Below, piece by piece: positions 1-64,000 of a DNA stretch of 64,000 bases; positions within the stretch are counted from its first letter, which is position 1, and each line of letters starts with the position of its first letter. The position numbers were made by a program, and so were the translations under genes. Source of the stretch: an uncultured Pseudomonadota bacterium (GTDB lineage: Bacteria > Pseudomonadota > Alphaproteobacteria > UBA9219); the NCBI GenBank assembly GCA_903919315.1, contig CAIXHP010000008.1:1-64000 (forward strand). Reading direction: 5' to 3'. A model generated the notes under the pieces. That model ran no database searches, was not told the origin of the DNA, and was given only the letters and a program-made list of their open reading frames with translations.

Positions 1-75
1 CGCTATTCCAAAGCAACCTACGCCGCCAAGTTCTCCTCCATCGCGGGCATCGTCAATCTCATCGCCGGTTTCTGA
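1..75 (+). CDS. C-terminal end of a truncated CDS (…RYSKATYAAKFSSIAGIVNLIAGF*)
   Basis: Frame 1 is open from base 1 to a TGA at 73-75; partial at the window edge. Confidence 0.4.
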   Translation, partial: RYSKATYAAKFSSIAGIVNLIAGF

Positions 76-135
76 ACCCAGCTCATCCGCCCAAGGCCCA
101 CCCGCGCCCAATTCCCTCCGACTTTCGCAACAGGT

Positions 136-774
136 CTATTGCGCCGCAGCAACGAAGTGTCTGAGCCATTCGTCCTGAAGCTTCCAATTGCCTCTCAGGA
201 TAAAACTGGGGTGAAAAGTCGGCAGAACCGGTGTGCCGGGGAGTAGCCGACAGTCCAGCGTTTGGCCCACATGCGCCAAAAGGCCGTTTTGGCCGGTCAA
301 GGCCCAAAAGGGCGTGCGGCCCAGCGCGACGACGAGGCGCGGCTTCCATGCGGTCAAGGTTGTGCCGAGGTGTTTGATTTCATGGGAGAAATCGCCCCGG
401 CACCATGCGCTGCCAAAGGGGCCGTATTCTTCGGCGATGGGGCAGCCTTGCTGGGCGGCGGCGCGGCGCGAGGTGAAGAAGTGGTCGACCTTGTTGCCCG
501 GTGGCTGGAAGCGAAAGACGTTGGCGACGAGGCTGCGGGAACGGTCGATGCCTGCTTTGACCAGCATGGTGTTCAACAATTGGCCGCTGCGCCCGACAAA
601 GGGCTGGCCGAGGCGGACTTCGTCCGCGCCCGGCGCTTCGCCGACGAGGACGAGGCCGTTCCATGCCGAGCGCTCAAGCGGCCAGCCGTAATCCACCTGC
701 GGCAGGGGGGCGGGGGCGGCGTTGGGGAGGAGAGAGCTTTGCGCGTCGTCGGGGGCTGGGCGGCTGCGGGGCAT
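136..774 (-). CDS. Uracil-DNA glycosylase family protein (type 4/5-like)
   Basis: Motifs GEAPGADE, GRSGQLLN and FHPSFILR are typical of family 4/5 UDGs. Confidence 0.85.
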   Translation of the reverse strand: MPRSRPAPDDAQSSLLPNAAPAPLPQVDYGWPLERSAWNGLVLVGEAPGADEVRLGQPFVGRSGQLLNTMLVKAGIDRSRSLVANVFRFQPPGNKVDHFFTSRRAAAQQGCPIAEEYGPFGSAWCRGDFSHEIKHLGTTLTAWKPRLVVALGRTPFWALTGQNGLLAHVGQTLDCRLLPGTPVLPTFHPSFILRGNWKLQDEWLRHFVAAAQ

Positions 775-1107
775 GGGGTATCTTTCAGGGTATTTGGTGA
801 GGATAAGCGTTTATCCGTATGATAAGAAAGAGGAAAAATTCGTGTCTGGGGCGGAATGATGGGGTGGCGCGGGTCGGTCGGCGGGGCGATGGGTGCGGGT
901 GTGCGGGAGAGGCGGCGGGCTGGGTTCCTTCCTCAAAAGGCGGCATCGCGCGGGCGGCGGCCGTTGCGGGATGGGCGGGCTGCCCGGTCGTTTTTGTCTG
1001 TTACAGATTTGCGCGCCTCATGGCTATCGAAAATGTTGCGTCGCGCCGCGCCGAGTGCTACATCGCCTCCTCCAACTCCGTTCGGCATCCCCGGATGCCC
1101 TCAGGTT

Positions 1108-1182
1108 GGGTGCGTAGCTCAGCGGGAGAGCACTACCTTGACATGGTAGGGGTCACAGGTTCAATCCCTGTCGCACCCACCA
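1108..1182 (+). tRNA. tRNA-Val(GAC)
   Basis: Cloverleaf GGGTGCG…CGCACCC, anticodon arm CTACC-TTGACAT-GGTAG with GAC anticodon, GGTTCAATCCC T-arm, encoded CCA. Confidence 0.95.
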
Positions 1183-1301
1183 GTTTTTGCGCAAAGCGCA
1201 AAAACTGTCGCGCCGAAGCCTCTTTGGCGAAGGCGGACGGATGAAGCCTGATTCTCCCAACTCGTTTGATTCTGGATGAATGCAGACTGCCCGCCGCCCT
1301 G

Positions 1302-1940
1302 CTATCCGTCGACCTGTCGGCCGTTTCGCCATAGATAAAGAAACTGGTTGCGGAATGTCTGAACGACAGGGGCGTTGCGCAGGACGACGACTTGTCGTTT
1401 CTTCCATAAAATAAAGCCGATGCGGTCGGCGTAGATGCAATAGGTGATTTTGCCCAGCATTTCTCGGGGGACGGTTCGATAGCATTTCCGTGGCAGATTT
1501 AGTCCTTCATACCCTTCGGGAATGAGGGATTTCGTATTGACCTGCATTCGGTCACGCCAATCCAGATAGTGGCGTTTTGCCTGTTCTGGCCACAGGTCTT
1601 CGCTTATGGAGGCGGTCAGGATTTCTTCGTGCGGGTGTCGAACGGCCGCGAATATGTCTTGATTCATTTTCTGGATGAAGTCAGTGCCTGAAAACCGATA
1701 AACGGTCGAAATATCTTCGACTTGCCGCACACCACCTGACAGAGGAAACTCGACCCCCTGCGCTTCGAATGCATTCTGAAGCGCCTGCGTGGTTTTTGTG
1801 TGCGGTCGTTTGCGCCCGCCTTCAAAATTCTTCACCGCCGTCAGGGACAGCCCCGCCTTTTTGGCCAGATCGCTTTGCTGCCAATTCAAAAGTCCGCGCG
1901 CGGCCCGCGCCAGCGGAGGGGTGATAACGGTGTCTATCAT
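1302..1940 (-). CDS. XRE-family HTH regulator with a C-terminal TrmB-C/PLD-like sensor domain
   Basis: N-terminal HTH (LLNWQQSDLAKKAGLSLTAVKNFEGGRKRP). C-terminus (YRTVPREMLGKITYCIYADRIGFILWKKRQVVVLRNAPVVQTFRNQFLYLW) resembles TrmB-type effector domains. Confidence 0.7.
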   Translation of the reverse strand: MIDTVITPPLARAARGLLNWQQSDLAKKAGLSLTAVKNFEGGRKRPHTKTTQALQNAFEAQGVEFPLSGGVRQVEDISTVYRFSGTDFIQKMNQDIFAAVRHPHEEILTASISEDLWPEQAKRHYLDWRDRMQVNTKSLIPEGYEGLNLPRKCYRTVPREMLGKITYCIYADRIGFILWKKRQVVVLRNAPVVQTFRNQFLYLWRNGRQVDG

Positions 1941-1950
1941 GGCTTCGAAT

Positions 1951-1968
1951 TTAGCACATTAAAGCTAA
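1951..1968. promoter_or_regulatory. Inverted repeat TTAGC-N8-GCTAA, candidate operator between divergent genes
   Basis: TTAGCACATTAAAGCTAA just upstream of the XRE gene start, in an AT-rich intergenic region. Confidence 0.4.
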
Positions 1969-2052
1969 TAAAGCTCTAATTTTAGGAAAATGGATTTGCT
2001 TTCGTCGTAGGCCACTAATCTGTTGCCTAGATAAAGCGAAAGGGCATTCATT

Positions 2053-2889
2053 GTGAAGCATGCGTTTTGGAAGAGTCTCGTTCTGTTGGGGTTGCTCTTG
2101 TCGGGCCTGGCCGCGATGAAGGAAAGCAGCCAGCGTTCGTCACGCGATGAAACCGTCCTTGAACGGGTGAACAGAACCGGCGTTATCCGCTGCGGTTACG
2201 TTCTTTGGCCGCCCTATTTAACGCTTGATCTGAGCACAGGCCAAAAGTCCGGCATTGCTTTTGATTTTATGGCGGCGTTGGCGGATGAAATGGGTTTGCG
2301 CGTTGAGTGGGTGGAGGAAACAGGCTGGGGAAATTTTCAGGAAGGGCTGAACACGCATCGTTATGACATGATGTGTTCTCCTGTGTGGGTCTCTGGTCTG
2401 AGGGCTCGATCAGCACTGTTGGTCGCCCCCATTTATGAAAACGGCCTGTATGCTTTTGCCCGTGCCGATGACGACCGTTTTCAGGCAGGGTTCGACGCGG
2501 CAAACAAGAGCGACATTAAAATTGCCGTTGTTGAAGGGGATCCATCGCAAGCCGTTCGGCGTGCGCGTTTCCCCGATGCGCAGGAAATCGCATTATCTCC
2601 GAGCGTGGATTCAGGCCAGCTTATGCTCAACGTGACGGGGCGCAAGGCGGATATAATCTTCGATAATCTCTCTGCTGTTGAACGGTTTAATCGGGGGTCG
2701 ACGATGAAACTTCATGCAATTGCCAAACAAACCCCCGTGCGGATGTTTTCCAATGCCTTCGCCGTTAAGCTGGGTGAAACGGAGTTTAAGGAGGCGCTCG
2801 ATTCTTCCATTGCAGCCCTGTTTAAGGGGGGCGTGGCTGTACGAATTATACAGAAGTACCCCTCAGTCCAGTATCCAACATTTCCCTAG
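2053..2889 (+). CDS. Transporter substrate-binding domain protein (SBP_bac_3-like)
   Basis: N-terminal hydrophobic segment, then VNRTGVIRCGYVLWPPYLTLDLSTGQKSGIAFDFMAALADEMGLRVEWVEETGWGNF. Confidence 0.8.
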   Translation: MKHAFWKSLVLLGLLLSGLAAMKESSQRSSRDETVLERVNRTGVIRCGYVLWPPYLTLDLSTGQKSGIAFDFMAALADEMGLRVEWVEETGWGNFQEGLNTHRYDMMCSPVWVSGLRARSALLVAPIYENGLYAFARADDDRFQAGFDAANKSDIKIAVVEGDPSQAVRRARFPDAQEIALSPSVDSGQLMLNVTGRKADIIFDNLSAVERFNRGSTMKLHAIAKQTPVRMFSNAFAVKLGETEFKEALDSSIAALFKGGVAVRIIQKYPSVQYPTFP

Positions 2890-2986
2890 AGACGGTGAAA
2901 GCGAAAGGGCGGCATCATCCTCGTGTTCAGCGGGGGGGGGGCTGTGTGGACGGGGCTTTGGAGAGGAAGAAGTCGTAGGACGAGCC

Positions 2987-3529
2987 TTACTGCTTCGTCG
3001 CTCTTAACAGCCCAAGGTCATAGCCCATGTTTGCCGCACGGGCCTTGACCGTTTGTTCCAAAGCTTCTGTCGGACGGGGTGTTCGGAAGAGCAGCCAGAG
3101 GTAGCGACCGGACGGTTCGCCGATGATCGACCAGTCGTAAGCGTCGCCGTGATCGAGAACCCAATAGTTCCCGTAGAAGGGCCAAAAGAACGACACGCGT
3201 AGTTTGGCGTTTTGGCTGCTGTCCACCACATAGGCTTGGGCTTCGGCGGATTCCACCGGAGCATCAAGCCGTTCGCGGCGACAGGAATTGACGACTTTGA
3301 TTTTGCCGTCCGGGCGGAGGCTGTAATCAGCCGTAACGGCCTCGCAGCCTTGCTGAAAAGGAGCTTCATAGCGGGCAATCTCGTACCAGCGCCCCAGATA
3401 TTTTTGCAGATCAACCGCCTTGGCCGGTTCCGGCACCGCCGGATTCCCGACGGGCCTTTGCGCACACCCCGCGACAGCCATAAGCGCAGCGAGGAATAAT
3501 GGCTTTAGCAACTTTCCGGCCTGTGTCAT
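2987..3529 (-). CDS. blc: Lipocalin family lipoprotein (Blc-like)
   Basis: Lipobox VAGCA, lipocalin motif YLGRWYEIARYE, C-terminal WLLFRTP. Confidence 0.85.
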   Translation of the reverse strand: MTQAGKLLKPLFLAALMAVAGCAQRPVGNPAVPEPAKAVDLQKYLGRWYEIARYEAPFQQGCEAVTADYSLRPDGKIKVVNSCRRERLDAPVESAEAQAYVVDSSQNAKLRVSFFWPFYGNYWVLDHGDAYDWSIIGEPSGRYLWLLFRTPRPTEALEQTVKARAANMGYDLGLLRATKQ

Positions 3530-3993
3530 TCACTGCGACCTTTCTTGGGACAGATGGATTTTTCTGCTTTCTTCAGACAGGGAAGATCATAGCGGGCACA
3601 CGGTCAATCAACCTCATCAATTCAAAGGGCGAAGCGGCGTTTGAACCGGCAATCCGACTGCTGGGTGTGTGGCTGTTACCTACATCGCCGCAAGAGGCTG
3701 GCTTGTTACAGGGCATTATTATGACCGTTGGTATGACAGGGCGTTTATGGCGGGGGTCCAGTGTTGGCGGACGGCGGTTTCGGTGAATTGTTCTTGCTCC
3801 GTTGCTATGGCTCCTCTTGAAAGGGCGGCCGAATCGCTCTCGTCCGTGTGAGTCTTTTGCCACAGGGCGGCGCATATTTCGGGGCGCAACCAGATCCCTA
3901 TCGACATATCTTTGTTGTCGGTCGAAAACGTCTTTGACGTTTCCATTTCTGCCCTCGTTCCGCATTACCTCAACCAAATTCCGGGAGAAGACC

Positions 3994-5514
3994 ATGACGA
4001 TGAAGGCGCGCACCCTGTTGTTGGCCTCGACGGCCCTTGGTTTTATGATGTCGTCGGGCGCGGCTCATGCCGACAACGCCGACAAGGAACAAATTCGAGC
4101 GTTGCAGGCGCAAATTCAGGCGCTCACGCAGCAGTTGGGCACGCTTGCCGATAAAGTTGACGCGCAGGCGAAGGTTCCGGCTCCGGTTAAGGCGGCTTCG
4201 GCGCAGCCGGTCGCTTCCGAAGGCGGGAAGGAAATTCTTCCGGGCGTTAAGGCGACTGTCGGCGGCTATATTGAAGCGGCGGGTATTTATCGTTCCAAGA
4301 ACGAGACCACGGACATCGGTTCCAACTGGAATACCGCCATCCCCTTTGACAATTCCGTCAACGCGCATCAGTCCGAGTTCCGTGGCACGGCGCGGCAGAG
4401 CCGCATTTCCTTGCTGTTGGAAGGCAAGGTCGATGATGCCATGACGATCACAGGCTATGCCGAGAGCGATTTCCTCGGCGCAGCGCCGACGGCCAATTCG
4501 ACGGAAACCAACAGCTATAACCCCCGTCTGCGCATTGCCTATGCGGGCGTTGACCGCAGCGATTGGGGTCTGCATGTCTTGGCCGGGCAGACGTGGAGCA
4601 TGCTGACGATGAACAAGGCCGGTATCCTTGCGCGTCAGGAATATGCGCCCATCGGCATTGATGCTCAGCCGACCCCCGGGTTCACCTGGACGCGCAATCC
4701 GCAGGTGCGCGTTGTGAAGGATTTTGACGACAAAAAGTGGTGGGTCGGTTTGTCGGCGGAAAGCCCGCAGGCCAATCTGGGCGGCATCACCGTTCCCGCT
4801 ACGGTCAATGTGACCAATACGGGCGTTTCGCAGCTCAGCACGGCTTCGTATTCGACCGACTTTGCGCCGGATGTCATCGCCAAGGTCGCTTATGATCCCG
4901 GTTGGGGGCATTTTGAAACGTTTGGTGTCATGCGCGTTTTCCACGACACGGTGCTGGCGACCGGCCATAGCAACGCTCATATCGCGGGCGGCGGCGGATT
5001 CAATGCTTTGCTGCCGGTTATTCCGAAGGTTCTCGACCTTCAGGGCAGCATTATGTACGGCGAAGGACTGGGGCGTTACGGCTCGGTGCAGTTGCCGGAC
5101 TTTGCCATTGCGCCGAACGGCGCGCTCAAGCCGCTTGAGACCCTCACGTGGATGGTGGGGGCCGTCGCGCATCCCGATCCGACGTGGGACCTCTATCTCT
5201 ACGCCGGAGCGGAACGCGTGGGACGTAGCAACCAGTCCAACACGAACTATGGCTATGGCGATTATGGCTTGAACAACTCGACGTGCTACACAACAGGCGC
5301 TCTTTCCGCGACGGCGTGTCCGGCGCAAACGTCTGACGTTTGGCAGATCACGCCGGGCGTGTGGAAGCAAGTGTACAAGGGCAACTATGGCATGATGAAG
5401 GTCGGCGCTCAGTACTCGCTGACGCGTCGCAACGCTTTCAGCGATGCGCAGGGCCTCGCACCGCATGCCTTTGAGAACATCTCGATGGTTTCGTTCCGCT
5501 TCTATCCGTTCTGA
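3994..5514 (+). CDS. Outer-membrane porin with N-terminal coiled coil
   Basis: Signal peptide, coiled coil (IRALQAQIQALTQQLGTLADKV), beta-barrel pattern, C-terminal FRFYPF. Confidence 0.85.
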   Translation: MTMKARTLLLASTALGFMMSSGAAHADNADKEQIRALQAQIQALTQQLGTLADKVDAQAKVPAPVKAASAQPVASEGGKEILPGVKATVGGYIEAAGIYRSKNETTDIGSNWNTAIPFDNSVNAHQSEFRGTARQSRISLLLEGKVDDAMTITGYAESDFLGAAPTANSTETNSYNPRLRIAYAGVDRSDWGLHVLAGQTWSMLTMNKAGILARQEYAPIGIDAQPTPGFTWTRNPQVRVVKDFDDKKWWVGLSAESPQANLGGITVPATVNVTNTGVSQLSTASYSTDFAPDVIAKVAYDPGWGHFETFGVMRVFHDTVLATGHSNAHIAGGGGFNALLPVIPKVLDLQGSIMYGEGLGRYGSVQLPDFAIAPNGALKPLETLTWMVGAVAHPDPTWDLYLYAGAERVGRSNQSNTNYGYGDYGLNNSTCYTTGALSATACPAQTSDVWQITPGVWKQVYKGNYGMMKVGAQYSLTRRNAFSDAQGLAPHAFENISMVSFRFYPF

Positions 5515-5540
5515 CGGGTAGGCGGTAAGGACGAGAAAAC

Positions 5541-5575
5541 TTGAGCCGCCCTTTGGGGCGGCTCAAGTCGTTTTT
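5541..5575 (+). terminator. Rho-independent terminator after the porin gene
   Basis: TTGAGCCGCC-CTTTGG-GGCGGCTCAA followed by GTCGTTTTT. Confidence 0.85.
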
Positions 5576-5586
5576 GGGGCTTTGGT

Positions 5587-5991
5587 TTACAGCCAAGAGA
5601 AGCTTGCGTCGCGTGCCGCTAAGTATATGAAGGAGTTCCAGTCAAACACGTAGATGTAGTTTCTGAAGGCATCCGATGGAATCGAAGGTAGTTTTGTCGG
5701 TGGGGATGGTAGCTCCTCGATCTTGCCAGTGTCGATGCGCGGGGCGCTTGGTTCCTCGTCGCTCAGGGAAGATTCTGGTGGTTCGGAGACCCAGTACAGA
5801 AGGCCCGTTAGGACGACTTCGGCAGGGCGGTGCGCTTCGCGCACGGTATCATCACTTGAGTCAAGATTGCCGACCCAAATATCCAGTTTGAGCCGGGCTT
5901 CATGCTTCGCAAAGTCCAGCGCCACGGCGATCAGCGTGGCATCATGAAATCCATTGGGCAGGGTTTGGTCTATATCGTCCAAGGTTGTCAT
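5587..5991 (-). CDS. Hypothetical protein, 134 aa
   Basis: Complete ORF starting MTTLDDIDQTLPNGFHDATLIAV, aromatic C-terminus; no clear family. Confidence 0.6.
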   Translation of the reverse strand: MTTLDDIDQTLPNGFHDATLIAVALDFAKHEARLKLDIWVGNLDSSDDTVREAHRPAEVVLTGLLYWVSEPPESSLSDEEPSAPRIDTGKIEELPSPPTKLPSIPSDAFRNYIYVFDWNSFIYLAARDASFSWL

Positions 5992-6118
5992 GGGGCTGTT
6001 CTTTCTTGCGGATTAGTACCCTTGATTGAAGCTTCGCCGTAACGGGCGGCGAAGAATCGCGCGCCCGTTTAGAGGACAACCGTCTGAGACGAACCTTGGA
6101 CCGACTTGAATCGAGGGC

Positions 6119-6652
6119 TTAGGCTTTTGCCTTATGGCGTTCGATGCCTTTCAGGATCATGCTTTCGGCTTCGGCGGTGTCGATCCATTTGCTGATCTTC
6201 ACCCATTTGCCTTTTTCGAGGTCTTTGTAGTGCTCGAAGAAATGGCCGATTTGGTCGCAGAGGATTTCCGGCAGATCTTTGTAGGACTTGATCCCGTGGT
6301 AGAAGGGGTTGAGCTTGTCCACCGGCACGGCGAGAATCTTTTCGTCCTGGCCTTTTTCGTCTTCCATCATCAACGCGCCCACGGGGCGGCAGCGGATGAC
6401 GCAGCCGGGCACGACCGGAACTTGGCTGACCACCAGAACGTCGCAGGGGTCGCCGTCTTCGGACAGAGTGCCGGGGATAAAGCCATAGTTGGCGGGGTAA
6501 TACATCGCCGTGTGCATGAAGCGGTCGACGACCAGCGCACCGGACTCCTTGTCGATTTCGTACTTCACCGGCACGCCGCCGACGGGGATTTCGATGACGA
6601 CGTTGATGTCGTGCGGCGGCTTGGCGCCGGTCGAGATTTTGGAGATATCCAT
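6119..6652 (-). CDS. ppa: Inorganic pyrophosphatase
   Basis: MDISKISTGAKPPHDINVVIEIPVGG…YEIDKESGALVVDRFMHTAMYYPANYGFIPGTLSEDGDPCDVLV. Confidence 0.97.
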   Translation of the reverse strand: MDISKISTGAKPPHDINVVIEIPVGGVPVKYEIDKESGALVVDRFMHTAMYYPANYGFIPGTLSEDGDPCDVLVVSQVPVVPGCVIRCRPVGALMMEDEKGQDEKILAVPVDKLNPFYHGIKSYKDLPEILCDQIGHFFEHYKDLEKGKWVKISKWIDTAEAESMILKGIERHKAKA

Positions 6653-6738
6653 GGCAACACCTGTTTGATGAAAATTGAACCCGGCTCGGCTTTTACAGGA
6701 AAAAGACGGGGGAGGCAATCGGGGGAAACGGCCCGCGT

Positions 6739-7548
6739 CTAGCCCGCGCCGCTGTCGTTGAGATAGGCCTGAACCACGGTTTCGGCATCGCCGTCCATGC
6801 GGATGTGGCCTTTCTCGAGCCACAGGACGCGGGTGCAGAGGGCGCGGATCATTTTCATGTCGTGGGTCACCATCACGACGATTCCCGCCGTGGCGACGAG
6901 GTCGCGGAGGCGTTTTACGGCCTTTTTCTGGAACGCGACGTCGCCTGCGCCGAACACTTCGTCGATCAGAAGGATGTCGCCCCGCAGATAGGTCGAAATG
7001 GCGAAGGCCAGACGCACATACATGCCTGACGAATAGGTGCGCACGGGAAGGTCGATGAAATCGCCCAGATCGGCAAAGGCGACGATGTCTTCGGCGCGCG
7101 TGGCGATTTCCTTGGGCGTGCAGCCCATGGCGAGGCCGCGATAGATGATGTTCTCGCGGCCCGTGGCATCCGGCTCGAAGCCGAGGCCGATGTTGAACAG
7201 CGATTGCAGCGTGCCTTGCACCGTGATCGTGCCGCCTGCGATGGGGTAGATGCCGCCGATGGTTTGCAGCGTCGAGCTTTTGCCCGCGCCGTTGCGCCCG
7301 ATGATGCCGACGCGCTCGCCGCGCCGGATTGTCAGGCTGACACCATCCAGCGCCGTGATGTAGTCGCGGCGCTGCGATTCCAAGGGCTTATGGCCGAAAA
7401 GCGAGAAGAGGCCGACTTTGATGCTGCCTTTGACGTACGGCCCGATGGGATAGCGCAGCACGACGTTTTCAAGCTCGATCAGACAGCCTTCGGCGCTGCG
7501 GCGTTCCAGAGGCGGGGAGGGGGTGAAGGGCGCTGGGGCGAGGGTCAT
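6739..7548 (-). CDS. Polysaccharide ABC transporter ATP-binding protein (Wzt/KpsT-like)
   Basis: Walker A GRNGAGKS, signature YSSGMYVRLAFA, Walker B DILLIDEVFGAGD; no C-terminal carbohydrate-binding domain. Confidence 0.92.
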   Translation of the reverse strand: MTLAPAPFTPSPPLERRSAEGCLIELENVVLRYPIGPYVKGSIKVGLFSLFGHKPLESQRRDYITALDGVSLTIRRGERVGIIGRNGAGKSSTLQTIGGIYPIAGGTITVQGTLQSLFNIGLGFEPDATGRENIIYRGLAMGCTPKEIATRAEDIVAFADLGDFIDLPVRTYSSGMYVRLAFAISTYLRGDILLIDEVFGAGDVAFQKKAVKRLRDLVATAGIVVMVTHDMKMIRALCTRVLWLEKGHIRMDGDAETVVQAYLNDSGAG

Positions 7549-7556
7549 GGGGGCGC

Positions 7557-8336
7557 TCAGTAGAAAAAGATGATTTTGCGCTCGTTGCGCCGCAGCATTG
7601 TCAGGGCCAGAACCCACAGGCCTGCCGCCCAGACCAAAGCCAGCCCGTATTGGCGCAGGGAGGGGTCGACACCGTCGAGCAACGGTTGGCGCAGGATGTC
7701 CATCAACGCGGCGATCGGGTTGACCGCCGTCAGGTCGTGCAGCAACGGTTTGTCGAACATCGCGCGCGGCAGGAAGATCGGGGACACATACCAGATGATT
7801 TGGAGAATCAGGCCAATGAACTGCTGAAAGTCGCGGAATTTCACGTTGATGATGGCGCTGATGATCGCCAGCGGCGCGCCAAAGACCAGCAGGGTCGCCA
7901 TAAAGGGCAGGATGTATATCCAGCGCCATGAAAACACTTCCGGCGTTAGCGCCAGCGTATAAAGCGCGAAGCCGCCGAAGGATAGGCCAAACACGATGCA
8001 ACAATACAGCGTGGTGCGCAGCGGATAGATCGCCATCGGCAGGCGCACTTGCCGTACATAGCCTTCGGCGGTCAAAAAGCTGACCGCGCCCAGCGTGATG
8101 CAGCCCGTGACGAAGTCCCATGCGATCAGGCCGGAGAAGATGTAGACCGAATAGACCGAGAAAGGCTGGTTGAACACGATGTTCAGCACCGCCGATATAA
8201 TGATCGTCAAAAGCAGCGGCTGCAGCGCCACCCACAGGATGCCCAGATACGAACGCCGGAAGCGGGCGCGCAGATCGGACAACGCCAGATGCGTCCAGAA
8301 ATGCCTATAGCGGAGGATGTCGTTCAGATAGCTCAT
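7557..8336 (-). CDS. Polysaccharide ABC transporter permease (Wzm/ABC-2 family)
   Basis: DLRARFRRSYLGILWVALQPLLLTIIISAVLNIVF and multiple TM segments. Confidence 0.92.
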   Translation of the reverse strand: MSYLNDILRYRHFWTHLALSDLRARFRRSYLGILWVALQPLLLTIIISAVLNIVFNQPFSVYSVYIFSGLIAWDFVTGCITLGAVSFLTAEGYVRQVRLPMAIYPLRTTLYCCIVFGLSFGGFALYTLALTPEVFSWRWIYILPFMATLLVFGAPLAIISAIINVKFRDFQQFIGLILQIIWYVSPIFLPRAMFDKPLLHDLTAVNPIAALMDILRQPLLDGVDPSLRQYGLALVWAAGLWVLALTMLRRNERKIIFFY

Positions 8337-8345
8337 GGCGCTGGG

Positions 8346-9776
8346 TCAGGCTTTGGAGAGGCGGTCGACACGGCGGTAGATGTCGTCGAACCGGACGATG
8401 TCGTCTTCGTCCAGATAGTCGCCCGACTGAACCTCGATCATAAAAAGCGGCATTTTGCCGGGGTTTTCCAGCCGGTGCGGTGTGCCCAGCGGGATGTAGG
8501 CGGTTTCGTTGGGGCCGAGGATGCTGGTTTCGTTTCCGCGCGTGACTTTGGCGGTGCCGCTGACCACCACCCAATGTTCGGCGCGGTGGTGGTGCATTTG
8601 CAGGCTGAGCTTGCCTTCAGGCTTGACCATGATGAGCTTGACCAAAAACCGGTCGCCGCCGTCCAGCTTTTCGTAATAGCCCCATGGCCGCCAGATGCGT
8701 TCGTGGCTGTGTTCCTCGCTGCGGTTTTCGCGGCGCAGGTGGCTGACGATGTCGCGGACTTCCTCGGCGCGGCTCATGTCGGCGACCAGCAGCGCGTCGG
8801 CGGTTTCCACCACCACGACGTTGTCGAGGCCTAGCACGGCGGTCAGGCGGTGTTCACTGCGGATGTAGGAGTTGCTGACATCGCGCAGCACCACGTCGCC
8901 GCAGGCGACGTTGTTGGCGGAATCCTTGGTGCCAAGCTGCCACAGAGCGGGCCAGCCGCCGATGTCGCTCCAGCCGAAATCGACCGGAACCACACCGGCC
9001 TTGTCGGTTTTTTCCATGAGGGCGTAGTCGACCGACAGGTTGGGCGATTGCGCGAAGCTTTCTTCATCGAGGCGCAAAAAGTCGTCGTCGCGGCGGCCCA
9101 GATTCAGGGCTTTGCGGCAGGCCGAGGCCATTTTGGGCTGCAGGCGCTCCAACTCGGCCAGATACAGATCGGCGCGGAAGATGAAGATGCCGGAATTCCA
9201 GAGGTAGTTACCGTTTGCAAGGTAAGATTCCGCCGTGGCGGCATCGGGCTTTTCCTTGAAGCTGGCGACGGCGTGGGCGGAGGTTGATTCGATTTTCGCG
9301 CCCAGTTCGATGTAGCCAAAGCCGGTGTGGGCCGCCGTGGGGCGGATGCCCAAGGTCATGAGGCGTCCCTTGGCGGCCTGTTCGGCGGCGCGGCGAATTG
9401 CGTCCTGAAAGGCGGCGGCATCCGCGATGAAGTGGTCGGCGGGCATGGCGACCAGAACGGTGTTGGCGGGGTCTTTGGTCCAGAGGGCGGGGATGGCCAG
9501 TGCCGGAGCCGTGCTGCGCCCCATCGGTTCGAGGACGATCAGGGACGGATCGATGGACGCTTCGCGCAACTGCTCGGCGATGATGAAGCGTTGATCCGCG
9601 TTGCAGATGATGACGGGGGCAAGGATGTCGCCGTCCGTCGGCAGGCGCTGGGCCGTCTGTTGCAACAGCGTTCCCTTGCCGCACAGCTCTTGCAGTTGTT
9701 TGGGATGTCCGGCGCGGGACATGGGCCACAATCTTGTGCCTGCTCCGCCCGACAGAATGACCGGCAATATCCGCAT
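8346..9776 (-). CDS. manC: Mannose-1-phosphate guanylyltransferase / mannose-6-phosphate isomerase
   Basis: VILSGGAGTRLWPMSRAGHPKQL and C-terminal cupin RPWGYYEKLDGGDRFLVKLIMVKPEGKLSLQMHHHRAEHWVVVSGTAKV. Confidence 0.96.
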   Translation of the reverse strand: MRILPVILSGGAGTRLWPMSRAGHPKQLQELCGKGTLLQQTAQRLPTDGDILAPVIICNADQRFIIAEQLREASIDPSLIVLEPMGRSTAPALAIPALWTKDPANTVLVAMPADHFIADAAAFQDAIRRAAEQAAKGRLMTLGIRPTAAHTGFGYIELGAKIESTSAHAVASFKEKPDAATAESYLANGNYLWNSGIFIFRADLYLAELERLQPKMASACRKALNLGRRDDDFLRLDEESFAQSPNLSVDYALMEKTDKAGVVPVDFGWSDIGGWPALWQLGTKDSANNVACGDVVLRDVSNSYIRSEHRLTAVLGLDNVVVVETADALLVADMSRAEEVRDIVSHLRRENRSEEHSHERIWRPWGYYEKLDGGDRFLVKLIMVKPEGKLSLQMHHHRAEHWVVVSGTAKVTRGNETSILGPNETAYIPLGTPHRLENPGKMPLFMIEVQSGDYLDEDDIVRFDDIYRRVDRLSKA

Positions 9777-9902
9777 GAGAGGGGAACCCTTGGAACCGCG
9801 TTTAGATGGGCACAGTGATAGATAAAAAGCTCGGCCCCGACAACCGAAAACCGCCCGATCGCGGGACGCTGTTCGGTTGCGCCCGCGCGGAGGATATGAT
9901 AG

Positions 9903-11018
<1,116 letters not shown>

Positions 11019-11057
11019 GCCTTTCTGGCCGTGCCGGATCAAGTTTCAGGAGTGAGT

Positions 11058-11993
11058 ATGCAACCCGATGATGTCTTACTGGTAACGGGCGGTTCCGGGT
11101 TGGTCGGCGCCAATCTGGTTGCTCATTTGCGACAGGCCGGATTCACGAAGGTCGTCGCGCCGCGTCAGGAGGATTGCGATTTCACGGATCGCAAGGCGAC
11201 CCTTGATTTCTTTGCCGCCGCGCGGCCCGTCTATGTGTTCCATATGGCGGGTTATGTGCGCGGCATTATGGGCAACATGCGGCATCAGGCCGAAGCGTGG
11301 CTTAACAACACGCTGATCAACACGCATGTGGTCGAGGCCAGCCATAAGGCGGGCGTTAAGAAGATCGTCGCGATGGGTACGGTGGCGATGTATCCCGATC
11401 CCCTGCCGAGCAATCCGTTGCGCGAGGACACGATCTGGCAGGGCGCGCCGCACGGCTCGGAGTATGGCTATGCGCAGGCCAAGCGCGGCATGCTGGCGCA
11501 GTTGCAGGTTTATAATGACAGCTATGGGCTGGATTATGCTTGCGTTCTCAGCACCAATCTTTATGGCCCGCATGACAGGTTCGATATTGAAACGGGTCAT
11601 GTCGTGCCTTCCTTGATCAAGAAATTCTATGATGCCAAGCAAGGCGGCGGTACGGTCACGGTTTGGGGCGACGGTTCCGCGCAACGCGATTTCATTTATG
11701 TGAAGGATGCGGCGCGAGCGCTGCAGCTGATCATGGACAAGGTTTCCGGGACGGTGAATCTCGCCACGGGCGTTACGCGCCGCATTCGCGAAGCCGTGGA
11801 TATTCTGGCGGCTCATACGGGGTTGCAGGACAGGGTGGTGTGGGATTCCAGCAAGCCCAACGGCCAGTTGTTCCGCGCCTATGATGTCAGCCGGTTGCAG
11901 CAGGCCGGGTTCGCGTGTCAAAGCACGTTGGAACAGGCGCTGGCTGAGACGTATGACTGGTATGCCGCGAACGCTTTGACGGCACGACATTAG
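11058..11993 (+). CDS. NAD-dependent epimerase/reductase, GDP-L-fucose synthase-like
   Basis: LVTGGSGLVGANL, YGYAQAKRGM, LSTNLYGPHDRFD, GDGSAQRDFIYVKDAARA. Confidence 0.85.
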   Translation: MQPDDVLLVTGGSGLVGANLVAHLRQAGFTKVVAPRQEDCDFTDRKATLDFFAAARPVYVFHMAGYVRGIMGNMRHQAEAWLNNTLINTHVVEASHKAGVKKIVAMGTVAMYPDPLPSNPLREDTIWQGAPHGSEYGYAQAKRGMLAQLQVYNDSYGLDYACVLSTNLYGPHDRFDIETGHVVPSLIKKFYDAKQGGGTVTVWGDGSAQRDFIYVKDAARALQLIMDKVSGTVNLATGVTRRIREAVDILAAHTGLQDRVVWDSSKPNGQLFRAYDVSRLQQAGFACQSTLEQALAETYDWYAANALTARH

Positions 11994-12007
11994 AGGGGAT
12001 TCGCTCC

Positions 12008-14011
12008 ATGGCCGATTCGCAGGAAGTCGTCGAAACCGCGCGTTTTGCTAAGCCGGAGGGGCTGATCGGCGCTTTCGGCGTGGTGCGGTTGTGGCCGGGC
12101 ATCAACAACGCCGAGGTCGAGGTCATTGAACGGCTCAAATTGGCGGCGAGAAAGCTGGGGCTGACCTGCGTCGAGATTTCGCCCAATGGGTGCCGCGCCG
12201 ACTCGCCCAATGTGCGCGTGACGCATGAGGATCTCGACTTTGTCCTGCACCTGCATTACGAAACGCCCAAGGCCTATGACATCTTTTCGTTCGTGGCGTT
12301 ATGGAATCCGCTGCGCTTTTACTACGATTACCGCGAGGGCGCGTACCGGAAGTTTTCGGATCATTTGCTGTCGCACGACGATTTTTTGAGCTGCGATTCG
12401 CCGGGTGCGGACGATCATGTGCGCCGGATGATTTTGCGCGACCCGTCGCGTTTGCCGCCCGCCTTTACGTTGTTTCATTCATTGGCGGAGCCGATTTTGC
12501 CGCCTTCGCTCGGCGCGATGAAGCTGTTCTATGTCGGCATCAACTGGGAGCGGCTGGGGCGCCAAAAATCGCGGCATCAGGAATTGCTGGATAGGCTCGA
12601 CAAGTCCGGCGACCTGCGGATCTATGGGCCTGATGTGTTTCTTGGCGTTAAGGTTTGGGCGGGTTTCAAAAGTTATATCGGCGAAATTCCGTTCGATGGC
12701 GTGTCGATTGTCCAGGAAATCGCGGCGGCGGGCATCAGTCTGGTGCTGTCGTCGGAGGCGCATAAGGAATCCGCGCTCATGTCGAGCCGTTTGTTCGAAA
12801 GCCTTGCGGCGGGCGCTGTGATTATCTGCGACGAGAATCCCTTTGCGCGTAAGCATTTCGGCGACACGCTGCTTTACATCGATACCACGACGACACCGGA
12901 GGAAACGCATCAGCAGATTCGCGAGCATTTGCGCTGGATCAAGGCGAACCAGCGCGAGGCCGTGGCGATGGCGGCGCGGGCGCAGGCTCTTTTCCGCGCG
13001 AAATTCACGATGGATCGCAGTCTGGCCGAACTTTACACTGGCTTTCCCGAACGGCGGGAAACGTTGGCGCGGTTGAAGAAACCAGAGGCCACGCCTCCCG
13101 TGACGTTGTTCCTTATGCTGCCTTCCTATGATGCGGCGACGCTGCAACGTCACATCGACAGTGTGTCGACGCAGACCTATCCCAACCTGACCTGCGTTCT
13201 TCTTGTGGATGGTTTTACGCAGGAGAAATTGGGGGCGCGAATTCAAAAGCAACTAAGGGAATGCCGTGTGCCGGTCGAGTTGCTCCGCGTGGATTTTGGG
13301 CCGCGCGATCGGCGCGGCCGCTTCGGGAAGCGGCTCCGTTTCGGTTTGGTTGTGCAAGAATTGCTGAGGGCTTTGCCGCCGGACGCTTTGTTCTGCATTG
13401 TCGGGGAGCGGGAACAGCTTTTCGCCGATCATGTGACGACGTTGGTGAAAACTCTTGCCGGATCGACGGCGGCTTCGGCTTGTGCGTTCTCTGTGTTGCG
13501 AACGGATAACACAGGTACGGATTCCTATGAGGTTCAGGATGGTGTCGATGTCTTTGGGCATGTGCCCGGCGCGCCATTTGGCGCGGCGCGCTTTCTGATC
13601 CGGAGACCTGCCAACGACGAGGAACTGGCGTGTGTGTTGCCGTGGCTCGACAGCAAGGCGCTTGCTTTGTTGGTGGCGCAGGCGGATTGCGTTTTGACGC
13701 GCCGCGCGACGCTGCTGCATGTCGTGGACTCGGCGGCTGAGAGGAAGGAAGCGGCAGCGGCGGGTTTCGAGGATGAGATCATGCGCGATTTCCTGCCCTC
13801 GGCGCGGTGTGCTGGGGCCGGAGCGATCAGGTCACGGAAAACTTCGGCTTCTGTCGATCCGCTGAGCCTGCTGTCGATCAGCGATATGCCCAACGACAAG
13901 CGCCGAATGATCTTGCGCGAACTTTTTGTCGCTTTGCCGATGCCGACCTTGGTTCGCAGGGGCATTTTGTGGGCGTATCGCCAGATGCGCCGCCTCGCGC
14001 CGCCTTATTGA
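12008..14011 (+). CDS. Large two-part glycosyltransferase-like protein (GT4-like N-terminus, GT2-like C-terminus)
   Basis: SRLFESLAAGAVIICDENPFARKHFGD (GT4-like), then VTLFLMLPSYDAATLQRHIDSVSTQTYPNLTCVLLVDGFTQ (GT2-like). Confidence 0.7.
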   Translation: MADSQEVVETARFAKPEGLIGAFGVVRLWPGINNAEVEVIERLKLAARKLGLTCVEISPNGCRADSPNVRVTHEDLDFVLHLHYETPKAYDIFSFVALWNPLRFYYDYREGAYRKFSDHLLSHDDFLSCDSPGADDHVRRMILRDPSRLPPAFTLFHSLAEPILPPSLGAMKLFYVGINWERLGRQKSRHQELLDRLDKSGDLRIYGPDVFLGVKVWAGFKSYIGEIPFDGVSIVQEIAAAGISLVLSSEAHKESALMSSRLFESLAAGAVIICDENPFARKHFGDTLLYIDTTTTPEETHQQIREHLRWIKANQREAVAMAARAQALFRAKFTMDRSLAELYTGFPERRETLARLKKPEATPPVTLFLMLPSYDAATLQRHIDSVSTQTYPNLTCVLLVDGFTQEKLGARIQKQLRECRVPVELLRVDFGPRDRRGRFGKRLRFGLVVQELLRALPPDALFCIVGEREQLFADHVTTLVKTLAGSTAASACAFSVLRTDNTGTDSYEVQDGVDVFGHVPGAPFGAARFLIRRPANDEELACVLPWLDSKALALLVAQADCVLTRRATLLHVVDSAAERKEAAAAGFEDEIMRDFLPSARCAGAGAIRSRKTSASVDPLSLLSISDMPNDKRRMILRELFVALPMPTLVRRGILWAYRQMRRLAPPY

Positions 14012-14020
14012 GCGGTTCCG

Positions 14021-15724
14021 TCAGGCGGGGCGCACGGTGATGTTCTGACAGATCAGGGATAGGTTCCGCGTGTCACCTTGTGGGGCGGATGCCTGGGCGG
14101 CTTTTAACCACAGCAGCGTTGCCGGGTGGGTGAGGTGCGTCCGGGACACGTTGATGGTGACTTCAATTTGCTGCGCGGCGGGAATCTTGGCCGTGGCGAG
14201 GATCGTGTCGCCAGTGCCGATGGTCACGGCCTGATCGGGGCACCCGGCGTGGGTGGCGAGGCGCAGGCTAAGAGAACAGGAGCGCGTCAGGGCGAGGCGC
14301 AGGATGGCTTTGGGGCCGTCGATCCAGCGGTAGCTTGCGTTGCCCCCGTGTTCGCAGAAGCTCCAACCGTCACCGAAACGGCGGCTGTCGTTGAAGTCGA
14401 TGGCTTCGTCTTGTCCCGACTGTCCCAGCGGCGGGCCGATGAAGGATTCCAGCTTTGCGTTCGCTTCCGCCACGATGGCGGCGGCGGTGTCGTTTGGCGC
14501 TGCGTAGGGCTGGTCGTAGTAGCCGTCCGCGCCGCGTTGCCGCCAATGCTCAAGCCGTCCCGACAGATAGGCATCGAGCCAGCCCGGTTGTTCGAACAGG
14601 CGGGCGGGAATGCAATAGTGGAAGACGAGCCATGCGGCTTCGGCCCGCGTGTCGGCGGGCGGGGCTTGCAACAGCGCGGGGATGGATTTGGAGGTCTCCG
14701 CTTGCGCGAAGCGGTTGAGTTGGCTCTTTCCAAGCGCGATCAAGGGCTTGCCGAGGAATGTGGATTGCCAACCTAAAGTCGAGCTGACGGTCGCGAGGGC
14801 ATCGGCGTAGGGCAGGAGGTGCTGCGACACGCCTTCGCGGCCCAGAAAATCGGGGCGGTGGATGAAGTTGGGGAAGCGTTCGCGCAGCCACGCCACTTCG
14901 TCGTCGCGCAGAGGCGCGGTGTTGGGGTGCTGGCCCAGCAAGACCGCGCAGTCCGCAGGCGCGTGGTTCAGGACATCGAGCGCGAGGTGGAAGGGCGAAC
15001 GGTAGGCGCAGGCCGCGTCGAACGAGAAATGGCCGCAGACCTGTGTCGCGACAAGAATGGTCTTGCGAAACGGCGCGAGCTGTTCGGCCAGATCCGTGTA
15101 GGGGTCGATGGCCGGGAACAGATCGGTGTAATAGGCGCGCAACGGCTCGATGGCGGCCAAGGCTTCCGGATGGCGGCTTTGGGCGGCAAAGCGGGCGGGC
15201 CATGAGGCTTGATGCAGGCCGCAGGGGTCGAGGTAGTAGGTCAGCGGGTAGGGTGCCCGCGTGAACAGGCCGGACTCGCGGTGCAGGATCAGCGCGTCGG
15301 GGAAGAGGGCGCGCAGGAACGGGGTCGGCACCCATGCGACGATGATGTCGGGCTTAAAGCCGTTCAACGCGGCGGCGACTAAGTCGCTGTAGTGGCGGCA
15401 GAGGTCTGAGGCGAGACGCTGGCGGGGATGTTCCGGCGGTTGGAGGGGCTTTGCGCCGTCAAAGTGGCGCTGGAACAGGGCGTTGACGTTTTCCTGCGGG
15501 TCGTCGAGGGGGGCTGTCCATGCGTCTTCGTCGACGGGGATCAGGTCGGTTGGCTCCATGCCGTTTTGCAGCGCGAGGGCGGTGAAATGGCGGTTGAGCA
15601 GCATGCGCCGTTCCCATTTCGGCCCCAGCGCCCGGTAGAGCGTCGCGTCGAGCGTGACGTGCGGTGTGCGCCACATGAAGGTGTGGTAATCCGTGACGGG
15701 GTCTTCGTAAAACAGTATGCGCAA
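14021..15724 (-). CDS. Capsule-polysaccharide-synthesis-like glycosyltransferase with an extra C-terminal beta-rich domain
   Basis: LLGQHPNTAPLRDDEVAWLRERFPNFIHRPDFLGREGVSQHLLPYADALATVSSTLGWQSTFLGKPLIALG resembles capsule synthesis GTs; C-terminal ~150 aa looks CBM-like. Confidence 0.6.
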   Translation of the reverse strand: MRILFYEDPVTDYHTFMWRTPHVTLDATLYRALGPKWERRMLLNRHFTALALQNGMEPTDLIPVDEDAWTAPLDDPQENVNALFQRHFDGAKPLQPPEHPRQRLASDLCRHYSDLVAAALNGFKPDIIVAWVPTPFLRALFPDALILHRESGLFTRAPYPLTYYLDPCGLHQASWPARFAAQSRHPEALAAIEPLRAYYTDLFPAIDPYTDLAEQLAPFRKTILVATQVCGHFSFDAACAYRSPFHLALDVLNHAPADCAVLLGQHPNTAPLRDDEVAWLRERFPNFIHRPDFLGREGVSQHLLPYADALATVSSTLGWQSTFLGKPLIALGKSQLNRFAQAETSKSIPALLQAPPADTRAEAAWLVFHYCIPARLFEQPGWLDAYLSGRLEHWRQRGADGYYDQPYAAPNDTAAAIVAEANAKLESFIGPPLGQSGQDEAIDFNDSRRFGDGWSFCEHGGNASYRWIDGPKAILRLALTRSCSLSLRLATHAGCPDQAVTIGTGDTILATAKIPAAQQIEVTINVSRTHLTHPATLLWLKAAQASAPQGDTRNLSLICQNITVRPA

Positions 15725-15751
15725 AATAGGCCTCTCGTGTGTGCGCGTGGG

Positions 15752-16693
15752 TCAGGACGCGAGAATGAAATTCATCTCTTCGACGATAGCGTCGCGCGAG
15801 GTGTAGCGCGGGCGGTAGCCCAAGGCTTCGGCGCGGCGGCTTTCGGAATAGTAGTAGGGTTTGCGGCCTGTGGCATGCACGGCGTTGATGCTCGGGGTGA
15901 TTTCGACTTTGAGGCCGAAGCGTTCTTGCAACGCGCGCAGCAGCTCTTTTTTGCCGATGGGGGCGAGGCTGTAGACATCGAGGGCTTGGTTGGTGCCCGG
16001 CGGCGCGGTCAGGCAGGCTTGGATCAATTGGCAGAAATCCGACGGGTGAAGAAAATCGCGATATATCTCCTGATCGTCGGTGCGGAACACGGTTTTGTTG
16101 CGGAGCGCGTTGGCGAGGTCGGCCATCAAAAAGCGCGTGCCGAGGTCAAGGCTGCGGCTGATGTAGCTGAAGATGCGCAGGTCGATGATCGTGTTTTGCG
16201 GCAGGGCGCGGTGCCGCGCTTCGGCGTAGAGTTTGGCCACGCCGTAGTAATGCTGCGGTTGCAGGTCGTTCAGGGGGACGACGGCCGCCGTGGCATCGTT
16301 GACGGGTTGTTCGTAGTCGGTGCCGTACACCGCGCCGCTGCTCATGAAAACATAGCGCGTGGCGGGGTTGGCCGCGACGTAGGCCAGCGCTTGCTGGTCG
16401 GTGGCGAGCGTCACGTCGAAGATTTCCGCGCCCATGCTTTTGGCGCGCGCCGGATCGCCGACACCGACGAAATGGAGGATGGCGGCGCAATCATGCTGGC
16501 CAAAGGCGCTGAGCGGGAAGACGGGGTGGCGCAACTGGTGCGCGGCCAGAAACGCTTCCACCTTTTCGGGCGAACGCGCGTAGAGCAGGAATTCAGGCGC
16601 GAAGGCGTTGTGCGCTTGAAGGATGAAATCCTTGGCGATCTGGCTGGTGGCTCCCAGAATGGCGATGGGGCCGGTCGGCTTGGTCTGCGGCAT
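15752..16693 (-). CDS. NAD-dependent epimerase/dehydratase
   Basis: IAILGATSQIAKDF, VFMSSGAVYG, YYGVAKLYAEA, YRDFLHPSDFCQLI. Confidence 0.85.
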   Translation of the reverse strand: MPQTKPTGPIAILGATSQIAKDFILQAHNAFAPEFLLYARSPEKVEAFLAAHQLRHPVFPLSAFGQHDCAAILHFVGVGDPARAKSMGAEIFDVTLATDQQALAYVAANPATRYVFMSSGAVYGTDYEQPVNDATAAVVPLNDLQPQHYYGVAKLYAEARHRALPQNTIIDLRIFSYISRSLDLGTRFLMADLANALRNKTVFRTDDQEIYRDFLHPSDFCQLIQACLTAPPGTNQALDVYSLAPIGKKELLRALQERFGLKVEITPSINAVHATGRKPYYYSESRRAEALGYRPRYTSRDAIVEEMNFILAS

Positions 16694-16714
16694 GGCGGTT
16701 CCTGTCGGCGGTGG

Positions 16715-19129
16715 TTAGGCGCTGCGTTTGCGGGGTTTGCGCCATGATTTCGCGAAACTCCGGCCTGCGTCCACGACCAGACTGCCTCCGGCGAGCGCGA
16801 GCAGGAGGGCGTAGAGCGCGTAGAATACGAGGAAAATTTTCAGGAAGCTGTTGCTGTACAGAATCCTGACTTTGTGGTCGCCCGGTTCCAGCTGGATGCG
16901 GGCCAGGCCGTCATGATCCACAAATTCCGCCGCCGCGCCGTCGATCCGCAGGCGCGTGTGTTGGTTGGGCCAGAACAGGTAGTCCACGCTGGCGGGCGCG
17001 GCGGTTTTGATCGCGAAGGCGATGTCGCCCGCGTTGTTGGTGCTGAAGCCAGTGACGGCGGCTTGCCGATCCGCGCTTTGGACGCGGATATAGCCGTTGT
17101 CGAAGACCACGGGGTTGCCCGCGACGGGCGGGAATTTCAGGGGCGCCAAGATATAGTGGTTGGGGCCTGCGAAGCGGAAGATGCGGGCCGGGTTGCTCCG
17201 GTCGATGTATTGTTCCATCTTGGGGTCGGTGCCCTTGCTGTCTTCTTTGTAGAGGACAAAATCCGCGCCGGTGCGTTGCAGCCACGTCCAGTCGGGCTGG
17301 AAGGACAGCAGCGTTTCACCCGCGACCGGGGCGATGCCCATGCGGTTGCGGTAAAGATGGTCGGTGCCGACGTGCCAGTCGTAGCCGTAATAGCTGGACA
17401 GCTTGATGTCCTTGGCCACAAACCACGGGAAATTCTTGGGCATGAATGGCTGCGGGCCGGGCAGAAGATCGACGTATTTGGTGATCGCTTTCGTTGAATT
17501 CTGCCGCAGGTAATTCACCACGCCCGCCGTTTCCGCCGGATCAAAGGTGATGTTTTGCGCGCGCTTCATGCCAAAATGCACCGAGGGCGGATCGGTGTAG
17601 CGGTTGAGGGCGCTCAGGGACACCAGAAACATGCAGGCGGTGGCTGTGGCCACGATCGCGCGGCGGCTGCCGACGATGAGCGTGACGAGGAAGATGAAGG
17701 CCAGAAACAGCTCGACGACAAAGCCGTTGGAGATGGCGGGCGTCGTCCACGGTTGTTGCCCGACCATTTGCGCGGCGGCGACGAGGGCGAGGCCGAAGAG
17801 AACCAGCAGGACTTTCGCGACGCGCTGGCAGGGCCGCTCCATCAGTTCCTTGAGCATGAAGGCTATACCGATCATCAACGCCAGCTGCATCAGCACGAGG
17901 TAGCGCTGGTAGATGTGCATATACCCCGCGACCGGGACGAAGTGATAGACCATGTCGCTGACCGGCGAGTAGGGGCCGAAGGTCGCGAGCAACAGCAGGA
18001 CATAGGCTCCGAGCGTGGTGAAGATGATGTTGCGCGGATTTCTGAGGTTAGTCGAGGCCGGGGGCGTCGCGCTCATTTCCGGTTTGAACACCGCCATATA
18101 GATGACGAAGATCAGCACCGGAATAAGGCCCCAGAACAACGTGAATTCATAACGTTGCGTGCCGAACGACAGAGAATCGGTGAAGAGGTTCAGAAGGTTG
18201 CGGGGCGCTTCGTAGAGGGTGTGGGCCACGGCGTTCAGGGTGTTGGCCCCCGGAATGTTGGCGATTTCGACCGTGCTGTGGTAACGCACCGCCGCGATGT
18301 AGAAGGGGGTGGCGACAAGGGTTGCGATGAGCGTCGGGATGTAGGCCTTGCCGACGGCGGTCCAGCGTTTGCGCGGGGGGAGGGCTTGGTGTTCATCCAG
18401 CTCGTGCCACAGGATGAACAGCGCGGAGAGGCCGAGGCTGACCAAGGCCAGCGGCACATAGCCGCCGATGTACATCATGAAGGTGGGGGCGGACGCGATC
18501 AGGTAGGCGCGTTTTGAACCTGCCCGCGCGGCGGTGAGGCCCGCGTAGCAGGCAATCGGGAACATCCATGCGATGAGCGGGAAAGGCGGGCACCAAAAGG
18601 CGTGCAGCATTTCGACCGAAAACACATAGCCGAGCGCCACAAAGGCCGACAGCCAGAGGTCGAGGCGTAGGAATCGGCGGCCAAGACGCTGCAAGAAGAA
18701 GGCGCTGAAAAAGGCGGCGATGGCAAGGCTGCCGACATAGACCTTGGCGACGCTCAACGTCGCGATGTCCGACCATGGCACCGTGATCTTGGCCACGAGG
18801 GCGCCGAGCATGAACAACGGCTGATAGGCGGGCAGGTTGGGGCGCAGGAAGAATTCGGAGGCTCCGTTCTCCGTGAAAAAGTCGATGCCGCTGAAAATGC
18901 CGTGCCGGAGGAAGAAATTCTCAAGGGCGAACTGCGCGCCGCTTACATGCCATGCGTCGCCGTCGAAGACGTAGCTCGCCTGCTTGCCGCCGCTGTGGAA
19001 GGACTCAAAGAAGAACAGCAAGGTCGTGACAAAGGCCACCGCGAGGGCGATCCACCGGTCGCGGGTGGTTGTGGCTTTGGCGGACGGCTGCGGGGCGGGG
19101 GCGCGACGGGCGGTGTCGTCTGTTCGCAT
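16715..19129 (-). CDS. Large polytopic membrane protein (YfhO-like)
   Basis: Many hydrophobic segments, then a periplasmic C-terminus ending in a TM (LKIFLVFYALYALLLALAGG). Confidence 0.7.
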   Translation of the reverse strand: MRTDDTARRAPAPQPSAKATTTRDRWIALAVAFVTTLLFFFESFHSGGKQASYVFDGDAWHVSGAQFALENFFLRHGIFSGIDFFTENGASEFFLRPNLPAYQPLFMLGALVAKITVPWSDIATLSVAKVYVGSLAIAAFFSAFFLQRLGRRFLRLDLWLSAFVALGYVFSVEMLHAFWCPPFPLIAWMFPIACYAGLTAARAGSKRAYLIASAPTFMMYIGGYVPLALVSLGLSALFILWHELDEHQALPPRKRWTAVGKAYIPTLIATLVATPFYIAAVRYHSTVEIANIPGANTLNAVAHTLYEAPRNLLNLFTDSLSFGTQRYEFTLFWGLIPVLIFVIYMAVFKPEMSATPPASTNLRNPRNIIFTTLGAYVLLLLATFGPYSPVSDMVYHFVPVAGYMHIYQRYLVLMQLALMIGIAFMLKELMERPCQRVAKVLLVLFGLALVAAAQMVGQQPWTTPAISNGFVVELFLAFIFLVTLIVGSRRAIVATATACMFLVSLSALNRYTDPPSVHFGMKRAQNITFDPAETAGVVNYLRQNSTKAITKYVDLLPGPQPFMPKNFPWFVAKDIKLSSYYGYDWHVGTDHLYRNRMGIAPVAGETLLSFQPDWTWLQRTGADFVLYKEDSKGTDPKMEQYIDRSNPARIFRFAGPNHYILAPLKFPPVAGNPVVFDNGYIRVQSADRQAAVTGFSTNNAGDIAFAIKTAAPASVDYLFWPNQHTRLRIDGAAAEFVDHDGLARIQLEPGDHKVRILYSNSFLKIFLVFYALYALLLALAGGSLVVDAGRSFAKSWRKPRKRSA

Positions 19130-19192
19130 GATCTCTCGAGGATTTTAAGGGCTGAAACGCTGGAAAGGGTATGCGGCAAGGCATCATACCAG

Positions 19193-19711
19193 TCAACGAG
19201 GAAAGCGGTTTTGCGGCCTTGGCGCGTTCCAGACGAGGAAGCGCAGCAACAGGTACGAAGTCGGGACAATGACGACCAAAGCGAGGATTTGGGCGACGTA
19301 GGGCGACAGGCCCAGCGCCGTCAGTTCCTTGAGAAGATACAGGTTCGCGCCATAGGTCAGGGCGTAGGCACCGATGAACCGCAGGAAAACAAAGGCTTTT
19401 TTTTCGCCGCCGGGGCGATGGAACACCAGCCGTCCGTAGCTTTGGTAATTGAAGGCGACACCGGCGATTTGGCTGCACAACAGGCCCAGCGACAGGGGGA
19501 GGTGCAGCAGGCCGATGGCGGCGGCGTAGCAGAGGTATCCGAACAGCGTGTTCAGGCCTCCCACCACCAGAAAGCGGAGGAAGGGCATCGCCAACAGGCG
19601 GCGGGGCAGCGACAACAGGCTGGGGAGCGACAACATCGGGTAAACTCGCGGCACTACGGAAAACTGCGCCATCGTACGCGACTCGGCGCGGTGGCGCCAA
19701 AGAATTAACAA
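19193..19711 (-). CDS. GtrA family membrane protein
   Basis: FLRFLVVGGLNTLFGYLCYAAAI…QIAGVAFNYQSYGRLVF. The start may be internal. Confidence 0.85.
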   Translation of the reverse strand: MLILWRHRAESRTMAQFSVVPRVYPMLSLPSLLSLPRRLLAMPFLRFLVVGGLNTLFGYLCYAAAIGLLHLPLSLGLLCSQIAGVAFNYQSYGRLVFHRPGGEKKAFVFLRFIGAYALTYGANLYLLKELTALGLSPYVAQILALVVIVPTSYLLLRFLVWNAPRPQNRFPR

Positions 19712-19811
19712 AGACGGCTTCTGTTCCGTTTGGGCCTTGGACTGCGCCGCAACGTTCGGCTATAAAGCGGGCGACCCCATTCCTTCGTGCGCACGCAAGC
19801 GGAGATCCTTT

Positions 19812-20588
19812 ATGAAAGCTGTTATTCTGGCCGGCGGTTACGGAACGCGAATCTCGGAAGAGTCCGCCGTCAAGCCCAAGCCGATGGTCGAGATCGGCGG
19901 GCGGCCCATTTTGTGGCACATCATGAAAATCTATTCCCATTATGGGTTCAATGATTTTGTCATCTGCCTTGGCTATCGCGGCTATGTCATCAAGGAATAT
20001 TTCTCGAACTACTTCCTGCATATGTCCGATGTCACGTTCCATATGAGCGAGAACCGCATGGAGGTGCATCGCGAGACGGCGGAGCCATGGCGCGTGACGC
20101 TGGTCGAGACGGGGGGTGGCACTTATACGGGCGGGCGCTTGAAGCGCATTGCGCCCTATGTCAAGGACGAGCCTTATTTCGCCATGACTTACGGCGACGG
20201 CGTTTCGGACGTGGATTTGCACGCGCTGCGGGCGTATCACGAATCCCATGGCAAACTGGCGACGGTGACGGCGGTGTATCCGCCGACACGTTTTGGCGTT
20301 CTCGATGTGAACGAGGGCGGGCTTGTCTCGTCGTTCCGTGAAAAGCCGCCCGAAGAGGGCGGGCGCGTCAATGGCGGGTTTTTCCTGTTGTCGCCTAAGG
20401 TTCTGGATACCATCGACGGCGACTCGTCGATCTGGGAGCGGGAGCCGATGGAGGCTCTGGTCAAACAGGGCCAGTTGGCGGCCTTTCCGCATGACGGCTT
20501 TTGGCAGCCGATGGATACGCTGCGGGATAAAACGCATCTCGAAGAACTCTGGGCAAAGGGGGACGCGAAGTGGAAAGTTTGGGAGTAG
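19812..20588 (+). CDS. rfbF: Glucose-1-phosphate cytidylyltransferase
   Basis: MKAVILAGGYGTRISEESAVKPKPMVEIGGRPILWHIMKIYSHYGFNDFVICLGYRGYVIKEYF. Confidence 0.96.
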   Translation: MKAVILAGGYGTRISEESAVKPKPMVEIGGRPILWHIMKIYSHYGFNDFVICLGYRGYVIKEYFSNYFLHMSDVTFHMSENRMEVHRETAEPWRVTLVETGGGTYTGGRLKRIAPYVKDEPYFAMTYGDGVSDVDLHALRAYHESHGKLATVTAVYPPTRFGVLDVNEGGLVSSFREKPPEEGGRVNGGFFLLSPKVLDTIDGDSSIWEREPMEALVKQGQLAAFPHDGFWQPMDTLRDKTHLEELWAKGDAKWKVWE

Positions 20589-21667
20589 TCCGGCCCGATT
20601 TCTGGCGCGGCCGTCGCGTTTTTTTGACGGGTCATACGGGCTTTAAGGGTTCGTGGCTGGGTTTGTGGCTGGTCGGCATGGGGGCCAAGGTGACGGGTTT
20701 TGCCCTCGCGCCGCCGACGCAGCCAAGCTTGTTCGAATTGGCCCGCGTCGCCGAGGGCATGACGAGCCTGACGGGCGATATTCGCGACGCGGAGGCTCTC
20801 GGCAAGGCCATGCGCGACGCGCAGCCTGAGTTGGTTATCCATATGGCGGCGCAATCGTTGGTGCGCGCGTCGTATGACGATCCGGTCGGGACGTATGCGA
20901 CCAACGTCATGGGGACGGCGCATGTTTTCGAGGCGGTGCGCGGGTGTTCCTCGGTGCGTGCCGTGTTGAGCGTCACCAGCGACAAATGCTATGAAAACCG
21001 CGAGTGGATGTGGGGCTATCGTGAGCATGACGCTATGGGCGGCTATGACCCCTATAGCAGCAGCAAGGGCTGCGCCGAGTTGGTGACATCGGCATACCGC
21101 CGTTCGTTCTTCAATCCGCAGGACTACGCTGCGCACAAAGTCGCCGTGGCTTCGGCGCGCGCGGGCAATGTGATCGGCGGCGGCGACTGGGCGGCGGATC
21201 GTCTTGTTCCTGATGCCATGCGCGCCTTTCTGGGGAATGCGGCGCTGGAGGTGCGAAATCCTCGCTCCATCAGGCCGTGGCAGCATGTGCTGGAGCCGTT
21301 GAACGGCTATCTGCAACTGTGCCAGCAATTGCTGGGCGATCAGGCGGCGACGTTCGCGGAGGGCTGGAATTTCGGGCCGCACAGCGAGAGCGAGCGTCCA
21401 GCGCAAGATTTGTTGGCCATCACGCAAAAACTGTGGGGCGAGGGCGCGATCTGGACGGATGTCGGCAACGCCTCGCAGCCGCATGAGGCGCATTTCCTGC
21501 GGCTTGACTGCACCAAGGCGCGGGTTGCCTTGCATTGGCAACCTTTGTACAGACTTGAGCAAGCCTTGGCGCTGACGGTGGAGTGGTACAAGGCCTATCA
21601 GGCTAAGGCTGATTTGCGCACACTGACCTTGCGCCAGATTCATGATTTGATGGCTATTGTCCCGTAA
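20570..21667 (+). CDS. rfbG: CDP-glucose 4,6-dehydratase
   Basis: FWRGRRVFLTGHTGFKGSWLGLWLVGMGAKVTGFAL; overlaps rfbF (GTG start). Confidence 0.95.
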   Translation: MESLGVVRPDFWRGRRVFLTGHTGFKGSWLGLWLVGMGAKVTGFALAPPTQPSLFELARVAEGMTSLTGDIRDAEALGKAMRDAQPELVIHMAAQSLVRASYDDPVGTYATNVMGTAHVFEAVRGCSSVRAVLSVTSDKCYENREWMWGYREHDAMGGYDPYSSSKGCAELVTSAYRRSFFNPQDYAAHKVAVASARAGNVIGGGDWAADRLVPDAMRAFLGNAALEVRNPRSIRPWQHVLEPLNGYLQLCQQLLGDQAATFAEGWNFGPHSESERPAQDLLAITQKLWGEGAIWTDVGNASQPHEAHFLRLDCTKARVALHWQPLYRLEQALALTVEWYKAYQAKADLRTLTLRQIHDLMAIVP

Positions 21668-21680
21668 CTGAGGAAAACGC

Positions 21681-23018
21681 ATGTCGACGACAGAAGAACA
21701 AGCCGCCGCGCCTTCGGAGAAAGAACAGCTGCGCGAGCAGATCATGGGGTTGGTCGAGCGGTATTACGATGTCGCGCACAAGAAGGGCGACTATGTGCCA
21801 GGCTCGGCGGTGCCTGTGTCGGGCCGCGTTTATGACGCGCAGGATATGAAGTCGCTGGTGGACAGCGCGTTGGATTTCTGGCTGACGACGGGGCGGTTCA
21901 ACGACGCGTTTGAAAAGCGGTTGAGCCGCTACATCGGCGTGCGCCATGCTTTGACCGTCAATTCCGGGTCGTCCGCCAATCTTGTGGCTTTTTCCGCGCT
22001 GACCTCGCATCTGTTGCGCGATCGCATGTTGAAGCCGGGCGACGAGGTGATTACGGCTTCGACCGGATTCCCCACCACCGTCAACCCGACGATCATGTGC
22101 GGGCTGACTCCGGTGTTCGTGGATGTTGATATTCCGACCTACAACATCGATGCCCAGCAGATCGAAGCCGCGATTTCGCCCAAGACCAAGGCGATCATGG
22201 TCGCGCACACGCTCGGCAATCCCTTTGATTTGGCGACGGTGACGGCGATTGCCAAAAAGCACAACCTGTTCCTGATCGAAGATTGCTGCGACGCTTTGGG
22301 CGCGACGTACGGCGGTAAAAAGGTCGGCACGTTCGGCGACATCGGCACGCTCAGCTTTTACCCGGCGCATCACATCACGATGGGCGAGGGCGGCGCGGTC
22401 TTTACCAACAATTCCACGCTCAAGCGGGCGATGGAATCGATCCGCGACTGGGGCCGCGATTGCTATTGCGATCCGGGCAAGGACAACACTTGCCTCAAGC
22501 GGTTCGGGTGGAAACTCGGCGGCCTGCCGCAAGGGTATGACCATAAATACACTTATTCGCACATCGGCTATAACCTCAAGATCACCGACATGCAGGCTTC
22601 GGTGGGCTTGTCGCAGATGGATCATCTGGACGATTTTATCGCCGCGCGGCGGCGCAATTTCGACCATCTGAAGGCCGGGCTGGCGGAGCTTGAGGACTGC
22701 CTGATCTTGCCGGAGGCGACGCCCAACAGCGAGCCTTCGTGGTTCGGCTTTCCGCTTACGGTGCGCGAGGGCGCACGTTTTACCCGCGACGAGCTGGTCT
22801 TGCATCTCAATGCGAAAAAGATCGGGACGCGCTTGCTGTTCGGGGGCAATCTCATTCACCAGCCCTATATGCAGGGCCGGAACTTCCGCACGGTCGGGGA
22901 CTTGCCGAACAGCGACATCGTGATGCACCGGACGTTCTGGATCGGCGTGTATCCGGGGCTGACGCCTTCGGCGGTGGATTACATGATCGAGGTTATTCGC
23001 GACTTTTGCCGCGCGTGA
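21681..23018 (+). CDS. rfbH: CDP-6-deoxy-L-threo-D-glycero-4-hexulose-3-dehydrase (RfbH/DdhC)
   Basis: [60 protein letters not shown]-rich loop [15 protein letters not shown]. Confidence 0.96.
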
Positions 23019-23048
23019 GGCGTGGGGATTTCAGGGAAGGTTAGGCCG

Positions 23049-23846
23049 ATGACGAGTGAGACGTTCGCGCGTTCCATACGTTCCAGCGCGTTGGAGATGG
23101 TGCATCGCACCAAGAGTTCGCATATCGGGAGCTGCCTGTCGGCGGCGGATATTGTCGCGGTGCTTTACAACGACGTGATGCGTCTTGATCCGCTGAATCC
23201 GAAGTGGGAGCAACGCGATCGCTTTATCATCAGCAAGGGGCATGCGGCGGCGATCATTTACGCCGCTTTGGCGGAACGCGGGTTTTTCTCGAAGGACTGG
23301 CTGAAGGAATATTCCTTTAACGGCAGTCCGCTGGCCGGACACGTCACGCATTGCAAGGTGCCGGGGATCGAGGCTTCGTCGGGTTCGCTGGGGCACGGGT
23401 TGAGTTTAGGCTGCGGCATGGCGCTGGCGGCGCGGCAGGCTAAAGCGGATTGGCGGGTTTATGTCCTGCTCAGCGACGGCGAGTGCGATGAAGGCTCGGT
23501 TTGGGAGGCCGCGTTGTTCGCGCCGTTCCATAACATCACGAATCTGACGGCGGTCATCGATTACAACAAGCTGCAAGGCTTTGGCCGCACGGCGGAGGTG
23601 CTGGATCTGGAGCCGTTCGGCGACAAGTGGCGGGCGTTCGGCTGGGATGTCGTCGAGGTCGACGGGCACGATCATGCGGCGTTGAAGCTGGAGCTGAACA
23701 AGCGCTCGTCCAAGCCGCGCTTGATCATCGCTCATACCGTCAAGGGCAAGGGGGTTTCGTTTATGGAAGACGATCTCGCTTGGCATTACAAATCGCCCAA
23801 TGCCGAACAACTGGCGAGCGCTCTCGCTGAACTGAAGGTGCCGTGA
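23049..23846 (+). CDS. Transketolase, N-terminal (TPP-binding) subunit
   Basis: SHIGSCLSAADIVAVLY, SLGHGLSLGCGMALAAR, LSDGECDEGSVWEAALFA. Confidence 0.93.
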   Translation: MTSETFARSIRSSALEMVHRTKSSHIGSCLSAADIVAVLYNDVMRLDPLNPKWEQRDRFIISKGHAAAIIYAALAERGFFSKDWLKEYSFNGSPLAGHVTHCKVPGIEASSGSLGHGLSLGCGMALAARQAKADWRVYVLLSDGECDEGSVWEAALFAPFHNITNLTAVIDYNKLQGFGRTAEVLDLEPFGDKWRAFGWDVVEVDGHDHAALKLELNKRSSKPRLIIAHTVKGKGVSFMEDDLAWHYKSPNAEQLASALAELKVP

Positions 23847-24781
23847 TGCGGACTGCTTTTATCGATGCCTTGATCAAGGCCGCGCATGCGGACGACAAGA
23901 TTTGGCTGTTGACCGGCGATCTAGGCTATTCGGTTCTGGAGCCGTTTCGGGCCGCGTTTCCGGATCGCTACATCAACGCGGGCGTTGCCGAGCAGAACAT
24001 GATCGGCGTGGCGGCGGGGCTGGCTTTGTCGGGCGCTCAGGTGTTCGTGTATTCGATCTGCAATTTTGTGACGCTGCGGTGCCTTGAGCAAATCCGCAAC
24101 GATCTTTGCTATCACAAGGCCAACGTCAAGGTCGTCGGCGTCGGCAGCGGTTTGTCCTATGGCGTGCATGGCTATACCCATCACGCGGTGGAGGACATCG
24201 CCGTGACGCGGGCGTTGCCGAACATGACGGTGCTTTGCCCCGGCGATCCGGTCGAGGCGCGGTGGGCGGCGGAGGTCGCGACGTGCCACAACGGGCCTGC
24301 GTATATCCGTATCGGCAAGGCCGGTGAACCGGCGCTGCATGCCCAGCCGCTTGACGGGGTGGCTTTGGGCAAGGCTGTTCGACTTCGCGAAGGCGACGAC
24401 GCGACGTTGTTCGCCGTCGGCAATATGCTGGAATCGACCTTAAAGGCGGCGGCTCTTCTTGAGGCGCAGGGTTTCGGCGTGGGCGTTGTCAGTATGCCGT
24501 GCGTCAAGCCGTTGGATGAGGCTTTTGTGGCGGCGGAGGCGGCGCGAGTCCCTCTGGTTGCTACGGTCGAAGAGCATGTTCAGTGCGGCGGGTTCGGCGA
24601 GGCGATTGCGGGCGTGATGGCGCGGTCGTCCGGAGCGCGGGCGCGGCTGCTCAGTTTCGCCGTCGGTGACGCGATCGTCAGCGGGTTGGTGGGCGATCAG
24701 AATCATTTGCGCAACTTGCTGGGCTTGTCGCCGCAGCATATCGCGGACGGCGTGACTCAGGCGCTGGGCGCGAAGCGTTAG
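23843..24781 (+). CDS. Transketolase, C-terminal subunit
   Basis: MRTAFIDALIKAAHADDKIWLLTGDLGYSVLEPF…YINAGVAEQNMIGVAAGLALSG; overlaps the preceding stop by 4 bp. Confidence 0.93.
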   Translation: MMRTAFIDALIKAAHADDKIWLLTGDLGYSVLEPFRAAFPDRYINAGVAEQNMIGVAAGLALSGAQVFVYSICNFVTLRCLEQIRNDLCYHKANVKVVGVGSGLSYGVHGYTHHAVEDIAVTRALPNMTVLCPGDPVEARWAAEVATCHNGPAYIRIGKAGEPALHAQPLDGVALGKAVRLREGDDATLFAVGNMLESTLKAAALLEAQGFGVGVVSMPCVKPLDEAFVAAEAARVPLVATVEEHVQCGGFGEAIAGVMARSSGARARLLSFAVGDAIVSGLVGDQNHLRNLLGLSPQHIADGVTQALGAKR

Positions 24782-25767
24782 GCCGGGTCTTTTTCGTCAA
24801 AGTTCCAGCGCTGTTTCTCGACCACGAGCGGCTTGCGCCGGACTTGGCCGTAGATCGCCAGCACATATTCGCCCAGAAGCCCCATGAAGAACAACTGCAC
24901 GCCGCCGAAGAAGAAAAGGGCGACGATGAGGGTCAGGATGCCGGGCTCCGCCAAACGGCCCTCGTGAATCAGCGCGTAGAACAGAGTGCCCAGAGCGTAG
25001 AGGATGCTGAAGCTGGCGATCACAAAGCCGGAATAGAGCGCGACGCGCACCGGCACGGTCGTGAAGGTGATGAGGCCGTTCAGGCCTTGGTCGAGCAGGT
25101 GGCGCAATTTGTTTTTGGACATGCCGCGTTCGCGGGCGTTCCAGTGATAGGGGATGCCGATCGCTTTGCCGCCCGCTTCAAAGGTCATGATGCGCATGAA
25201 GGGGTAGGCATCGTCGACTTGCCGCATCGCTTCGATCACGCGGCGGTCCACCAGCTGGTAGTCGCCCACGTCCGGCGGCACCGCCACGGTGGAGAAGCCG
25301 CTGATCAGGCGGTAGTAGGCTTTGCGCGCCATCTTCATGAGTGCGCCTTCGGAGCGCGTCGCGCGGATGCCGTAGACGATTTCGTAACCGCGTTCCCACA
25401 ACGCGACCATTTCGGGCAGGAGTTCGGGCGGATCCTGCATGTCGGCGGGCATGAACAGCAGCACCACGTCGCCCGTCGTCGCCATCACGCCGTTGTAGTT
25501 CGAGCGCATGGGGCCAAAGTTGCGCGCGTTCGCGATCACCTTCACATGGCGGTCGGAGGCGGCCAGTTCCTTGAGGATTTCAAGCGTGCCGTCGGTCGAG
25601 GCGTTGTCGCAAAAGACGTGTTCGCGTTCGTACTGCGGCAGGTGCTCTTCGAACAGGCGGCGGATTCGGTCGTAGCAGATGCGGACGTTTTCTTCTTCGT
25701 TGTAACAGGGCGTTACCACGCTGATCGTTTTGCCCACAATGGTCACCTTTGTTCGCCGGGGAGACAT
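24778..25767 (-). CDS. Glycosyltransferase family 2 (GtrB/DPM1-like) with two C-terminal TMs
   Basis: ISVVTPCYNEEENVRICYDRI…ADMQDPPELLPEMVALWERGYEIVYGIR; two hydrophobic C-terminal segments. Confidence 0.92.
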   Translation of the reverse strand: MSPRRTKVTIVGKTISVVTPCYNEEENVRICYDRIRRLFEEHLPQYEREHVFCDNASTDGTLEILKELAASDRHVKVIANARNFGPMRSNYNGVMATTGDVVLLFMPADMQDPPELLPEMVALWERGYEIVYGIRATRSEGALMKMARKAYYRLISGFSTVAVPPDVGDYQLVDRRVIEAMRQVDDAYPFMRIMTFEAGGKAIGIPYHWNARERGMSKNKLRHLLDQGLNGLITFTTVPVRVALYSGFVIASFSILYALGTLFYALIHEGRLAEPGILTLIVALFFFGGVQLFFMGLLGEYVLAIYGQVRRKPLVVEKQRWNFDEKDPA

Positions 25768-25878
25768 TCGAATGGGTAGGAATACAGAGTTTTTGCCTGC
25801 GCGGGCAAGAGAAAACCCTTGGCGGCGCGTTGTGGCGGCTTGGGGGCCGTGTTACTGATGGGGCTTGCAGGAGGACGG

Positions 25879-26349
25879 ATGATGGCGCGTATCGCGGAGA
25901 GATTGGCGGAACTCAATATCGCTTTGCCGGAGCCGGTTGCGCCGGTCGCGGCCTATGTGCCTTATGTCGTGACGGGGCAACTGGTGTTTTTGTCCGGCGC
26001 TTTGCCGATGGAGCGCGGGGCTTTGACGGTGACGGGACGCTTGGGCGACGGGGTCGATTTGGCAGCGGGGCGGGCGGCGGCACGGTTGTGCGGGCTGAAT
26101 CTTTTGGCGCAGCTCCGCGAGGCTTGCGGGGGCGATTGGGAGCGCGTGGCGCGGTGCGTGCGGTTGGGCGGCTTTGTCGCCTCGACACCGGATTTTTTCG
26201 ATCACGCAAAGGTGATCAACGGGGCGTCCGAGCTGATGCAGCAGGTGTTCGGCGAGGAGGGCCGCCACGCTCGCGCGGCGGTGGGAGTCGCCGCGTTGCC
26301 GCTTAACGCTCCGGTTGAAATTGATGCGGTGTTCGCGCTGCGGGGTTGA
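25879..26349 (+). CDS. RidA/YjgF family protein
   Basis: VTGQLVFLSGALPME…VARCVRLGGFVASTPDFFDHAKVINGASELMQQVFGEEGRHARAAVGVAALPLNAPVEIDAVFAL. Confidence 0.88.
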   Translation: MMARIAERLAELNIALPEPVAPVAAYVPYVVTGQLVFLSGALPMERGALTVTGRLGDGVDLAAGRAAARLCGLNLLAQLREACGGDWERVARCVRLGGFVASTPDFFDHAKVINGASELMQQVFGEEGRHARAAVGVAALPLNAPVEIDAVFALRG

Positions 26350-26779
26350 CGTTTCCGTTGACGGCCGTTTGACGGAGGAAGGTGGATTCGTGTCCGTCGC
26401 GGTCGGTCGGCTTTGTCCATGAGGTCAAAAAGCCGCCTCCCGGCCCGTGTCCGGCACGGTCGTGGCCGTCTTCGGTCGCGGCGGCGCGGAAATAGGCCAT
26501 GGTGAAGACTCGAATGGCGGCGGTGAGCGATGTGTTCGCCGGTTTGCGGCAGGCGATGCCGCTGCAGATTTTGTGCATCGTGGCGTGTTCGCGGCGGCAA
26601 ATCTCGCGCAAACCGTTCCACATTTCGGGTTCAAGTCGGACGCTCGTGCGGTGACCGTCGACGGTGACGTTGCGGCTGACGAGCGTGCTGGAGAAGGCGG
26701 GGGCTTGGTGGGTCTCGGTGGGGGACATCGAACACTCCATGCGTGTGTATATCGGTGATATGCACGTTATGGTTGCCAA
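26303..26779 (-). CDS. Ribbon-helix-helix domain protein (RHH_4-like)
   Basis: LVSRNVTVDGHRTSVRLEPEMWNGLREICRREHATMHKICSGI…SLTAAIRVFTMAYFRAAA. 3' end overlaps the convergent RidA gene. Confidence 0.75.
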   Translation of the reverse strand: MATITCISPIYTRMECSMSPTETHQAPAFSSTLVSRNVTVDGHRTSVRLEPEMWNGLREICRREHATMHKICSGIACRKPANTSLTAAIRVFTMAYFRAAATEDGHDRAGHGPGGGFLTSWTKPTDRDGHESTFLRQTAVNGNVNPAARTPHQFQPER

Positions 26780-27009
26780 TTGTGCGCCACACGCATGAGT
26801 ATATCAAGTTATTTTTTGATGCTTTGTAATTTGTATTAAAGATCAAGCTTACGTGGCGTGTTTGTTGCACAACCGAGTTGATCGCCGAGCGGCTCTCGGC
26901 AACCTTTGGTTGTAGATTTCCCGTACTTTTTAAAGGGTGATTCGGGCTGTGTAGATCATAGATTCTAGGCTTGCGAAAGTCTCGCCGGATTTTTCATACT
27001 CGCTCGATC

Positions 27010-27576
27010 ATGAAATCGTCGCGTTCTCGGAACATGTTTTTGGGCGGATTTGATCGACCGGTGCGGGTGCGCGGTTGCGATTGCCATGGCTGCGATCAGG
27101 CGGGGGATTTTCGTGCGCCTAAGGGCCGGACGCAGTTGACCGAGTATTACTGGTTTTGCCTCGCCCATGTGCGCGATTACAACGCGCGGTGGGATTATTT
27201 TGCGGGCCTTTCGGCGGAGGCTATCGAGGGGCATATCCGGCAGGCTACGGTGTGGGAGCGTCCCACCTGGCCCTTGGGCGATTGGCAGAAACGGGAGCAA
27301 CAACTGCGCGACAGCGTCGAGAGGGAATTTTTTGGCGACGGATTCGCGGCGCGGCCTGCGACTCCCCCCATGGCGGCGGGCGAGCGCGAGGCTTTGGCGG
27401 TGTTGGAGCTTGTCCCGCCGGTCGATTTCGCCGCCGTTAAGGCGCAGTACCGCATTCTCGTCAAGCGCCATCATCCCGATGCCAACGGCGGCAGTTCGGC
27501 GGCGGGGGAGAAGTTTAAAATCATCAATCAGGCGTTCGCGACTTTGCGGGCGGTTTATGGTACGGATGACGCGTAG
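27010..27576 (+). CDS. J-domain (DnaJ-like) protein
   Basis: C-terminal [46 protein letters not shown] motif. Confidence 0.88.
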
Positions 27577-27613
27577 GTCTTCGCGTCGCACTTTGTTTTC
27601 GTGGGAAATTGTT

Positions 27614-28594
27614 ATGATCAAAACAGCCGCTCCGCCCGCCATTGACGAAACCGGAATGCCGGATATTCGGATCTCGGTGCGGAAGACGTTCGGACTCGAC
27701 AGCGATTTGCAGGTTCCGGCGTTCGCGGTGGCGGGCGAACATGTGCCGATCATCGACGAAGCCTATCGGTTCGATCACGACACGACGTTGGCGATTCTTG
27801 CGGGCTTTGCGCACAACCGGCGCGTGTTGATCCAAGGCTATCACGGCACCGGGAAGTCGACTCATATCGAACAGGTGGCGGCGCGACTCAACTGGCCGTG
27901 CATTCGCGTCAATCTCGACAGCCATATCAGCCGCATGGATTTGATCGGCAAGGACGCCATCGTTCTGAAGGACGGCAAGCAGATCACCGAATACCGCGAG
28001 GGCATTCTGCCGTGGGCGTTGCAGCATGCTTGCGCGTTGGTGTTTGACGAATACGACGCGGGGCGGCCTGACGTGATGTTTGTCATTCAGCGCGTGCTGG
28101 AGGTGGAGGGGAAGCTTACGCTGCTTGATCAGAATCGCGTGCTGCGGCCGCATCCGGCGTTTCGTTTGTTTGCCACCGCCAATACGGTGGGTTTGGGCGA
28201 TACCACGGGGCTTTATCACGGCACGCAGCAGATCAATCAGGGGCAGATGGATCGCTGGAACATCGTCGCCATGCTGAATTATCTGCCGGAAGATGAAGAG
28301 GTCGCCATCGTGACGGCGAAGGTTCCGTCCTTTGCCACTGAGGCGGGGCGCAAACAGGTGCAGGCGATGGTGGCTTTGGCCAATTTGTCGCGGCGTGGGT
28401 TTATGAACGGGGATATTTCCACCGTCATGTCACCGCGCACCGTTATCACTTGGGCGGAGAATACGGAGATTTTCGGCGATGTCGGCGCGGCGTTTCGTTT
28501 GAGCTTTCTCAACAAGTGCGACGAGTCGGAACGTGCCGCTATCGCCGAGTTTTATCAGCGGTGCATGGGGACGGAGTTGGGGGCGACGGCTTGA
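27614..28594 (+). CDS. cobS: Cobaltochelatase subunit CobS (AAA+)
   Basis: [65 protein letters not shown]. Confidence 0.95.
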
Positions 28595-28629
28595 TGGGCC
28601 GGAGGATTCAGGTTCGCGGAGGGGAGAGA

Positions 28630-28668
28630 CCCCCCACCCAACCCTCCCCCCAGGGGGGGAGGGCTTTT
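28630..28668 (+). repeat. Dispersed GC-rich palindromic repeat (copy between cobS and cobT)
   Basis: CCCCCCACCCAACCCTCCCCCCAGGGGGGGAGGGCTTTT. Confidence 0.9.
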
Positions 28669-28697
28669 GAAGGGCGGCAGCTTCGGTTGTGGGCGCG

Positions 28698-30530
28698 ATG
28701 AGCGGGGTGGACGAAGATCCGGTTGATCGGTTCAAGCGGGCTACGGCGGTGGCGGTGAAGGCTCTGGGGCGCGTGGCGGAGCTTGAGGTCGCGTTCACGG
28801 GCGAGCCTTTGGACGCGGCGGGGGCGCGGGTGCATTTGCCTGTGCCGGATATGACGTTGTCGCCGCAGGATGTCGCGCTGGTGCGCGGGGCGGCGGACGC
28901 GGCGGCTTTGCGGTTGCGTTATCATGATCCGAAGGTTCATGCCGCGCTGGCTCCGGCGGCGGGGACGGCGCGCGCGGTGTTCGAGGCTTTGGAGCAGGCG
29001 CGGTGCGAGGCTTTGGGGGCGCGGAAACTGGTCGGTGTGGCGCGGAATATTACCGCGTTGCTTGAAGACAGGGCGGCGCGGAAGCATTTGGGGGCGGCGG
29101 CCACACAGGACCAAGCTTCGCTCGAAGATGTTTTGCATCTGTTGGCGCACGAGGTTTTGGGCGGTCAGAAAATTCCCGACTCCGGCGCGGCGGCGGTGGC
29201 GTTGTGGCGGGCGCATATCGAGGAAAAACTGGGGCCGCGTTTGGGGCGGTTGCCGGAGCTGTTGCAGGATCAACGGGCTTTTGGCGCGGAGGCGAAGCGG
29301 CTGCTGGGCGCGTTGAGCTTGGATTTTCAAGGCGAAGACGAGCCGGACGGCGGGAAGGCTCCCGATGCGCCGTCGAAGGGCGGGCAGGAGGACGCGAGCA
29401 AGGACACCGCGCCGGACGAAAAAGCCGGCGACGAGGGCGAGCCGGATCAGGCTTCGGGGCAAACCTCCACCGAAGACGCCGCGCGTGATGAGGCGCAGGA
29501 TCGGCAGGGCACGGATGGCGACGAGGCCGCCGCTGCCAAGGACGAGCCGTCCGGACGCAACGAAGACTGGGACTTCGAATCCGGGCCGCGCACGACGTAC
29601 CGCGCCTTTACGACGCAGTTTGACGAAGTCGTGGCGGCGGAAGATTTGTGTCAGGGCGAGGAGCTTTCGCGCCTGCGCATGCTGCTCGATCAGCAGGTGC
29701 GGTTGCTGCAGGGCGTGGTTGTGCGGTTGGCCAACCGGTTGCAGCGTTTGCTGATGGCGCAGCAGACGCGCGGGTGGGATTTCGATCTGGAAGACGGGCT
29801 GTTGGATACGTCGCGGCTGGCCCGGATCATCATCAATCCGTCGCAGCCTTTGTCTTATAAGCTGGAGAAGGAAGCGGATTTTCGCGATACGGTGGTGACG
29901 CTGTTGATCGACAATTCCGGCTCTATGCGCGGGCGGCCCATCACGTTGGCGGCGATCAGCGCGGACGTGTTGGCGCGGACGTTGGAACGCTGCGGCGTGA
30001 AGGTGGAGATTCTCGGCTTTACCACGCGGGCGTGGAAGGGCGGCGCGTCGCGGGAGGCGTGGGTCAAGGTGGGCAAGCCTTCGTTTCCGGGGCGGCTCAA
30101 CGATCTGCGCCATGTCGTTTACAAGGCCGCCGATGCGCCGTGGCGGCGCGCGCGACGGCATCTCGGCTTGCTGCTGCGCGAAGGGTTGCTGAAGGAAAAC
30201 ATCGATGGCGAGGCGTTGTTGTGGGCGCATGCGCGGCTGATGGCGCGGCCGGAGCAGCGGCGTATCCTGATGGTGATTTCCGATGGCGCTCCGGTGGACG
30301 ACTCGACGCTGTCGGTCAATCCCGCCAATTATCTGGAACAGCATTTGCGCAGCGTGATCGACTGGATCGAGACGCATTCATCGGTCGAGTTGATCGCCAT
30401 CGGAATCGGCCATGACGTCACGCGCACCTATCGCCGCGCCGTCACCATCACGGATGCCGAGCAGTTGGGCGGCGCGATGATGGGGCAGTTGGCGGCTTTG
30501 TTCGAAGAACGTCCGGCGCGGCGGCGGTAG
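28698..30530 (+). CDS. cobT: Cobaltochelatase subunit CobT (VWA)
   Basis: Acidic linker, [50 protein letters not shown]. Confidence 0.95.
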
Positions 30531-30531
30531 C

Positions 30532-31119
30532 TTACATGGGGTCGAGTTCGCTGTCCCAATACAGATAGTCGCGCCAGCTCTCATGCAAAAAGTTGGGCGG
30601 GAAGGCGCGGCCGTTTTCTTGCAGCTCAAAGCTGGTGGGCCGCCAGGGGCGACGGTGCGGGTGCATGCCGCATTGGTTCGGCAACTGGTTGCCTTTGCGC
30701 AGGTTGCATTGGCCGCAGGCGGTGACGACGTTGTCCCACAGCGTACGCCCGCCTTTTGAGCGCGGCGTGACATGGTCAAAGGTCAGCTCTGGCGTCGGGT
30801 GGCGGTGGTTGCAATATTGGCAGGTGAAGCGATCGCGCAGGAAGACGTTGAAGCGGGTGAAGGCCGGATAGCGCGACGTGGAGATGTAGTCCTTAAGCGC
30901 GATCACGCTGGGGAGGCGCATGGCGAAGCTGGGGGAATGCACCTCTTGGTCGTATTCGGACAGGATGCTGACGCGGTCGAGAAACACCGCCTTGATCGTG
31001 TCTTGCCATGACCAGAGGGACAGCGGGAAGTAGCTCAACGGGCGGAAGTCCGCGTTGAGGACGAGGGCCGGGCAGTTTTCAGGCGAAGGCGACACAAGGC
31101 TCCCCATCCTGTTGAACAA
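30532..31119 (-). CDS. HNH endonuclease family protein
   Basis: FTCQYCNHRHPTPELTFDHVTPRSKGGRTLWDNVVTACGQCNLRKG. Confidence 0.93.
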   Translation of the reverse strand: MFNRMGSLVSPSPENCPALVLNADFRPLSYFPLSLWSWQDTIKAVFLDRVSILSEYDQEVHSPSFAMRLPSVIALKDYISTSRYPAFTRFNVFLRDRFTCQYCNHRHPTPELTFDHVTPRSKGGRTLWDNVVTACGQCNLRKGNQLPNQCGMHPHRRPWRPTSFELQENGRAFPPNFLHESWRDYLYWDSELDPM

Positions 31120-31192
31120 AACGATGCGCTTAAGCTTGTTCGGCCCTAACTATGGTTAATTCCGGGCGAACTGGCAAGAGGGTGCGCGGCGT

Positions 31193-31867
31193 TTAGCCGA
31201 GCGGGACAGGGGCGTGGAGCGCCGTTTCGAAGACGCGGCGCAGGAAGCGGCCGCCTTCCCACAGGCCGACATCGTCGATGCTATGGCCGAGTCCGGGGCG
31301 GGCGATGCCGGTGGCGTTGATGTTGACGCTTTGAAGCCCGCGCTCTGCTTGTTCCATGGCTTCAAAGGGAACGACTTCGTCGTTCATGCCGTGGATGAGG
31401 AGGACGGTCGGCGCGGACTGGCGTTGCTGGCGCAGCGTCTCGCCGCCGATCAGCGCGCCGGAGTAGGCGACGACACCGGCCAACGCCGGACTGCGGCGCG
31501 GCGCGACGTAGAGGCTCATCATCGAACCTTGCGAGAAACCGACGAGGGCGACGCGCTCGGCGGGGAGGTCGCGGCTTTTCATGATGTGGTCGATATAATC
31601 GTCCAAGATCGGCGCGGCGCGGCGCACGCCGTCCATCAGCGCCGTCGGGGAACGATCCTGCAGGCTGAACCACTGAAAGCCGAAGGGGGCCATGTCGCAG
31701 GGGTAGGGGGCATCCGGGGCGACGAACTCCGTGTCCGGAAAGCCCTGCCGCCACGCCGTGCCGAGGTCGATCAGTCCCGCGCCGCTGTCCCCTAAGCCAT
31801 GGAGCAGGATGACGGCAAACGAAGGCTTTCCGCCTGCCAGAGGCGTCAGGACGTGATCGTTCAGCAT
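31193..31867 (-). CDS. Phospholipase/carboxylesterase family hydrolase
   Basis: VILLHGLGDSGAGLIDLG, GFSQGSMMSLYVA, LLIHGMNDEVVPFEAMEQAE. Confidence 0.92.
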   Translation of the reverse strand: MLNDHVLTPLAGGKPSFAVILLHGLGDSGAGLIDLGTAWRQGFPDTEFVAPDAPYPCDMAPFGFQWFSLQDRSPTALMDGVRRAAPILDDYIDHIMKSRDLPAERVALVGFSQGSMMSLYVAPRRSPALAGVVAYSGALIGGETLRQQRQSAPTVLLIHGMNDEVVPFEAMEQAERGLQSVNINATGIARPGLGHSIDDVGLWEGGRFLRRVFETALHAPVPLG

Positions 31868-31877
31868 GTGGTTGTCC

Positions 31878-32612
31878 TTAGTGGGCTATGGCAGGAGGCG
31901 CGGGCGGGGTGATGGCGAAGACCACATGCGCGGTTTGCGTCACTTTCTCGGCGCGTTCCATCGGCTGGGGTTGGGCTTCGTCGCTGGAGACACCCATGGT
32001 CGCCATCTCCGCCTTGGCAAAGCCGCGCATCACTTGCGGCATCATCACGGGGCCGCCTTCGTTGCTGCCCGTGAAGTTGATCAGCGCGATGCGATAGTTG
32101 CGGCTAGGCATGGCGGTGTTCAGCGCGGTGAGTTCGTCGTTGACGCTCTTGTAGATTTGCGCACGCAGCTTGTTGTAGGTGGCTTGCATTTCATCCAGCG
32201 TCGGGCTGAAGTCGATGCTGTTGACGGTCAGTTGCATGCCCGCTTTGCTGAGCTTTTTGGCGTTTTCGCCGAGGCCATTCAGTTGGTCTTCCGGCACGCG
32301 GGCTTCGAAGGAGGCGCTCCAGCGCTCCAATCCGGTTTGGTCTTGACCTCGGTCGAACGAGGTCAGACGCCAATCGGCCTTGATCAGGTCGTTAACCGCC
32401 TTGGTCATGTTGGCGCGCATGGCTCCCGCCGTGTTGCTGGAGACGGCGGCATCGACGTTGAGGCTGACGCGCGCGGTCTTGGTCGTCACCCAGTCTTCCG
32501 CCGCAACGTCAAAGATCACGCGGTCGTCGGGTTTGAAGTCTTCGGCTCGTGCCGGAAGCGCGGATGTGAGGAGGAGGGCTGCCAGCAAAGCCAAGGCGCG
32601 GGAGCTTGTCAT
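31878..32612 (-). CDS. SIMPL domain-containing periplasmic protein
   Basis: Signal peptide; VSLNVDAAVSSNTAGAMRANMTKAVNDLIKADWRLTSFDRGQDQTGLERWSASFEARV. Confidence 0.65.
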   Translation of the reverse strand: MTSSRALALLAALLLTSALPARAEDFKPDDRVIFDVAAEDWVTTKTARVSLNVDAAVSSNTAGAMRANMTKAVNDLIKADWRLTSFDRGQDQTGLERWSASFEARVPEDQLNGLGENAKKLSKAGMQLTVNSIDFSPTLDEMQATYNKLRAQIYKSVNDELTALNTAMPSRNYRIALINFTGSNEGGPVMMPQVMRGFAKAEMATMGVSSDEAQPQPMERAEKVTQTAHVVFAITPPAPPAIAH

Positions 32613-32635
32613 GTCGTTCTCCTTTGTGCGGGGGG

Positions 32636-33325
32636 TTAGAAATCCAGATCGGCGTAATGCCGGGGGGGCATGAGTCCGGCAATATGATCGCCCAAAAGAG
32701 GGCGGAAACATGGTCGTGATTTGATGCGGGCGTACCAGCTTTTGGCTTCGGGGTGTTGGTCCCACGGCACGTCGCCCAGATAGTCGATGATCGAGAACTG
32801 CGCCGCCGCCGCCAGATCGGCCAGCGAAATCACGTCGCCCGCCAGCCAGTTGCGCCGTTCGGTCAGCCAGCCGATGTAATCGAGGTGGCCATGGATGTTG
32901 TGATAGCCGGTGCGGATCAGCACGCTGTCCGGCTCGCCGGTTCCTTGCAGGCGCTTCAGGGCCTTTTCGCCGACGAGGTGCGCGGTGACTTCGTTGTAGG
33001 TTTTGTGTTCGAACCAGTGGACAAGACGGCGGACTTCGGCGCGTTCCGCCGGGGTCGGGCCTAAAAGGCTGGGGCCGGGCTGGGTTTCTTCCAGAAATTC
33101 GCAGATCGCCGTCGCGTCGCCCAGAACCAGATGCTCGTCGCCTTCGGTTATGACCAGCGTCGGGACTTCACCTGCCGGATTCAGGGCGAGGTATTCCGCG
33201 CGCGGTTCCCACGGTTTTTCGAGGATGCAGTCGCAGGTCAGGCCTTTTTCCGCCAGCGACAAGCGCACGCGGCGCGACGGCGGGTCAAGCGGGTGGTGGT
33301 GGAGGTGAAAAACGGGTGCTGGCAT
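32636..33325 (-). CDS. Glutathione S-transferase family protein
   Basis: FHLHHHPLDPPSRRVRLSLAEKGLTCD…NPAGEVPTLVI…DATAICEFLEE. Confidence 0.92.
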   Translation of the reverse strand: MPAPVFHLHHHPLDPPSRRVRLSLAEKGLTCDCILEKPWEPRAEYLALNPAGEVPTLVITEGDEHLVLGDATAICEFLEETQPGPSLLGPTPAERAEVRRLVHWFEHKTYNEVTAHLVGEKALKRLQGTGEPDSVLIRTGYHNIHGHLDYIGWLTERRNWLAGDVISLADLAAAAQFSIIDYLGDVPWDQHPEAKSWYARIKSRPCFRPLLGDHIAGLMPPRHYADLDF

Positions 33326-33637
33326 GGGGCTGATTCAGGGAAACGGGAGGTGAGCGATCAGGCTATCACATACGGCGGTCCGGCGGAAGACGCGTGACCG
33401 GGAGCGGTGGGGGATTTTTGGGAGCGCGGCGTTGTGGGGCGCTTTTGAAAGATGTTGTTTTATATCAATGGATTGCTTGTCCGTTTGCGTTAACGTCACG
33501 GCGCGAGGCTTGGTGGGGCGTGGGGTGTATAGTTCATCAATATTCTCTTTTTACTTTCAATGATAGTGGGTATTATCAAGGCGAGATGTGTTTGCTCGAT
33601 TTTTTTTGACGTTTTTATAGCAACGGAGGGGTTTGCG

Positions 33638-34249
33638 ATGTTTCATCCTGATTGCACGGGTGTGGTTCGACTTGCGGTGAAAGACGAAGCCGGGAGGGCT
33701 CTAAATGTCAATGTTTTGGTTGATAAGCGCAGGACAAAGGTAGGTCGCGCCGTTCATGCGGCGTTTGTCCGCGCGACGCGCAATGTTTGTGATCGTGTCG
33801 GCTCTACGGACACGGACGCGTTGGTTGTGGTTCGAGCCGGAACGGCCATTGTCGTTGCAGAGCCGCTGGATTTGAGCGGAATCAAGGCGGAGGCGGTAGA
33901 TTTGCAGAGTATCCGTGTAGACAGGTACATCATGGAGATCGCAGGGAAGAAGATCATCCCGCGGGATAGTCTGCGCGATCTCAAGCGGGCCGTTCCGGAT
34001 AAGCAGGCTCGACACCTGATCGTGGAATTGAAGACGAAACCTTGCTTTCATTGCGATGATGCTGGACTGGTTTCTCATCTGAGGGCTTTCAGAATTACGG
34101 CTGGTGAACACATGGGCGGGTTTCTTGTCAGTCATAATCTTAAAAAACGGACAGGGGATGGCTGGTGGCACGAGAGCCGGGTGAAAATTTTTAGCAAGGG
34201 CGAGCGGGCCCGATCGGTTAATTGGAAGCCGCAGGCCTTTGGGCTTTGA
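33638..34249 (+). CDS. Hypothetical protein, 203 aa, lower GC than its surroundings
   Basis: ORF from ATG after a purine-rich stretch (AACGGAGGGG); no family recognised. Confidence 0.55.
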   Translation: MFHPDCTGVVRLAVKDEAGRALNVNVLVDKRRTKVGRAVHAAFVRATRNVCDRVGSTDTDALVVVRAGTAIVVAEPLDLSGIKAEAVDLQSIRVDRYIMEIAGKKIIPRDSLRDLKRAVPDKQARHLIVELKTKPCFHCDDAGLVSHLRAFRITAGEHMGGFLVSHNLKKRTGDGWWHESRVKIFSKGERARSVNWKPQAFGL

Positions 34250-34346
34250 GTTTTTGTTCGCGGCTTTGTTGTCGCGGAGGAGAACGTGGGCGCGGGGGGC
34301 AGGTTCAGCGGGGGAAGTTTGCGCCTCTGACTGCGTCTTCCAAGAG

Positions 34347-36401
34347 TTACTTCCTTCCCTCCAACCGCCAAGCGATCAGGGTGGCGGCGAGGAGGAGGGG
34401 GAGGAGCGCCCAGGCGGGGATGAGGGGGCGTTCTTTGCTGCCGGTGACGCTGTAGGCTCCGCTGCGCTTAAGGCCGATCCAGCCCCAGCCGCTTTGGGCG
34501 GCGGTGGCGCTGGTGCGGCGAAGGTCGGGGCCGTCGGGGCGATCCGCCAAGGCGACGATGCCGCCGCCGGAGGCTTTGACGAGCGCCGCCAGTTTTTCGT
34601 CGGTGGCGCGCATCGCGCCGAATTCCGGCGCTCCGTTGGCTCCGGTCATCGCCAGAGCTTCGCGGTCGCCGTCGCGCAAACGATAGAGACCGGTCGTCGG
34701 GGCGGGGATCGTGGCGTGGAGGAGGCCGGGTTGGTCGCCGGGAGTTAGGGTCGCTTCGGTTGCGCGGCCATCGGGGTCGGTGACGGCGAGCGGGCGTTGA
34801 CGGTCTTGCAGGTTGCGCTCGGTGACGATGATTTGCTCGCCGGTGTCGGTGTTTTCCATGCGCGCGGTCAGCGCGGTTTCGTCCAATTCCGGCTCCTTCA
34901 TCAGCCAGTGCGACGCGCGGCGGAGCAGTTCGGCTTCGGGGCCGCCGCCGTCATAGTGCCGCGCCCATAGCCAGAACTGGTCGCTCATGAATTGCGCGGC
35001 GCGGCCCTCGCCGATGCGGGACAGCACCAACAGCGGTTGATCGCGCAGGCCGCTCATCAGGGTGATGGCTCCGGCGCGGGGGGTGCCGGAGGTTTGCCGC
35101 AGCCAGTGGCCGGGCGTGGTTGCGTGGAAGGGCGCGGTGACGGGGTGCTTGGCCCCCATTTCGGTCACGCGGGGGATGAAGGCTCCGGTCAGGATGGTGT
35201 GGGTCGATTCCACCGGCAACACGCGGGCCAGCGGCGAGGACGAAAGGTGGTCGGTCACGTCGTCCGCCGTGCTGTCGGCCACCAACAACGCGCCGCCTTC
35301 TTCGACATAGCGGGCCACGTTCTCAAGATAGGCGGCGGGGATCATGCTGCTGTGGTGGAAGCGGTCGAAGATGACGAGGTCGAAGCTTTTCAACTTGGCT
35401 TCGAACAGCTCTTGCACCGGAAAGGCGATGAGCGCGAGTTCGCTGTTGGGGATCGCGTCGATCTTGTCGGGCGAGCGCAGAATGGTGAAATGCACCAGAT
35501 CCACCGAGGGATCGGACTTGAGCAGATTGCGCCACGCCCGTTCGCCTGCGTGCGGCGCGCCGGAGACGAGCAGGACGCGCAGACGGTCGCGGATGCCGTT
35601 CACGGTGATCGCCGCGCTGTTGTTCGCGGCGGTGAGTTCGCCCGGCAACGCTTCGGTGGTGAAGGCGAGAAGGTTCGGGCCGGGGCGCGTCACGGGCAGG
35701 TTGAATTGGACATCCGTGCCGACGGGGAGGGTGAGCGTCGCGGTCGTGCCATCGTCGCGATGCAGGGTGACGTTGACGTTTTCGCCGAGAGGCTTGGGTT
35801 CGTCGTCGAGGCGCAGCGTCACAGTGACATCCTTGCCGACGACTCCGTAGGGCGGGGCTTGCACGATCGTCAGGCGGCGATCTTTTTCATCCGGGCGGCC
35901 TGCCAGCAGGAGGTGAAGCGGGGTGTTGGGCGCGAAGGTGGCGGGGATGTCGTGGATTTGGCCGTCGGTGATGAGGATTGTTCCGGCGAGGCGGTCGCGG
36001 GGCAGCTCGGCTTGCTTTTGCGCGATGGCGCGGAACAGGTCGGTTTCGGCGCGGCCTGTCACATGGATCGTCTCGATGTTCAGGTCGCCGAGGGCTTCGG
36101 CTTTTTGCGTCAGGCTTTGCAGGGCTTGGGCGGCTTGGGCGGCGCGGTCGTTGAGTTTCATGCTGGCGCTGTCGTCAACGACGATGAGCGCGGTGTCTTT
36201 GAGCGGCGCGCGGTTTTCTTCCAGCAGCACGGGGTGGCCGAGCGCCAGCAACAGCGCGGCCAGCGCCAGACCGCGACTCCAGACACCGGGGCTGCGGCGG
36301 ATGAGCGCGTAGCCGGTGGCCGCGACGGCGCAGGCCGTCAGTCCGATCAGGGCAGCATCGGGGATGAGCGGGAGGAACTGGATTTGCAGGTGGCCGATCA
36401 T
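34347..36401 (-). CDS. Membrane-anchored VWA/glutamine-amidotransferase-fold-like protein (MoxR operon)
   Basis: Starts MIGHLQIQFLPLIPDAAL; DTALIVVDDSASMKLNDRAAQ; C-terminal TM ALLPLLLAATLIAWRLEGRK. Confidence 0.75.
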   Translation of the reverse strand: MIGHLQIQFLPLIPDAALIGLTACAVAATGYALIRRSPGVWSRGLALAALLLALGHPVLLEENRAPLKDTALIVVDDSASMKLNDRAAQAAQALQSLTQKAEALGDLNIETIHVTGRAETDLFRAIAQKQAELPRDRLAGTILITDGQIHDIPATFAPNTPLHLLLAGRPDEKDRRLTIVQAPPYGVVGKDVTVTLRLDDEPKPLGENVNVTLHRDDGTTATLTLPVGTDVQFNLPVTRPGPNLLAFTTEALPGELTAANNSAAITVNGIRDRLRVLLVSGAPHAGERAWRNLLKSDPSVDLVHFTILRSPDKIDAIPNSELALIAFPVQELFEAKLKSFDLVIFDRFHHSSMIPAAYLENVARYVEEGGALLVADSTADDVTDHLSSSPLARVLPVESTHTILTGAFIPRVTEMGAKHPVTAPFHATTPGHWLRQTSGTPRAGAITLMSGLRDQPLLVLSRIGEGRAAQFMSDQFWLWARHYDGGGPEAELLRRASHWLMKEPELDETALTARMENTDTGEQIIVTERNLQDRQRPLAVTDPDGRATEATLTPGDQPGLLHATIPAPTTGLYRLRDGDREALAMTGANGAPEFGAMRATDEKLAALVKASGGGIVALADRPDGPDLRRTSATAAQSGWGWIGLKRSGAYSVTGSKERPLIPAWALLPLLLAATLIAWRLEGRK

Positions 36402-39055
36402 GGTTCCCGCTCCAACAGGGCTTTGGCGTGGAGCTGGTCGGCTTTGTAGTTGCCGGTCAGGGCGTACATCACCAGATTGATGCCAAAGCGGTAGGCGCGT
36501 TCGCGCTGCGCTTCGCCGCCGGGGACGCAGGGGAAGAGCGGTTGCCCCCCGGCATCGGTGGCCCATGCGGCGGCCCAGCCGTGGCTGCCGACTAGAACCG
36601 AGGCGACGTTGTCGTAGGCGGCGTTTTGTTCAGGCTCGATCCAGAGGTCGGCTCCGGTGAAGCGACCCGGAAAGTCATCGAGCAGGTAGAAACTGCGTCT
36701 GAGGACGTGGTCTTGCGGCATTTGCACCAGCGGCGGCAGGGCGATGCCTTTGAGCCGGTCGGGCGAAACGGCGGCGGACAGGGGGCCGTCGCGGCTCAGG
36801 TCGAACAGGATCATGCCGCCGTGGCGCAGATAATCGTTGACGCGCTGCGCTGCTTGCGGCGCGGGGGCGGCGTTGCCCAGCGGCCAATAGATCAGGGGAA
36901 AAAAAGCCAATTCGTCGGCGCTGGGGTCGATGCCGGTGACGCCGATTTGTTCCATCGTCGTGCGGCGTTGCAGGACGCGGGCGAGGCTTTTGAGGCCCGC
37001 TTCCGACACGGAGTCGGTCGCGCGGTCGCCGGTGATGACGTAGGCCAGCCATGTTTTGGCGGTGAAGTCGATGGCTGCTTTTTCCGAAGGCGCGGCGGCG
37101 GCGGGGTGGGCGGACACAAGCGCGATGAGGATGAGGCTTGCGGCGGAGCGCTTCGTCAGGCCGCGCAGATGAAGACTCAGCAGGAAGTCGCCGAGCAGGA
37201 GCAGGAGGGCGAGCGTTAGCAGGGCGGGCTGCAGGTCATGTTCTTGCTGAGTCGTTCGATAGGGCTGGGCGGCGGGGTCGTGGAAGGCGAACGGCGGCGC
37301 GAGCGCTTCGCCGAGGTCGAAGGCGTGGGCGGCTTGGGGCGGACCGTAATAGCCGGGGGGATTCGACGGGCCGGGCTGCGCGTCTTTGGCGAGAGGGCGG
37401 ACGGCGGGCGACGGGGGTTGCAACGTGCCGAAGGCATCCAGCGTTTGATAGGGAGCAAGCGTTTCAAAGGCGGCTCCCGGCGCGGCGCCCACGCCGTGGC
37501 TGAGGTCGACGATCCGGCGCAGCATCGCAACGAACAGGCCGGAGAGCGGCAGGTTCGACCATGTCGCTTGCGCGGGGACGTGGAAGAGGATGCTGAGGCC
37601 TTGTCCCATCGGTCTGGCGGTGACGAGCGGCGTGCCGTCTTGCAGCGCGGCCCATGTGCGCTCGGCGAGATCGGCGGTCGGCTCGGCGAGCAACTGGCGC
37701 GTGACCGTCACGTCGGACGGCTGCGCGAGGCCGTGGAAGGGGCTGTGTTCGGGAAAGGCGCGCAGGGCTTGCGGCGTGGCCCAGCTTAACGCGCCGCCTA
37801 ACGCGCGGTTGCCGGTGCGCAGCGGAACGGGCAGGAGTTCTTTTTCCGGCGCGTAGGTGGAGGCGGCGAGTTGATCGCCTGCAAAACGCACCAGAACGCC
37901 GCCGCGCCGTATCCAATCCTTGAGCGCGGCAATGCCGGAATCGCGCAGGAGGGGGCTGTCGGTGAGGATCAGGACGGCCAACGGTTCCGCCAAAAGGGTT
38001 TCGGCGGCATCGGTGCGCAGATCGACAAACGGCGCGAGGGCGCGTTCCAGATAGAAGAGATTGCCGAGGAGGGATGTTTGTTCCGTTTCGCCTTTGTCGC
38101 CCACCAGACCTACGGGCCGACGACGCCAGCTTTCGTCGAGCAGGACGGTGGAGGCGGCCGTGCCGGTGCCTTCGATGACGAAGCGCGTCGCTTTGTTGCG
38201 TCGGTCGAGCGGGAGGTTCAAGGGTTGCTGCGCGCGTAATTCGTTGGGTTTGAAGACGACGGGGATTTGCGCCAGCGAAGCGCCGTCGGCATCGAGCGCG
38301 TTGACGCTGATGATGTCGGGGCCGACACGCGCGGCGCGGGCGACGGTGAGGTTCAGCGTATCGCCTTCGCCGGACGGTGGGGCCAAGAGGTAAAGCGGCG
38401 TGGTGTCGGCATCGCTCAGGATGGTGAGGGCGGGGTATTGCCGGAGCGCGGCCGCGAAGGCTTCCGCGTCCGGGCCGCCGAGGCCTCCGTTGAGCCAGAC
38501 GGCGCGGTCGATGGCGGCGGGGGCGTGTTGGCGCAGAAGCTCAACGGCTTTTTTCCAATCGCTGGGCCACGGTTGCGGCGAAAGGCGGCTGACGTAGGCG
38601 CGGGCGGTCGTGGCGGCAAAGGGGCCGAAGGATTCCAGCGCCGCGCCGTCGGCGGGCGGCGCGGTGGGCAGCAGGATCACGTCGCGGTTTTGACGCTCGG
38701 CCTGATTGAGGATTGCGGCCAGCGTTTCCTGCCTTTGATTCCAATCGCGCGCTGCCGCCCAGTCGTTGTCCACGGCGATCAGGGTTGCGCCCGCGCCCGT
38801 GAAAGACGGTTCGGGGTCGAGCAGGGGGTGCGCCATCGCCACGATCATCACGGCGGCGGTGAACAGGCGCAGCAGCAACAGCCACCACGGCGTTCGGGCG
38901 GGAGTCTTGCGCGTGTGGACGAGGTCGTAGAGCAGGGACAGCGCGGGAAAGACCACGCGTTTGGGCGCGGGCGGCGTCAGGCGCAGCAGCAGCCAGATGA
39001 GGGGCAGAACCGCCAGAAAACCGAGCAGCCAAGGCGAGGCGACCGCGATCACCAT
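36398..39055 (-). CDS. BatA-like N-terminal membrane protein with C-terminal DUF4159
   Basis: LLGFLAVLPLIWLLLRLTPPAPKRVVFPAL…; C-terminus with LRHGGMILFDLS and DDFPGRFTGADLWIE. Confidence 0.82.
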   Translation of the reverse strand: MVIAVASPWLLGFLAVLPLIWLLLRLTPPAPKRVVFPALSLLYDLVHTRKTPARTPWWLLLLRLFTAAVMIVAMAHPLLDPEPSFTGAGATLIAVDNDWAAARDWNQRQETLAAILNQAERQNRDVILLPTAPPADGAALESFGPFAATTARAYVSRLSPQPWPSDWKKAVELLRQHAPAAIDRAVWLNGGLGGPDAEAFAAALRQYPALTILSDADTTPLYLLAPPSGEGDTLNLTVARAARVGPDIISVNALDADGASLAQIPVVFKPNELRAQQPLNLPLDRRNKATRFVIEGTGTAASTVLLDESWRRRPVGLVGDKGETEQTSLLGNLFYLERALAPFVDLRTDAAETLLAEPLAVLILTDSPLLRDSGIAALKDWIRRGGVLVRFAGDQLAASTYAPEKELLPVPLRTGNRALGGALSWATPQALRAFPEHSPFHGLAQPSDVTVTRQLLAEPTADLAERTWAALQDGTPLVTARPMGQGLSILFHVPAQATWSNLPLSGLFVAMLRRIVDLSHGVGAAPGAAFETLAPYQTLDAFGTLQPPSPAVRPLAKDAQPGPSNPPGYYGPPQAAHAFDLGEALAPPFAFHDPAAQPYRTTQQEHDLQPALLTLALLLLLGDFLLSLHLRGLTKRSAASLILIALVSAHPAAAAPSEKAAIDFTAKTWLAYVITGDRATDSVSEAGLKSLARVLQRRTTMEQIGVTGIDPSADELAFFPLIYWPLGNAAPAPQAAQRVNDYLRHGGMILFDLSRDGPLSAAVSPDRLKGIALPPLVQMPQDHVLRRSFYLLDDFPGRFTGADLWIEPEQNAAYDNVASVLVGSHGWAAAWATDAGGQPLFPCVPGGEAQRERAYRFGINLVMYALTGNYKADQLHAKALLEREP

Positions 39056-39930
39056 CAGAAGCCTCGGCGCGGCGCGGTCAGGAAGTTGTGGAGTTGCAGC
39101 AACGCGGCAGGTGCCGGTTGGTTGGTGATGTGGTGCAGATACGTCCATCCGGCGCTGCGCGCCATTTCTTTTAAGAGGGCTTGATGGTCTTCGACGCGTT
39201 TGCGGTAGTCGGCGCGGACGGCTTGCGCCTGTGGCAGGAGCACGGGCGACTCGTTTTCGCAGCCTTCGACGCGCACGCGGCCTTGGAAGGAGGGGAATTC
39301 TTCTTCGGGGTCGGCGAGGTGGAGCAGGATGCCGCGAATGTTCTCTGCCGCATAGCCGCGCAGCCGCCGTTCCCACACTTCCGGCGCGGCCAGAAAATCG
39401 CTGCACAGAACCATGTGCGCGTAGCGCGCCAGCGGCACGTCGGGCGGAAGGTTCTCTTCGAGCTTGGGGATCGGAAGAACGTGCGCCGCCAGATTGTGGA
39501 AGCCTGCGAGGCTTTGTCCGGTCACGGGTCTGGGCAGCAGCCAGCTGGTGCGCTCGCCGCCGCGCAGCAGCAATTGCGCCAACGCCAGCATCAGGACGTG
39601 GGCGCGTTCGGTTTTCATCGGCAGCTCAGGTGTGGAGCGGTAGTGCATCGAGCCGGAACGGTCGGCCCAGAGGTAGGTCGTTTGCACCGCTTCCAATTCG
39701 CGCTGCCGGATGAAGAGGAGGTCGCCGCGCGCCGATTGTTTCCAATCCACCAACGCTGCCGGATCGCCGCCTTCGTACAGGCGGTATTGCCAAAAGCTTT
39801 CGCTGCCGCCGACGCGGCGTTGGCCGTGCTGGCCCATGCGCACCGTTTGCGCTACGCGCAGCGCTTCCAGCAGCAGCGGCGGGAGGGCGGCGGCTTGGGC
39901 GAGGGCTTGCTGGGCGATCACATCCGACAT
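39055..39930 (-). CDS. DUF58 domain-containing protein
   Basis: ESFWQYRLYEGGDPAALVDWKQSARGDLLFIRQRELE…LWADRSGSM. Confidence 0.92.
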   Translation of the reverse strand: MSDVIAQQALAQAAALPPLLLEALRVAQTVRMGQHGQRRVGGSESFWQYRLYEGGDPAALVDWKQSARGDLLFIRQRELEAVQTTYLWADRSGSMHYRSTPELPMKTERAHVLMLALAQLLLRGGERTSWLLPRPVTGQSLAGFHNLAAHVLPIPKLEENLPPDVPLARYAHMVLCSDFLAAPEVWERRLRGYAAENIRGILLHLADPEEEFPSFQGRVRVEGCENESPVLLPQAQAVRADYRKRVEDHQALLKEMARSAGWTYLHHITNQPAPAALLQLHNFLTAPRRGF

Positions 39931-39937
39931 GGTCGGG

Positions 39938-40957
39938 TCAGAGACCTGCGGCGTGGGTGGTGATGGCTTTCAGCACGTCGGCGGTTTGGATGCCTTCGGC
40001 GCGGGCGGCGAAGCTGAGCGCCATGCGGTGCTGCAGAACGGGGCGGATGAGGGCGATCACGTCCTCCATCGACGGCGCAAAGCGTCCGTCGACCAGCGCA
40101 CGGGCGCGGGCCGCGAGGCTGAGCGCTTGACAGGCGCGGGGGCCGGGGCCCCACGAGACGTATTTCTTGACCACGTCGAGCGTCGTGGATTCGGGGCGGC
40201 CTTGGCGCACGACGCCCAGAATGCCGTCCAGCACTTTTTCGCTGAGCGGGATGCGGCGTACCAGACTGTGCAGGTCTTTGAGTTCGGTGGCGTTGAGGAT
40301 GCTTTTCAATGTCGGTTCGGCTGTGCCTACGGTGGCCAGCAGGACTTTTCGCTCGGCTTCGATGCTGGGGTAGGTGATGTCGACTTGCATCAAAAAGCGG
40401 TCAAGCTGGGCTTCGGGCAGGGGGTAGGTGCCTTCCTGCTCTAAGGGGTTTTGGGTGGCCAGAACGTGGAAGGGGGCGGGCAGCGCGTGTTCGCGCCCCG
40501 CCACGCTGGCGCTGTGTTCCTGCATCGCCTGCAGCAGCGCCGACTGGGTGCGTGGGCTGGCGCGGTTGATTTCGTCCACCATCAACAGCTGCGTGAAGAT
40601 CGGGCCTTGGACGAAGCGGAAATTGCGCTTGCCGTAATCGACTTCTTCCAGAACTTCCGCGCCGATGATGTCAGAGGGCATGAGGTCGGGGGTGCATTGG
40701 ATGCGTTTGCATTCCAGCCCCAACAACTTGCCCAACGTCGTCACGAGGCGGGTTTTGGCCAGCCCCGGCAGGCCCACCAGCAGCAAGTGGCCGCCCGAAA
40801 GGATGGTGATCATGCTGTTGGCGACGACTTCTTCTTGGCCGAAGATGACTTCGCCGACGGCGCTGCGGATGGATTCCATCTTGGCCCCGGCGCCTTCGAT
40901 GGCATCCATGATCTGCATGTGGGTCAGGGGGGCGGTGTTGGGCGGGGCGAACGTCAC
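39938..40957 (-). CDS. MoxR family AAA+ ATPase
   Basis: LLVGLPGLAKTRLVTTLGKLLGLECKRIQCTPDLMPSDIIGAEVLEE…LLMVDEINRASPRTQSALLQAMQE. Confidence 0.95.
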   Translation of the reverse strand: MTFAPPNTAPLTHMQIMDAIEGAGAKMESIRSAVGEVIFGQEEVVANSMITILSGGHLLLVGLPGLAKTRLVTTLGKLLGLECKRIQCTPDLMPSDIIGAEVLEEVDYGKRNFRFVQGPIFTQLLMVDEINRASPRTQSALLQAMQEHSASVAGREHALPAPFHVLATQNPLEQEGTYPLPEAQLDRFLMQVDITYPSIEAERKVLLATVGTAEPTLKSILNATELKDLHSLVRRIPLSEKVLDGILGVVRQGRPESTTLDVVKKYVSWGPGPRACQALSLAARARALVDGRFAPSMEDVIALIRPVLQHRMALSFAARAEGIQTADVLKAITTHAAGL

Positions 40958-41073
40958 GTGGCAACCTCATTTTTCGGGCGCGGGTGCGCGGGAAGGGTTT
41001 CAGGGCGGGGGAAACAGGGGTAGGATAGCAAAGTCAGTTCCGCAAACCCAGCGGTGATTGCGGGGGGAATCCG

Positions 41074-41376
41074 ATGCGACGCTATCTTGTTTTGCTCTTG
41101 GCGCTGGTGGTGCCGATTTTTGTCTATTGGTTGTACGCGCAATGGGAGCGACGGCGCGCGACGCAGCCTTTGCCGACGCTGTGGGGGGCGGCGCTATGGC
41201 CGAAACTGGCGGCGGCGAGCGTTGGTTTGCTGGCGGCGGGACTGTTGCTTATGACGTTGCTTAATCCTTCGCCTCAGGCGGGCGCGTATCAGCCCGCGCG
41301 GGTCGTCGATGGCGTGTTGATTCCGGGGCGGTTGATCGAGGTTCCGGCTGCGCCCGTGGATCCGGTCGCGAAATGA
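41074..41376 (+). CDS. Small membrane protein (DUF6111-like)
   Basis: Two TM segments, immediately upstream of and overlapping the CCA-adding enzyme gene. Confidence 0.65.
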   Translation: MRRYLVLLLALVVPIFVYWLYAQWERRRATQPLPTLWGAALWPKLAAASVGLLAAGLLLMTLLNPSPQAGAYQPARVVDGVLIPGRLIEVPAAPVDPVAK

Positions 41377-42659
41377 CGGCGGGCGCTCGGTTCGATTTCG
41401 GTTCGCAGCCGTGGTTCACGGAGGCGGGTGTGCGCTCTGTTTTGGCCGCGATTGCTGCCGTTGGGGGCGAGGCGCGTTTTGTCGGCGGTGTGGTGCGCGA
41501 TGCGCTGCTGGGACGCGCGGCGGGGGATGTCGATCTTGCGGTCAATTTGCAGCCCGATCGGGTGACGGCGGCTTTGACGGCGGCGGGAATCAAGGTGGTG
41601 CCGACCGGCGTGGAGCATGGCACCGTGACGGCGGTGGCGGGGCGCAAGGGGTATGAAATCACTACGCTGCGCTATGACGTGGCGACGGACGGGCGGCGGG
41701 CTACGGTCGCTTTTACGGACGACTGGCAAGCGGATGCTGCCCGGCGGGATTTTACGTTTAACGCGCTGTATGTCGATGCCGACGGCGCTTTGTATGATTA
41801 TTTTCGGGGGCGTGACGATCTGGCGGCGGGGCGCGTGCGGTTTATCGGCGAGGCCGAGGCGCGGATTCGCGAGGATGTGCTGCGGATACTGCGCTTTTTC
41901 CGGTTTTATGCGTGGTTCGGGCGCGGGGAGGCGGAGGCCGAGGGGCTGAAGGCTTGCCGCGCTTTGGCGCACCTGCTGCCGCAGCTGTCGGTCGAGCGCG
42001 TGTGGAACGAGATCGGGAAATTGCTGCGCGCGCCGGATCCGGTTCCGGCGTGGCGGTTGATGCTGGCGAACGGGATCGTGGCACCGTTGGTGCCGGAGGC
42101 GGCGGATGTCGAGCGGTTGGCGCGGGTGGTGGATGTCGAGCGTGGGGGTGGCGGAGAGAACCCCTCCCCTAACCCCTCTCTCAAGGGGAGGGGAATTCAG
42201 GCGGATGGCGGCGATGCCCTTGTGCGGCTGGCGGCGTTGTTGCCTGCGGATGCGGATGTGGCGGACCGTGTGGCGCGGCGGTTGCATATGGCGAATCGCG
42301 AGGGTGAGCGGCTGAAGGTTCTGGCGGTGCTGCCGGGACGGTTGCGCGGCGCTTTGGATCGGACGGCTTTGCGCCGGACGTTGTACGCGCAGGGCGCGGC
42401 GGCGGTGGGCGAGGCTCTGTTGCTGGCGGCGGCGGACGGTGCGGGCGTGGATTTTGTGGCGGCGTTGGATGTTGTGGCGGCTTGGGAGAATCCGGTTCTG
42501 CCGATTCAGGGGGGCGATATTGTGAGCCTTGGCGTGCCGCCGGGGCCGCGTGTGGGCGATATTCTTCGCGCTGTTGAGGCTTGGTGGATGGCGGGCGATT
42601 TTCGGGCGGCGCGGGCGGCGTGTTTGGCGGAGGCCGCGCGGTTGACGAAGGTCGTGTAA
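41373..42659 (+). CDS. CCA tRNA nucleotidyltransferase / poly(A) polymerase family
   Basis: VGGVVRDALLGRAAGDVDLAVNLQPDRV; RDFTFNALYVDADGALYDYFRGRDDLAAGRVRFIGEAEARIREDVLRILRFFRF. Confidence 0.95.
   Translation: MTAGARFDFGSQPWFTEAGVRSVLAAIAAVGGEARFVGGVVRDALLGRAAGDVDLAVNLQPDRVTAALTAAGIKVVPTGVEHGTVTAVAGRKGYEITTLRYDVATDGRRATVAFTDDWQADAARRDFTFNALYVDADGALYDYFRGRDDLAAGRVRFIGEAEARIREDVLRILRFFRFYAWFGRGEAEAEGLKACRALAHLLPQLSVERVWNEIGKLLRAPDPVPAWRLMLANGIVAPLVPEAADVERLARVVDVERGGGGENPSPNPSLKGRGIQADGGDALVRLAALLPADADVADRVARRLHMANREGERLKVLAVLPGRLRGALDRTALRRTLYAQGAAAVGEALLLAAADGAGVDFVAALDVVAAWENPVLPIQGGDIVSLGVPPGPRVGDILRAVEAWWMAGDFRAARAACLAEAARLTKVV
42158..42196 (+). repeat. Variant palindromic repeat located in frame inside the CCA-adding enzyme gene
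   Basis: GAACCCCTCCCCTAACCCCTCTCTCAAGGGGAGGGGAATT, translated within GGGGENPSPNPSLKGRGIQADGGD. Confidence 0.75.
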
Positions 42660-42672
42660 CCAATACGGATAC

Positions 42673-43302
42673 TTATTGCGGCTCGGTCGCGCCGACGACG
42701 GTGTGGAGCGTGGCGATGTCGGCGGCGGGGATGGTGAAGTCGCGCGGCTGGGGTTGGTATTCGCGCACGGTCACGCCGTTGGGTTTTTGTTTGACGAATT
42801 CTTTGATCAGCACCGCGCCGCTGGGCTGGGTGATGACGACACCGCTGCCCGGCACCGGCGGCTTGTAGGGATTGATGAACAGCAATTGGCGCGGGCGGTA
42901 CATCGGCACCATCGAGGTTCCGACGACGTAGATCGCGTAGGCATCACGGACGTGCGCGAGGTAATGCGGGCGCGGAACCTGATCGATCGCGCCGTCGGTA
43001 AGGAACATTTCCTGAGCGTTTCCGCCACGCGCCGCGCCGCGCACGGGCAACGTGCCCGCCGGGGCGAGGGCGGCGGGGGGCATCGCCACGGACTTAAAGC
43101 CGATGTCTTCGGCCAGCAGATCGCGCGGGTCGCAGCCGAGCGGTTTGGCGAGGCGCACCATCCAATCCACCGTCAGGCGGCGTTCGCCTTTTTCCAGTTT
43201 GTCGATTTGGCTTTTGCTCGTGCCGCTCGCGTCCGCGAGTTGTTGCAGAGTCCAGCCGCGCCTTTGGCGCAGGGCGCGTATGCGGTTTGATCCTTCGGTC
43301 AT
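42673..43302 (-). CDS. XRE HTH + S24 peptidase-like repressor
   Basis: RALRQRRGWTLQQLADASGTSKSQIDKLEKGERRLT; YAIYVVGTSMVPMYRPRQLLFINPYKPPVPGSGVVI. Confidence 0.88.
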   Translation of the reverse strand: MTEGSNRIRALRQRRGWTLQQLADASGTSKSQIDKLEKGERRLTVDWMVRLAKPLGCDPRDLLAEDIGFKSVAMPPAALAPAGTLPVRGAARGGNAQEMFLTDGAIDQVPRPHYLAHVRDAYAIYVVGTSMVPMYRPRQLLFINPYKPPVPGSGVVITQPSGAVLIKEFVKQKPNGVTVREYQPQPRDFTIPAADIATLHTVVGATEPQ

Positions 43303-43426
43303 GGGGACAGTTTAGCAGCCTCCTGCGCCCGTGTGTAGTACAAAATGGTTACTTTTTTCTGGACAGAAGTATCCGGAATGGGTACATTGCTTTTCGCGGT
43401 TTCAACGGTTTTTGCGGGAGGTTGGG

Positions 43427-43933
43427 ATGGGAATGCGTCGGGAGCCTGTGGCCACGGATCGTCGTTTGCGGCATCGCCTCGCGGCGGTCGATCATGGGCC
43501 TGCCGAGCGGTGGCAGCATTCCGGGCGCGTGATGGAATTGACGGAGCAGGCGGGGGTTCTGGCGGTGCGGGCCACCGAGGAGCATGCGCTGGATGTGTTG
43601 GTGCTGCGGGCTTGGATTTCCTCCGCGCAGCGCGAGGCGGCGTTACGGTTTCGCGCGGATTATCATTATGCGGGGATGGAGGCGCGGGTGGTCGGCAGCT
43701 ATAACCCGGCGCGTACCTCGTTCAGCCCGTTCGGCGGTTGGGACGAGCGCAGCGACGCGGAGGAGGCGGCCTATCAACGCTGGCGTAGCGCCATGCGGGC
43801 GATGGGGGCGGCAAACAGCGATGTGGTGGTGACGGTCGCTTGCCATGACCAGATGCCGGGACTGCGGCAGGCTCCGTTGCTCAAGGCGGGGCTGGATCGG
43901 TTGGTGAAGCACTATCGGTTGCCGGACGCTTGA
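43427..43933 (+). CDS. Hypothetical protein at the start of the phage-like cluster
   Basis: Complete ORF MGMRREPVATDRR…NPARTSFSPFGGWDERSDAEEAAYQRWRSAMRAMG; family not certain. Confidence 0.55.
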   Translation: MGMRREPVATDRRLRHRLAAVDHGPAERWQHSGRVMELTEQAGVLAVRATEEHALDVLVLRAWISSAQREAALRFRADYHYAGMEARVVGSYNPARTSFSPFGGWDERSDAEEAAYQRWRSAMRAMGAANSDVVVTVACHDQMPGLRQAPLLKAGLDRLVKHYRLPDA

Positions 43934-43950
43934 GGTTCGGCGTGGACGGG

Positions 43951-44190
43951 TTACACCAAAATGTTGATCAGGCTGCCGCGCGGGAGGTTGGCGCTGGCTT
44001 GGTTGACCGCTTTGGCGGCCAACTGATTCGTCGCGGCGCGGCCTTGGTCGGCGGTCTTTTGCAATTGTTCGACGATCGCCTGCTGCGCCTGCTGGCTGCT
44101 TTTCAGCGCGGCGATTCCCATCGAAACCCCAGCGGTTTGCGAGCGGGAGAGCGCACCGGATGCTGCGCCTGCGACTGAATCGACCATCGG
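43951..44190 (-). CDS. Small YjfB-like/hypothetical protein
   Basis: MVDSVAGAASGALSRSQTAGVSMGIAALKSSQQAQQAIVEQLQK…LPRGSLINILV. Confidence 0.5.
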   Translation of the reverse strand, partial: PMVDSVAGAASGALSRSQTAGVSMGIAALKSSQQAQQAIVEQLQKTADQGRAATNQLAAKAVNQASANLPRGSLINILV

Positions 44191-44417
44191 TTCAACCTTG
44201 CGTGAAAGGGAGGGACGTGACAACGCGTTTGTTCGTAACGCACGAACATGTTTCGACGTTAGCACGGTCGGCGAATTCGGTTAAGCTAAAGTTGCAAGGC
44301 GGGCGGCGGAGGGGTATAGGAAAAAGAACCTAAGATAGAAAAAGAAACCTTGACACAGGCGCCGCTTTGGCGTATTGACAGTCCCACGGCGCAGTGCGTC
44401 AAAACGGCGGGGCTTTG

Positions 44418-44804
44418 ATGACGGTGAAAGTGCGGAAGACTTTGTCTGAGGCGCGGCCAACCGTCACGACGACAACAAGCAAAAAATCGGCGAAGGCGAA
44501 AAGCGCGGGGCGACGCTCCGCGAAGGGGATCGCGCAGGTGCAGGCGGTTTTGCTCGCGCTGATGAGCGGGAGCGCGAGCGACGCGGTGCGCGTTTCGGCG
44601 GCCAAGACCTTGTTGGACAAATTGTTGCGGGACGACGCGGAGGGTGATGAAGCGCAGCGGCACGAGGCGGACGAGCGCGAAGCCGCCATCGCCGAAGCCG
44701 CTGTCTTGCTGGCGGAGCTTGCCGAAGGAATGTCTGGCGGCGTTCGTGAGCCGTCTGTGCTGGCTCCGGACGGCGCGGCCGCAACAACTGACTCCGCCGG
44801 GTGA
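44418..44804 (+). CDS. Putative terminase small-subunit-like protein
   Basis: Basic N-terminus, ASDAVRVSAAKTLLDKLLRDD; position directly upstream of and overlapping the large terminase. Confidence 0.45.
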   Translation: MTVKVRKTLSEARPTVTTTTSKKSAKAKSAGRRSAKGIAQVQAVLLALMSGSASDAVRVSAAKTLLDKLLRDDAEGDEAQRHEADEREAAIAEAAVLLAELAEGMSGGVREPSVLAPDGAAATTDSAG

Positions 44805-45951
44805 CTGGCGCGTCTGGCTTATTCTCGCGGGGCGCGGTTGGGGCAAGACGCGCACGGGGGCCGAGGATATTGCCGCTTATGCCTTGTGGAACGCGGGCGC
44901 TCGGATCGGCGTGATCGCGCCGACGTTCGCCGACGCGCGGGATGTGTGCGTGGAAGGCGAGAGCGGGTTGCTGCGCGTGCTGCCGCCCGCTTGCGTGGCC
45001 GCGTGGCACCGGAGCACGGGGGATTTGCTGCTGTTCAACGGCAGCCGGATTAAACTTTATTCCGCCGATCAGCCGGAACGGCTGCGCGGGCCGCAGCATC
45101 ATCGCGTTTGGTGCGACGAGCTGGGGGCTTGGCCGGGGCGGGGGGCTTTTGATCAGTTATGGTTCGGGTTGCGCCTTGGGCGCGACCCGCGTGTTGTTGT
45201 AACCACTACACCGAGGAATGCGCCTGTGATCCGCGAACTTTTTCAACGCAAGGACGTGCGGCTGACCCATGGCCGCACGATGGACAACGCCGCGCATCTC
45301 GCGCCGCGCGTGCTGGAGCAACTGACGGAACGTTATGCGGGAACGCGGTTGGGACGGCAGGAACTTGATGCCGAATTGCTGGAAGACACCGACGGCGCTT
45401 TGTGGAAGCGGCAGATGCTGGATTTGTGCCGCGTGCAGACGGCACCCGCGTTGCGGCGCGTCGTGGTGGCGATCGATCCGGCCATGAGCAACGGCGCGGC
45501 CAGCGACGAGACGGGAATCGTGGCCGCCGGACGCGGCGCGGACGGGATGATTTATGTGCTGGCGGATTGGTCGGGCAAGTTCTCGCCGGAGGGTTGGGCG
45601 CGTCGCGCCGTTCTGCTGCATCAGGATTTGGGCGCTCAGATGATCGTCGCCGAGGTGAACGCGGGCGGCGATTTGGTGGAACGCGTCGTGCGGCAGATCG
45701 CGCCGCAGATTCTGTTCAAGCCGGTGCGGGCTTTGCGCGGGAAGGCGGAGCGCGCCTTGCCGGTGGCGGCGCTGTACGAGCAGGGCCGCGTGCGGCATGT
45801 GGGCGCTTTGGCCGCGCTGGAGGATCAGATGTGCCGCTTCGCGCCGGGGAATGTGGCGGTGAAGTCGCCGGATCGCGTGGATGCATTGGTATGGGCGGTG
45901 ACGGAATTGAGCGAGACGGCGCGGGGGGAACCTCGGGTCAGGGTTTTGTGA
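44644..45951 (+). CDS. Phage/GTA terminase large subunit (true start may be later)
   Basis: PPGDWRVWLILAGRGWGKTRTGAEDIAAYALWNAGARIGVIAPTFADARDVCVEGESGLL; nuclease-domain VVVAIDPAMSNGAASDETGIVAAG. Confidence 0.93.
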   Translation: MMKRSGTRRTSAKPPSPKPLSCWRSLPKECLAAFVSRLCWLRTARPQQLTPPGDWRVWLILAGRGWGKTRTGAEDIAAYALWNAGARIGVIAPTFADARDVCVEGESGLLRVLPPACVAAWHRSTGDLLLFNGSRIKLYSADQPERLRGPQHHRVWCDELGAWPGRGAFDQLWFGLRLGRDPRVVVTTTPRNAPVIRELFQRKDVRLTHGRTMDNAAHLAPRVLEQLTERYAGTRLGRQELDAELLEDTDGALWKRQMLDLCRVQTAPALRRVVVAIDPAMSNGAASDETGIVAAGRGADGMIYVLADWSGKFSPEGWARRAVLLHQDLGAQMIVAEVNAGGDLVERVVRQIAPQILFKPVRALRGKAERALPVAALYEQGRVRHVGALAALEDQMCRFAPGNVAVKSPDRVDALVWAVTELSETARGEPRVRVL

Positions 45952-45976
45952 GGGGTTGATGGGATGGGGGAAGGGA

Positions 45977-46204
45977 CCCCCCACCCAACCCTCCCCCCAA
46001 GGGGGGAGGGCTTTATGCCGTGGGGGCGGTGACGGCGTTGGGCGAGACGGCGTGGCGTGGGGAGAAGAGACCCCCCACCCAACCCTCCCCCTCAGGGGGG
46101 GAGGGCTTTATGCCGTGGGCGCGGTGACGGAGTTGAGAGAGACGGCGTGGCGTGGGGAGAAGAGACTCCCCACCCAACCCTCCCCCTCAAGGGGGGAGGG
46201 CTTT
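45977..46204 (+). repeat. Three tandem copies (about 96-bp unit) of the palindromic repeat plus terminase 3'-end-derived sequence
   Basis: Repeat cores at 45977-46014, 46071-46109 and 46166-46204, separated by GGGCGGTGACGG(a/c)(a/g)TTG(a/g)G(c/a)GAGACGGCG…, which matches 45893-45921 in the terminase ORF. Confidence 0.85.
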
Positions 46205-46233
46205 GATTTGGACATTGTGGGAGGGGAGCGAGC

Positions 46234-47451
46234 ATGGGGTTGCGGGATCTCGTGACGCAATGGGTGCGTCCTAAGGCTGGGGCTTTGGCGGTCAAGGCCA
46301 GTTCGGCGGGGCCTGTGGTGGCGTGGAGCCAGGTGGGCAAGCCGAAATGGACGCCGCGACGTTATGAGAGTTTGGCCGAAGAGGGATTCCGCAAAAACGT
46401 CGTGGCTTATCGCTGCGTGATGCAGATCGCGACTTCGGCGGCGGCGGTGCCGTGGTTGCTGTATGACGATTCGGGGACGGAGATTGACCGTCATCCGCTG
46501 TTGGATTTGTTGCGGCATCCTAATCCGTTGCAGGATGGGATGGCGTTTCTTGAAAACATCTATGCCAATCTTCAGATTGCCGGGAACGCTTATGTCGAGG
46601 CGGTGCCTTCGCGGGACGGGCAGCGACCGGTGGAGCTGTATGCGCTGCGGCCGGATCGCATGAAGGTCGTGCCGGGGCCTGCGGGGTTGCCGCAGGGATA
46701 GGAATATGGCGTGAATGGCCGTCTGACGCGCTGGAGCGCGGATCCCATCACGGGGGCCAGCGCCATTTTGCATATGCGGCAGTTTCATCCTTTGGATGAC
46801 TGGTACGGCATGGCGCCTTTGGAGGCGGCTTTGCTGTCGGTGGATCAGCACAACGCGGCGGGCGCTTGGAATCAGGCGCTGCTCAATCAGGGCGCACGGC
46901 CTTCGGGAGCTTTGGTGTTCGCGCCCAAGGACGGGGGCGCGTCGAACCTCAGCGACGATCAGGTGCAGCGTCTACGCGAGGAGATGGATCAACTTTATCA
47001 GGGCAAGGGCAACGCCGGTCGGCCGCTTATTCTCGAAGGAGGGCTGGACTGGCGCGAGATGAGCCTCAGCCCCAAAGACATGGACTGGCTGGCGGGACGG
47101 GACGCGGCGGCGCGGGATATTGCGCTGGCGTTCGGGGTTCCGGCGCAGCTCGTCGGGCTGTCCGGCGCTCAGACTTACGCCAACATGGCCGAGGCGCGGC
47201 TGGCTTTGTACGAGGAAACGGTGTTGCCGCTCATCCACCGCGTGATCGCGGCGTTTGATCATTGGCTGACACCGTTGTTCGACGATTCGCTCAACCTCGA
47301 TTTCGATATGGACGACATCAGCGCCCTCACGGCGCGGCGCGACTCGCAGTGGGACAAGCTGCAACGCGTCGATTTTCTCACCGTCAACGAAAAGCGCGCG
47401 GCGGTGGGGTATGGGCCGGTCGAGGGCGGCGATAGCGTGAGGGGCGCGTAA
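46234..47451 (+). pseudogene. HK97-type portal protein interrupted by one in-frame TAG codon (46699-46701)
   Basis: 46234-46701 (…DRMKVVPGPAGLPQG*) continues in the same frame as EYGVNGRLTRWSADPITGASAILHMRQFHPLDDWYGMAPLEAALLSVDQHN. Confidence 0.85.
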
Positions 47452-47502
47452 CGCCTCTTTCCCAAGGACTCCCCGCGAGGGGAGGGTTTTCCAAGCGTAA
47501 GG

Positions 47503-48111
47503 GTGATCATGGATATCAAACATATTGCGCGTCCGTTGGCGATCAAAACGCTGGCGGCGGACGGGTTGTTTTCGGGTTACGCCAGCGTGTTCGGCGTGGT
47601 CGACCATCAAAACGAAGTGGTCGCGCCTCAGGCCTTCACGCGCACTTTGGCGGGGTGGCGCGCGGCGGGACGCATGCCCGCGATGCTTTGGATGCACGAT
47701 CCGGCGCAGCCTATCGGGCTGTGGCTGGCGTTGCAGGAGGACAGGAAGGGACTTGCCGTGCAGGGCCGTTTGGCGCTGCGCACCCAAAAGGGCGGCGAGG
47801 CTTATGAACTGCTCAAGATGGGGGCGCTCACGGGGCTTTCCATCGGCTACCGCGTGGTGGCGAGCAAGGTCGACGGCAAGCGCAAGGCGCGGATGCTGAC
47901 CGATCTGGAACTGTTCGAAATTTCGTTGGTGACCTTTCCCGCCAACGAAGCCGCGCGGGTGAGCGAGGTGAAGTCGCCGCCGATCCTGTTGGGATCGCAG
48001 CGCCGACCCAAGACCGACTCCGACACGACGCGGGCCGTCGTTGCGCGGTTGCACGAAGCGGCCCGCGTTTTGAAACACAATCCCACACACGAATCCACAA
48101 GGAGGATTTAA
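47503..48111 (+). CDS. HK97 family prohead protease
   Basis: FSGYASVFGVVDHQNEVVAPQAFTRTL…MLWMHDPAQPIGLW…LTGLSIGYR…LFEISLVTFPANEAA. Confidence 0.93.
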   Translation: MIMDIKHIARPLAIKTLAADGLFSGYASVFGVVDHQNEVVAPQAFTRTLAGWRAAGRMPAMLWMHDPAQPIGLWLALQEDRKGLAVQGRLALRTQKGGEAYELLKMGALTGLSIGYRVVASKVDGKRKARMLTDLELFEISLVTFPANEAARVSEVKSPPILLGSQRRPKTDSDTTRAVVARLHEAARVLKHNPTHESTRRI

Positions 48112-48112
48112 T

Positions 48113-49345
48113 ATGATCGACATGAACGAGGTTCATGCGGCCACCGACACGTTGGCCCGGGCCTTTGAGGAATACAAAAGCGTCAACGACCAGCGCCTTG
48201 GCGAGATCGAACGGCGCGGCGCTCCGGACGTTCTGCTCGGCGAAAAGCTGGGGCGCATGGATCAGGCGCAGAACAAGTTGCAGGACGACATTAGCGGCGT
48301 GAAGACCGCTCTGCGCCGTCCGGCGCGTGGCCTTGCCGGGTTGGCGGCGGCTCAGGAGGGTGACGGCGAGTATAAGGGCGCTTTCCTGCGCTATGTCGCG
48401 AAGGGCATCGAACAGGAGTTGTCGAGCCTGCAGACCAAAGATATGAGCGTCGTCGCCGATCCGCAGGGCGGCTATATGGTGCCGGTCGAGATGGCGGATC
48501 GCATCGTCACGCGCCAGTTCGACAGTACGCCGATGCGCCAACTGGCGACGGTGATGACGGTGTCTTCGGAAGCGGTCGAGATGCTGCGCGACACCAACGA
48601 GCCTGTGGCGCAATGGGTTTCGGAACTGGGCACGCGCTCCGACACCGATCAGGGCGCGATTGGGCGCATTCGCATTCCGGTGCATGAGCTTTATGCGCAG
48701 CCGAAGGCGACGCAAAAGCTTTTGGACGACTCCATCATCAACATCGAAGACTGGTTGATCAGCCGCGTGGCCGGGAAATTCTCGCGTGCCGAGAACACGG
48801 CTTTTGTCAGCGGCGACGGCATCGGGCAACCGCGCGGATTTCTCAGCTATGCGACGCAGGCGGTCGGCGACAGCAGCCGTTCGTGGGGCGTTATGGAGCA
48901 TGTTATCACCGGCACCGACGGCGGTTTCGCCGCCAGCTCCGGCGCGGACGTGCTGATCAGCCTGATGCACAAACTGCGGGCCGGTTATTTGCCGAAAGCG
49001 ACGTGGCTGATGCCGCGCGCCGTGGCCGATCTGATCCGCAAGTTCAAGGAAAACACGACCCAGGCTTATATCTGGCAGCCGGGGTTGCAGGCGGGCGTGC
49101 CTGCGACGTTGTTGGGGCATCCCATCGTGCTGGCCGACGATATGCCGACGGCGGCGACCGGAAGTCTGTCGCTGGCCTTTGGCAATTTTGAGGAAGGCTA
49201 CACCATCGTCGATCGCGTCGGGCTGCGCGTGTTGCGCGATCCTTACACCTCGGCTCCGTTCGTCAAGTTCCGCTGCAACAAGCGCGTCGGCGGCGACGTG
49301 GTCAACTTTGAAGCCATCAAGCTGTTGAAGTTCTCGGCGAGCTAA
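48113..49345 (+). CDS. HK97-type major capsid protein
   Basis: Coiled-coil delta domain, then GGYMVPVEMADRIV…TWLMPRAVADLIRKFK…LGHPIVLADDMPT…FGNFEEGYTIVDRVGLRVLRDP. Confidence 0.93.
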   Translation: MIDMNEVHAATDTLARAFEEYKSVNDQRLGEIERRGAPDVLLGEKLGRMDQAQNKLQDDISGVKTALRRPARGLAGLAAAQEGDGEYKGAFLRYVAKGIEQELSSLQTKDMSVVADPQGGYMVPVEMADRIVTRQFDSTPMRQLATVMTVSSEAVEMLRDTNEPVAQWVSELGTRSDTDQGAIGRIRIPVHELYAQPKATQKLLDDSIINIEDWLISRVAGKFSRAENTAFVSGDGIGQPRGFLSYATQAVGDSSRSWGVMEHVITGTDGGFAASSGADVLISLMHKLRAGYLPKATWLMPRAVADLIRKFKENTTQAYIWQPGLQAGVPATLLGHPIVLADDMPTAATGSLSLAFGNFEEGYTIVDRVGLRVLRDPYTSAPFVKFRCNKRVGGDVVNFEAIKLLKFSAS

Positions 49346-49350
49346 ACATT

Positions 49351-49373
49351 TCCCCTCCCGTCGCGGGAGGGGA
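49351..49373. terminator. Hairpin after the capsid gene (possible terminator or processing stem)
   Basis: TCCCCTCCCG-TCG-CGGGAGGGGA followed by TTCTTTC. Confidence 0.4.
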
Positions 49374-49407
49374 TTCTTTCATGACCTGATGAGAAGGAGT
49401 TTCTCTT

Positions 49408-49806
49408 ATGACCATTCGTGATCTTTTGCGGCGAACGCTGGTGACGGCTTCGTTGGCTCCGGCGGTGCGCACCAACGGCACGGCGACAGGAACGGCGGTG
49501 GACTTGCGCGGCTATGACTCCGCCATCCTGACTGTGCAATTCGGCACTTGGACGGACGGAACGCATACGCCTTCGGTGCAGCATTCGGTGGATGGCACGA
49601 CCTACACGGCGGCTGCTGCGTCCGATTTGGACGGCAGCTTTGCGGCGGTCAACAGCGCGGCGGGCAACGGCACCGTGCAGTCGGTGGGCTATATCGGCGC
49701 GCAGCGCTATGTGCGCGTGGTGATGACCACCAGTGGCGCGACCAGCGGCGCTTTGAGCGCCGCGTATGTCATCAGCGGTTCGCCGCGCAACGCGCCGACG
49801 GTTTGA
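49408..49806 (+). CDS. Phage structural/decoration-like hypothetical protein
   Basis: ORF between capsid and connector; DLRGYDSAILTVQFGTWTDGTHTPSVQHSVDGTTYTAAAASDLDG. Confidence 0.6.
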   Translation: MTIRDLLRRTLVTASLAPAVRTNGTATGTAVDLRGYDSAILTVQFGTWTDGTHTPSVQHSVDGTTYTAAAASDLDGSFAAVNSAAGNGTVQSVGYIGAQRYVRVVMTTSGATSGALSAAYVISGSPRNAPTV

Positions 49807-49884
49807 GGCGGGGCGGGACAGCTTCGGCTGTCCCGTTTCCATTTTGCGGCACGGTTCTGACATCGGACAGGGAGAGCAATCGAC

Positions 49885-50513
49885 ATGACGGCATTCACGC
49901 TTGTCACGCCGCCGGTGGTGGAGCCGGTGACGTTGAGCGAAATGAAGACTCAGGCGCGCGTCGATACGGACGCGGACGATACTTTGATCGCGGCGTTGAT
50001 CACGGCGGCGCGGCAATGGGCGGAGCGGTTTACAGGACGCGCGTTTATTGCGCAGACGTGGCGGTTGTGGCTTGATGTGCCGCCGGAGTCGCGGGGCGAT
50101 TGGTGGGACGGCGTGCGCGAAGGGGCCTTGGCGAGCTTTATGCCTGCCGCCTCCGTTGTGTTGCCGCGCCCGCCTTTGATGTCCGTCAGCAGCGTTCAGG
50201 TGTTCGGCGACGACGATGTCGGCGTGGTGTGGCCGTCGGCACATTATTTCGTGGATACGGCGCGGCAACCGGGGCGGTTGGCGTTGCGTTCGGGGGCTGT
50301 GTGGCCTGTGCCTCAGCGTGCGGCCAATGGGCTAATGATCGAATATGTTGCGGGCTATGGCAACGACGGCGCGGCGGTGCCGGAGCCGATCCGGTTGGCC
50401 ATTCGCCAGTTGGGGCGCACTGGTACGAACGACGCGGCGATGACGAGGCCCCTACGCCAGAGGTCGTGCAGGCGTTGTTGAATCCTTATCGAATCCAGAG
50501 TTTGGGGGGCTGA
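49885..50513 (+). pseudogene. Head-tail connector (gp6-like) with a 3' frameshift near 50410-50418
   Basis: Frame 1 …PEPIRLAIRQL then GRTGTNDAAMTRPLRQRSCRRC*. Another frame supplies the expected tail AHWYERRGDDEAPTPEVVQALLNPYRIQSLGG*. Confidence 0.78.
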
Positions 50514-50854
50514 TGCGTATCGGCGCGTTGCGGAAACGGCTGGCGTTGCAGAGCGAGGGACTCGCGCCGGACGGCGCGGGCGGCAGCATGGCCGTTTGGA
50601 CCACGGTGGCGACGGTGTGGGCGGCGGTGGAGCCAATTGCCAAGGCGGGCGCTTGGGTCGATAGCCGCTTTGACCGGCGCGTGACGCATGTGGTGACGAT
50701 GCGGTGGCGCGGCGATGTGGCGGTGACGACGGGGATGCGGTTGTTGCTGGGAAGCCGGGTTTTCATGATCCGCGCCGTGGCCAATCCTGTTGAGGGCAAT
50801 CGGTGGTTGGAACTACGGGTCGAAGAAGACGGGTTGCTGGGCGGGGAGGCTTAA
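50513..50854 (+). CDS. Phage head closure / head-tail adaptor protein
   Basis: MRIGALRKRLALQSEGLAPDGAGGSMAVWTTVATVWAAVEPI…RVTHVVTMRWRGDVAVTTGMRLLLGSRVFMIRAV. Confidence 0.85.
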   Translation: MRIGALRKRLALQSEGLAPDGAGGSMAVWTTVATVWAAVEPIAKAGAWVDSRFDRRVTHVVTMRWRGDVAVTTGMRLLLGSRVFMIRAVANPVEGNRWLELRVEEDGLLGGEA

Positions 50855-51481
50855 ATGGCGTTTGATGAAGTGTCGTTTCCGTTGTGCGTCGGCTATGGCG
50901 CGAGCGGCGGCCCCACGTTTTTGACGGAGGTCGTGACGATTGATGGCGGTTATGAACGACGCAACCAGTTGTGGAGTCAGGCGCGGCGGAAGTATGAGGC
51001 GCGGACGGGTGTGCGTTCGGCGGCGGATGCGGCGTTGTTGTCGGCTTTTTTTCAGGCGCGGGCCGGACGCGCGCGCGGGTTTCGGTTGAAGGACTGGAGC
51101 GATTTTTCCAGCGCGGCGGATGGGACATCGGCTCCGGACTGGCGCGATCAGACGCTGGGCTTCGGCAACGGCGTCGCGACGGTGTTTCCGTTGATCAAAA
51201 ACTACGGCAGCGGCGGCGTGTCCTATGCGCGTTCGATCCGCAAGCCTGTGGCGGGGAGCGTTTTGATTGGCGTGGGTGGCGTTCGGCTGATGACGGGGTG
51301 GAGCGTTGCGACGACGACGGGGCTTGTGAGCTTTTCCACGCCTCCTGCCGTTGGGGCCGCGATTACGGCTGGTTTTCTCTTTGACGTGCCGGTGCGTTTC
51401 GACACGGATCAGCTCTCTTTGACGGCGGAAGACGATCATATGGGGAAAGCGGAGATTCCCTTGGTGGAGGTTCGCGTCTGA
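50855..51481 (+). CDS. DUF2460 protein (GTA gp12-like distal tail protein)
   Basis: MAFDEVSFPLCVGYGASGGPTFLTEVVTIDGGYERRNQLWSQARRKYEARTGVRS…ARGFRLKDWSDFSS. Confidence 0.92.
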   Translation: MAFDEVSFPLCVGYGASGGPTFLTEVVTIDGGYERRNQLWSQARRKYEARTGVRSAADAALLSAFFQARAGRARGFRLKDWSDFSSAADGTSAPDWRDQTLGFGNGVATVFPLIKNYGSGGVSYARSIRKPVAGSVLIGVGGVRLMTGWSVATTTGLVSFSTPPAVGAAITAGFLFDVPVRFDTDQLSLTAEDDHMGKAEIPLVEVRV

Positions 51482-54400
51482 TGAAAACGATTTCTCCGGC
51501 TTTGCAGGCGCATTTGGACGGCGAGCTGACGACTTTGGCCGATTTGGTAAAAATCACGCGGGCGGACGGTGTCGTGAAGGCGTTTACTTCGCATGACGCG
51601 GATTTGGTCGTGGACGGCGTGACGTATGTGGCGGACGGGTCGTTTGCCGCGCATGCGTTTGATAATGCGGCGGCGCTTAAGGCGGATTCCGCTGCGATTG
51701 AAGGAATTTTAGATAGCGCTCTCCTGAGCGAGAACGAGATTAAGGCCGGACTCTACGATCATGCGCGGATTGACGTTTATGTGTGCAACTGGAGCGATCC
51801 GGCGCAGGGCGTTGTGCCGTTGCGGCGCGGGTGGTTGGGCGAGGTGCGGCTTGCGGGCGGGCGCTATGTCGCGGAACTGCGCGGGCTGCATGATTTGTTG
51901 CAGCGAACCGTTGGGGATACTTATACGCCGGAGTGCCGTTATGACCTCGGCGATGCGCGTTGCGGCGTGAATGTCGCGGCTTTGACCGTGGCAGGTAGCG
52001 TCAGCGGCGTTGCGGATCGCGTGGTGTTTACCGATGCGGCGCGGACGGAGGCGGCGGGCGTTTTCAATTACGGCAAGCTGGTCTGGACGAGCGGGGCCAA
52101 TACGGGTCTCAGCATGGAAGTGCAGAATTGGGATGCCGCGAGCAGGACGTTTACGTTGTGGTTGCCGATGCCGAATAATGTGGCGGGGAATATCGTTTGG
52201 GCTTCCAGCCTGATTGAAACAGCGCATGAAAATCAGGTGGGCGGCGGCAAGGGCGGCGCTTTGGGCGGCGGGGGAACGCGAACCACCTATAGCTATAGTC
52301 TTCATTGCGCGGTGGCGATTTGCTCAGGCGTTATCGGCGGCATCGCGACCATTTGGGCTGACAGCAAGGTGATTTATCAGAACGGCGTTTGGAAGACGGG
52401 CGTTGTCGGCAATGCGACGGTTTATGCTGGAACAGCGACGCAGGACGTGGATCCGTTGATGGAGTCCATGATCGGGGCGGGGCAGGTTCCGGCTTATCGC
52501 GGCGTGGCCTATATCGTGTTGGAGTCGCTGCAACTGGCGGATTTCGGCAGCCGGTTGCCCAATCTGACGTTCGAAGTCTTGCCGCAGGACATTGCGCCGG
52601 AGCCGACGTGGCTTGGCGTGGTTGATGCGGGCGTGAATTTCAGCGCGGTAACGATGCGCAACGGCGGCATGCCGCCCTTGACGATTGAGGGCGGAAGTTC
52701 TGGCGCGCGTCGCGTGTTGATGGGCGGCTATACGGTTACGGGCGCGACGGCGACGTTTACCGCGACGGCGTATGATGTGACCGGCGACGTTCCGGTTGAG
52801 CAGGCGCGGACGCAGAGCGCGGGTTTCGCGGTCAGCGATGTGGGCGATCACAGTTGGGCGCTCGCGCCCGATGGGCGGTTTGTGGCGTTGTGTCTTCAGG
52901 ACGCTTCGACGACTCCGACGCACCGACTGGCGCTTTACGATGTCGAGAACCGGCAGTTTGGGGCGCTTTTGTCGTTGAACTTGCCCGCCGGAAACGATCC
53001 CAAGCGCGTGGCTTGGATCGATGCGCAACATTTTGTGCTGACGGATGTCGCGGGCGGCAAGCGCGGGCTGCGCGTTCTGGCGCGTGCGGGGTTGTCGGTT
53101 GTTGATCTGGGGTTCTTCGATGTTTGGGGCGCGGGGTCGGCGGCGGCGATGAAGCCGCTTTATTACGCGCAGTTTACGCCTTTGGCGGACGGGTTGTTAC
53201 ATTATGCGGCGAACACGTCGCCATACTTTACCGCGATCTACGTTAGGCCGGTGTATTGGCAGGGCAACCGATTGGTGGTGGGGGCGGCCTATACGCTCGT
53301 CAGCGGCGTGGCTACGGGGTCGGGGAGCGGCGTTCAGGCGCATTTGATTCCTACCGGCGACGGCGAATGGACTTTGTTTTACGCTTCCACCATCGATATG
53401 CGGATGATGTCGTTTCGTCCGGGGGTGAGTTCGGCCATCGTCACGCGGCCATGGCAGATTTTGGTCAACGCATCGTTCAGTCTGGCGGCCAGTCAGAATC
53501 CGGTCGTGTTCGGCGACCGGATCGTGGTTGTTCAGCGCAGTTATCTCGAAAACATTTATCGGTTGTCAGAAATCGCGCTGAACGATAGCGGCTTTGCTTT
53601 GGTTGTCGATGGGGTGGAGGTGGCGGGGTGTTCTTCGCCGCTCGTGGATTTCGGCGCGGCGGCTTTGGACGGGGCGCGGCTTTTCCTGATGGGGCTGAGC
53701 GGCTTTGAGTATCGGTTGTCCCAGTTTGCCATTGTTCGGCGGCGTCCTACGGGGGATCGGTTGGACGCGATTGTCGCAGGTCTTTTGGCGCGTGCCGGAT
53801 ATGACGACGGCGATGTCGATGTGACCGCTTTGGCCGATGTACCGGTGGACGGCTATGTGATGGCGGAGCCGATGACGGCGGCGGCGGCGCTCGCGCCGTT
53901 GCAGCTGTTCGAGCCGTTTGATCTGGTGGAGAGCGGCGCTCGGCTGAAGGCGGTGAAGCATGGCGGCGCGGCGGTCGTTTCCGTCGCCGTCACCGAAATG
54001 CGGGCGAGCGACAAGGCGGCGGCGGAGCCTTTGCGCGAGCAGGCGCGGGCGCAGGAGCTGGACTTGCCAGTCGAGGTGACGGTCGATTATCTCGACGCGT
54101 CGCGGGATTATGAGGTCGGCAGCCAGCGGGCGCGGCGCTCGGCCACGCGCGGGGCGCGGATGATGGCGAAGTTGCGTTTGCCCTTGGTTTGTTCGGCGGC
54201 GCGGGCAAAACAGATCGCTGAAGAGCGTTTGTTCGCCGCTTGGGCCGAGCGCGATCAGGTCACGTTGCGCCTGTCACGGCGCTGGCTGGCTTTGGAGCCG
54301 GGCGATGTGGTCAATCTGGGCGACCGTTTGCTGCGCGTGGCGCGGGTGCGGCGGCAGGGTGGATTGCTGGAGGTGCAGGGCGCGTTGATCGCGGCATCAC

Positions 54401-55377
54401 CTGTGAACAGCGCGGCGCAAGCGGACAGCGGGGCTTTGAGCGGAGGCGTTTCCGTCGCGCCGGTGGCCAGCGTTTTGTATTTGATGGATTTGCCGCTGTT
54501 GCGCTCTGCCGACGATCAGCCGGGCGTTTATGCGGCGGTGAGCGGGATTGCGGGTTGGCCGGGAGCGTCTTTGTGGCGTTCGCCTGATGCGGTGAATTTC
54601 AGCAACGTTGCGGGGTTTAGCGTTCCGGCCATCGCGGGGATCGCGGTGACGGCGTTGGTGGATGGGCCTTCGCTTTACATGGATCGCGCCGGAACGGTGC
54701 AGGTTCAGATGCTGCAAGGTTCGCTGGCAAGTTGCGGTGAGGCCGATCTTTTGAACGGGGCGAATGTCGCGTTTCTCGGCGGCGAGTTGATCCAGTTTCA
54801 GACGGCGACGCTGGCGGGGCCGGGGTTGTACGCGCTGAGCAATCTGTTGCGCGGTCGGCGCGGCACCGAAAGCGCGATGGCGACGCATGTCGTCGGGGAG
54901 GGCTTTGTCGTTTTGACTCCGGGGACGGTGCAGTTCCTTCCGGCGGCACTGGCGGATCGCGGGAACACGCACATGTTTCGCGCTTTGAGCAACGGCCAGA
55001 GTTTGGGGGCGGCGGCGGATGTTGCGTTGACTTATGGGATGGCGACGCTGCGGCCTTTGGCTCCGGCGCATGTCGCGGGCGTTCGCAGCGGGGGCGATTT
55101 GATCGTGACGTGGACGCGACGGGCGCGGTTGAACGGCGAATGGATCGACAATGTCGATGTGCCTTTGGACGAGCCGGTCGAGCTTTACGATGTCGAGATT
55201 ATGAACGGCGGGAGCGTCTTGCGCACGTTTGCGGGCGTGACGGCGGCGAACGTGACTTATACCGCCGCGCAACAGAGCGCGGATTGGGGTGGCAGCATTC
55301 CGGCGCAGTTTAGCGTGAGGGTTTATCAGCTCAGCGCGCGCTATGGGCGCGGGCAGGCGGCGAGCGCGGTGGTTTAG
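51481..55377 (+). CDS. Fusion: N-terminal DUF2163 (GTA gp13-like hub) + phage tail tip/host-specificity protein (GTA gp15-like)
   Basis: N-terminus MKTISPALQAHLDGELTTLADLVKITRADGVVKAFTSHDADLVVDGVTY; from about residue 230 NIVWASSLIETAHENQVGGGKGG…YSLHCAVAICSGVIGGIATIWADSKVIY, characteristic of gp15-type proteins. Confidence 0.88.
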   Translation: MKTISPALQAHLDGELTTLADLVKITRADGVVKAFTSHDADLVVDGVTYVADGSFAAHAFDNAAALKADSAAIEGILDSALLSENEIKAGLYDHARIDVYVCNWSDPAQGVVPLRRGWLGEVRLAGGRYVAELRGLHDLLQRTVGDTYTPECRYDLGDARCGVNVAALTVAGSVSGVADRVVFTDAARTEAAGVFNYGKLVWTSGANTGLSMEVQNWDAASRTFTLWLPMPNNVAGNIVWASSLIETAHENQVGGGKGGALGGGGTRTTYSYSLHCAVAICSGVIGGIATIWADSKVIYQNGVWKTGVVGNATVYAGTATQDVDPLMESMIGAGQVPAYRGVAYIVLESLQLADFGSRLPNLTFEVLPQDIAPEPTWLGVVDAGVNFSAVTMRNGGMPPLTIEGGSSGARRVLMGGYTVTGATATFTATAYDVTGDVPVEQARTQSAGFAVSDVGDHSWALAPDGRFVALCLQDASTTPTHRLALYDVENRQFGALLSLNLPAGNDPKRVAWIDAQHFVLTDVAGGKRGLRVLARAGLSVVDLGFFDVWGAGSAAAMKPLYYAQFTPLADGLLHYAANTSPYFTAIYVRPVYWQGNRLVVGAAYTLVSGVATGSGSGVQAHLIPTGDGEWTLFYASTIDMRMMSFRPGVSSAIVTRPWQILVNASFSLAASQNPVVFGDRIVVVQRSYLENIYRLSEIALNDSGFALVVDGVEVAGCSSPLVDFGAAALDGARLFLMGLSGFEYRLSQFAIVRRRPTGDRLDAIVAGLLARAGYDDGDVDVTALADVPVDGYVMAEPMTAAAALAPLQLFEPFDLVESGARLKAVKHGGAAVVSVAVTEMRASDKAAAEPLREQARAQELDLPVEVTVDYLDASRDYEVGSQRARRSATRGARMMAKLRLPLVCSAARAKQIAEERLFAAWAERDQVTLRLSRRWLALEPGDVVNLGDRLLRVARVRRQGGLLEVQGALIAASPVNSAAQADSGALSGGVSVAPVASVLYLMDLPLLRSADDQPGVYAAVSGIAGWPGASLWRSPDAVNFSNVAGFSVPAIAGIAVTALVDGPSLYMDRAGTVQVQMLQGSLASCGEADLLNGANVAFLGGELIQFQTATLAGPGLYALSNLLRGRRGTESAMATHVVGEGFVVLTPGTVQFLPAALADRGNTHMFRALSNGQSLGAAADVALTYGMATLRPLAPAHVAGVRSGGDLIVTWTRRARLNGEWIDNVDVPLDEPVELYDVEIMNGGSVLRTFAGVTAANVTYTAAQQSADWGGSIPAQFSVRVYQLSARYGRGQAASAVV

Positions 55378-55408
55378 CGCTGAGGCTTGATGGTGGGGCG
55401 GGTGCGGA

Positions 55409-55447
55409 CCCCCCTCCCAACCCTCCCCCCAAGGGGGGAGGGCTTTT
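55409..55447 (+). repeat. Dispersed palindromic repeat copy
   Basis: CCCCCCTCCCAACCCTCCCCCCAAGGGGGGAGGGCTTTT. Confidence 0.88.
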
Positions 55448-55470
55448 TGTGATGTATGTGAGGAGATTCC

Positions 55471-56061
55471 ATGCCTACGCCTAATCTTGCGCTTGCCTAT
55501 CTGGTCGCTTCGCAGGCGCAGAAGGAAGTGACGCACAATGACGCGCTCAATGATCTTGATGCCTTGGTGCAGCTGTCGGTGATCGACAGGACGTTGAATG
55601 CGCCGCCGGGGTCGCCTGCGACGGGCGATGTTTACATCGTCGGATCGTCGCCGACGGGCGCTTGGGCTGGGAACGCGGGGAAGGTCGCGGCTTATTACGC
55701 CGGATGGAAGTTCAAAGCGCCGGAGGCCGGGTGGACGGCCTGGGCGCGGAATGAAAATCATTTGTTGTACTACACTGGCACAGCGTGGGCCGGGGTGGGC
55801 GCGCCTTTTCTGGATGCGACGTGGACATGGAATCCGGGCGTCATCGCGAATGGCAGCGGCGTTGCGTCGTCGGCGGTCACGGTGACGGGCGCGGCTTTGG
55901 GCGATTTTGCGCGGGTGGCGGCCCCCTATGATCTGCAAGGCGTGATCGCCACGGCTTATGTCAGCGCGGCCAACACCGTTGCGGTGAGGATTCAGAACCA
56001 GACCGGAGGCAGCGTGACGCTGGCTTCGGGGACGTGGCGCGTGCGCGTAACGAAAGTTTGA
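55471..56061 (+). CDS. DUF2793 domain phage protein
   Basis: MPTPNLALAYLVASQAQKEVTHNDALNDLDALVQLSVIDRTLNAPPGSPATGDVYIVGSSPTGAWAGNAGKVA. Confidence 0.88.
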   Translation: MPTPNLALAYLVASQAQKEVTHNDALNDLDALVQLSVIDRTLNAPPGSPATGDVYIVGSSPTGAWAGNAGKVAAYYAGWKFKAPEAGWTAWARNENHLLYYTGTAWAGVGAPFLDATWTWNPGVIANGSGVASSAVTVTGAALGDFARVAAPYDLQGVIATAYVSAANTVAVRIQNQTGGSVTLASGTWRVRVTKV

Positions 56062-56069
56062 GGTGCGGG

Positions 56070-56351
56070 ATGAAACTGGAACTGAGTGAAACGATCGGAC
56101 GACATGTGCCGTTGGCGCTGGTGGCCGCTTTGGCGTTGCAGGGCGCGTCGGTGGTGTGGTGGGTCTCGGCGCGGGATCGCGATCATTTTTTTCTGGAGCA
56201 GCGCGTTACCAGTCTGGAATCCGGTTTGACGCGCGAAGCCGGGACGCAGGCTCAGGTAACGGAACGTCTGGCGCGGATCGAGGAGCGCATGAACGCCCAA
56301 CTGGCCGTTCTGGATCGGATCGAGAAGCAAATCAACGCCGCGCACAAATAA
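56070..56351 (+). CDS. Small membrane protein with coiled coil, possible lysis accessory
   Basis: One TM (VPLALVAALALQGASVVWWV) followed by a coiled coil; precedes lysozyme and holin genes. Confidence 0.55.
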   Translation: MKLELSETIGRHVPLALVAALALQGASVVWWVSARDRDHFFLEQRVTSLESGLTREAGTQAQVTERLARIEERMNAQLAVLDRIEKQINAAHK

Positions 56352-56362
56352 CAGGAGTCCGC

Positions 56363-56896
56363 ATGACGGATAGAACCGTGGAGCCAGCTTTTGGCGTGAC
56401 GATGCCGGTGTGGGCGCAGCGTCGCGTGAACGCGGCGGGCGTAGCTTTGGTCAAGGATTTTGAGGGGCTTCACCTTGCGCCCTATCTGTGTCCGGCGAAG
56501 GTTTGGACCATCGGGTATGGGCATACGCGCACCGTGAGGGCGGGGATGCGGATTTCGCCGGAGCAGGCGGATCAGCTGTTGGCCGACGATTTGAGCCTTG
56601 CGGCCCGCGCTGTGGCGCGGTTGGTGCGGGTGCCTTTGAACGACAATCAGTTCGCGGCTCTGGTCAGTTTCGTTTTCAATGTCGGTACGACGAATTTTGA
56701 GAATTCGACGTTGTTGAAGCTGCTCAATCGCGGTTGGTACGAACAGGTTCCGGCGCAACTGACACGCTGGAATCGCGCTTCGGGCGAAGTGTTGGGCGGG
56801 CTGGCGCGGCGGCGGGCGGCGGAGGCGCGGTTGTGGGGCACGGAGCCAAGGCCTGCGTTGCCGGACATTTTCGCAGCGACGGTGGGGGAGGCGTGA
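56363..56896 (+). CDS. Phage-type lysozyme (GH24)
   Basis: ALVKDFEGLHLAPYLCPAKVWTIGYGHTRTVRAGMRISPEQADQLLADDLS…LNDNQFAALVSFVFNVGTTNFENSTLLKLLN. Confidence 0.93.
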   Translation: MTDRTVEPAFGVTMPVWAQRRVNAAGVALVKDFEGLHLAPYLCPAKVWTIGYGHTRTVRAGMRISPEQADQLLADDLSLAARAVARLVRVPLNDNQFAALVSFVFNVGTTNFENSTLLKLLNRGWYEQVPAQLTRWNRASGEVLGGLARRRAAEARLWGTEPRPALPDIFAATVGEA

Positions 56897-56897
56897 G

Positions 56898-57305
56898 ATG
56901 TGGCAGGCTTTGATCGCGCCGGTTTTTTCCTTGATCGACAAGCTGATCCCCGATCCCAAGGCGCGCGAGGCGGCCAAGCTGCAATTGATGCAGGCCGAGG
57001 GGCAGCAGGCGTTGCAGGAGATTCAGGCTTCGCTGTCCGCCATCGTGACCGAGGCGCAGAGCGCTGACCCTTGGACGAGCCGCGCGCGCCCCAGCTTTTT
57101 GTATGTGATTTATGTTTTGATCCTTGCGGCGGTGCCGATGGGGGTTGTGTATGCCTATGATCCCGCCACCGCCAAGAGCGTTACCGAAGGCTTTCACGCT
57201 TGGCTGGCCGCGATTCCGGAACCGCTGATCCAACTGTTCGGGGTTGGGTATCTTGGCTATACCGGCGCGCGGAGTTTCGATAAGTGGCGGGGGGTGGGGA
57301 AGTAG
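56898..57305 (+). CDS. 3TM-type phage holin family protein
   Basis: FSLIDKLIPDPKAREAAKLQLMQAE…SRARPSFLYVIYVLILAAVPMGVVYAYDP…FGVGYLGYTGARSFDKWRG. Confidence 0.85.
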   Translation: MWQALIAPVFSLIDKLIPDPKAREAAKLQLMQAEGQQALQEIQASLSAIVTEAQSADPWTSRARPSFLYVIYVLILAAVPMGVVYAYDPATAKSVTEGFHAWLAAIPEPLIQLFGVGYLGYTGARSFDKWRGVGK

Positions 57306-57308
57306 AGA

Positions 57309-58145
57309 TCACCCAGCCCGGAATTTGTGCGCCGGGTAGGTTCCCAGAACGGTAACTTCCTGCGCGAAGAAGGCGAGTTCTTCGAGGGCGTTTTTCATGG
57401 GGGTTTCTTCGGGGTGGCCTTCGACATCGACGTAGAATTGCGCTGCCGTGAATTTGCCGTCCACCATATAGCTTTCCAGCTTGATGATGTTCACGCCGTT
57501 GGTGGCAAAGCCGCCGAGCGCTTTGTAGAGCGCCGCCGGGACGCTGCGCACGCGGAAGATCAGCGTCGTGATGCAGGGGCCTTGGCCGCACGGCGCGGGT
57601 TTGGGGTCGCGTGAAAGAACCAGAAAGCGCGTCGTGTTGTTCCGCAGGTCGGCGATGTCCGCCGCCAGACTTTCCAGTCCGTAAATTTTCCCCGCCAATT
57701 CCGAGGCGATGGCGGCGATGCTTTTGTCGCCGAGCTTTGCCACCTCCTCCGCCGATCCCGCCGTGTCCGCCTTGATGACGGGCTGCAGGTTGCGCGCGCG
57801 TAGCCATACGCGGCACTGCGCCAGCGCTTGCACATGGCTGTGAACCTTTTTGACGTCTTCCAGCTTTGCGCCCGGCACGACCAGCAGGTGGTGTTCCACC
57901 GGCTGGTAATGCTCGCCGATGATGTGCAGGCCGCTGCGGGGCAGCAGGTGGTGCACGTCGGCGACGCGTCCCGCCACCGAATTTTCAATCGGCATCATCG
58001 CCAGTTCCACACGCCCGTCTTGCACCGCCGCAAAGGCATCTTCGAAGGCCAGACAGGGCAACGTCTCGTAATCCGGCGCGACGGCGCGGCAGGCGAGGTC
58101 GGAATAGGCGCCCGGAGCGCCTTGGAACGCGATGTGTTTGTTCAT
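57309..58145 (-). CDS. pheA: Prephenate dehydratase
   Basis: MNKHIAFQGAPGAYSDLACRAVAPDYETLPCLAFEDAFAAVQDGRVELAMMPIENSVAGRVADVHHLL; C-terminal ACT domain. Confidence 0.95.
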   Translation of the reverse strand: MNKHIAFQGAPGAYSDLACRAVAPDYETLPCLAFEDAFAAVQDGRVELAMMPIENSVAGRVADVHHLLPRSGLHIIGEHYQPVEHHLLVVPGAKLEDVKKVHSHVQALAQCRVWLRARNLQPVIKADTAGSAEEVAKLGDKSIAAIASELAGKIYGLESLAADIADLRNNTTRFLVLSRDPKPAPCGQGPCITTLIFRVRSVPAALYKALGGFATNGVNIIKLESYMVDGKFTAAQFYVDVEGHPEETPMKNALEELAFFAQEVTVLGTYPAHKFRAG

Positions 58146-58377
58146 TCTTTCTGGGTGCGACATTTCGCGCGGGTAGTCAAGGTTTCGGTCGGCGGCGTGC
58201 GGCGGTTGGGTTTGGGGTGCCGCATAGGGCTTGGTTGTTGCCCTTATTACTTTCAGGTCAAAGTAATGGCGGCTAGCCGCCACAAATTTGCCTTGAGATT
58301 TGGGGTGTGAAGTATTATTCTTGCATCGTCCGCCTCAAGCGGAATGTATTCAATCAAGTTATTTTTTGGGGGTTAAA

Positions 58378-59364
58378 ATGAAAGTTATTCGGTTGCTCCA
58401 ATGCTCGTCTTTTGCCTTCTTGGCGCTGTGTTCGCAACAGGCCGGGGCGGTGGGTTTTGATTTTACGCCGACGGCGGCGCAGTATCTCTCGGACCCGACC
58501 TACTTCCAGTCGAAGGGGCAGGTACAGGGGTTGACGAACTACAGCTTCACAATGGCTTCTGGTGACATTAGCAATCGTTTTGGCGTGAAGCGGTATGATT
58601 TTACCAATGATACACATACGATTGCCCAGACTTTGACCTATGGCGTTACGGACCATTTCAGGATTGGTCTCACGCAGAGCTATGCTTTGGCGCATCGCGA
58701 AAACAATTTTGTTTCCGGCGCGGTCACAAAGAGCGACAGCGACGGGTTCTCGAATCCGAACTTCACCGCAGCCTATCGCGTGTTGGATCAGGCGAACAGT
58801 CCTGTGAGCTTTGATGTCAGCTTGGCCTATGCGCCCGACCTGATTAAAGCGGTTGCCGCGACAGCCAAAGATTCGGGAAACACCGCGCGTGGGGGCGATG
58901 CGGTGACCGTGAACGCTGCGGTCGGTTATGCGATGAAGTCTTTGACCGTTCAGGGCGTTACGGGTGTGACGTATTATGGCCAGAGAACGGTCGAGAACGC
59001 TTCGACGGGCGCGACGTCTGAGTCCGACTCTTTCTGGGCTCCCCACATCGGCCTTAACACGCAGACGCGTTTTACGGAACGTTTGGCTTTGAACGCCAAC
59101 GTGAATTATGTGATGAACGAAAGCACGACAGGCAAGTCGGCTGCTGGTCTTCCGTTTAAGTCCAGTCAAGCGGATTCGACCAGTTTGGGGCTGGTGTTGA
59201 ACTACCACCTCATCCCGAATCGTTTGGTGGCGGGGGTGAACTATGCTCACACATTCTTTACCGACGCGGACACGACTTTCACTACGGCCCCTGCTTCGAG
59301 CACGAAGGGGAGCAATCATGATCAAGATCAGGTGGGCGTGCGTCTTGCCTACGTGTTCTTCTAA
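58378..59364 (+). CDS. Outer-membrane beta-barrel protein
   Basis: Signal peptide, alternating amphipathic strands, C-terminal aromatic VRLAYVFF. Confidence 0.75.
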   Translation: MKVIRLLQCSSFAFLALCSQQAGAVGFDFTPTAAQYLSDPTYFQSKGQVQGLTNYSFTMASGDISNRFGVKRYDFTNDTHTIAQTLTYGVTDHFRIGLTQSYALAHRENNFVSGAVTKSDSDGFSNPNFTAAYRVLDQANSPVSFDVSLAYAPDLIKAVAATAKDSGNTARGGDAVTVNAAVGYAMKSLTVQGVTGVTYYGQRTVENASTGATSESDSFWAPHIGLNTQTRFTERLALNANVNYVMNESTTGKSAAGLPFKSSQADSTSLGLVLNYHLIPNRLVAGVNYAHTFFTDADTTFTTAPASSTKGSNHDQDQVGVRLAYVFF

Positions 59365-59410
59365 GAGAGCGAGCGGAATGACGCGAACGCTCTGAAAAGG
59401 GCGGATCGCG

Positions 59411-59454
59411 GAGCCGGACAAGAGGGGAAACCCTTTTGTCCGGCTCTTTTTTTT
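59411..59454 (+). terminator. Rho-independent terminator
   Basis: GAGCCGGACAA…TTGTCCGGCTC followed by T8. Confidence 0.92.
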
Positions 59455-59569
59455 GTCTTTTTCCGCTCTGGCGCGGTGGCGTGATGAACAGGCTTGCGGG
59501 CGGGGGTGGCTTCAATTATGCCAGTGCCTTGAAGAAGTTATCGGGCAAACTTTGGGCGTTACAGGAGCC

Positions 59570-60382
59570 ATGGGTGTGACGGATTTTCAGATTTCTTCCG
59601 ACCTTATTGCCCTCGCGCACCAGTTGGCCGATGCGGCGGGCGCTGTCGTGCGGCGGTATTTTCGCACGTCCTTTCAGGTTGACGGCAAGGCCGATTTGTC
59701 GCCGGTGACCGTGGCCGACCGCGAGGCCGAGCGGGTTATGCGCGCCATCATCGCCGCGAACCGTCCCGAAGACGGCATCTGGGGCGAGGAGTTCGGCGCG
59801 GAGCGGGGGGACGCTCCGTTTCTTTGGGTGCTTGATCCGGTGGACGGCACACGCGCGTTTATGACCGGCAAGCCGGTCTTTGGCACGTTGATCGGGTTGC
59901 TGCATCAGGGTGTGCCGGTGCTGGGCGTGATTGATCAGCCGGTGCTGCGTGAACGGTGGATTGGCGGGGCTGGTTATCCGACCCTGTTCAACGGCGCACC
60001 CTGCCGCACCCGCGCTTGCGCGGCGTTGGATCAGGCGGTGGTGACCGTGGGGCATTTGCCGTTTCCTAAGGTGCGCGAGACGGATATGCGGGTTTACCGC
60101 GCGTTGGTCACGGCGGCGGCGACCGAGGCCGTGGGGGGGGATTGTTACGCTTACGCGATGCTGGCTTCCGGCCATGGCGATGTGGTGATCGAAAACGAAT
60201 TGAAGCTGCATGACTTCGCGGCGCTGGCTCCTGTTGTGGCGGGCGCGGGCGGGGCGATGACGGACTGGCGGGGGCAACCGCTGCGGATGGACTCCGCGGG
60301 GGATGTTTTGGCCGTGGGCGATGAGCGGGTGTTGCAGGCCGCGCTTGAGGTCATCCGTTCGGGGAAGGGTGACGGGCTATGA
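59570..60382 (+). CDS. Inositol monophosphatase family protein, histidinol-phosphatase-like
   Basis: DLSPVTVADREAERVMR, GEEFG, LWVLDPVDGTRAFMTGKPVFGTLIGLL. Confidence 0.9.
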   Translation: MGVTDFQISSDLIALAHQLADAAGAVVRRYFRTSFQVDGKADLSPVTVADREAERVMRAIIAANRPEDGIWGEEFGAERGDAPFLWVLDPVDGTRAFMTGKPVFGTLIGLLHQGVPVLGVIDQPVLRERWIGGAGYPTLFNGAPCRTRACAALDQAVVTVGHLPFPKVRETDMRVYRALVTAAATEAVGGDCYAYAMLASGHGDVVIENELKLHDFAALAPVVAGAGGAMTDWRGQPLRMDSAGDVLAVGDERVLQAALEVIRSGKGDGL

Positions 60383-61389
60383 TCAAGCTTGCGGCGCTGT
60401 TCGGATTGCTGGGGCTGGCGGTGGCGACGGGGGTGATTGTCTGGAGCGGCTGGGATCAGGTGCTGCAAGCGTTGGCGCAGGCGGGATGGGGCATTGTCGT
60501 TGCCAGTCTGTTCCATGTCGTGCCGATGTTCTTGTGCGTCGTGGGTTGGCACGCGCTCTTGCCGGGCCGGAGCGCGCCGGGCTGGGGGCGCAGCCGTCCG
60601 GGGCATTTGTTCTTTCTCTATCTGCTGTGGATCCGCGCCGCCGTGAACAACCTGATGCCCGTGGCGCGTATCGGCGGCGAGATCGTCTCGGTGCGCGTGA
60701 TGATGAAGCACGGCGTTCGCAAATCCACCGCCATCGCTTGCACGGTCGTGGAAATCACGCTGTCGGTGATCGGCCAGTTCTTTTTTGCCCTGATCGGCGT
60801 GGGACTGTTCGTGATGCATGTGAGCGATCAGAATGTGACGATGCAACTGTTGTGGGGTTTGCTGTTGTCGGTGCCTGTTATCGGCGCTTTGCTGCTGGTG
60901 CAGCGGGCGGGGGTTTTCGGGTTGATGACCAAGCTCTTCACGCTGATGTTTCGCGACAAGTGGAAAAACTTCGCGGGCAACACGGCTCGACTTGATCAGG
61001 CCGTGCATACGATGTACCGGCGGCGCGGGCGCGTGTTGCTGTGCGGCGTGATGCAGTTCGCGTCGTGGGCGGCGGGTAGCGGCGAGATTTGGCTGGCGAT
61101 GTATTTCCTTGGCCATCCGCTGTCGCTTTTGGAATGCGTGATGATCGAGGCGCTGATTCAGGCGACCAGCAGCGCCGCCTTTGTGGTGCCGGGCGCGCTT
61201 GGTGTGCAGGAGGCGGGGTTTTTGTTGTTCGGGCATCTTTTGGGGCTGACGCCTGAAATCGCCGCCGCGCTCGCCGTCATTCGCCGCTGTCGCGATTTGT
61301 TGCTCTATGTGCCGGGGCTTGTGGCGTGGCAGGTGCAAGAGGGGCGGTGGCTGCTACGGCATCGCCAGAAATCTCTGGATAGCCGCTGA
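60379..61389 (+). CDS. HpnL-like / lysylphosphatidylglycerol synthase TM-region family protein
   Basis: Polytopic; AAVNNLMPVARIGGEIVSVRVMMKHGVRKSTAIACTVVE…FVVPGALGVQEAGFLLFGHLLGLTPEIAAALAVIRRCRDLLL. Confidence 0.85.
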   Translation: MIKLAALFGLLGLAVATGVIVWSGWDQVLQALAQAGWGIVVASLFHVVPMFLCVVGWHALLPGRSAPGWGRSRPGHLFFLYLLWIRAAVNNLMPVARIGGEIVSVRVMMKHGVRKSTAIACTVVEITLSVIGQFFFALIGVGLFVMHVSDQNVTMQLLWGLLLSVPVIGALLLVQRAGVFGLMTKLFTLMFRDKWKNFAGNTARLDQAVHTMYRRRGRVLLCGVMQFASWAAGSGEIWLAMYFLGHPLSLLECVMIEALIQATSSAAFVVPGALGVQEAGFLLFGHLLGLTPEIAAALAVIRRCRDLLLYVPGLVAWQVQEGRWLLRHRQKSLDSR

Positions 61390-62124
61390 AACTTCGTCCG
61401 GCAGCGTGAAATCGACGCGGGGATGACGAAAGGGTACCCACTGAAAGCGGGCGTACCATAGCGTGCCCGGATGCGGCGGCTGGCTGTAGTCATAGGCGGC
61501 CAGCGGTCGATAGACTTCGCGTTCCACCGCGACGTAGTTCAGGTTTTGTTGTTCCGAGGCGTAGAGTTTGAGCGCTTCGCGTTTTTGCGTCTGTTCGGCG
61601 GGCGTGAGCGTCAGGGTTTCTTCGGTGTCGTTCGGGAAGAGAAAGCGCTGGCTGTTGGTTTGGCCGTTGAAGAAATTGTATTCGGCGAATTCGAGGATGG
61701 AGGGGAATCCTTCCCGCGCCAGTTTTGCGCCGACGGCGTTCAGCGCGTCATGGTCGGCGTTGCCGCCTTCATAGGCCGGGAGCCAGATCTGGTCGATGTG
61801 GTAGGCGGCGAGGGCTTGTTGGATTTCGGCGTGGACGGTTTCCAGATGCCGCCACAAATGCCGCGCCGGGCGCGGCGACCAACCGACGGGGGTGATGCCG
61901 AGTTTTTCGGCAACGTCACGGGCCTCGGCGCGGCGGCGCTGCGTGGAGGCATCGTAATATTTTCGTTGCCACGGCCACAGGGTTTCGCGGGCGATGCAGC
62001 CGTGGGTCAGATAGAGCGTGAAAACCTCGGCTCCTTGCGCCCGTGCGCGTCCGATGGCCGCGCCACAGCCCACCACTTCGTCGTCGGGATGCGGCACGAG
62101 GATGAGGATGCGTGAGCCGAACAT
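61354..62124 (-). CDS. PIG-L/LmbE family deacetylase
   Basis: ILILVPHPDDEVVGCGAAI…LYLTHGC…LPAYEGGNADHDALNAVGAKL. Confidence 0.93.
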   Translation of the reverse strand: MFGSRILILVPHPDDEVVGCGAAIGRARAQGAEVFTLYLTHGCIARETLWPWQRKYYDASTQRRRAEARDVAEKLGITPVGWSPRPARHLWRHLETVHAEIQQALAAYHIDQIWLPAYEGGNADHDALNAVGAKLAREGFPSILEFAEYNFFNGQTNSQRFLFPNDTEETLTLTPAEQTQKREALKLYASEQQNLNYVAVEREVYRPLAAYDYSQPPHPGTLWYARFQWVPFRHPRVDFTLPDEVSAAIQRFLAMP

Positions 62125-62151
62125 GGTATTTGTCCGTTCTATTTCTGTTGC

Positions 62152-63456
62152 TTAGGCGGCGTTCTTGGGCGTCTTGTTCAAGTCAGGTTTCTTGCCTCTG
62201 GCGGCTTCCCACCAGACCGCGAAGAGGTCTTCGGCTAGGACGTCCTGCCAGCTGGCCAGATGCGTGCGGCCATAGGCCGTGGCGGTTTCGCGCATGGCGT
62301 CGCGTCGCGCCGGCTCGGCAGCAAAATTCCGCAGCGCCGTCGTCCACGGCTCTACGCCGCTTTCGACCGTTTCCATCGCGGGGGTGTGGTTGAAGAGTTC
62401 CGCTACGCCGCTTTTCTTTGATACCAGAACCGGACAGCCGGAGGTCAGTGCCTCTACGCCAGCCATGCTGCGTATCTCCACTTCGGAGGCGAGGGCCAGA
62501 ACGTCGACGCTGGCGTAGAGCCGCGCCAGTTCGTCCGGTTGCACAAAGCCGGGCACGGCGACATGGCCCGCGAGGCGTTTCTTGAGATCGTCGGCGGCGG
62601 GGCCGATGCCCGCTGCGATGAGGTGAAGCGGCAGGCCTTCGGCGATCAGAGTCTCCATGGCCTCGATCAGCGTGTAGATGTTCTTGCCGACATCCAGCCG
62701 TCCTACGAACAGAACGACGAGGCGATCATGGGGGATGGCGTAGTCCCTTTCGACGCTTTCGCGGGCGCGGCGGTGCGGTCCGAACACCGCGCGGTCAACG
62801 CCGAGACGGAGATGGCGCACGCTGTCCTTTCCTAAAACGCTTTCCGCTAGCGTGAAGTCTTCGGCGCGAGTCACGAGGGCGTAGCGGCAGCGGCGTACAT
62901 GGTCGCGCAGCTTCGCTGTCATTTTTGTCTCTTGCCGTTCCGGCAGATGCCAATCCTCTATCAGTTTTCGTCCCAGCCAGCTCGACCCGAAAAGTTTTTC
63001 GATCGTTTGCCGCGTAAAAATACGCGCATAGGAGGGCGTGTCGGTGTGGAACGAGGTGACGAGCGGGATCGCGGCGCGGCGGCTGACGCGCTCGGCGGTG
63101 CGGGCAAAGGCGAAATAACCGTCGGTGGTGTGGATCGCGTCATAGCCCGCCAACTCGCGCGCGAGGGCCGGATGATAGGGCGCAAGATCGGTGTGATCCG
63201 GCACATAGGGCAAGATGGGTTTCAGTCGCGCGGTGCTGAACACCGGCGGCAACTGGCGGATGTGGGCGTGGGGGCCGAGCGTTTCGGTGCGCGTCGCGCC
63301 GGAGAAATACACCGTCAGGTCGAGCGGCAAGGCTCCGTCGGCGGCGGCCGCCGCGAGGCGCTCCCAGCATTTCACATGGCCTCCCGACTGCTGCGACCGG
63401 GGCAGGTCGATCAGGGCGGCGACGCGCAGGCGTGTTGGGGCTGTGGAGTCGGTCAT
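62152..63456 (-). CDS. GT4-type glycosyltransferase
   Basis: VLFVGRLDVGKNIYTLIEAMETL…VAVPGFVQPDELARLYASVDVLALASEVEIRSMAGVEALTSGCPVLVS. Confidence 0.93.
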   Translation of the reverse strand: MTDSTAPTRLRVAALIDLPRSQQSGGHVKCWERLAAAAADGALPLDLTVYFSGATRTETLGPHAHIRQLPPVFSTARLKPILPYVPDHTDLAPYHPALARELAGYDAIHTTDGYFAFARTAERVSRRAAIPLVTSFHTDTPSYARIFTRQTIEKLFGSSWLGRKLIEDWHLPERQETKMTAKLRDHVRRCRYALVTRAEDFTLAESVLGKDSVRHLRLGVDRAVFGPHRRARESVERDYAIPHDRLVVLFVGRLDVGKNIYTLIEAMETLIAEGLPLHLIAAGIGPAADDLKKRLAGHVAVPGFVQPDELARLYASVDVLALASEVEIRSMAGVEALTSGCPVLVSKKSGVAELFNHTPAMETVESGVEPWTTALRNFAAEPARRDAMRETATAYGRTHLASWQDVLAEDLFAVWWEAARGKKPDLNKTPKNAA

Positions 63457-63597
63457 GGGCGGCGCTTCCGTGCTTCGCTTTTGGGGCGGCGAATTGTAAG
63501 ATGGGCATCTTATCCTGTCGCGCTCTATTCCGAGAGGCAATTTTCCATGACCTTCCGACGGAAACAAGCCGGAATTCCCGCGCCTTGCTCACGCCCC

Positions 63598-63724
63598 GAT
63601 TCCTCCCCCCTTGAGGGGGAGGTTAGGTGGGGGGTGGGTTCCGTTGGGGCTGTGGGCGCAAGTTCGGCAGTTACGGGATATGACCCCCCACCCAACCCTC
63701 CCCCTCAAGGGGGGAGGGCTTTTG
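63598..63724. repeat. REPIN-like unit, copy 1 (inverted pair of palindromic repeats)
   Basis: CCTCCCCCCTTGAGGGGGAGGTTAGGTGGGGGG … 45-bp spacer … CCCCCCACCCAACCCTCCCCCTCAAGGGGGGAGGGCTTTTG. Confidence 0.9.
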
Positions 63725-63768
63725 AGGGTCGACGTTTTTTGCGTTCGTCTTTCGGAAAAGCGCGTCCT

Positions 63769-63895
63769 GATTCCTCCCCCCTTGAGGGGGAGGTTAGGTG
63801 GGGGGGGGTTCCGTTGGGGCTGTGGGCGCAAGTCCGGCGGTTACGGGATATGACCCCCCACCCAACCCTCCCCCTCAAGGGGGGAGGGCTTTTGG
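63769..63895. repeat. REPIN-like unit, copy 2 (near-identical, offset 171 bp)
   Basis: Same order and orientation as 63598-63724, differing at only a few bases, including the shared spacer GTTCCGTTGGGGCTGTGGGCGCAAGT. Confidence 0.9.
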
Positions 63896-63905
63896 TTGGG
63901 GGCTT

Positions 63906-64000
63906 TTGGCTCTTGTTTTGCTGGGGTTGGCGTTTCCGGCGGGGGCGAAAGAGGTCTATAAGCCTGCGAGCACGTTGCAGGACGAACCGGTGTCGCTCGA
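63906..64000 (+). CDS. N-terminus of a secreted protein truncated by the window end
   Basis: From TTG: (M)ALVLLGLAFPAGAKEVYKPASTLQDEPVSL, a signal-peptide-like leader. Confidence 0.4.
   Translation, partial: MALVLLGLAFPAGAKEVYKPASTLQDEPVSL

Follow-up and report, generated by a model that had tools for sequence, protein, structure and literature searches.

Gene content and chromosomal setting of the cluster

The window, by which we mean the whole 64,000-nucleotide stretch of DNA analysed here, carries a head-to-holin gene cluster that runs from a terminase gene (start at 44644) to a GTA_holin_3TM gene (end at 57305), all on the + strand. The genes present follow the order of RcGTA of Rhodobacter capsulatus from terminase to fibre, with gp8-gp11 and gp14 missing. 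A candidate small terminase gene (44394-44804, +) was placed by its position and by partial homology in four related loci (L037, L043, L044 and L045), and had no Pfam match. The large terminase gene (Terminase_6N/6C; 44644-45951; Pfam 8.2e-22) is followed, in the interval before the portal gene, by three tandem copies of a repeat of about 94 bp with REP-like palindromes (45989-46200). The portal is split into two pieces in one unchanged frame, an N-terminal fragment (46234-46701; Phage_portal 9e-22) that terminates at an in-frame TAG (46699-46701) and a C-terminal fragment (46711-47451; Phage_portal 2.1e-57); four aligned relatives have a tyrosine where the stop stands. Beyond it lie the genes for the prohead protease (Peptidase_S78; 47503-48111; 4.2e-34), the major capsid protein (Phage_capsid; 48113-49345; 8e-81), whose nearest phage capsid is just 41% identical, and a phrog_5707 protein (49408-49806; 2.4e-26). 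The adaptor gene gp6 (49885-50513; phrog_442 2.1e-21) has lost one base near 50412, and the resulting frameshift replaces the C-terminus of the protein.

The stopper or head closure gene gp7 (50513-50854; Phage_HCP, head completion protein, Pfam E 1.2e-21) abuts the gene for the gp12 distal tail protein (DUF2460; 50855-51481; Pfam E 4.3e-74) with zero bases between them, exactly as a sequence-only reading of this DNA had described. DUF2460 is the family of the RcGTA distal tail protein (PDB 6tba, E 4.4e-71), and the junction at 50854-50855 is the expected place of gp8, gp9, gp10, gp10.1 and gp11. The ORF of 1298 aa on the 3' side of DUF2460 is a fusion of two baseplate proteins: its first 238 residues match the RcGTA hub, and from residue 226 on it matches the RcGTA megatron. 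Its hub part (gp13; 51481-52179; 6tba_7A residues 6-243) holds the first 231 of about 280 residues and is joined to the megatron part (gp15; 52180-55377; 6tba_8A) at megatron residue 75, with the first ~74 megatron residues missing and gp14 (the peptidase) gone. With the RcGTA structure (PMC7296036) as a guide, the hub part lacks its clip domain and some of the iron-sulphur region, where the missing portion is the second half of the ion-binding region; the megatron part lacks the iris/penetration (DNA-gate) domain. The cluster ends with genes for a DUF2793 tail fibre protein (55471-56061; 6.5e-30), a small protein with one membrane-spanning stretch as judged by eye (56073-56351), conserved in many of the related loci L033-L046, a GH24 phage lysozyme (56345-56896; 9.5e-48) and the GTA_holin_3TM protein (56898-57305; 1.3e-26). 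The REP-like palindromes (CCCTCCCCC..AAGGGGGGAG) gave 27 pattern matches against 0.5 expected; besides the three copies in the terL/portal interval, one lies between the fused hub and DUF2793 (55421-55442), and others were seen at 28642-28663, 42172-42192 and 63603-63888.

The cluster occupies a site that is shared by many relatives, with a DUF6456 gene upstream (43418-43930, +; Pfam 7.5e-11) and a prephenate dehydratase (PDT) gene downstream (57312-58283, - strand; 4.7e-58). A DUF6456 homolog also stands 5' of terL in L036, L037, L042, L044 and further loci, and PDT-region homology lies 3' of the cluster in L039, L040, L041, L173 and L053, the last of these being MAG STD2_72 (JAQVBU010000010.1) of the same order as the window genome. 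A terL homolog was found in 30 of 33 genomes of the order, nearly always as a single copy, and a tree of the cluster sorts genomes by family. The cluster is a domesticated element passed on by vertical descent. It is sister to the named RcGTA-type clusters and shares with them vertical inheritance, near-single copy number, a conserved site and purifying selection on its genes; the window cluster departs from them in having no tail tube gene, gp9. Because no integrase or replication genes were recognised among the genes checked beside it, and because its syntenic site is fixed, we do not regard it as an active prophage. An S24-type repressor-like gene lies near the cluster (42676-43302).

Distribution of tail genes among relatives

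The terminator, tube, chaperone and tape measure had been reported as unrecognisable anywhere in the window, and profile searches extend that absence to the whole genome. Intact relatives supplied the sequences for the gp8 and gp9 profiles, and a comparison with PDB tied gp9 to the RcGTA tail tube (4.5e-42) and gp8 to both the RcGTA and the SPP1 terminators. Searched across all contigs of the window genome, gp9, gp8 and gp10 (chaperone) gave zero matches, so that the displaced tail genes envisaged as a possible explanation were not encountered for any of the three. A GTA-type, full-length gp11 tape measure was likewise not found by profile search; the gp11 profile gave only weak matches, to the C-termini of tape measures of about 850 aa in three unrelated prophages on two other contigs (C30 and C23; loci L049-L051). 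Displacement of gp11 is real in one sister family, f2, and was considered for the window genome, where the search returned only these unrelated prophage tape measures.

We compared 33 genomes of the order, 24 from the window's family (f1) and nine from sister families. Profile searches found gp9 in none of the 24 family genomes and in seven of the nine others; gp10 was also absent from all 24 and was found only in f2. Family f2 has gp7, gp8, gp9, gp10 and gp10.1, plus the relocated gp11, which sits between gp13 and gp14 (L033, L035 and L036) in an order unlike that of RcGTA. Within the window's family, clade A (genera g4, g6 and g7) has retained gp8 in every genome in which this interval is assembled and carries, in the position of gp11, a protein of about 105 aa that mostly ends in QRIR, as gp11 does. 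When the profiles of this protein and of gp11 were compared with hhalign, only the last 23 residues aligned (E 0.0015, probability 17%). Since position and a weak C-terminal match are all that links the two, the protein is likely, though not proven, to be a shrunken tape measure. Three clade A portals (L037, L042 and L043) are 572-582 aa long against about 410 elsewhere, with about 160 extra residues.

Clade B (the window genome, g2 and g9) has gp7 directly before DUF2460, and no gp8 was found in the window genome or in any genome of g2, g8 or g9; in g8 the region is interrupted at contig ends. The gp7-DUF2460 junction is present in five genomes of three genera, namely the window genome and four genomes of two further genera, and its spacing differs among them: 0 bp in the window, about 22 bp in G017, an overlap in G015, about 31 bp in G008 and about 190 bp in G012. 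The relatives thus form a series of stages, from a full tail, through clusters that have no tube or chaperones and retain gp8 and the ~105-aa protein, to clade B, which has none of these.

A tree of eight cluster proteins places f2 outermost and f3 next, followed by clades A and B, with the window in B. Support is 100 for the f1 node and 91 for clade B, and the window's exact partner is unresolved (48). Ten loci without gp9 belong to the window's family and to one genome of f3 (G024). As another f3 genome (G028) has the tube gene, two or more separate losses of the tube are probable in the order. In the G028 locus (L034) the tube gene is kept, gp7 and gp8 were not found, the terminase lies 0.8 Mb away and the protease contains a stop. 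Among named RcGTA-type clusters that have a capsid gene, gp9 was present in 19 of 19. We noticed no report of tube-less GTA clusters in the open-access literature searched, which is weak evidence of novelty; a survey of RcGTA-type clusters required 14 of 17 genes (PMC10883770), and filters of this kind, which can exclude incomplete clusters, would overlook tube-less forms.

Selection and lesions in tube-less clusters

Codon models gave omega of about 0.07-0.15 in the tube-less clade A for terL, portal, protease, capsid, phrog_5707, gp8, DUF2460, gp13, gp15 and lysozyme, and 0.07-0.11 for most genes of clade B, the window genome included; the highest value among the tube-less sets was 0.24, for gp7 in clade A. 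These values are rough, as synonymous sites are near saturation, and neutrality (omega 1) is still far off. Together with the syntenic site, they show that the tube-less clusters have long been kept by selection. Divergence of gp7 and gp6 relative to capsid was 4.3 and 3.2 in clade B and 2.9 and 1.9 in clade A, a comparison of few pairs that does no more than hint at an altered or relaxed head-tail interface in clade B.

With portal, adaptor and baseplate genes all damaged, the window copy does not have the intact set expected of a functional GTA. In RcGTA, loss of gp14 gives empty heads without tails (PMC7296036). The freshness of these lesions makes the window copy probably a recent remnant. 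In simulations, a load of two point lesions over 11.7 kb was equivalent to about 0.002-0.005 neutral substitutions per site, and a copy that had been neutral since the split from the other genera would have hundreds of lesions. This tiny neutral divergence indicates that the window copy, though already tube-less, was free of such lesions until very recently, and on the strength of the sequence it has probably been inactivated only recently.

When 11 genes were tested, a broken gene was found in none of the six complete clusters of clade A, in none of the three of f2 and in all six assessable clusters of clade B; for clade A versus clade B the one-sided exact p is about 0.001, calculated by hand with no correction for kinship or for unequal assembly quality. 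The genomes are mostly drafts or metagenome-derived, and an individual lesion could reflect an error in the sequence. The clade B pattern fits an ongoing loss of the system. Collapsed remnants were seen in three genomes, G003 (L162), G001 (L176) and G018 (L173); they unite terL-portal with gp15 pieces, or terL with gp15 and holin, or leave terL beside PDT. The clade-wide lesions, set beside clade A, offer naturally occurring steps along which the death of a GTA can be followed.

A proposed tube-less particle and its alternatives

Based on the observed gene content, synteny, stage series, selection and lesions, we consider it reasonably probable that the window holds a recently dead copy of a vertically inherited RcGTA-type cluster that lost its tube module stepwise and that in relatives specifies a tube-less, ring-on-ring particle. 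In the ancestry of the family the chaperones would have been lost and the tape measure would have shrunk; the tube would have followed, and clade B would then also have lost the terminator and the tape-measure remnant. The RcGTA tail is built from hexamer rings that share a single fold, namely five of the tube and one each of stopper, terminator and distal tail (PMC7296036). In the proposed particle there would be no tube discs. The distal-tail ring (DUF2460) would instead be stacked straight against another ring, that of the terminator in clade A and that of the stopper in clade B; hub, megatron and fibres would follow underneath, the DNA would pass through a very short neck, and the GH24 lysozyme and the GTA holin would release the particles. 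A fall in disc number to zero would be expected to take the tube, the chaperones and the bulk of the tape measure with it as one coherent loss, and because all the other particle genes are under purifying selection, a particle without tube discs is the simplest mechanism. We infer from the shared fold and from selection that the rings could dock directly on one another, and that relatives may still produce particles and transfer genes by them. In the window copy, the portal stop, the adaptor frameshift and the fusion of hub and megatron, without peptidase and gate, would have ended function very recently.

Judged from sequence comparison, the tube-less element is probably functional in relatives. 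More tentatively, and as something possible that falls a little short of probable, the whole family may make functional tube-less GTAs, with capsid, neck and baseplate stacked ring on ring, as an intermediate between siphovirus and podovirus types that was reached at least twice in the order. The sequence-only reading had offered two options. The first, a precise deletion leaving a non-functional remnant, does not stand as an event in the window genome, where the loss is clade-shared and staged, and stands in so far as the copy, with its fresh lesions, is probably a recent remnant. The second, a head joined to a baseplate with no normal tail, is favoured for the family by the clade-shared, staged loss and the long-term purifying selection on all remaining genes, and does not extend to the window copy itself, which its lesions mark as probably dead.

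The cluster resembles RcGTA (PDB 6tba/6teb/6teh; PMC7296036) in gene order, in having direct homologs of its distal tail, hub and megatron, in the gp8 and gp14 kept by relatives of the window, in vertical inheritance at a fixed site and in the three-TM GTA holin family. It differs in that the family has no tube, chaperones or full tape measure, the window's clade has no terminator, and the window genome has no peptidase and a fused hub-megatron without the gate domain. Roseophage R4C (PDB 8gtc) also has a homologous distal tail, hub and megatron, but is a long-tailed phage and more distant than RcGTA. As judged from genes alone, the proposed particle would work like a podovirus-like short-tailed phage, with a very short neck and the baseplate near the head, whereas its parts are of siphovirus/GTA type, and podovirus tail genes (gatekeeper, needle, internal virion proteins) were not seen among the cluster matches. 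Should the clade A particles prove functional, selection would be seen to maintain a long-tailed particle stripped of its tube, its chaperones and the bulk of its tape measure, and the origin of short tails, along with the minimal needs of a GTA, could be tested directly.

The alternative that survives best, although we consider it unlikely, is that the family's clusters are merely decaying GTAs that lost their tail genes first and whose remaining genes persist by recent common descent. Lesions in every assessable clade B cluster and the three collapsed remnants are consistent with decay, as is the record of pseudogenised and lost GTAs in many alphaproteobacteria (PMC10883770). The window copy shares nonsense and frameshift lesions with such pseudogenised or "cheater" GTAs; unlike in those, the tube was already absent before the lesions arose, its absence extends through the whole family, and purifying selection has been sustained alongside it. 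Omega of about 0.1 over deep divergence after tube loss, the six undamaged clade A clusters, and the coherence of the losses (tube, chaperones and tape measure gone, with terminator, distal tail, hub, peptidase and megatron intact in clade A) argue against simple decay.

It is less likely still that a non-homologous gene, or a resident prophage acting in trans, provides the tube and tape measure. The window genome does house three other prophages with DUF2460, which bring tape-measure genes of ~850 aa and tube-sized genes of 314 aa, but such prophage tape measures were not detected in the clade A genomes G013, G016, G005, G020 and G022, and a comparison of loci revealed no new ORF, common to the window's family, in the vacant place of the tube. 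The phrog_5707 protein was considered as a substitute tube and rejected: it also occurs alongside a tube in other clusters, and its structural model (AF2 pLDDT 84; weak Foldseek matches, TM about 0.55) is a jelly-roll, so that it is a probable head decoration rather than a tube.

A recent, precise deletion of gp8-gp11 in the window genome alone would sit well with the recent lesions of this copy, yet is highly improbable given the same junction in G015, G017, G012 and G008 and the absence of the tube from 24 of 24 family genomes. Collapse of the assembly at 50.8 kb, conceivable in a 70-contig draft and raised earlier as a possible cause, can practically be set aside, with the adjacency assembled independently in four other genomes and gp8, gp9 and gp10 on no contig.

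The presence of ComEC, looked at as a sign of GTA use, was uninformative, being nearly universal. The three further DUF2460 prophages of the window genome (L049 and L050 on G000:C30, L051 on G000:C23) include hub and megatron genes, and their DUF2460 proteins are 45-47% identical; each has a tape measure of about 850 aa, and a tube-sized gene of about 314 aa was seen in both prophages on C30. A fourth prophage (L052, G000:C32) likely has a contractile, sheath-bearing tail and shows weak gp6/gp7 similarity.

Follow-up and report, generated by a model that had tools for sequence, protein, structure and literature searches.

The window, by which we mean the whole 64,000-nucleotide stretch of DNA analysed here, probably carries a vertically inherited RcGTA-type gene-transfer-agent (GTA) cluster, derived from a domesticated phage and undergoing inactivation, in which a deletion of ~0.8 kb fused the genes for the baseplate hub and the megatron by chance in frame, giving a product that is most likely non-functional. 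The fusion itself is real in the assembly and was correctly described by an earlier, sequence-only reading: positions 51481-55377 of the forward strand form a single uninterrupted ORF of 1298 codons with zero internal stops, which passes, as that reading had it, from a DUF2163-like part to a gp15-type part. Family, structure-chain and orthologue comparisons resolve this 1298-aa protein into residues 1-234 of the hub (gp13, TIGR02218/PF09931) followed by the megatron (gp15) from residue 75 to its end, thus minus its first ~74 residues. Searches of Pfam, NCBIfam, PHROGs and the PDB all split the ORF in two, with a border at about residue 234. On the hub side, residues 5-164 match PF09931 (E 1.6e-53), residues 24-234 match positions 2-210 of the 266 of TIGR02218, and residues 193-235 match PF09356, in its first half only; on the megatron side, residues ~755-1297 match NF048004 (GTA_megatron), PF13550 and PF23666, with an NF048004 score of 485.5 bits that, for the window protein scored alone, lies below the equivalog cut-off of 800. 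The solved hub and megatron chains of RcGTA and R4C each match their own half, and the matches to both families break off at the junction.

The hub part (51481-52182, forward strand) keeps the attachment domain, recognised by the PF09931 and TIGR02218 searches, the oligosaccharide-binding domain and the first two Fe-S cysteines (C152 and C161), and is devoid of the C-terminal ion-binding segment and the clip domain. The megatron part (52180-55377, forward strand) begins at about orthologue residue 75, without the iris/penetration domain and the start of the adhesin-like domain. Orthologue alignments place the junction at fused residues 233-236 (52177-52190, forward strand), where, in an alignment with 14 hub-megatron pairs, the conserved LWLPMPN closes the hub part and the conserved VAGN, a stretch located at residues 73-78 in most relatives, opens the megatron part. 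The DNA at this point reads AATAAT-GTGGCGGG-GAAT, of which AATAAT belongs to the hub and the following GTGGCGGGGAAT encodes V-A-G-N of the megatron. The breakpoint falls within ~8 bases assignable to either side, so that any microhomology, as deduced from homologues and not from the ancestral sequence of this lineage, spans at most ~8 bases.

Hub residues ~236-281, the whole of gp14 and megatron residues 1-74 are missing, amounting to ~0.8 kb in total; most relatives have ~0.8-1 kb between their hub and megatron matches, and some carry extra DNA there. The proposal that a deletion had removed the hub C-terminus, gp14 and the megatron N-terminus is sustained by the orthologue alignments and by the separate genes of the relatives. 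In these relatives, an orthologous NlpC/P60 gene separates the hub from the megatron (PF00877 match at L036:8846-9319); it is absent from the window cluster. A relocated copy was sought in the genome, where only distant copies turned up, mostly in other phage-like clusters; even the close ones among them, sited in such clusters, are only 36-39 % identical. As to mechanism, we infer that the ~0.8 kb was lost, apparently between two short similar sequences, one at the boundary of the hub C-terminus and the other within the N-terminal domain of the megatron, taking with it the end of the hub, the entire NlpC/P60 gene and the start of the megatron, and that the frame would have been left open by chance, creating one hub::megatron ORF.

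The comparison set comprised 33 same-order genomes and two closer viral contigs, L036 and L035, of which L036 is ~67-71 % identical to the window in the hub and megatron parts. Wherever both genes are present, L036 and L035 included, hub (~280 aa), NlpC and megatron (~1140 aa) each have a gene of their own, in keeping with the earlier statement that GTA-like clusters hold two distinct genes with NlpC/P60 between them. On the question, raised by the same reading, of its occurrence in relatives, no second hub::megatron fusion was found among the 33 genomes and the two contigs. G016 was examined as a candidate because a search table listed a 1555-aa frame covering both parts, and was rejected as stop codons appear between the two genes on translation. 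A different in-frame fusion, joining the megatron to a DUF2793 fibre-like gene, occurs in G007 (L034 1928-5893). Three more phage-like clusters in G000 (L027, L028 and L029, on C23 and twice on C30), ~45 % to the hub, carry Dit, hub, NlpC and megatron as separate genes, and that of L028 also includes a tail tube and a tape measure of 842 aa, as in a prophage.

Both halves of the fusion match the hub and megatron chains of the RcGTA baseplate (hub Rcc01696, g13; peptidase Rcc01697, g14; megatron Rcc01698, g15), whose order gp12-gp13-gp14-gp15 is that of the window's relatives, whereas the window has one ORF and no gp14; in RcGTA numbering, its hub ends near residue 243 and its megatron begins near residue 75. 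The baseplate of roseophage vB_DshS-R4C is built from the same hub and megatron families (8gtc chains P and M), with the difference that these are separate genes there and that R4C possesses a full-length siphophage tail. Within the same bacterial family, the clusters of G013, G016, G022, G005 and G007, with megatrons 48-57 % identical to that of the window, contain the same genes, at a shared chromosomal site in those with compared flanks, but unlike the window have intact portal, adaptor, hub, NlpC and megatron genes where read.

The rest of the window cluster, all on the forward strand, runs in RcGTA-type order from terL through portal, protease, capsid, adaptor, stopper, Dit and hub to megatron, with NlpC missing and portal and adaptor broken. 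The portal gene (46234-47451) is a pseudogene with an in-frame TAG at 46699-46701, a codon that specifies tyrosine in complete relatives, and the head-tail adaptor gene (49885-50507) is frameshifted by a 1-nt deletion near 50412, its homology resuming in a different frame from 50415. Intact are the terminase large subunit (44644-45951), the major capsid protein and a prohead-protease-like gene assigned by position and homology to relatives (47503-49345), the head completion protein or stopper (50513-50854) and, directly 3' of it, the gp12-like distal tail protein (DUF2460; 50855-51481); a DUF2793 fibre-like gene, a lysozyme and a GTA-type holin with three TM segments (55471-57305) follow, the holin closing the cluster. 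Between the post-capsid gene and the adaptor, L036 (4402-6347) and L035 (4135-6025) carry ~2 kb of additional unassigned ORFs that the window is without.

What has been lost is central to the known systems. Four cysteines hold an Fe-S cluster in the RcGTA hub, whose ion-binding residues are 143-167 and 250-263 and whose clip domain comprises residues 264-296, while residues 1-46 of its megatron form the iris/penetration domain (PMC7296036); in R4C, the Fe-S cluster is stated to be essential for tail assembly (PMC10276861). All four cysteines are invariant in 14/14 hub orthologues, and the fusion retains two of them, being deprived of the other two together with the ~46 C-terminal residues containing the clip domain, and of the iris/penetration domain within the region of megatron orthologue residues 1-74. 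Furthermore, deletion of the gp14 peptidase in RcGTA leads to empty heads without tails (PMC7296036). With half of the Fe-S ligands lost along with the clip domain, the peptidase and the pore-forming iris helix, and with portal and adaptor damaged too, the fused product is most likely non-functional, and the cluster would represent a recently inactivated relic rather than the source of a new working protein.

Could the fusion nevertheless work? Since hub and megatron are both trimers, with three copies of each in the R4C baseplate (PMC10276861), fusing them 1:1 could still allow a simplified baseplate to form in a GTA whose tail is already reduced, and the open frame, the conservation of both halves, the megatron::DUF2793 fusion of G007 and the family-wide tail simplification fit such a view. 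Against it stand the portal nonsense codon and the adaptor frameshift, the missing cysteines and domains, the loss of a peptidase whose deletion prevents native particles in RcGTA, and the occurrence in one genome only, so that we regard a functional fusion as very unlikely. Very improbable, too, is a further step of functional reduction towards a tube-less GTA with a single hub-megatron baseplate protein, no peptidase and no iris helix.

An assembly or consensus artefact, in which the junction and perhaps also the portal and adaptor lesions would be errors of a draft genome, might be suspected from an assembly of 70 contigs to which the fusion is unique. Yet the two sides share at most ~8 similar bases, far below usual assembler k-mers, and three separate lesions lie in the GTA cluster, whereas no frame is interrupted in the nearby host genes with relatives (the polymerase, prephenate dehydratase and genes at 60-63 kb and at 68-71 kb), rendering this explanation unlikely. 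That some phages normally encode hub and megatron as a single protein, the ORF being a known single-family architecture, found no support in family and phage-record searches: its halves belong to two families, phage records match piecewise with none covering 80 % of the query, and the genes are separate in every same-order genome having both. Its probability appears negligible. Inactivation by deletion remains our preferred reading, and a counterpoint is that 1298 codons are still open and the halves are as constrained as intact genes, which fits either a recent or a maintained event.

The suggestion that retention of the frame hints at selection was not borne out, given the nonsense codon and the frameshift in the same operon and a fused product without parts to which studies of RcGTA and R4C assign an essential or central role. 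Chance keeps the frame in one of three cases, which calls for no selection, and its retention carries little weight beside those two lesions. Unique substitutions in the window against L036 (15 vs 27 in the hub, 86 vs 106 in the megatron) reveal no acceleration on the window branch, and a search for relaxed constraint through invariant-site violations in hub and megatron gave no signal. The dN/dS comparison that had been recommended, run pairwise, returned low values similar to those of neighbouring genes, albeit with dS near saturation. As neither part of the fusion evolves faster than its neighbouring genes, the lesions are likely recent, and an open frame therefore says little about selection; similarly, the absence of acceleration together with neighbour-like dN/dS suggests that most divergence predates the lesions.

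The cluster is flanked upstream by a polyA/CCA polymerase (PolyA_pol) gene and a DUF6456 gene, shared with G013, G016 and G022, and downstream by a prephenate dehydratase gene, shared with G007, G013 and G022. Because this chromosomal site is conserved, the comparison indicates a GTA-like cluster that has been inherited vertically and lost independently by relatives. The DUF6456 gene (43331-43933, forward strand), an annotation that occurs among GafA homologs (PMC9638019), is a candidate GafA/GafZ-type activator, present as one gene per genome in most genomes tested; in several relatives, too, it lies just upstream of the cluster. G001 resembles the window in harbouring a decayed GTA cluster, although decay is much further on, with no hub left and a remnant (L060 5687-8966) of DUF6456, a terminase fragment, a megatron fragment and the holin, while in G003 DUF6456 is present and no cluster was found behind it. 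Loss has therefore occurred more than once.

Compared with RcGTA, the window cluster lacks a recognisable tail tube and tape measure and leaves no room for them between stopper and Dit. The tail tube family PF06199 is found in 0/24 genomes of this bacterial family, whose intact GTA-like clusters contain no recognisable tape measure gene. In the family clusters read (L021 1012-15201, L022 958-18949, L023 294-15066 and L030 268-16497), the stopper-to-Dit interval holds a tail terminator, in several with an unassigned ORF of ~100-160 aa and in some with extra ORFs. The terminator and the small helical ORF are absent between stopper and gp12-like gene in the window; a window-specific loss of the terminator was considered and rejected, because the stopper adjoins Dit in the same way in L035 and L036. 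A sister family retains tube and chaperone genes, yet at its locus L032 no ORF ahead of Dit is of tape-measure size. In the literature we found nothing direct on hub-NlpC tail-tip fusions or on tube-less GTAs.

Taken as a recent event, the fusion offers a clear case of GTA inactivation seen before erosion, and cautions that an open fusion within a GTA or prophage cluster, even a long one, is not necessarily a new protein. More useful than the fusion is the family comparison, which points to a family of GTA-like clusters that are inherited vertically, have reduced tails and allow losses of GTA function to be mapped onto a tree.
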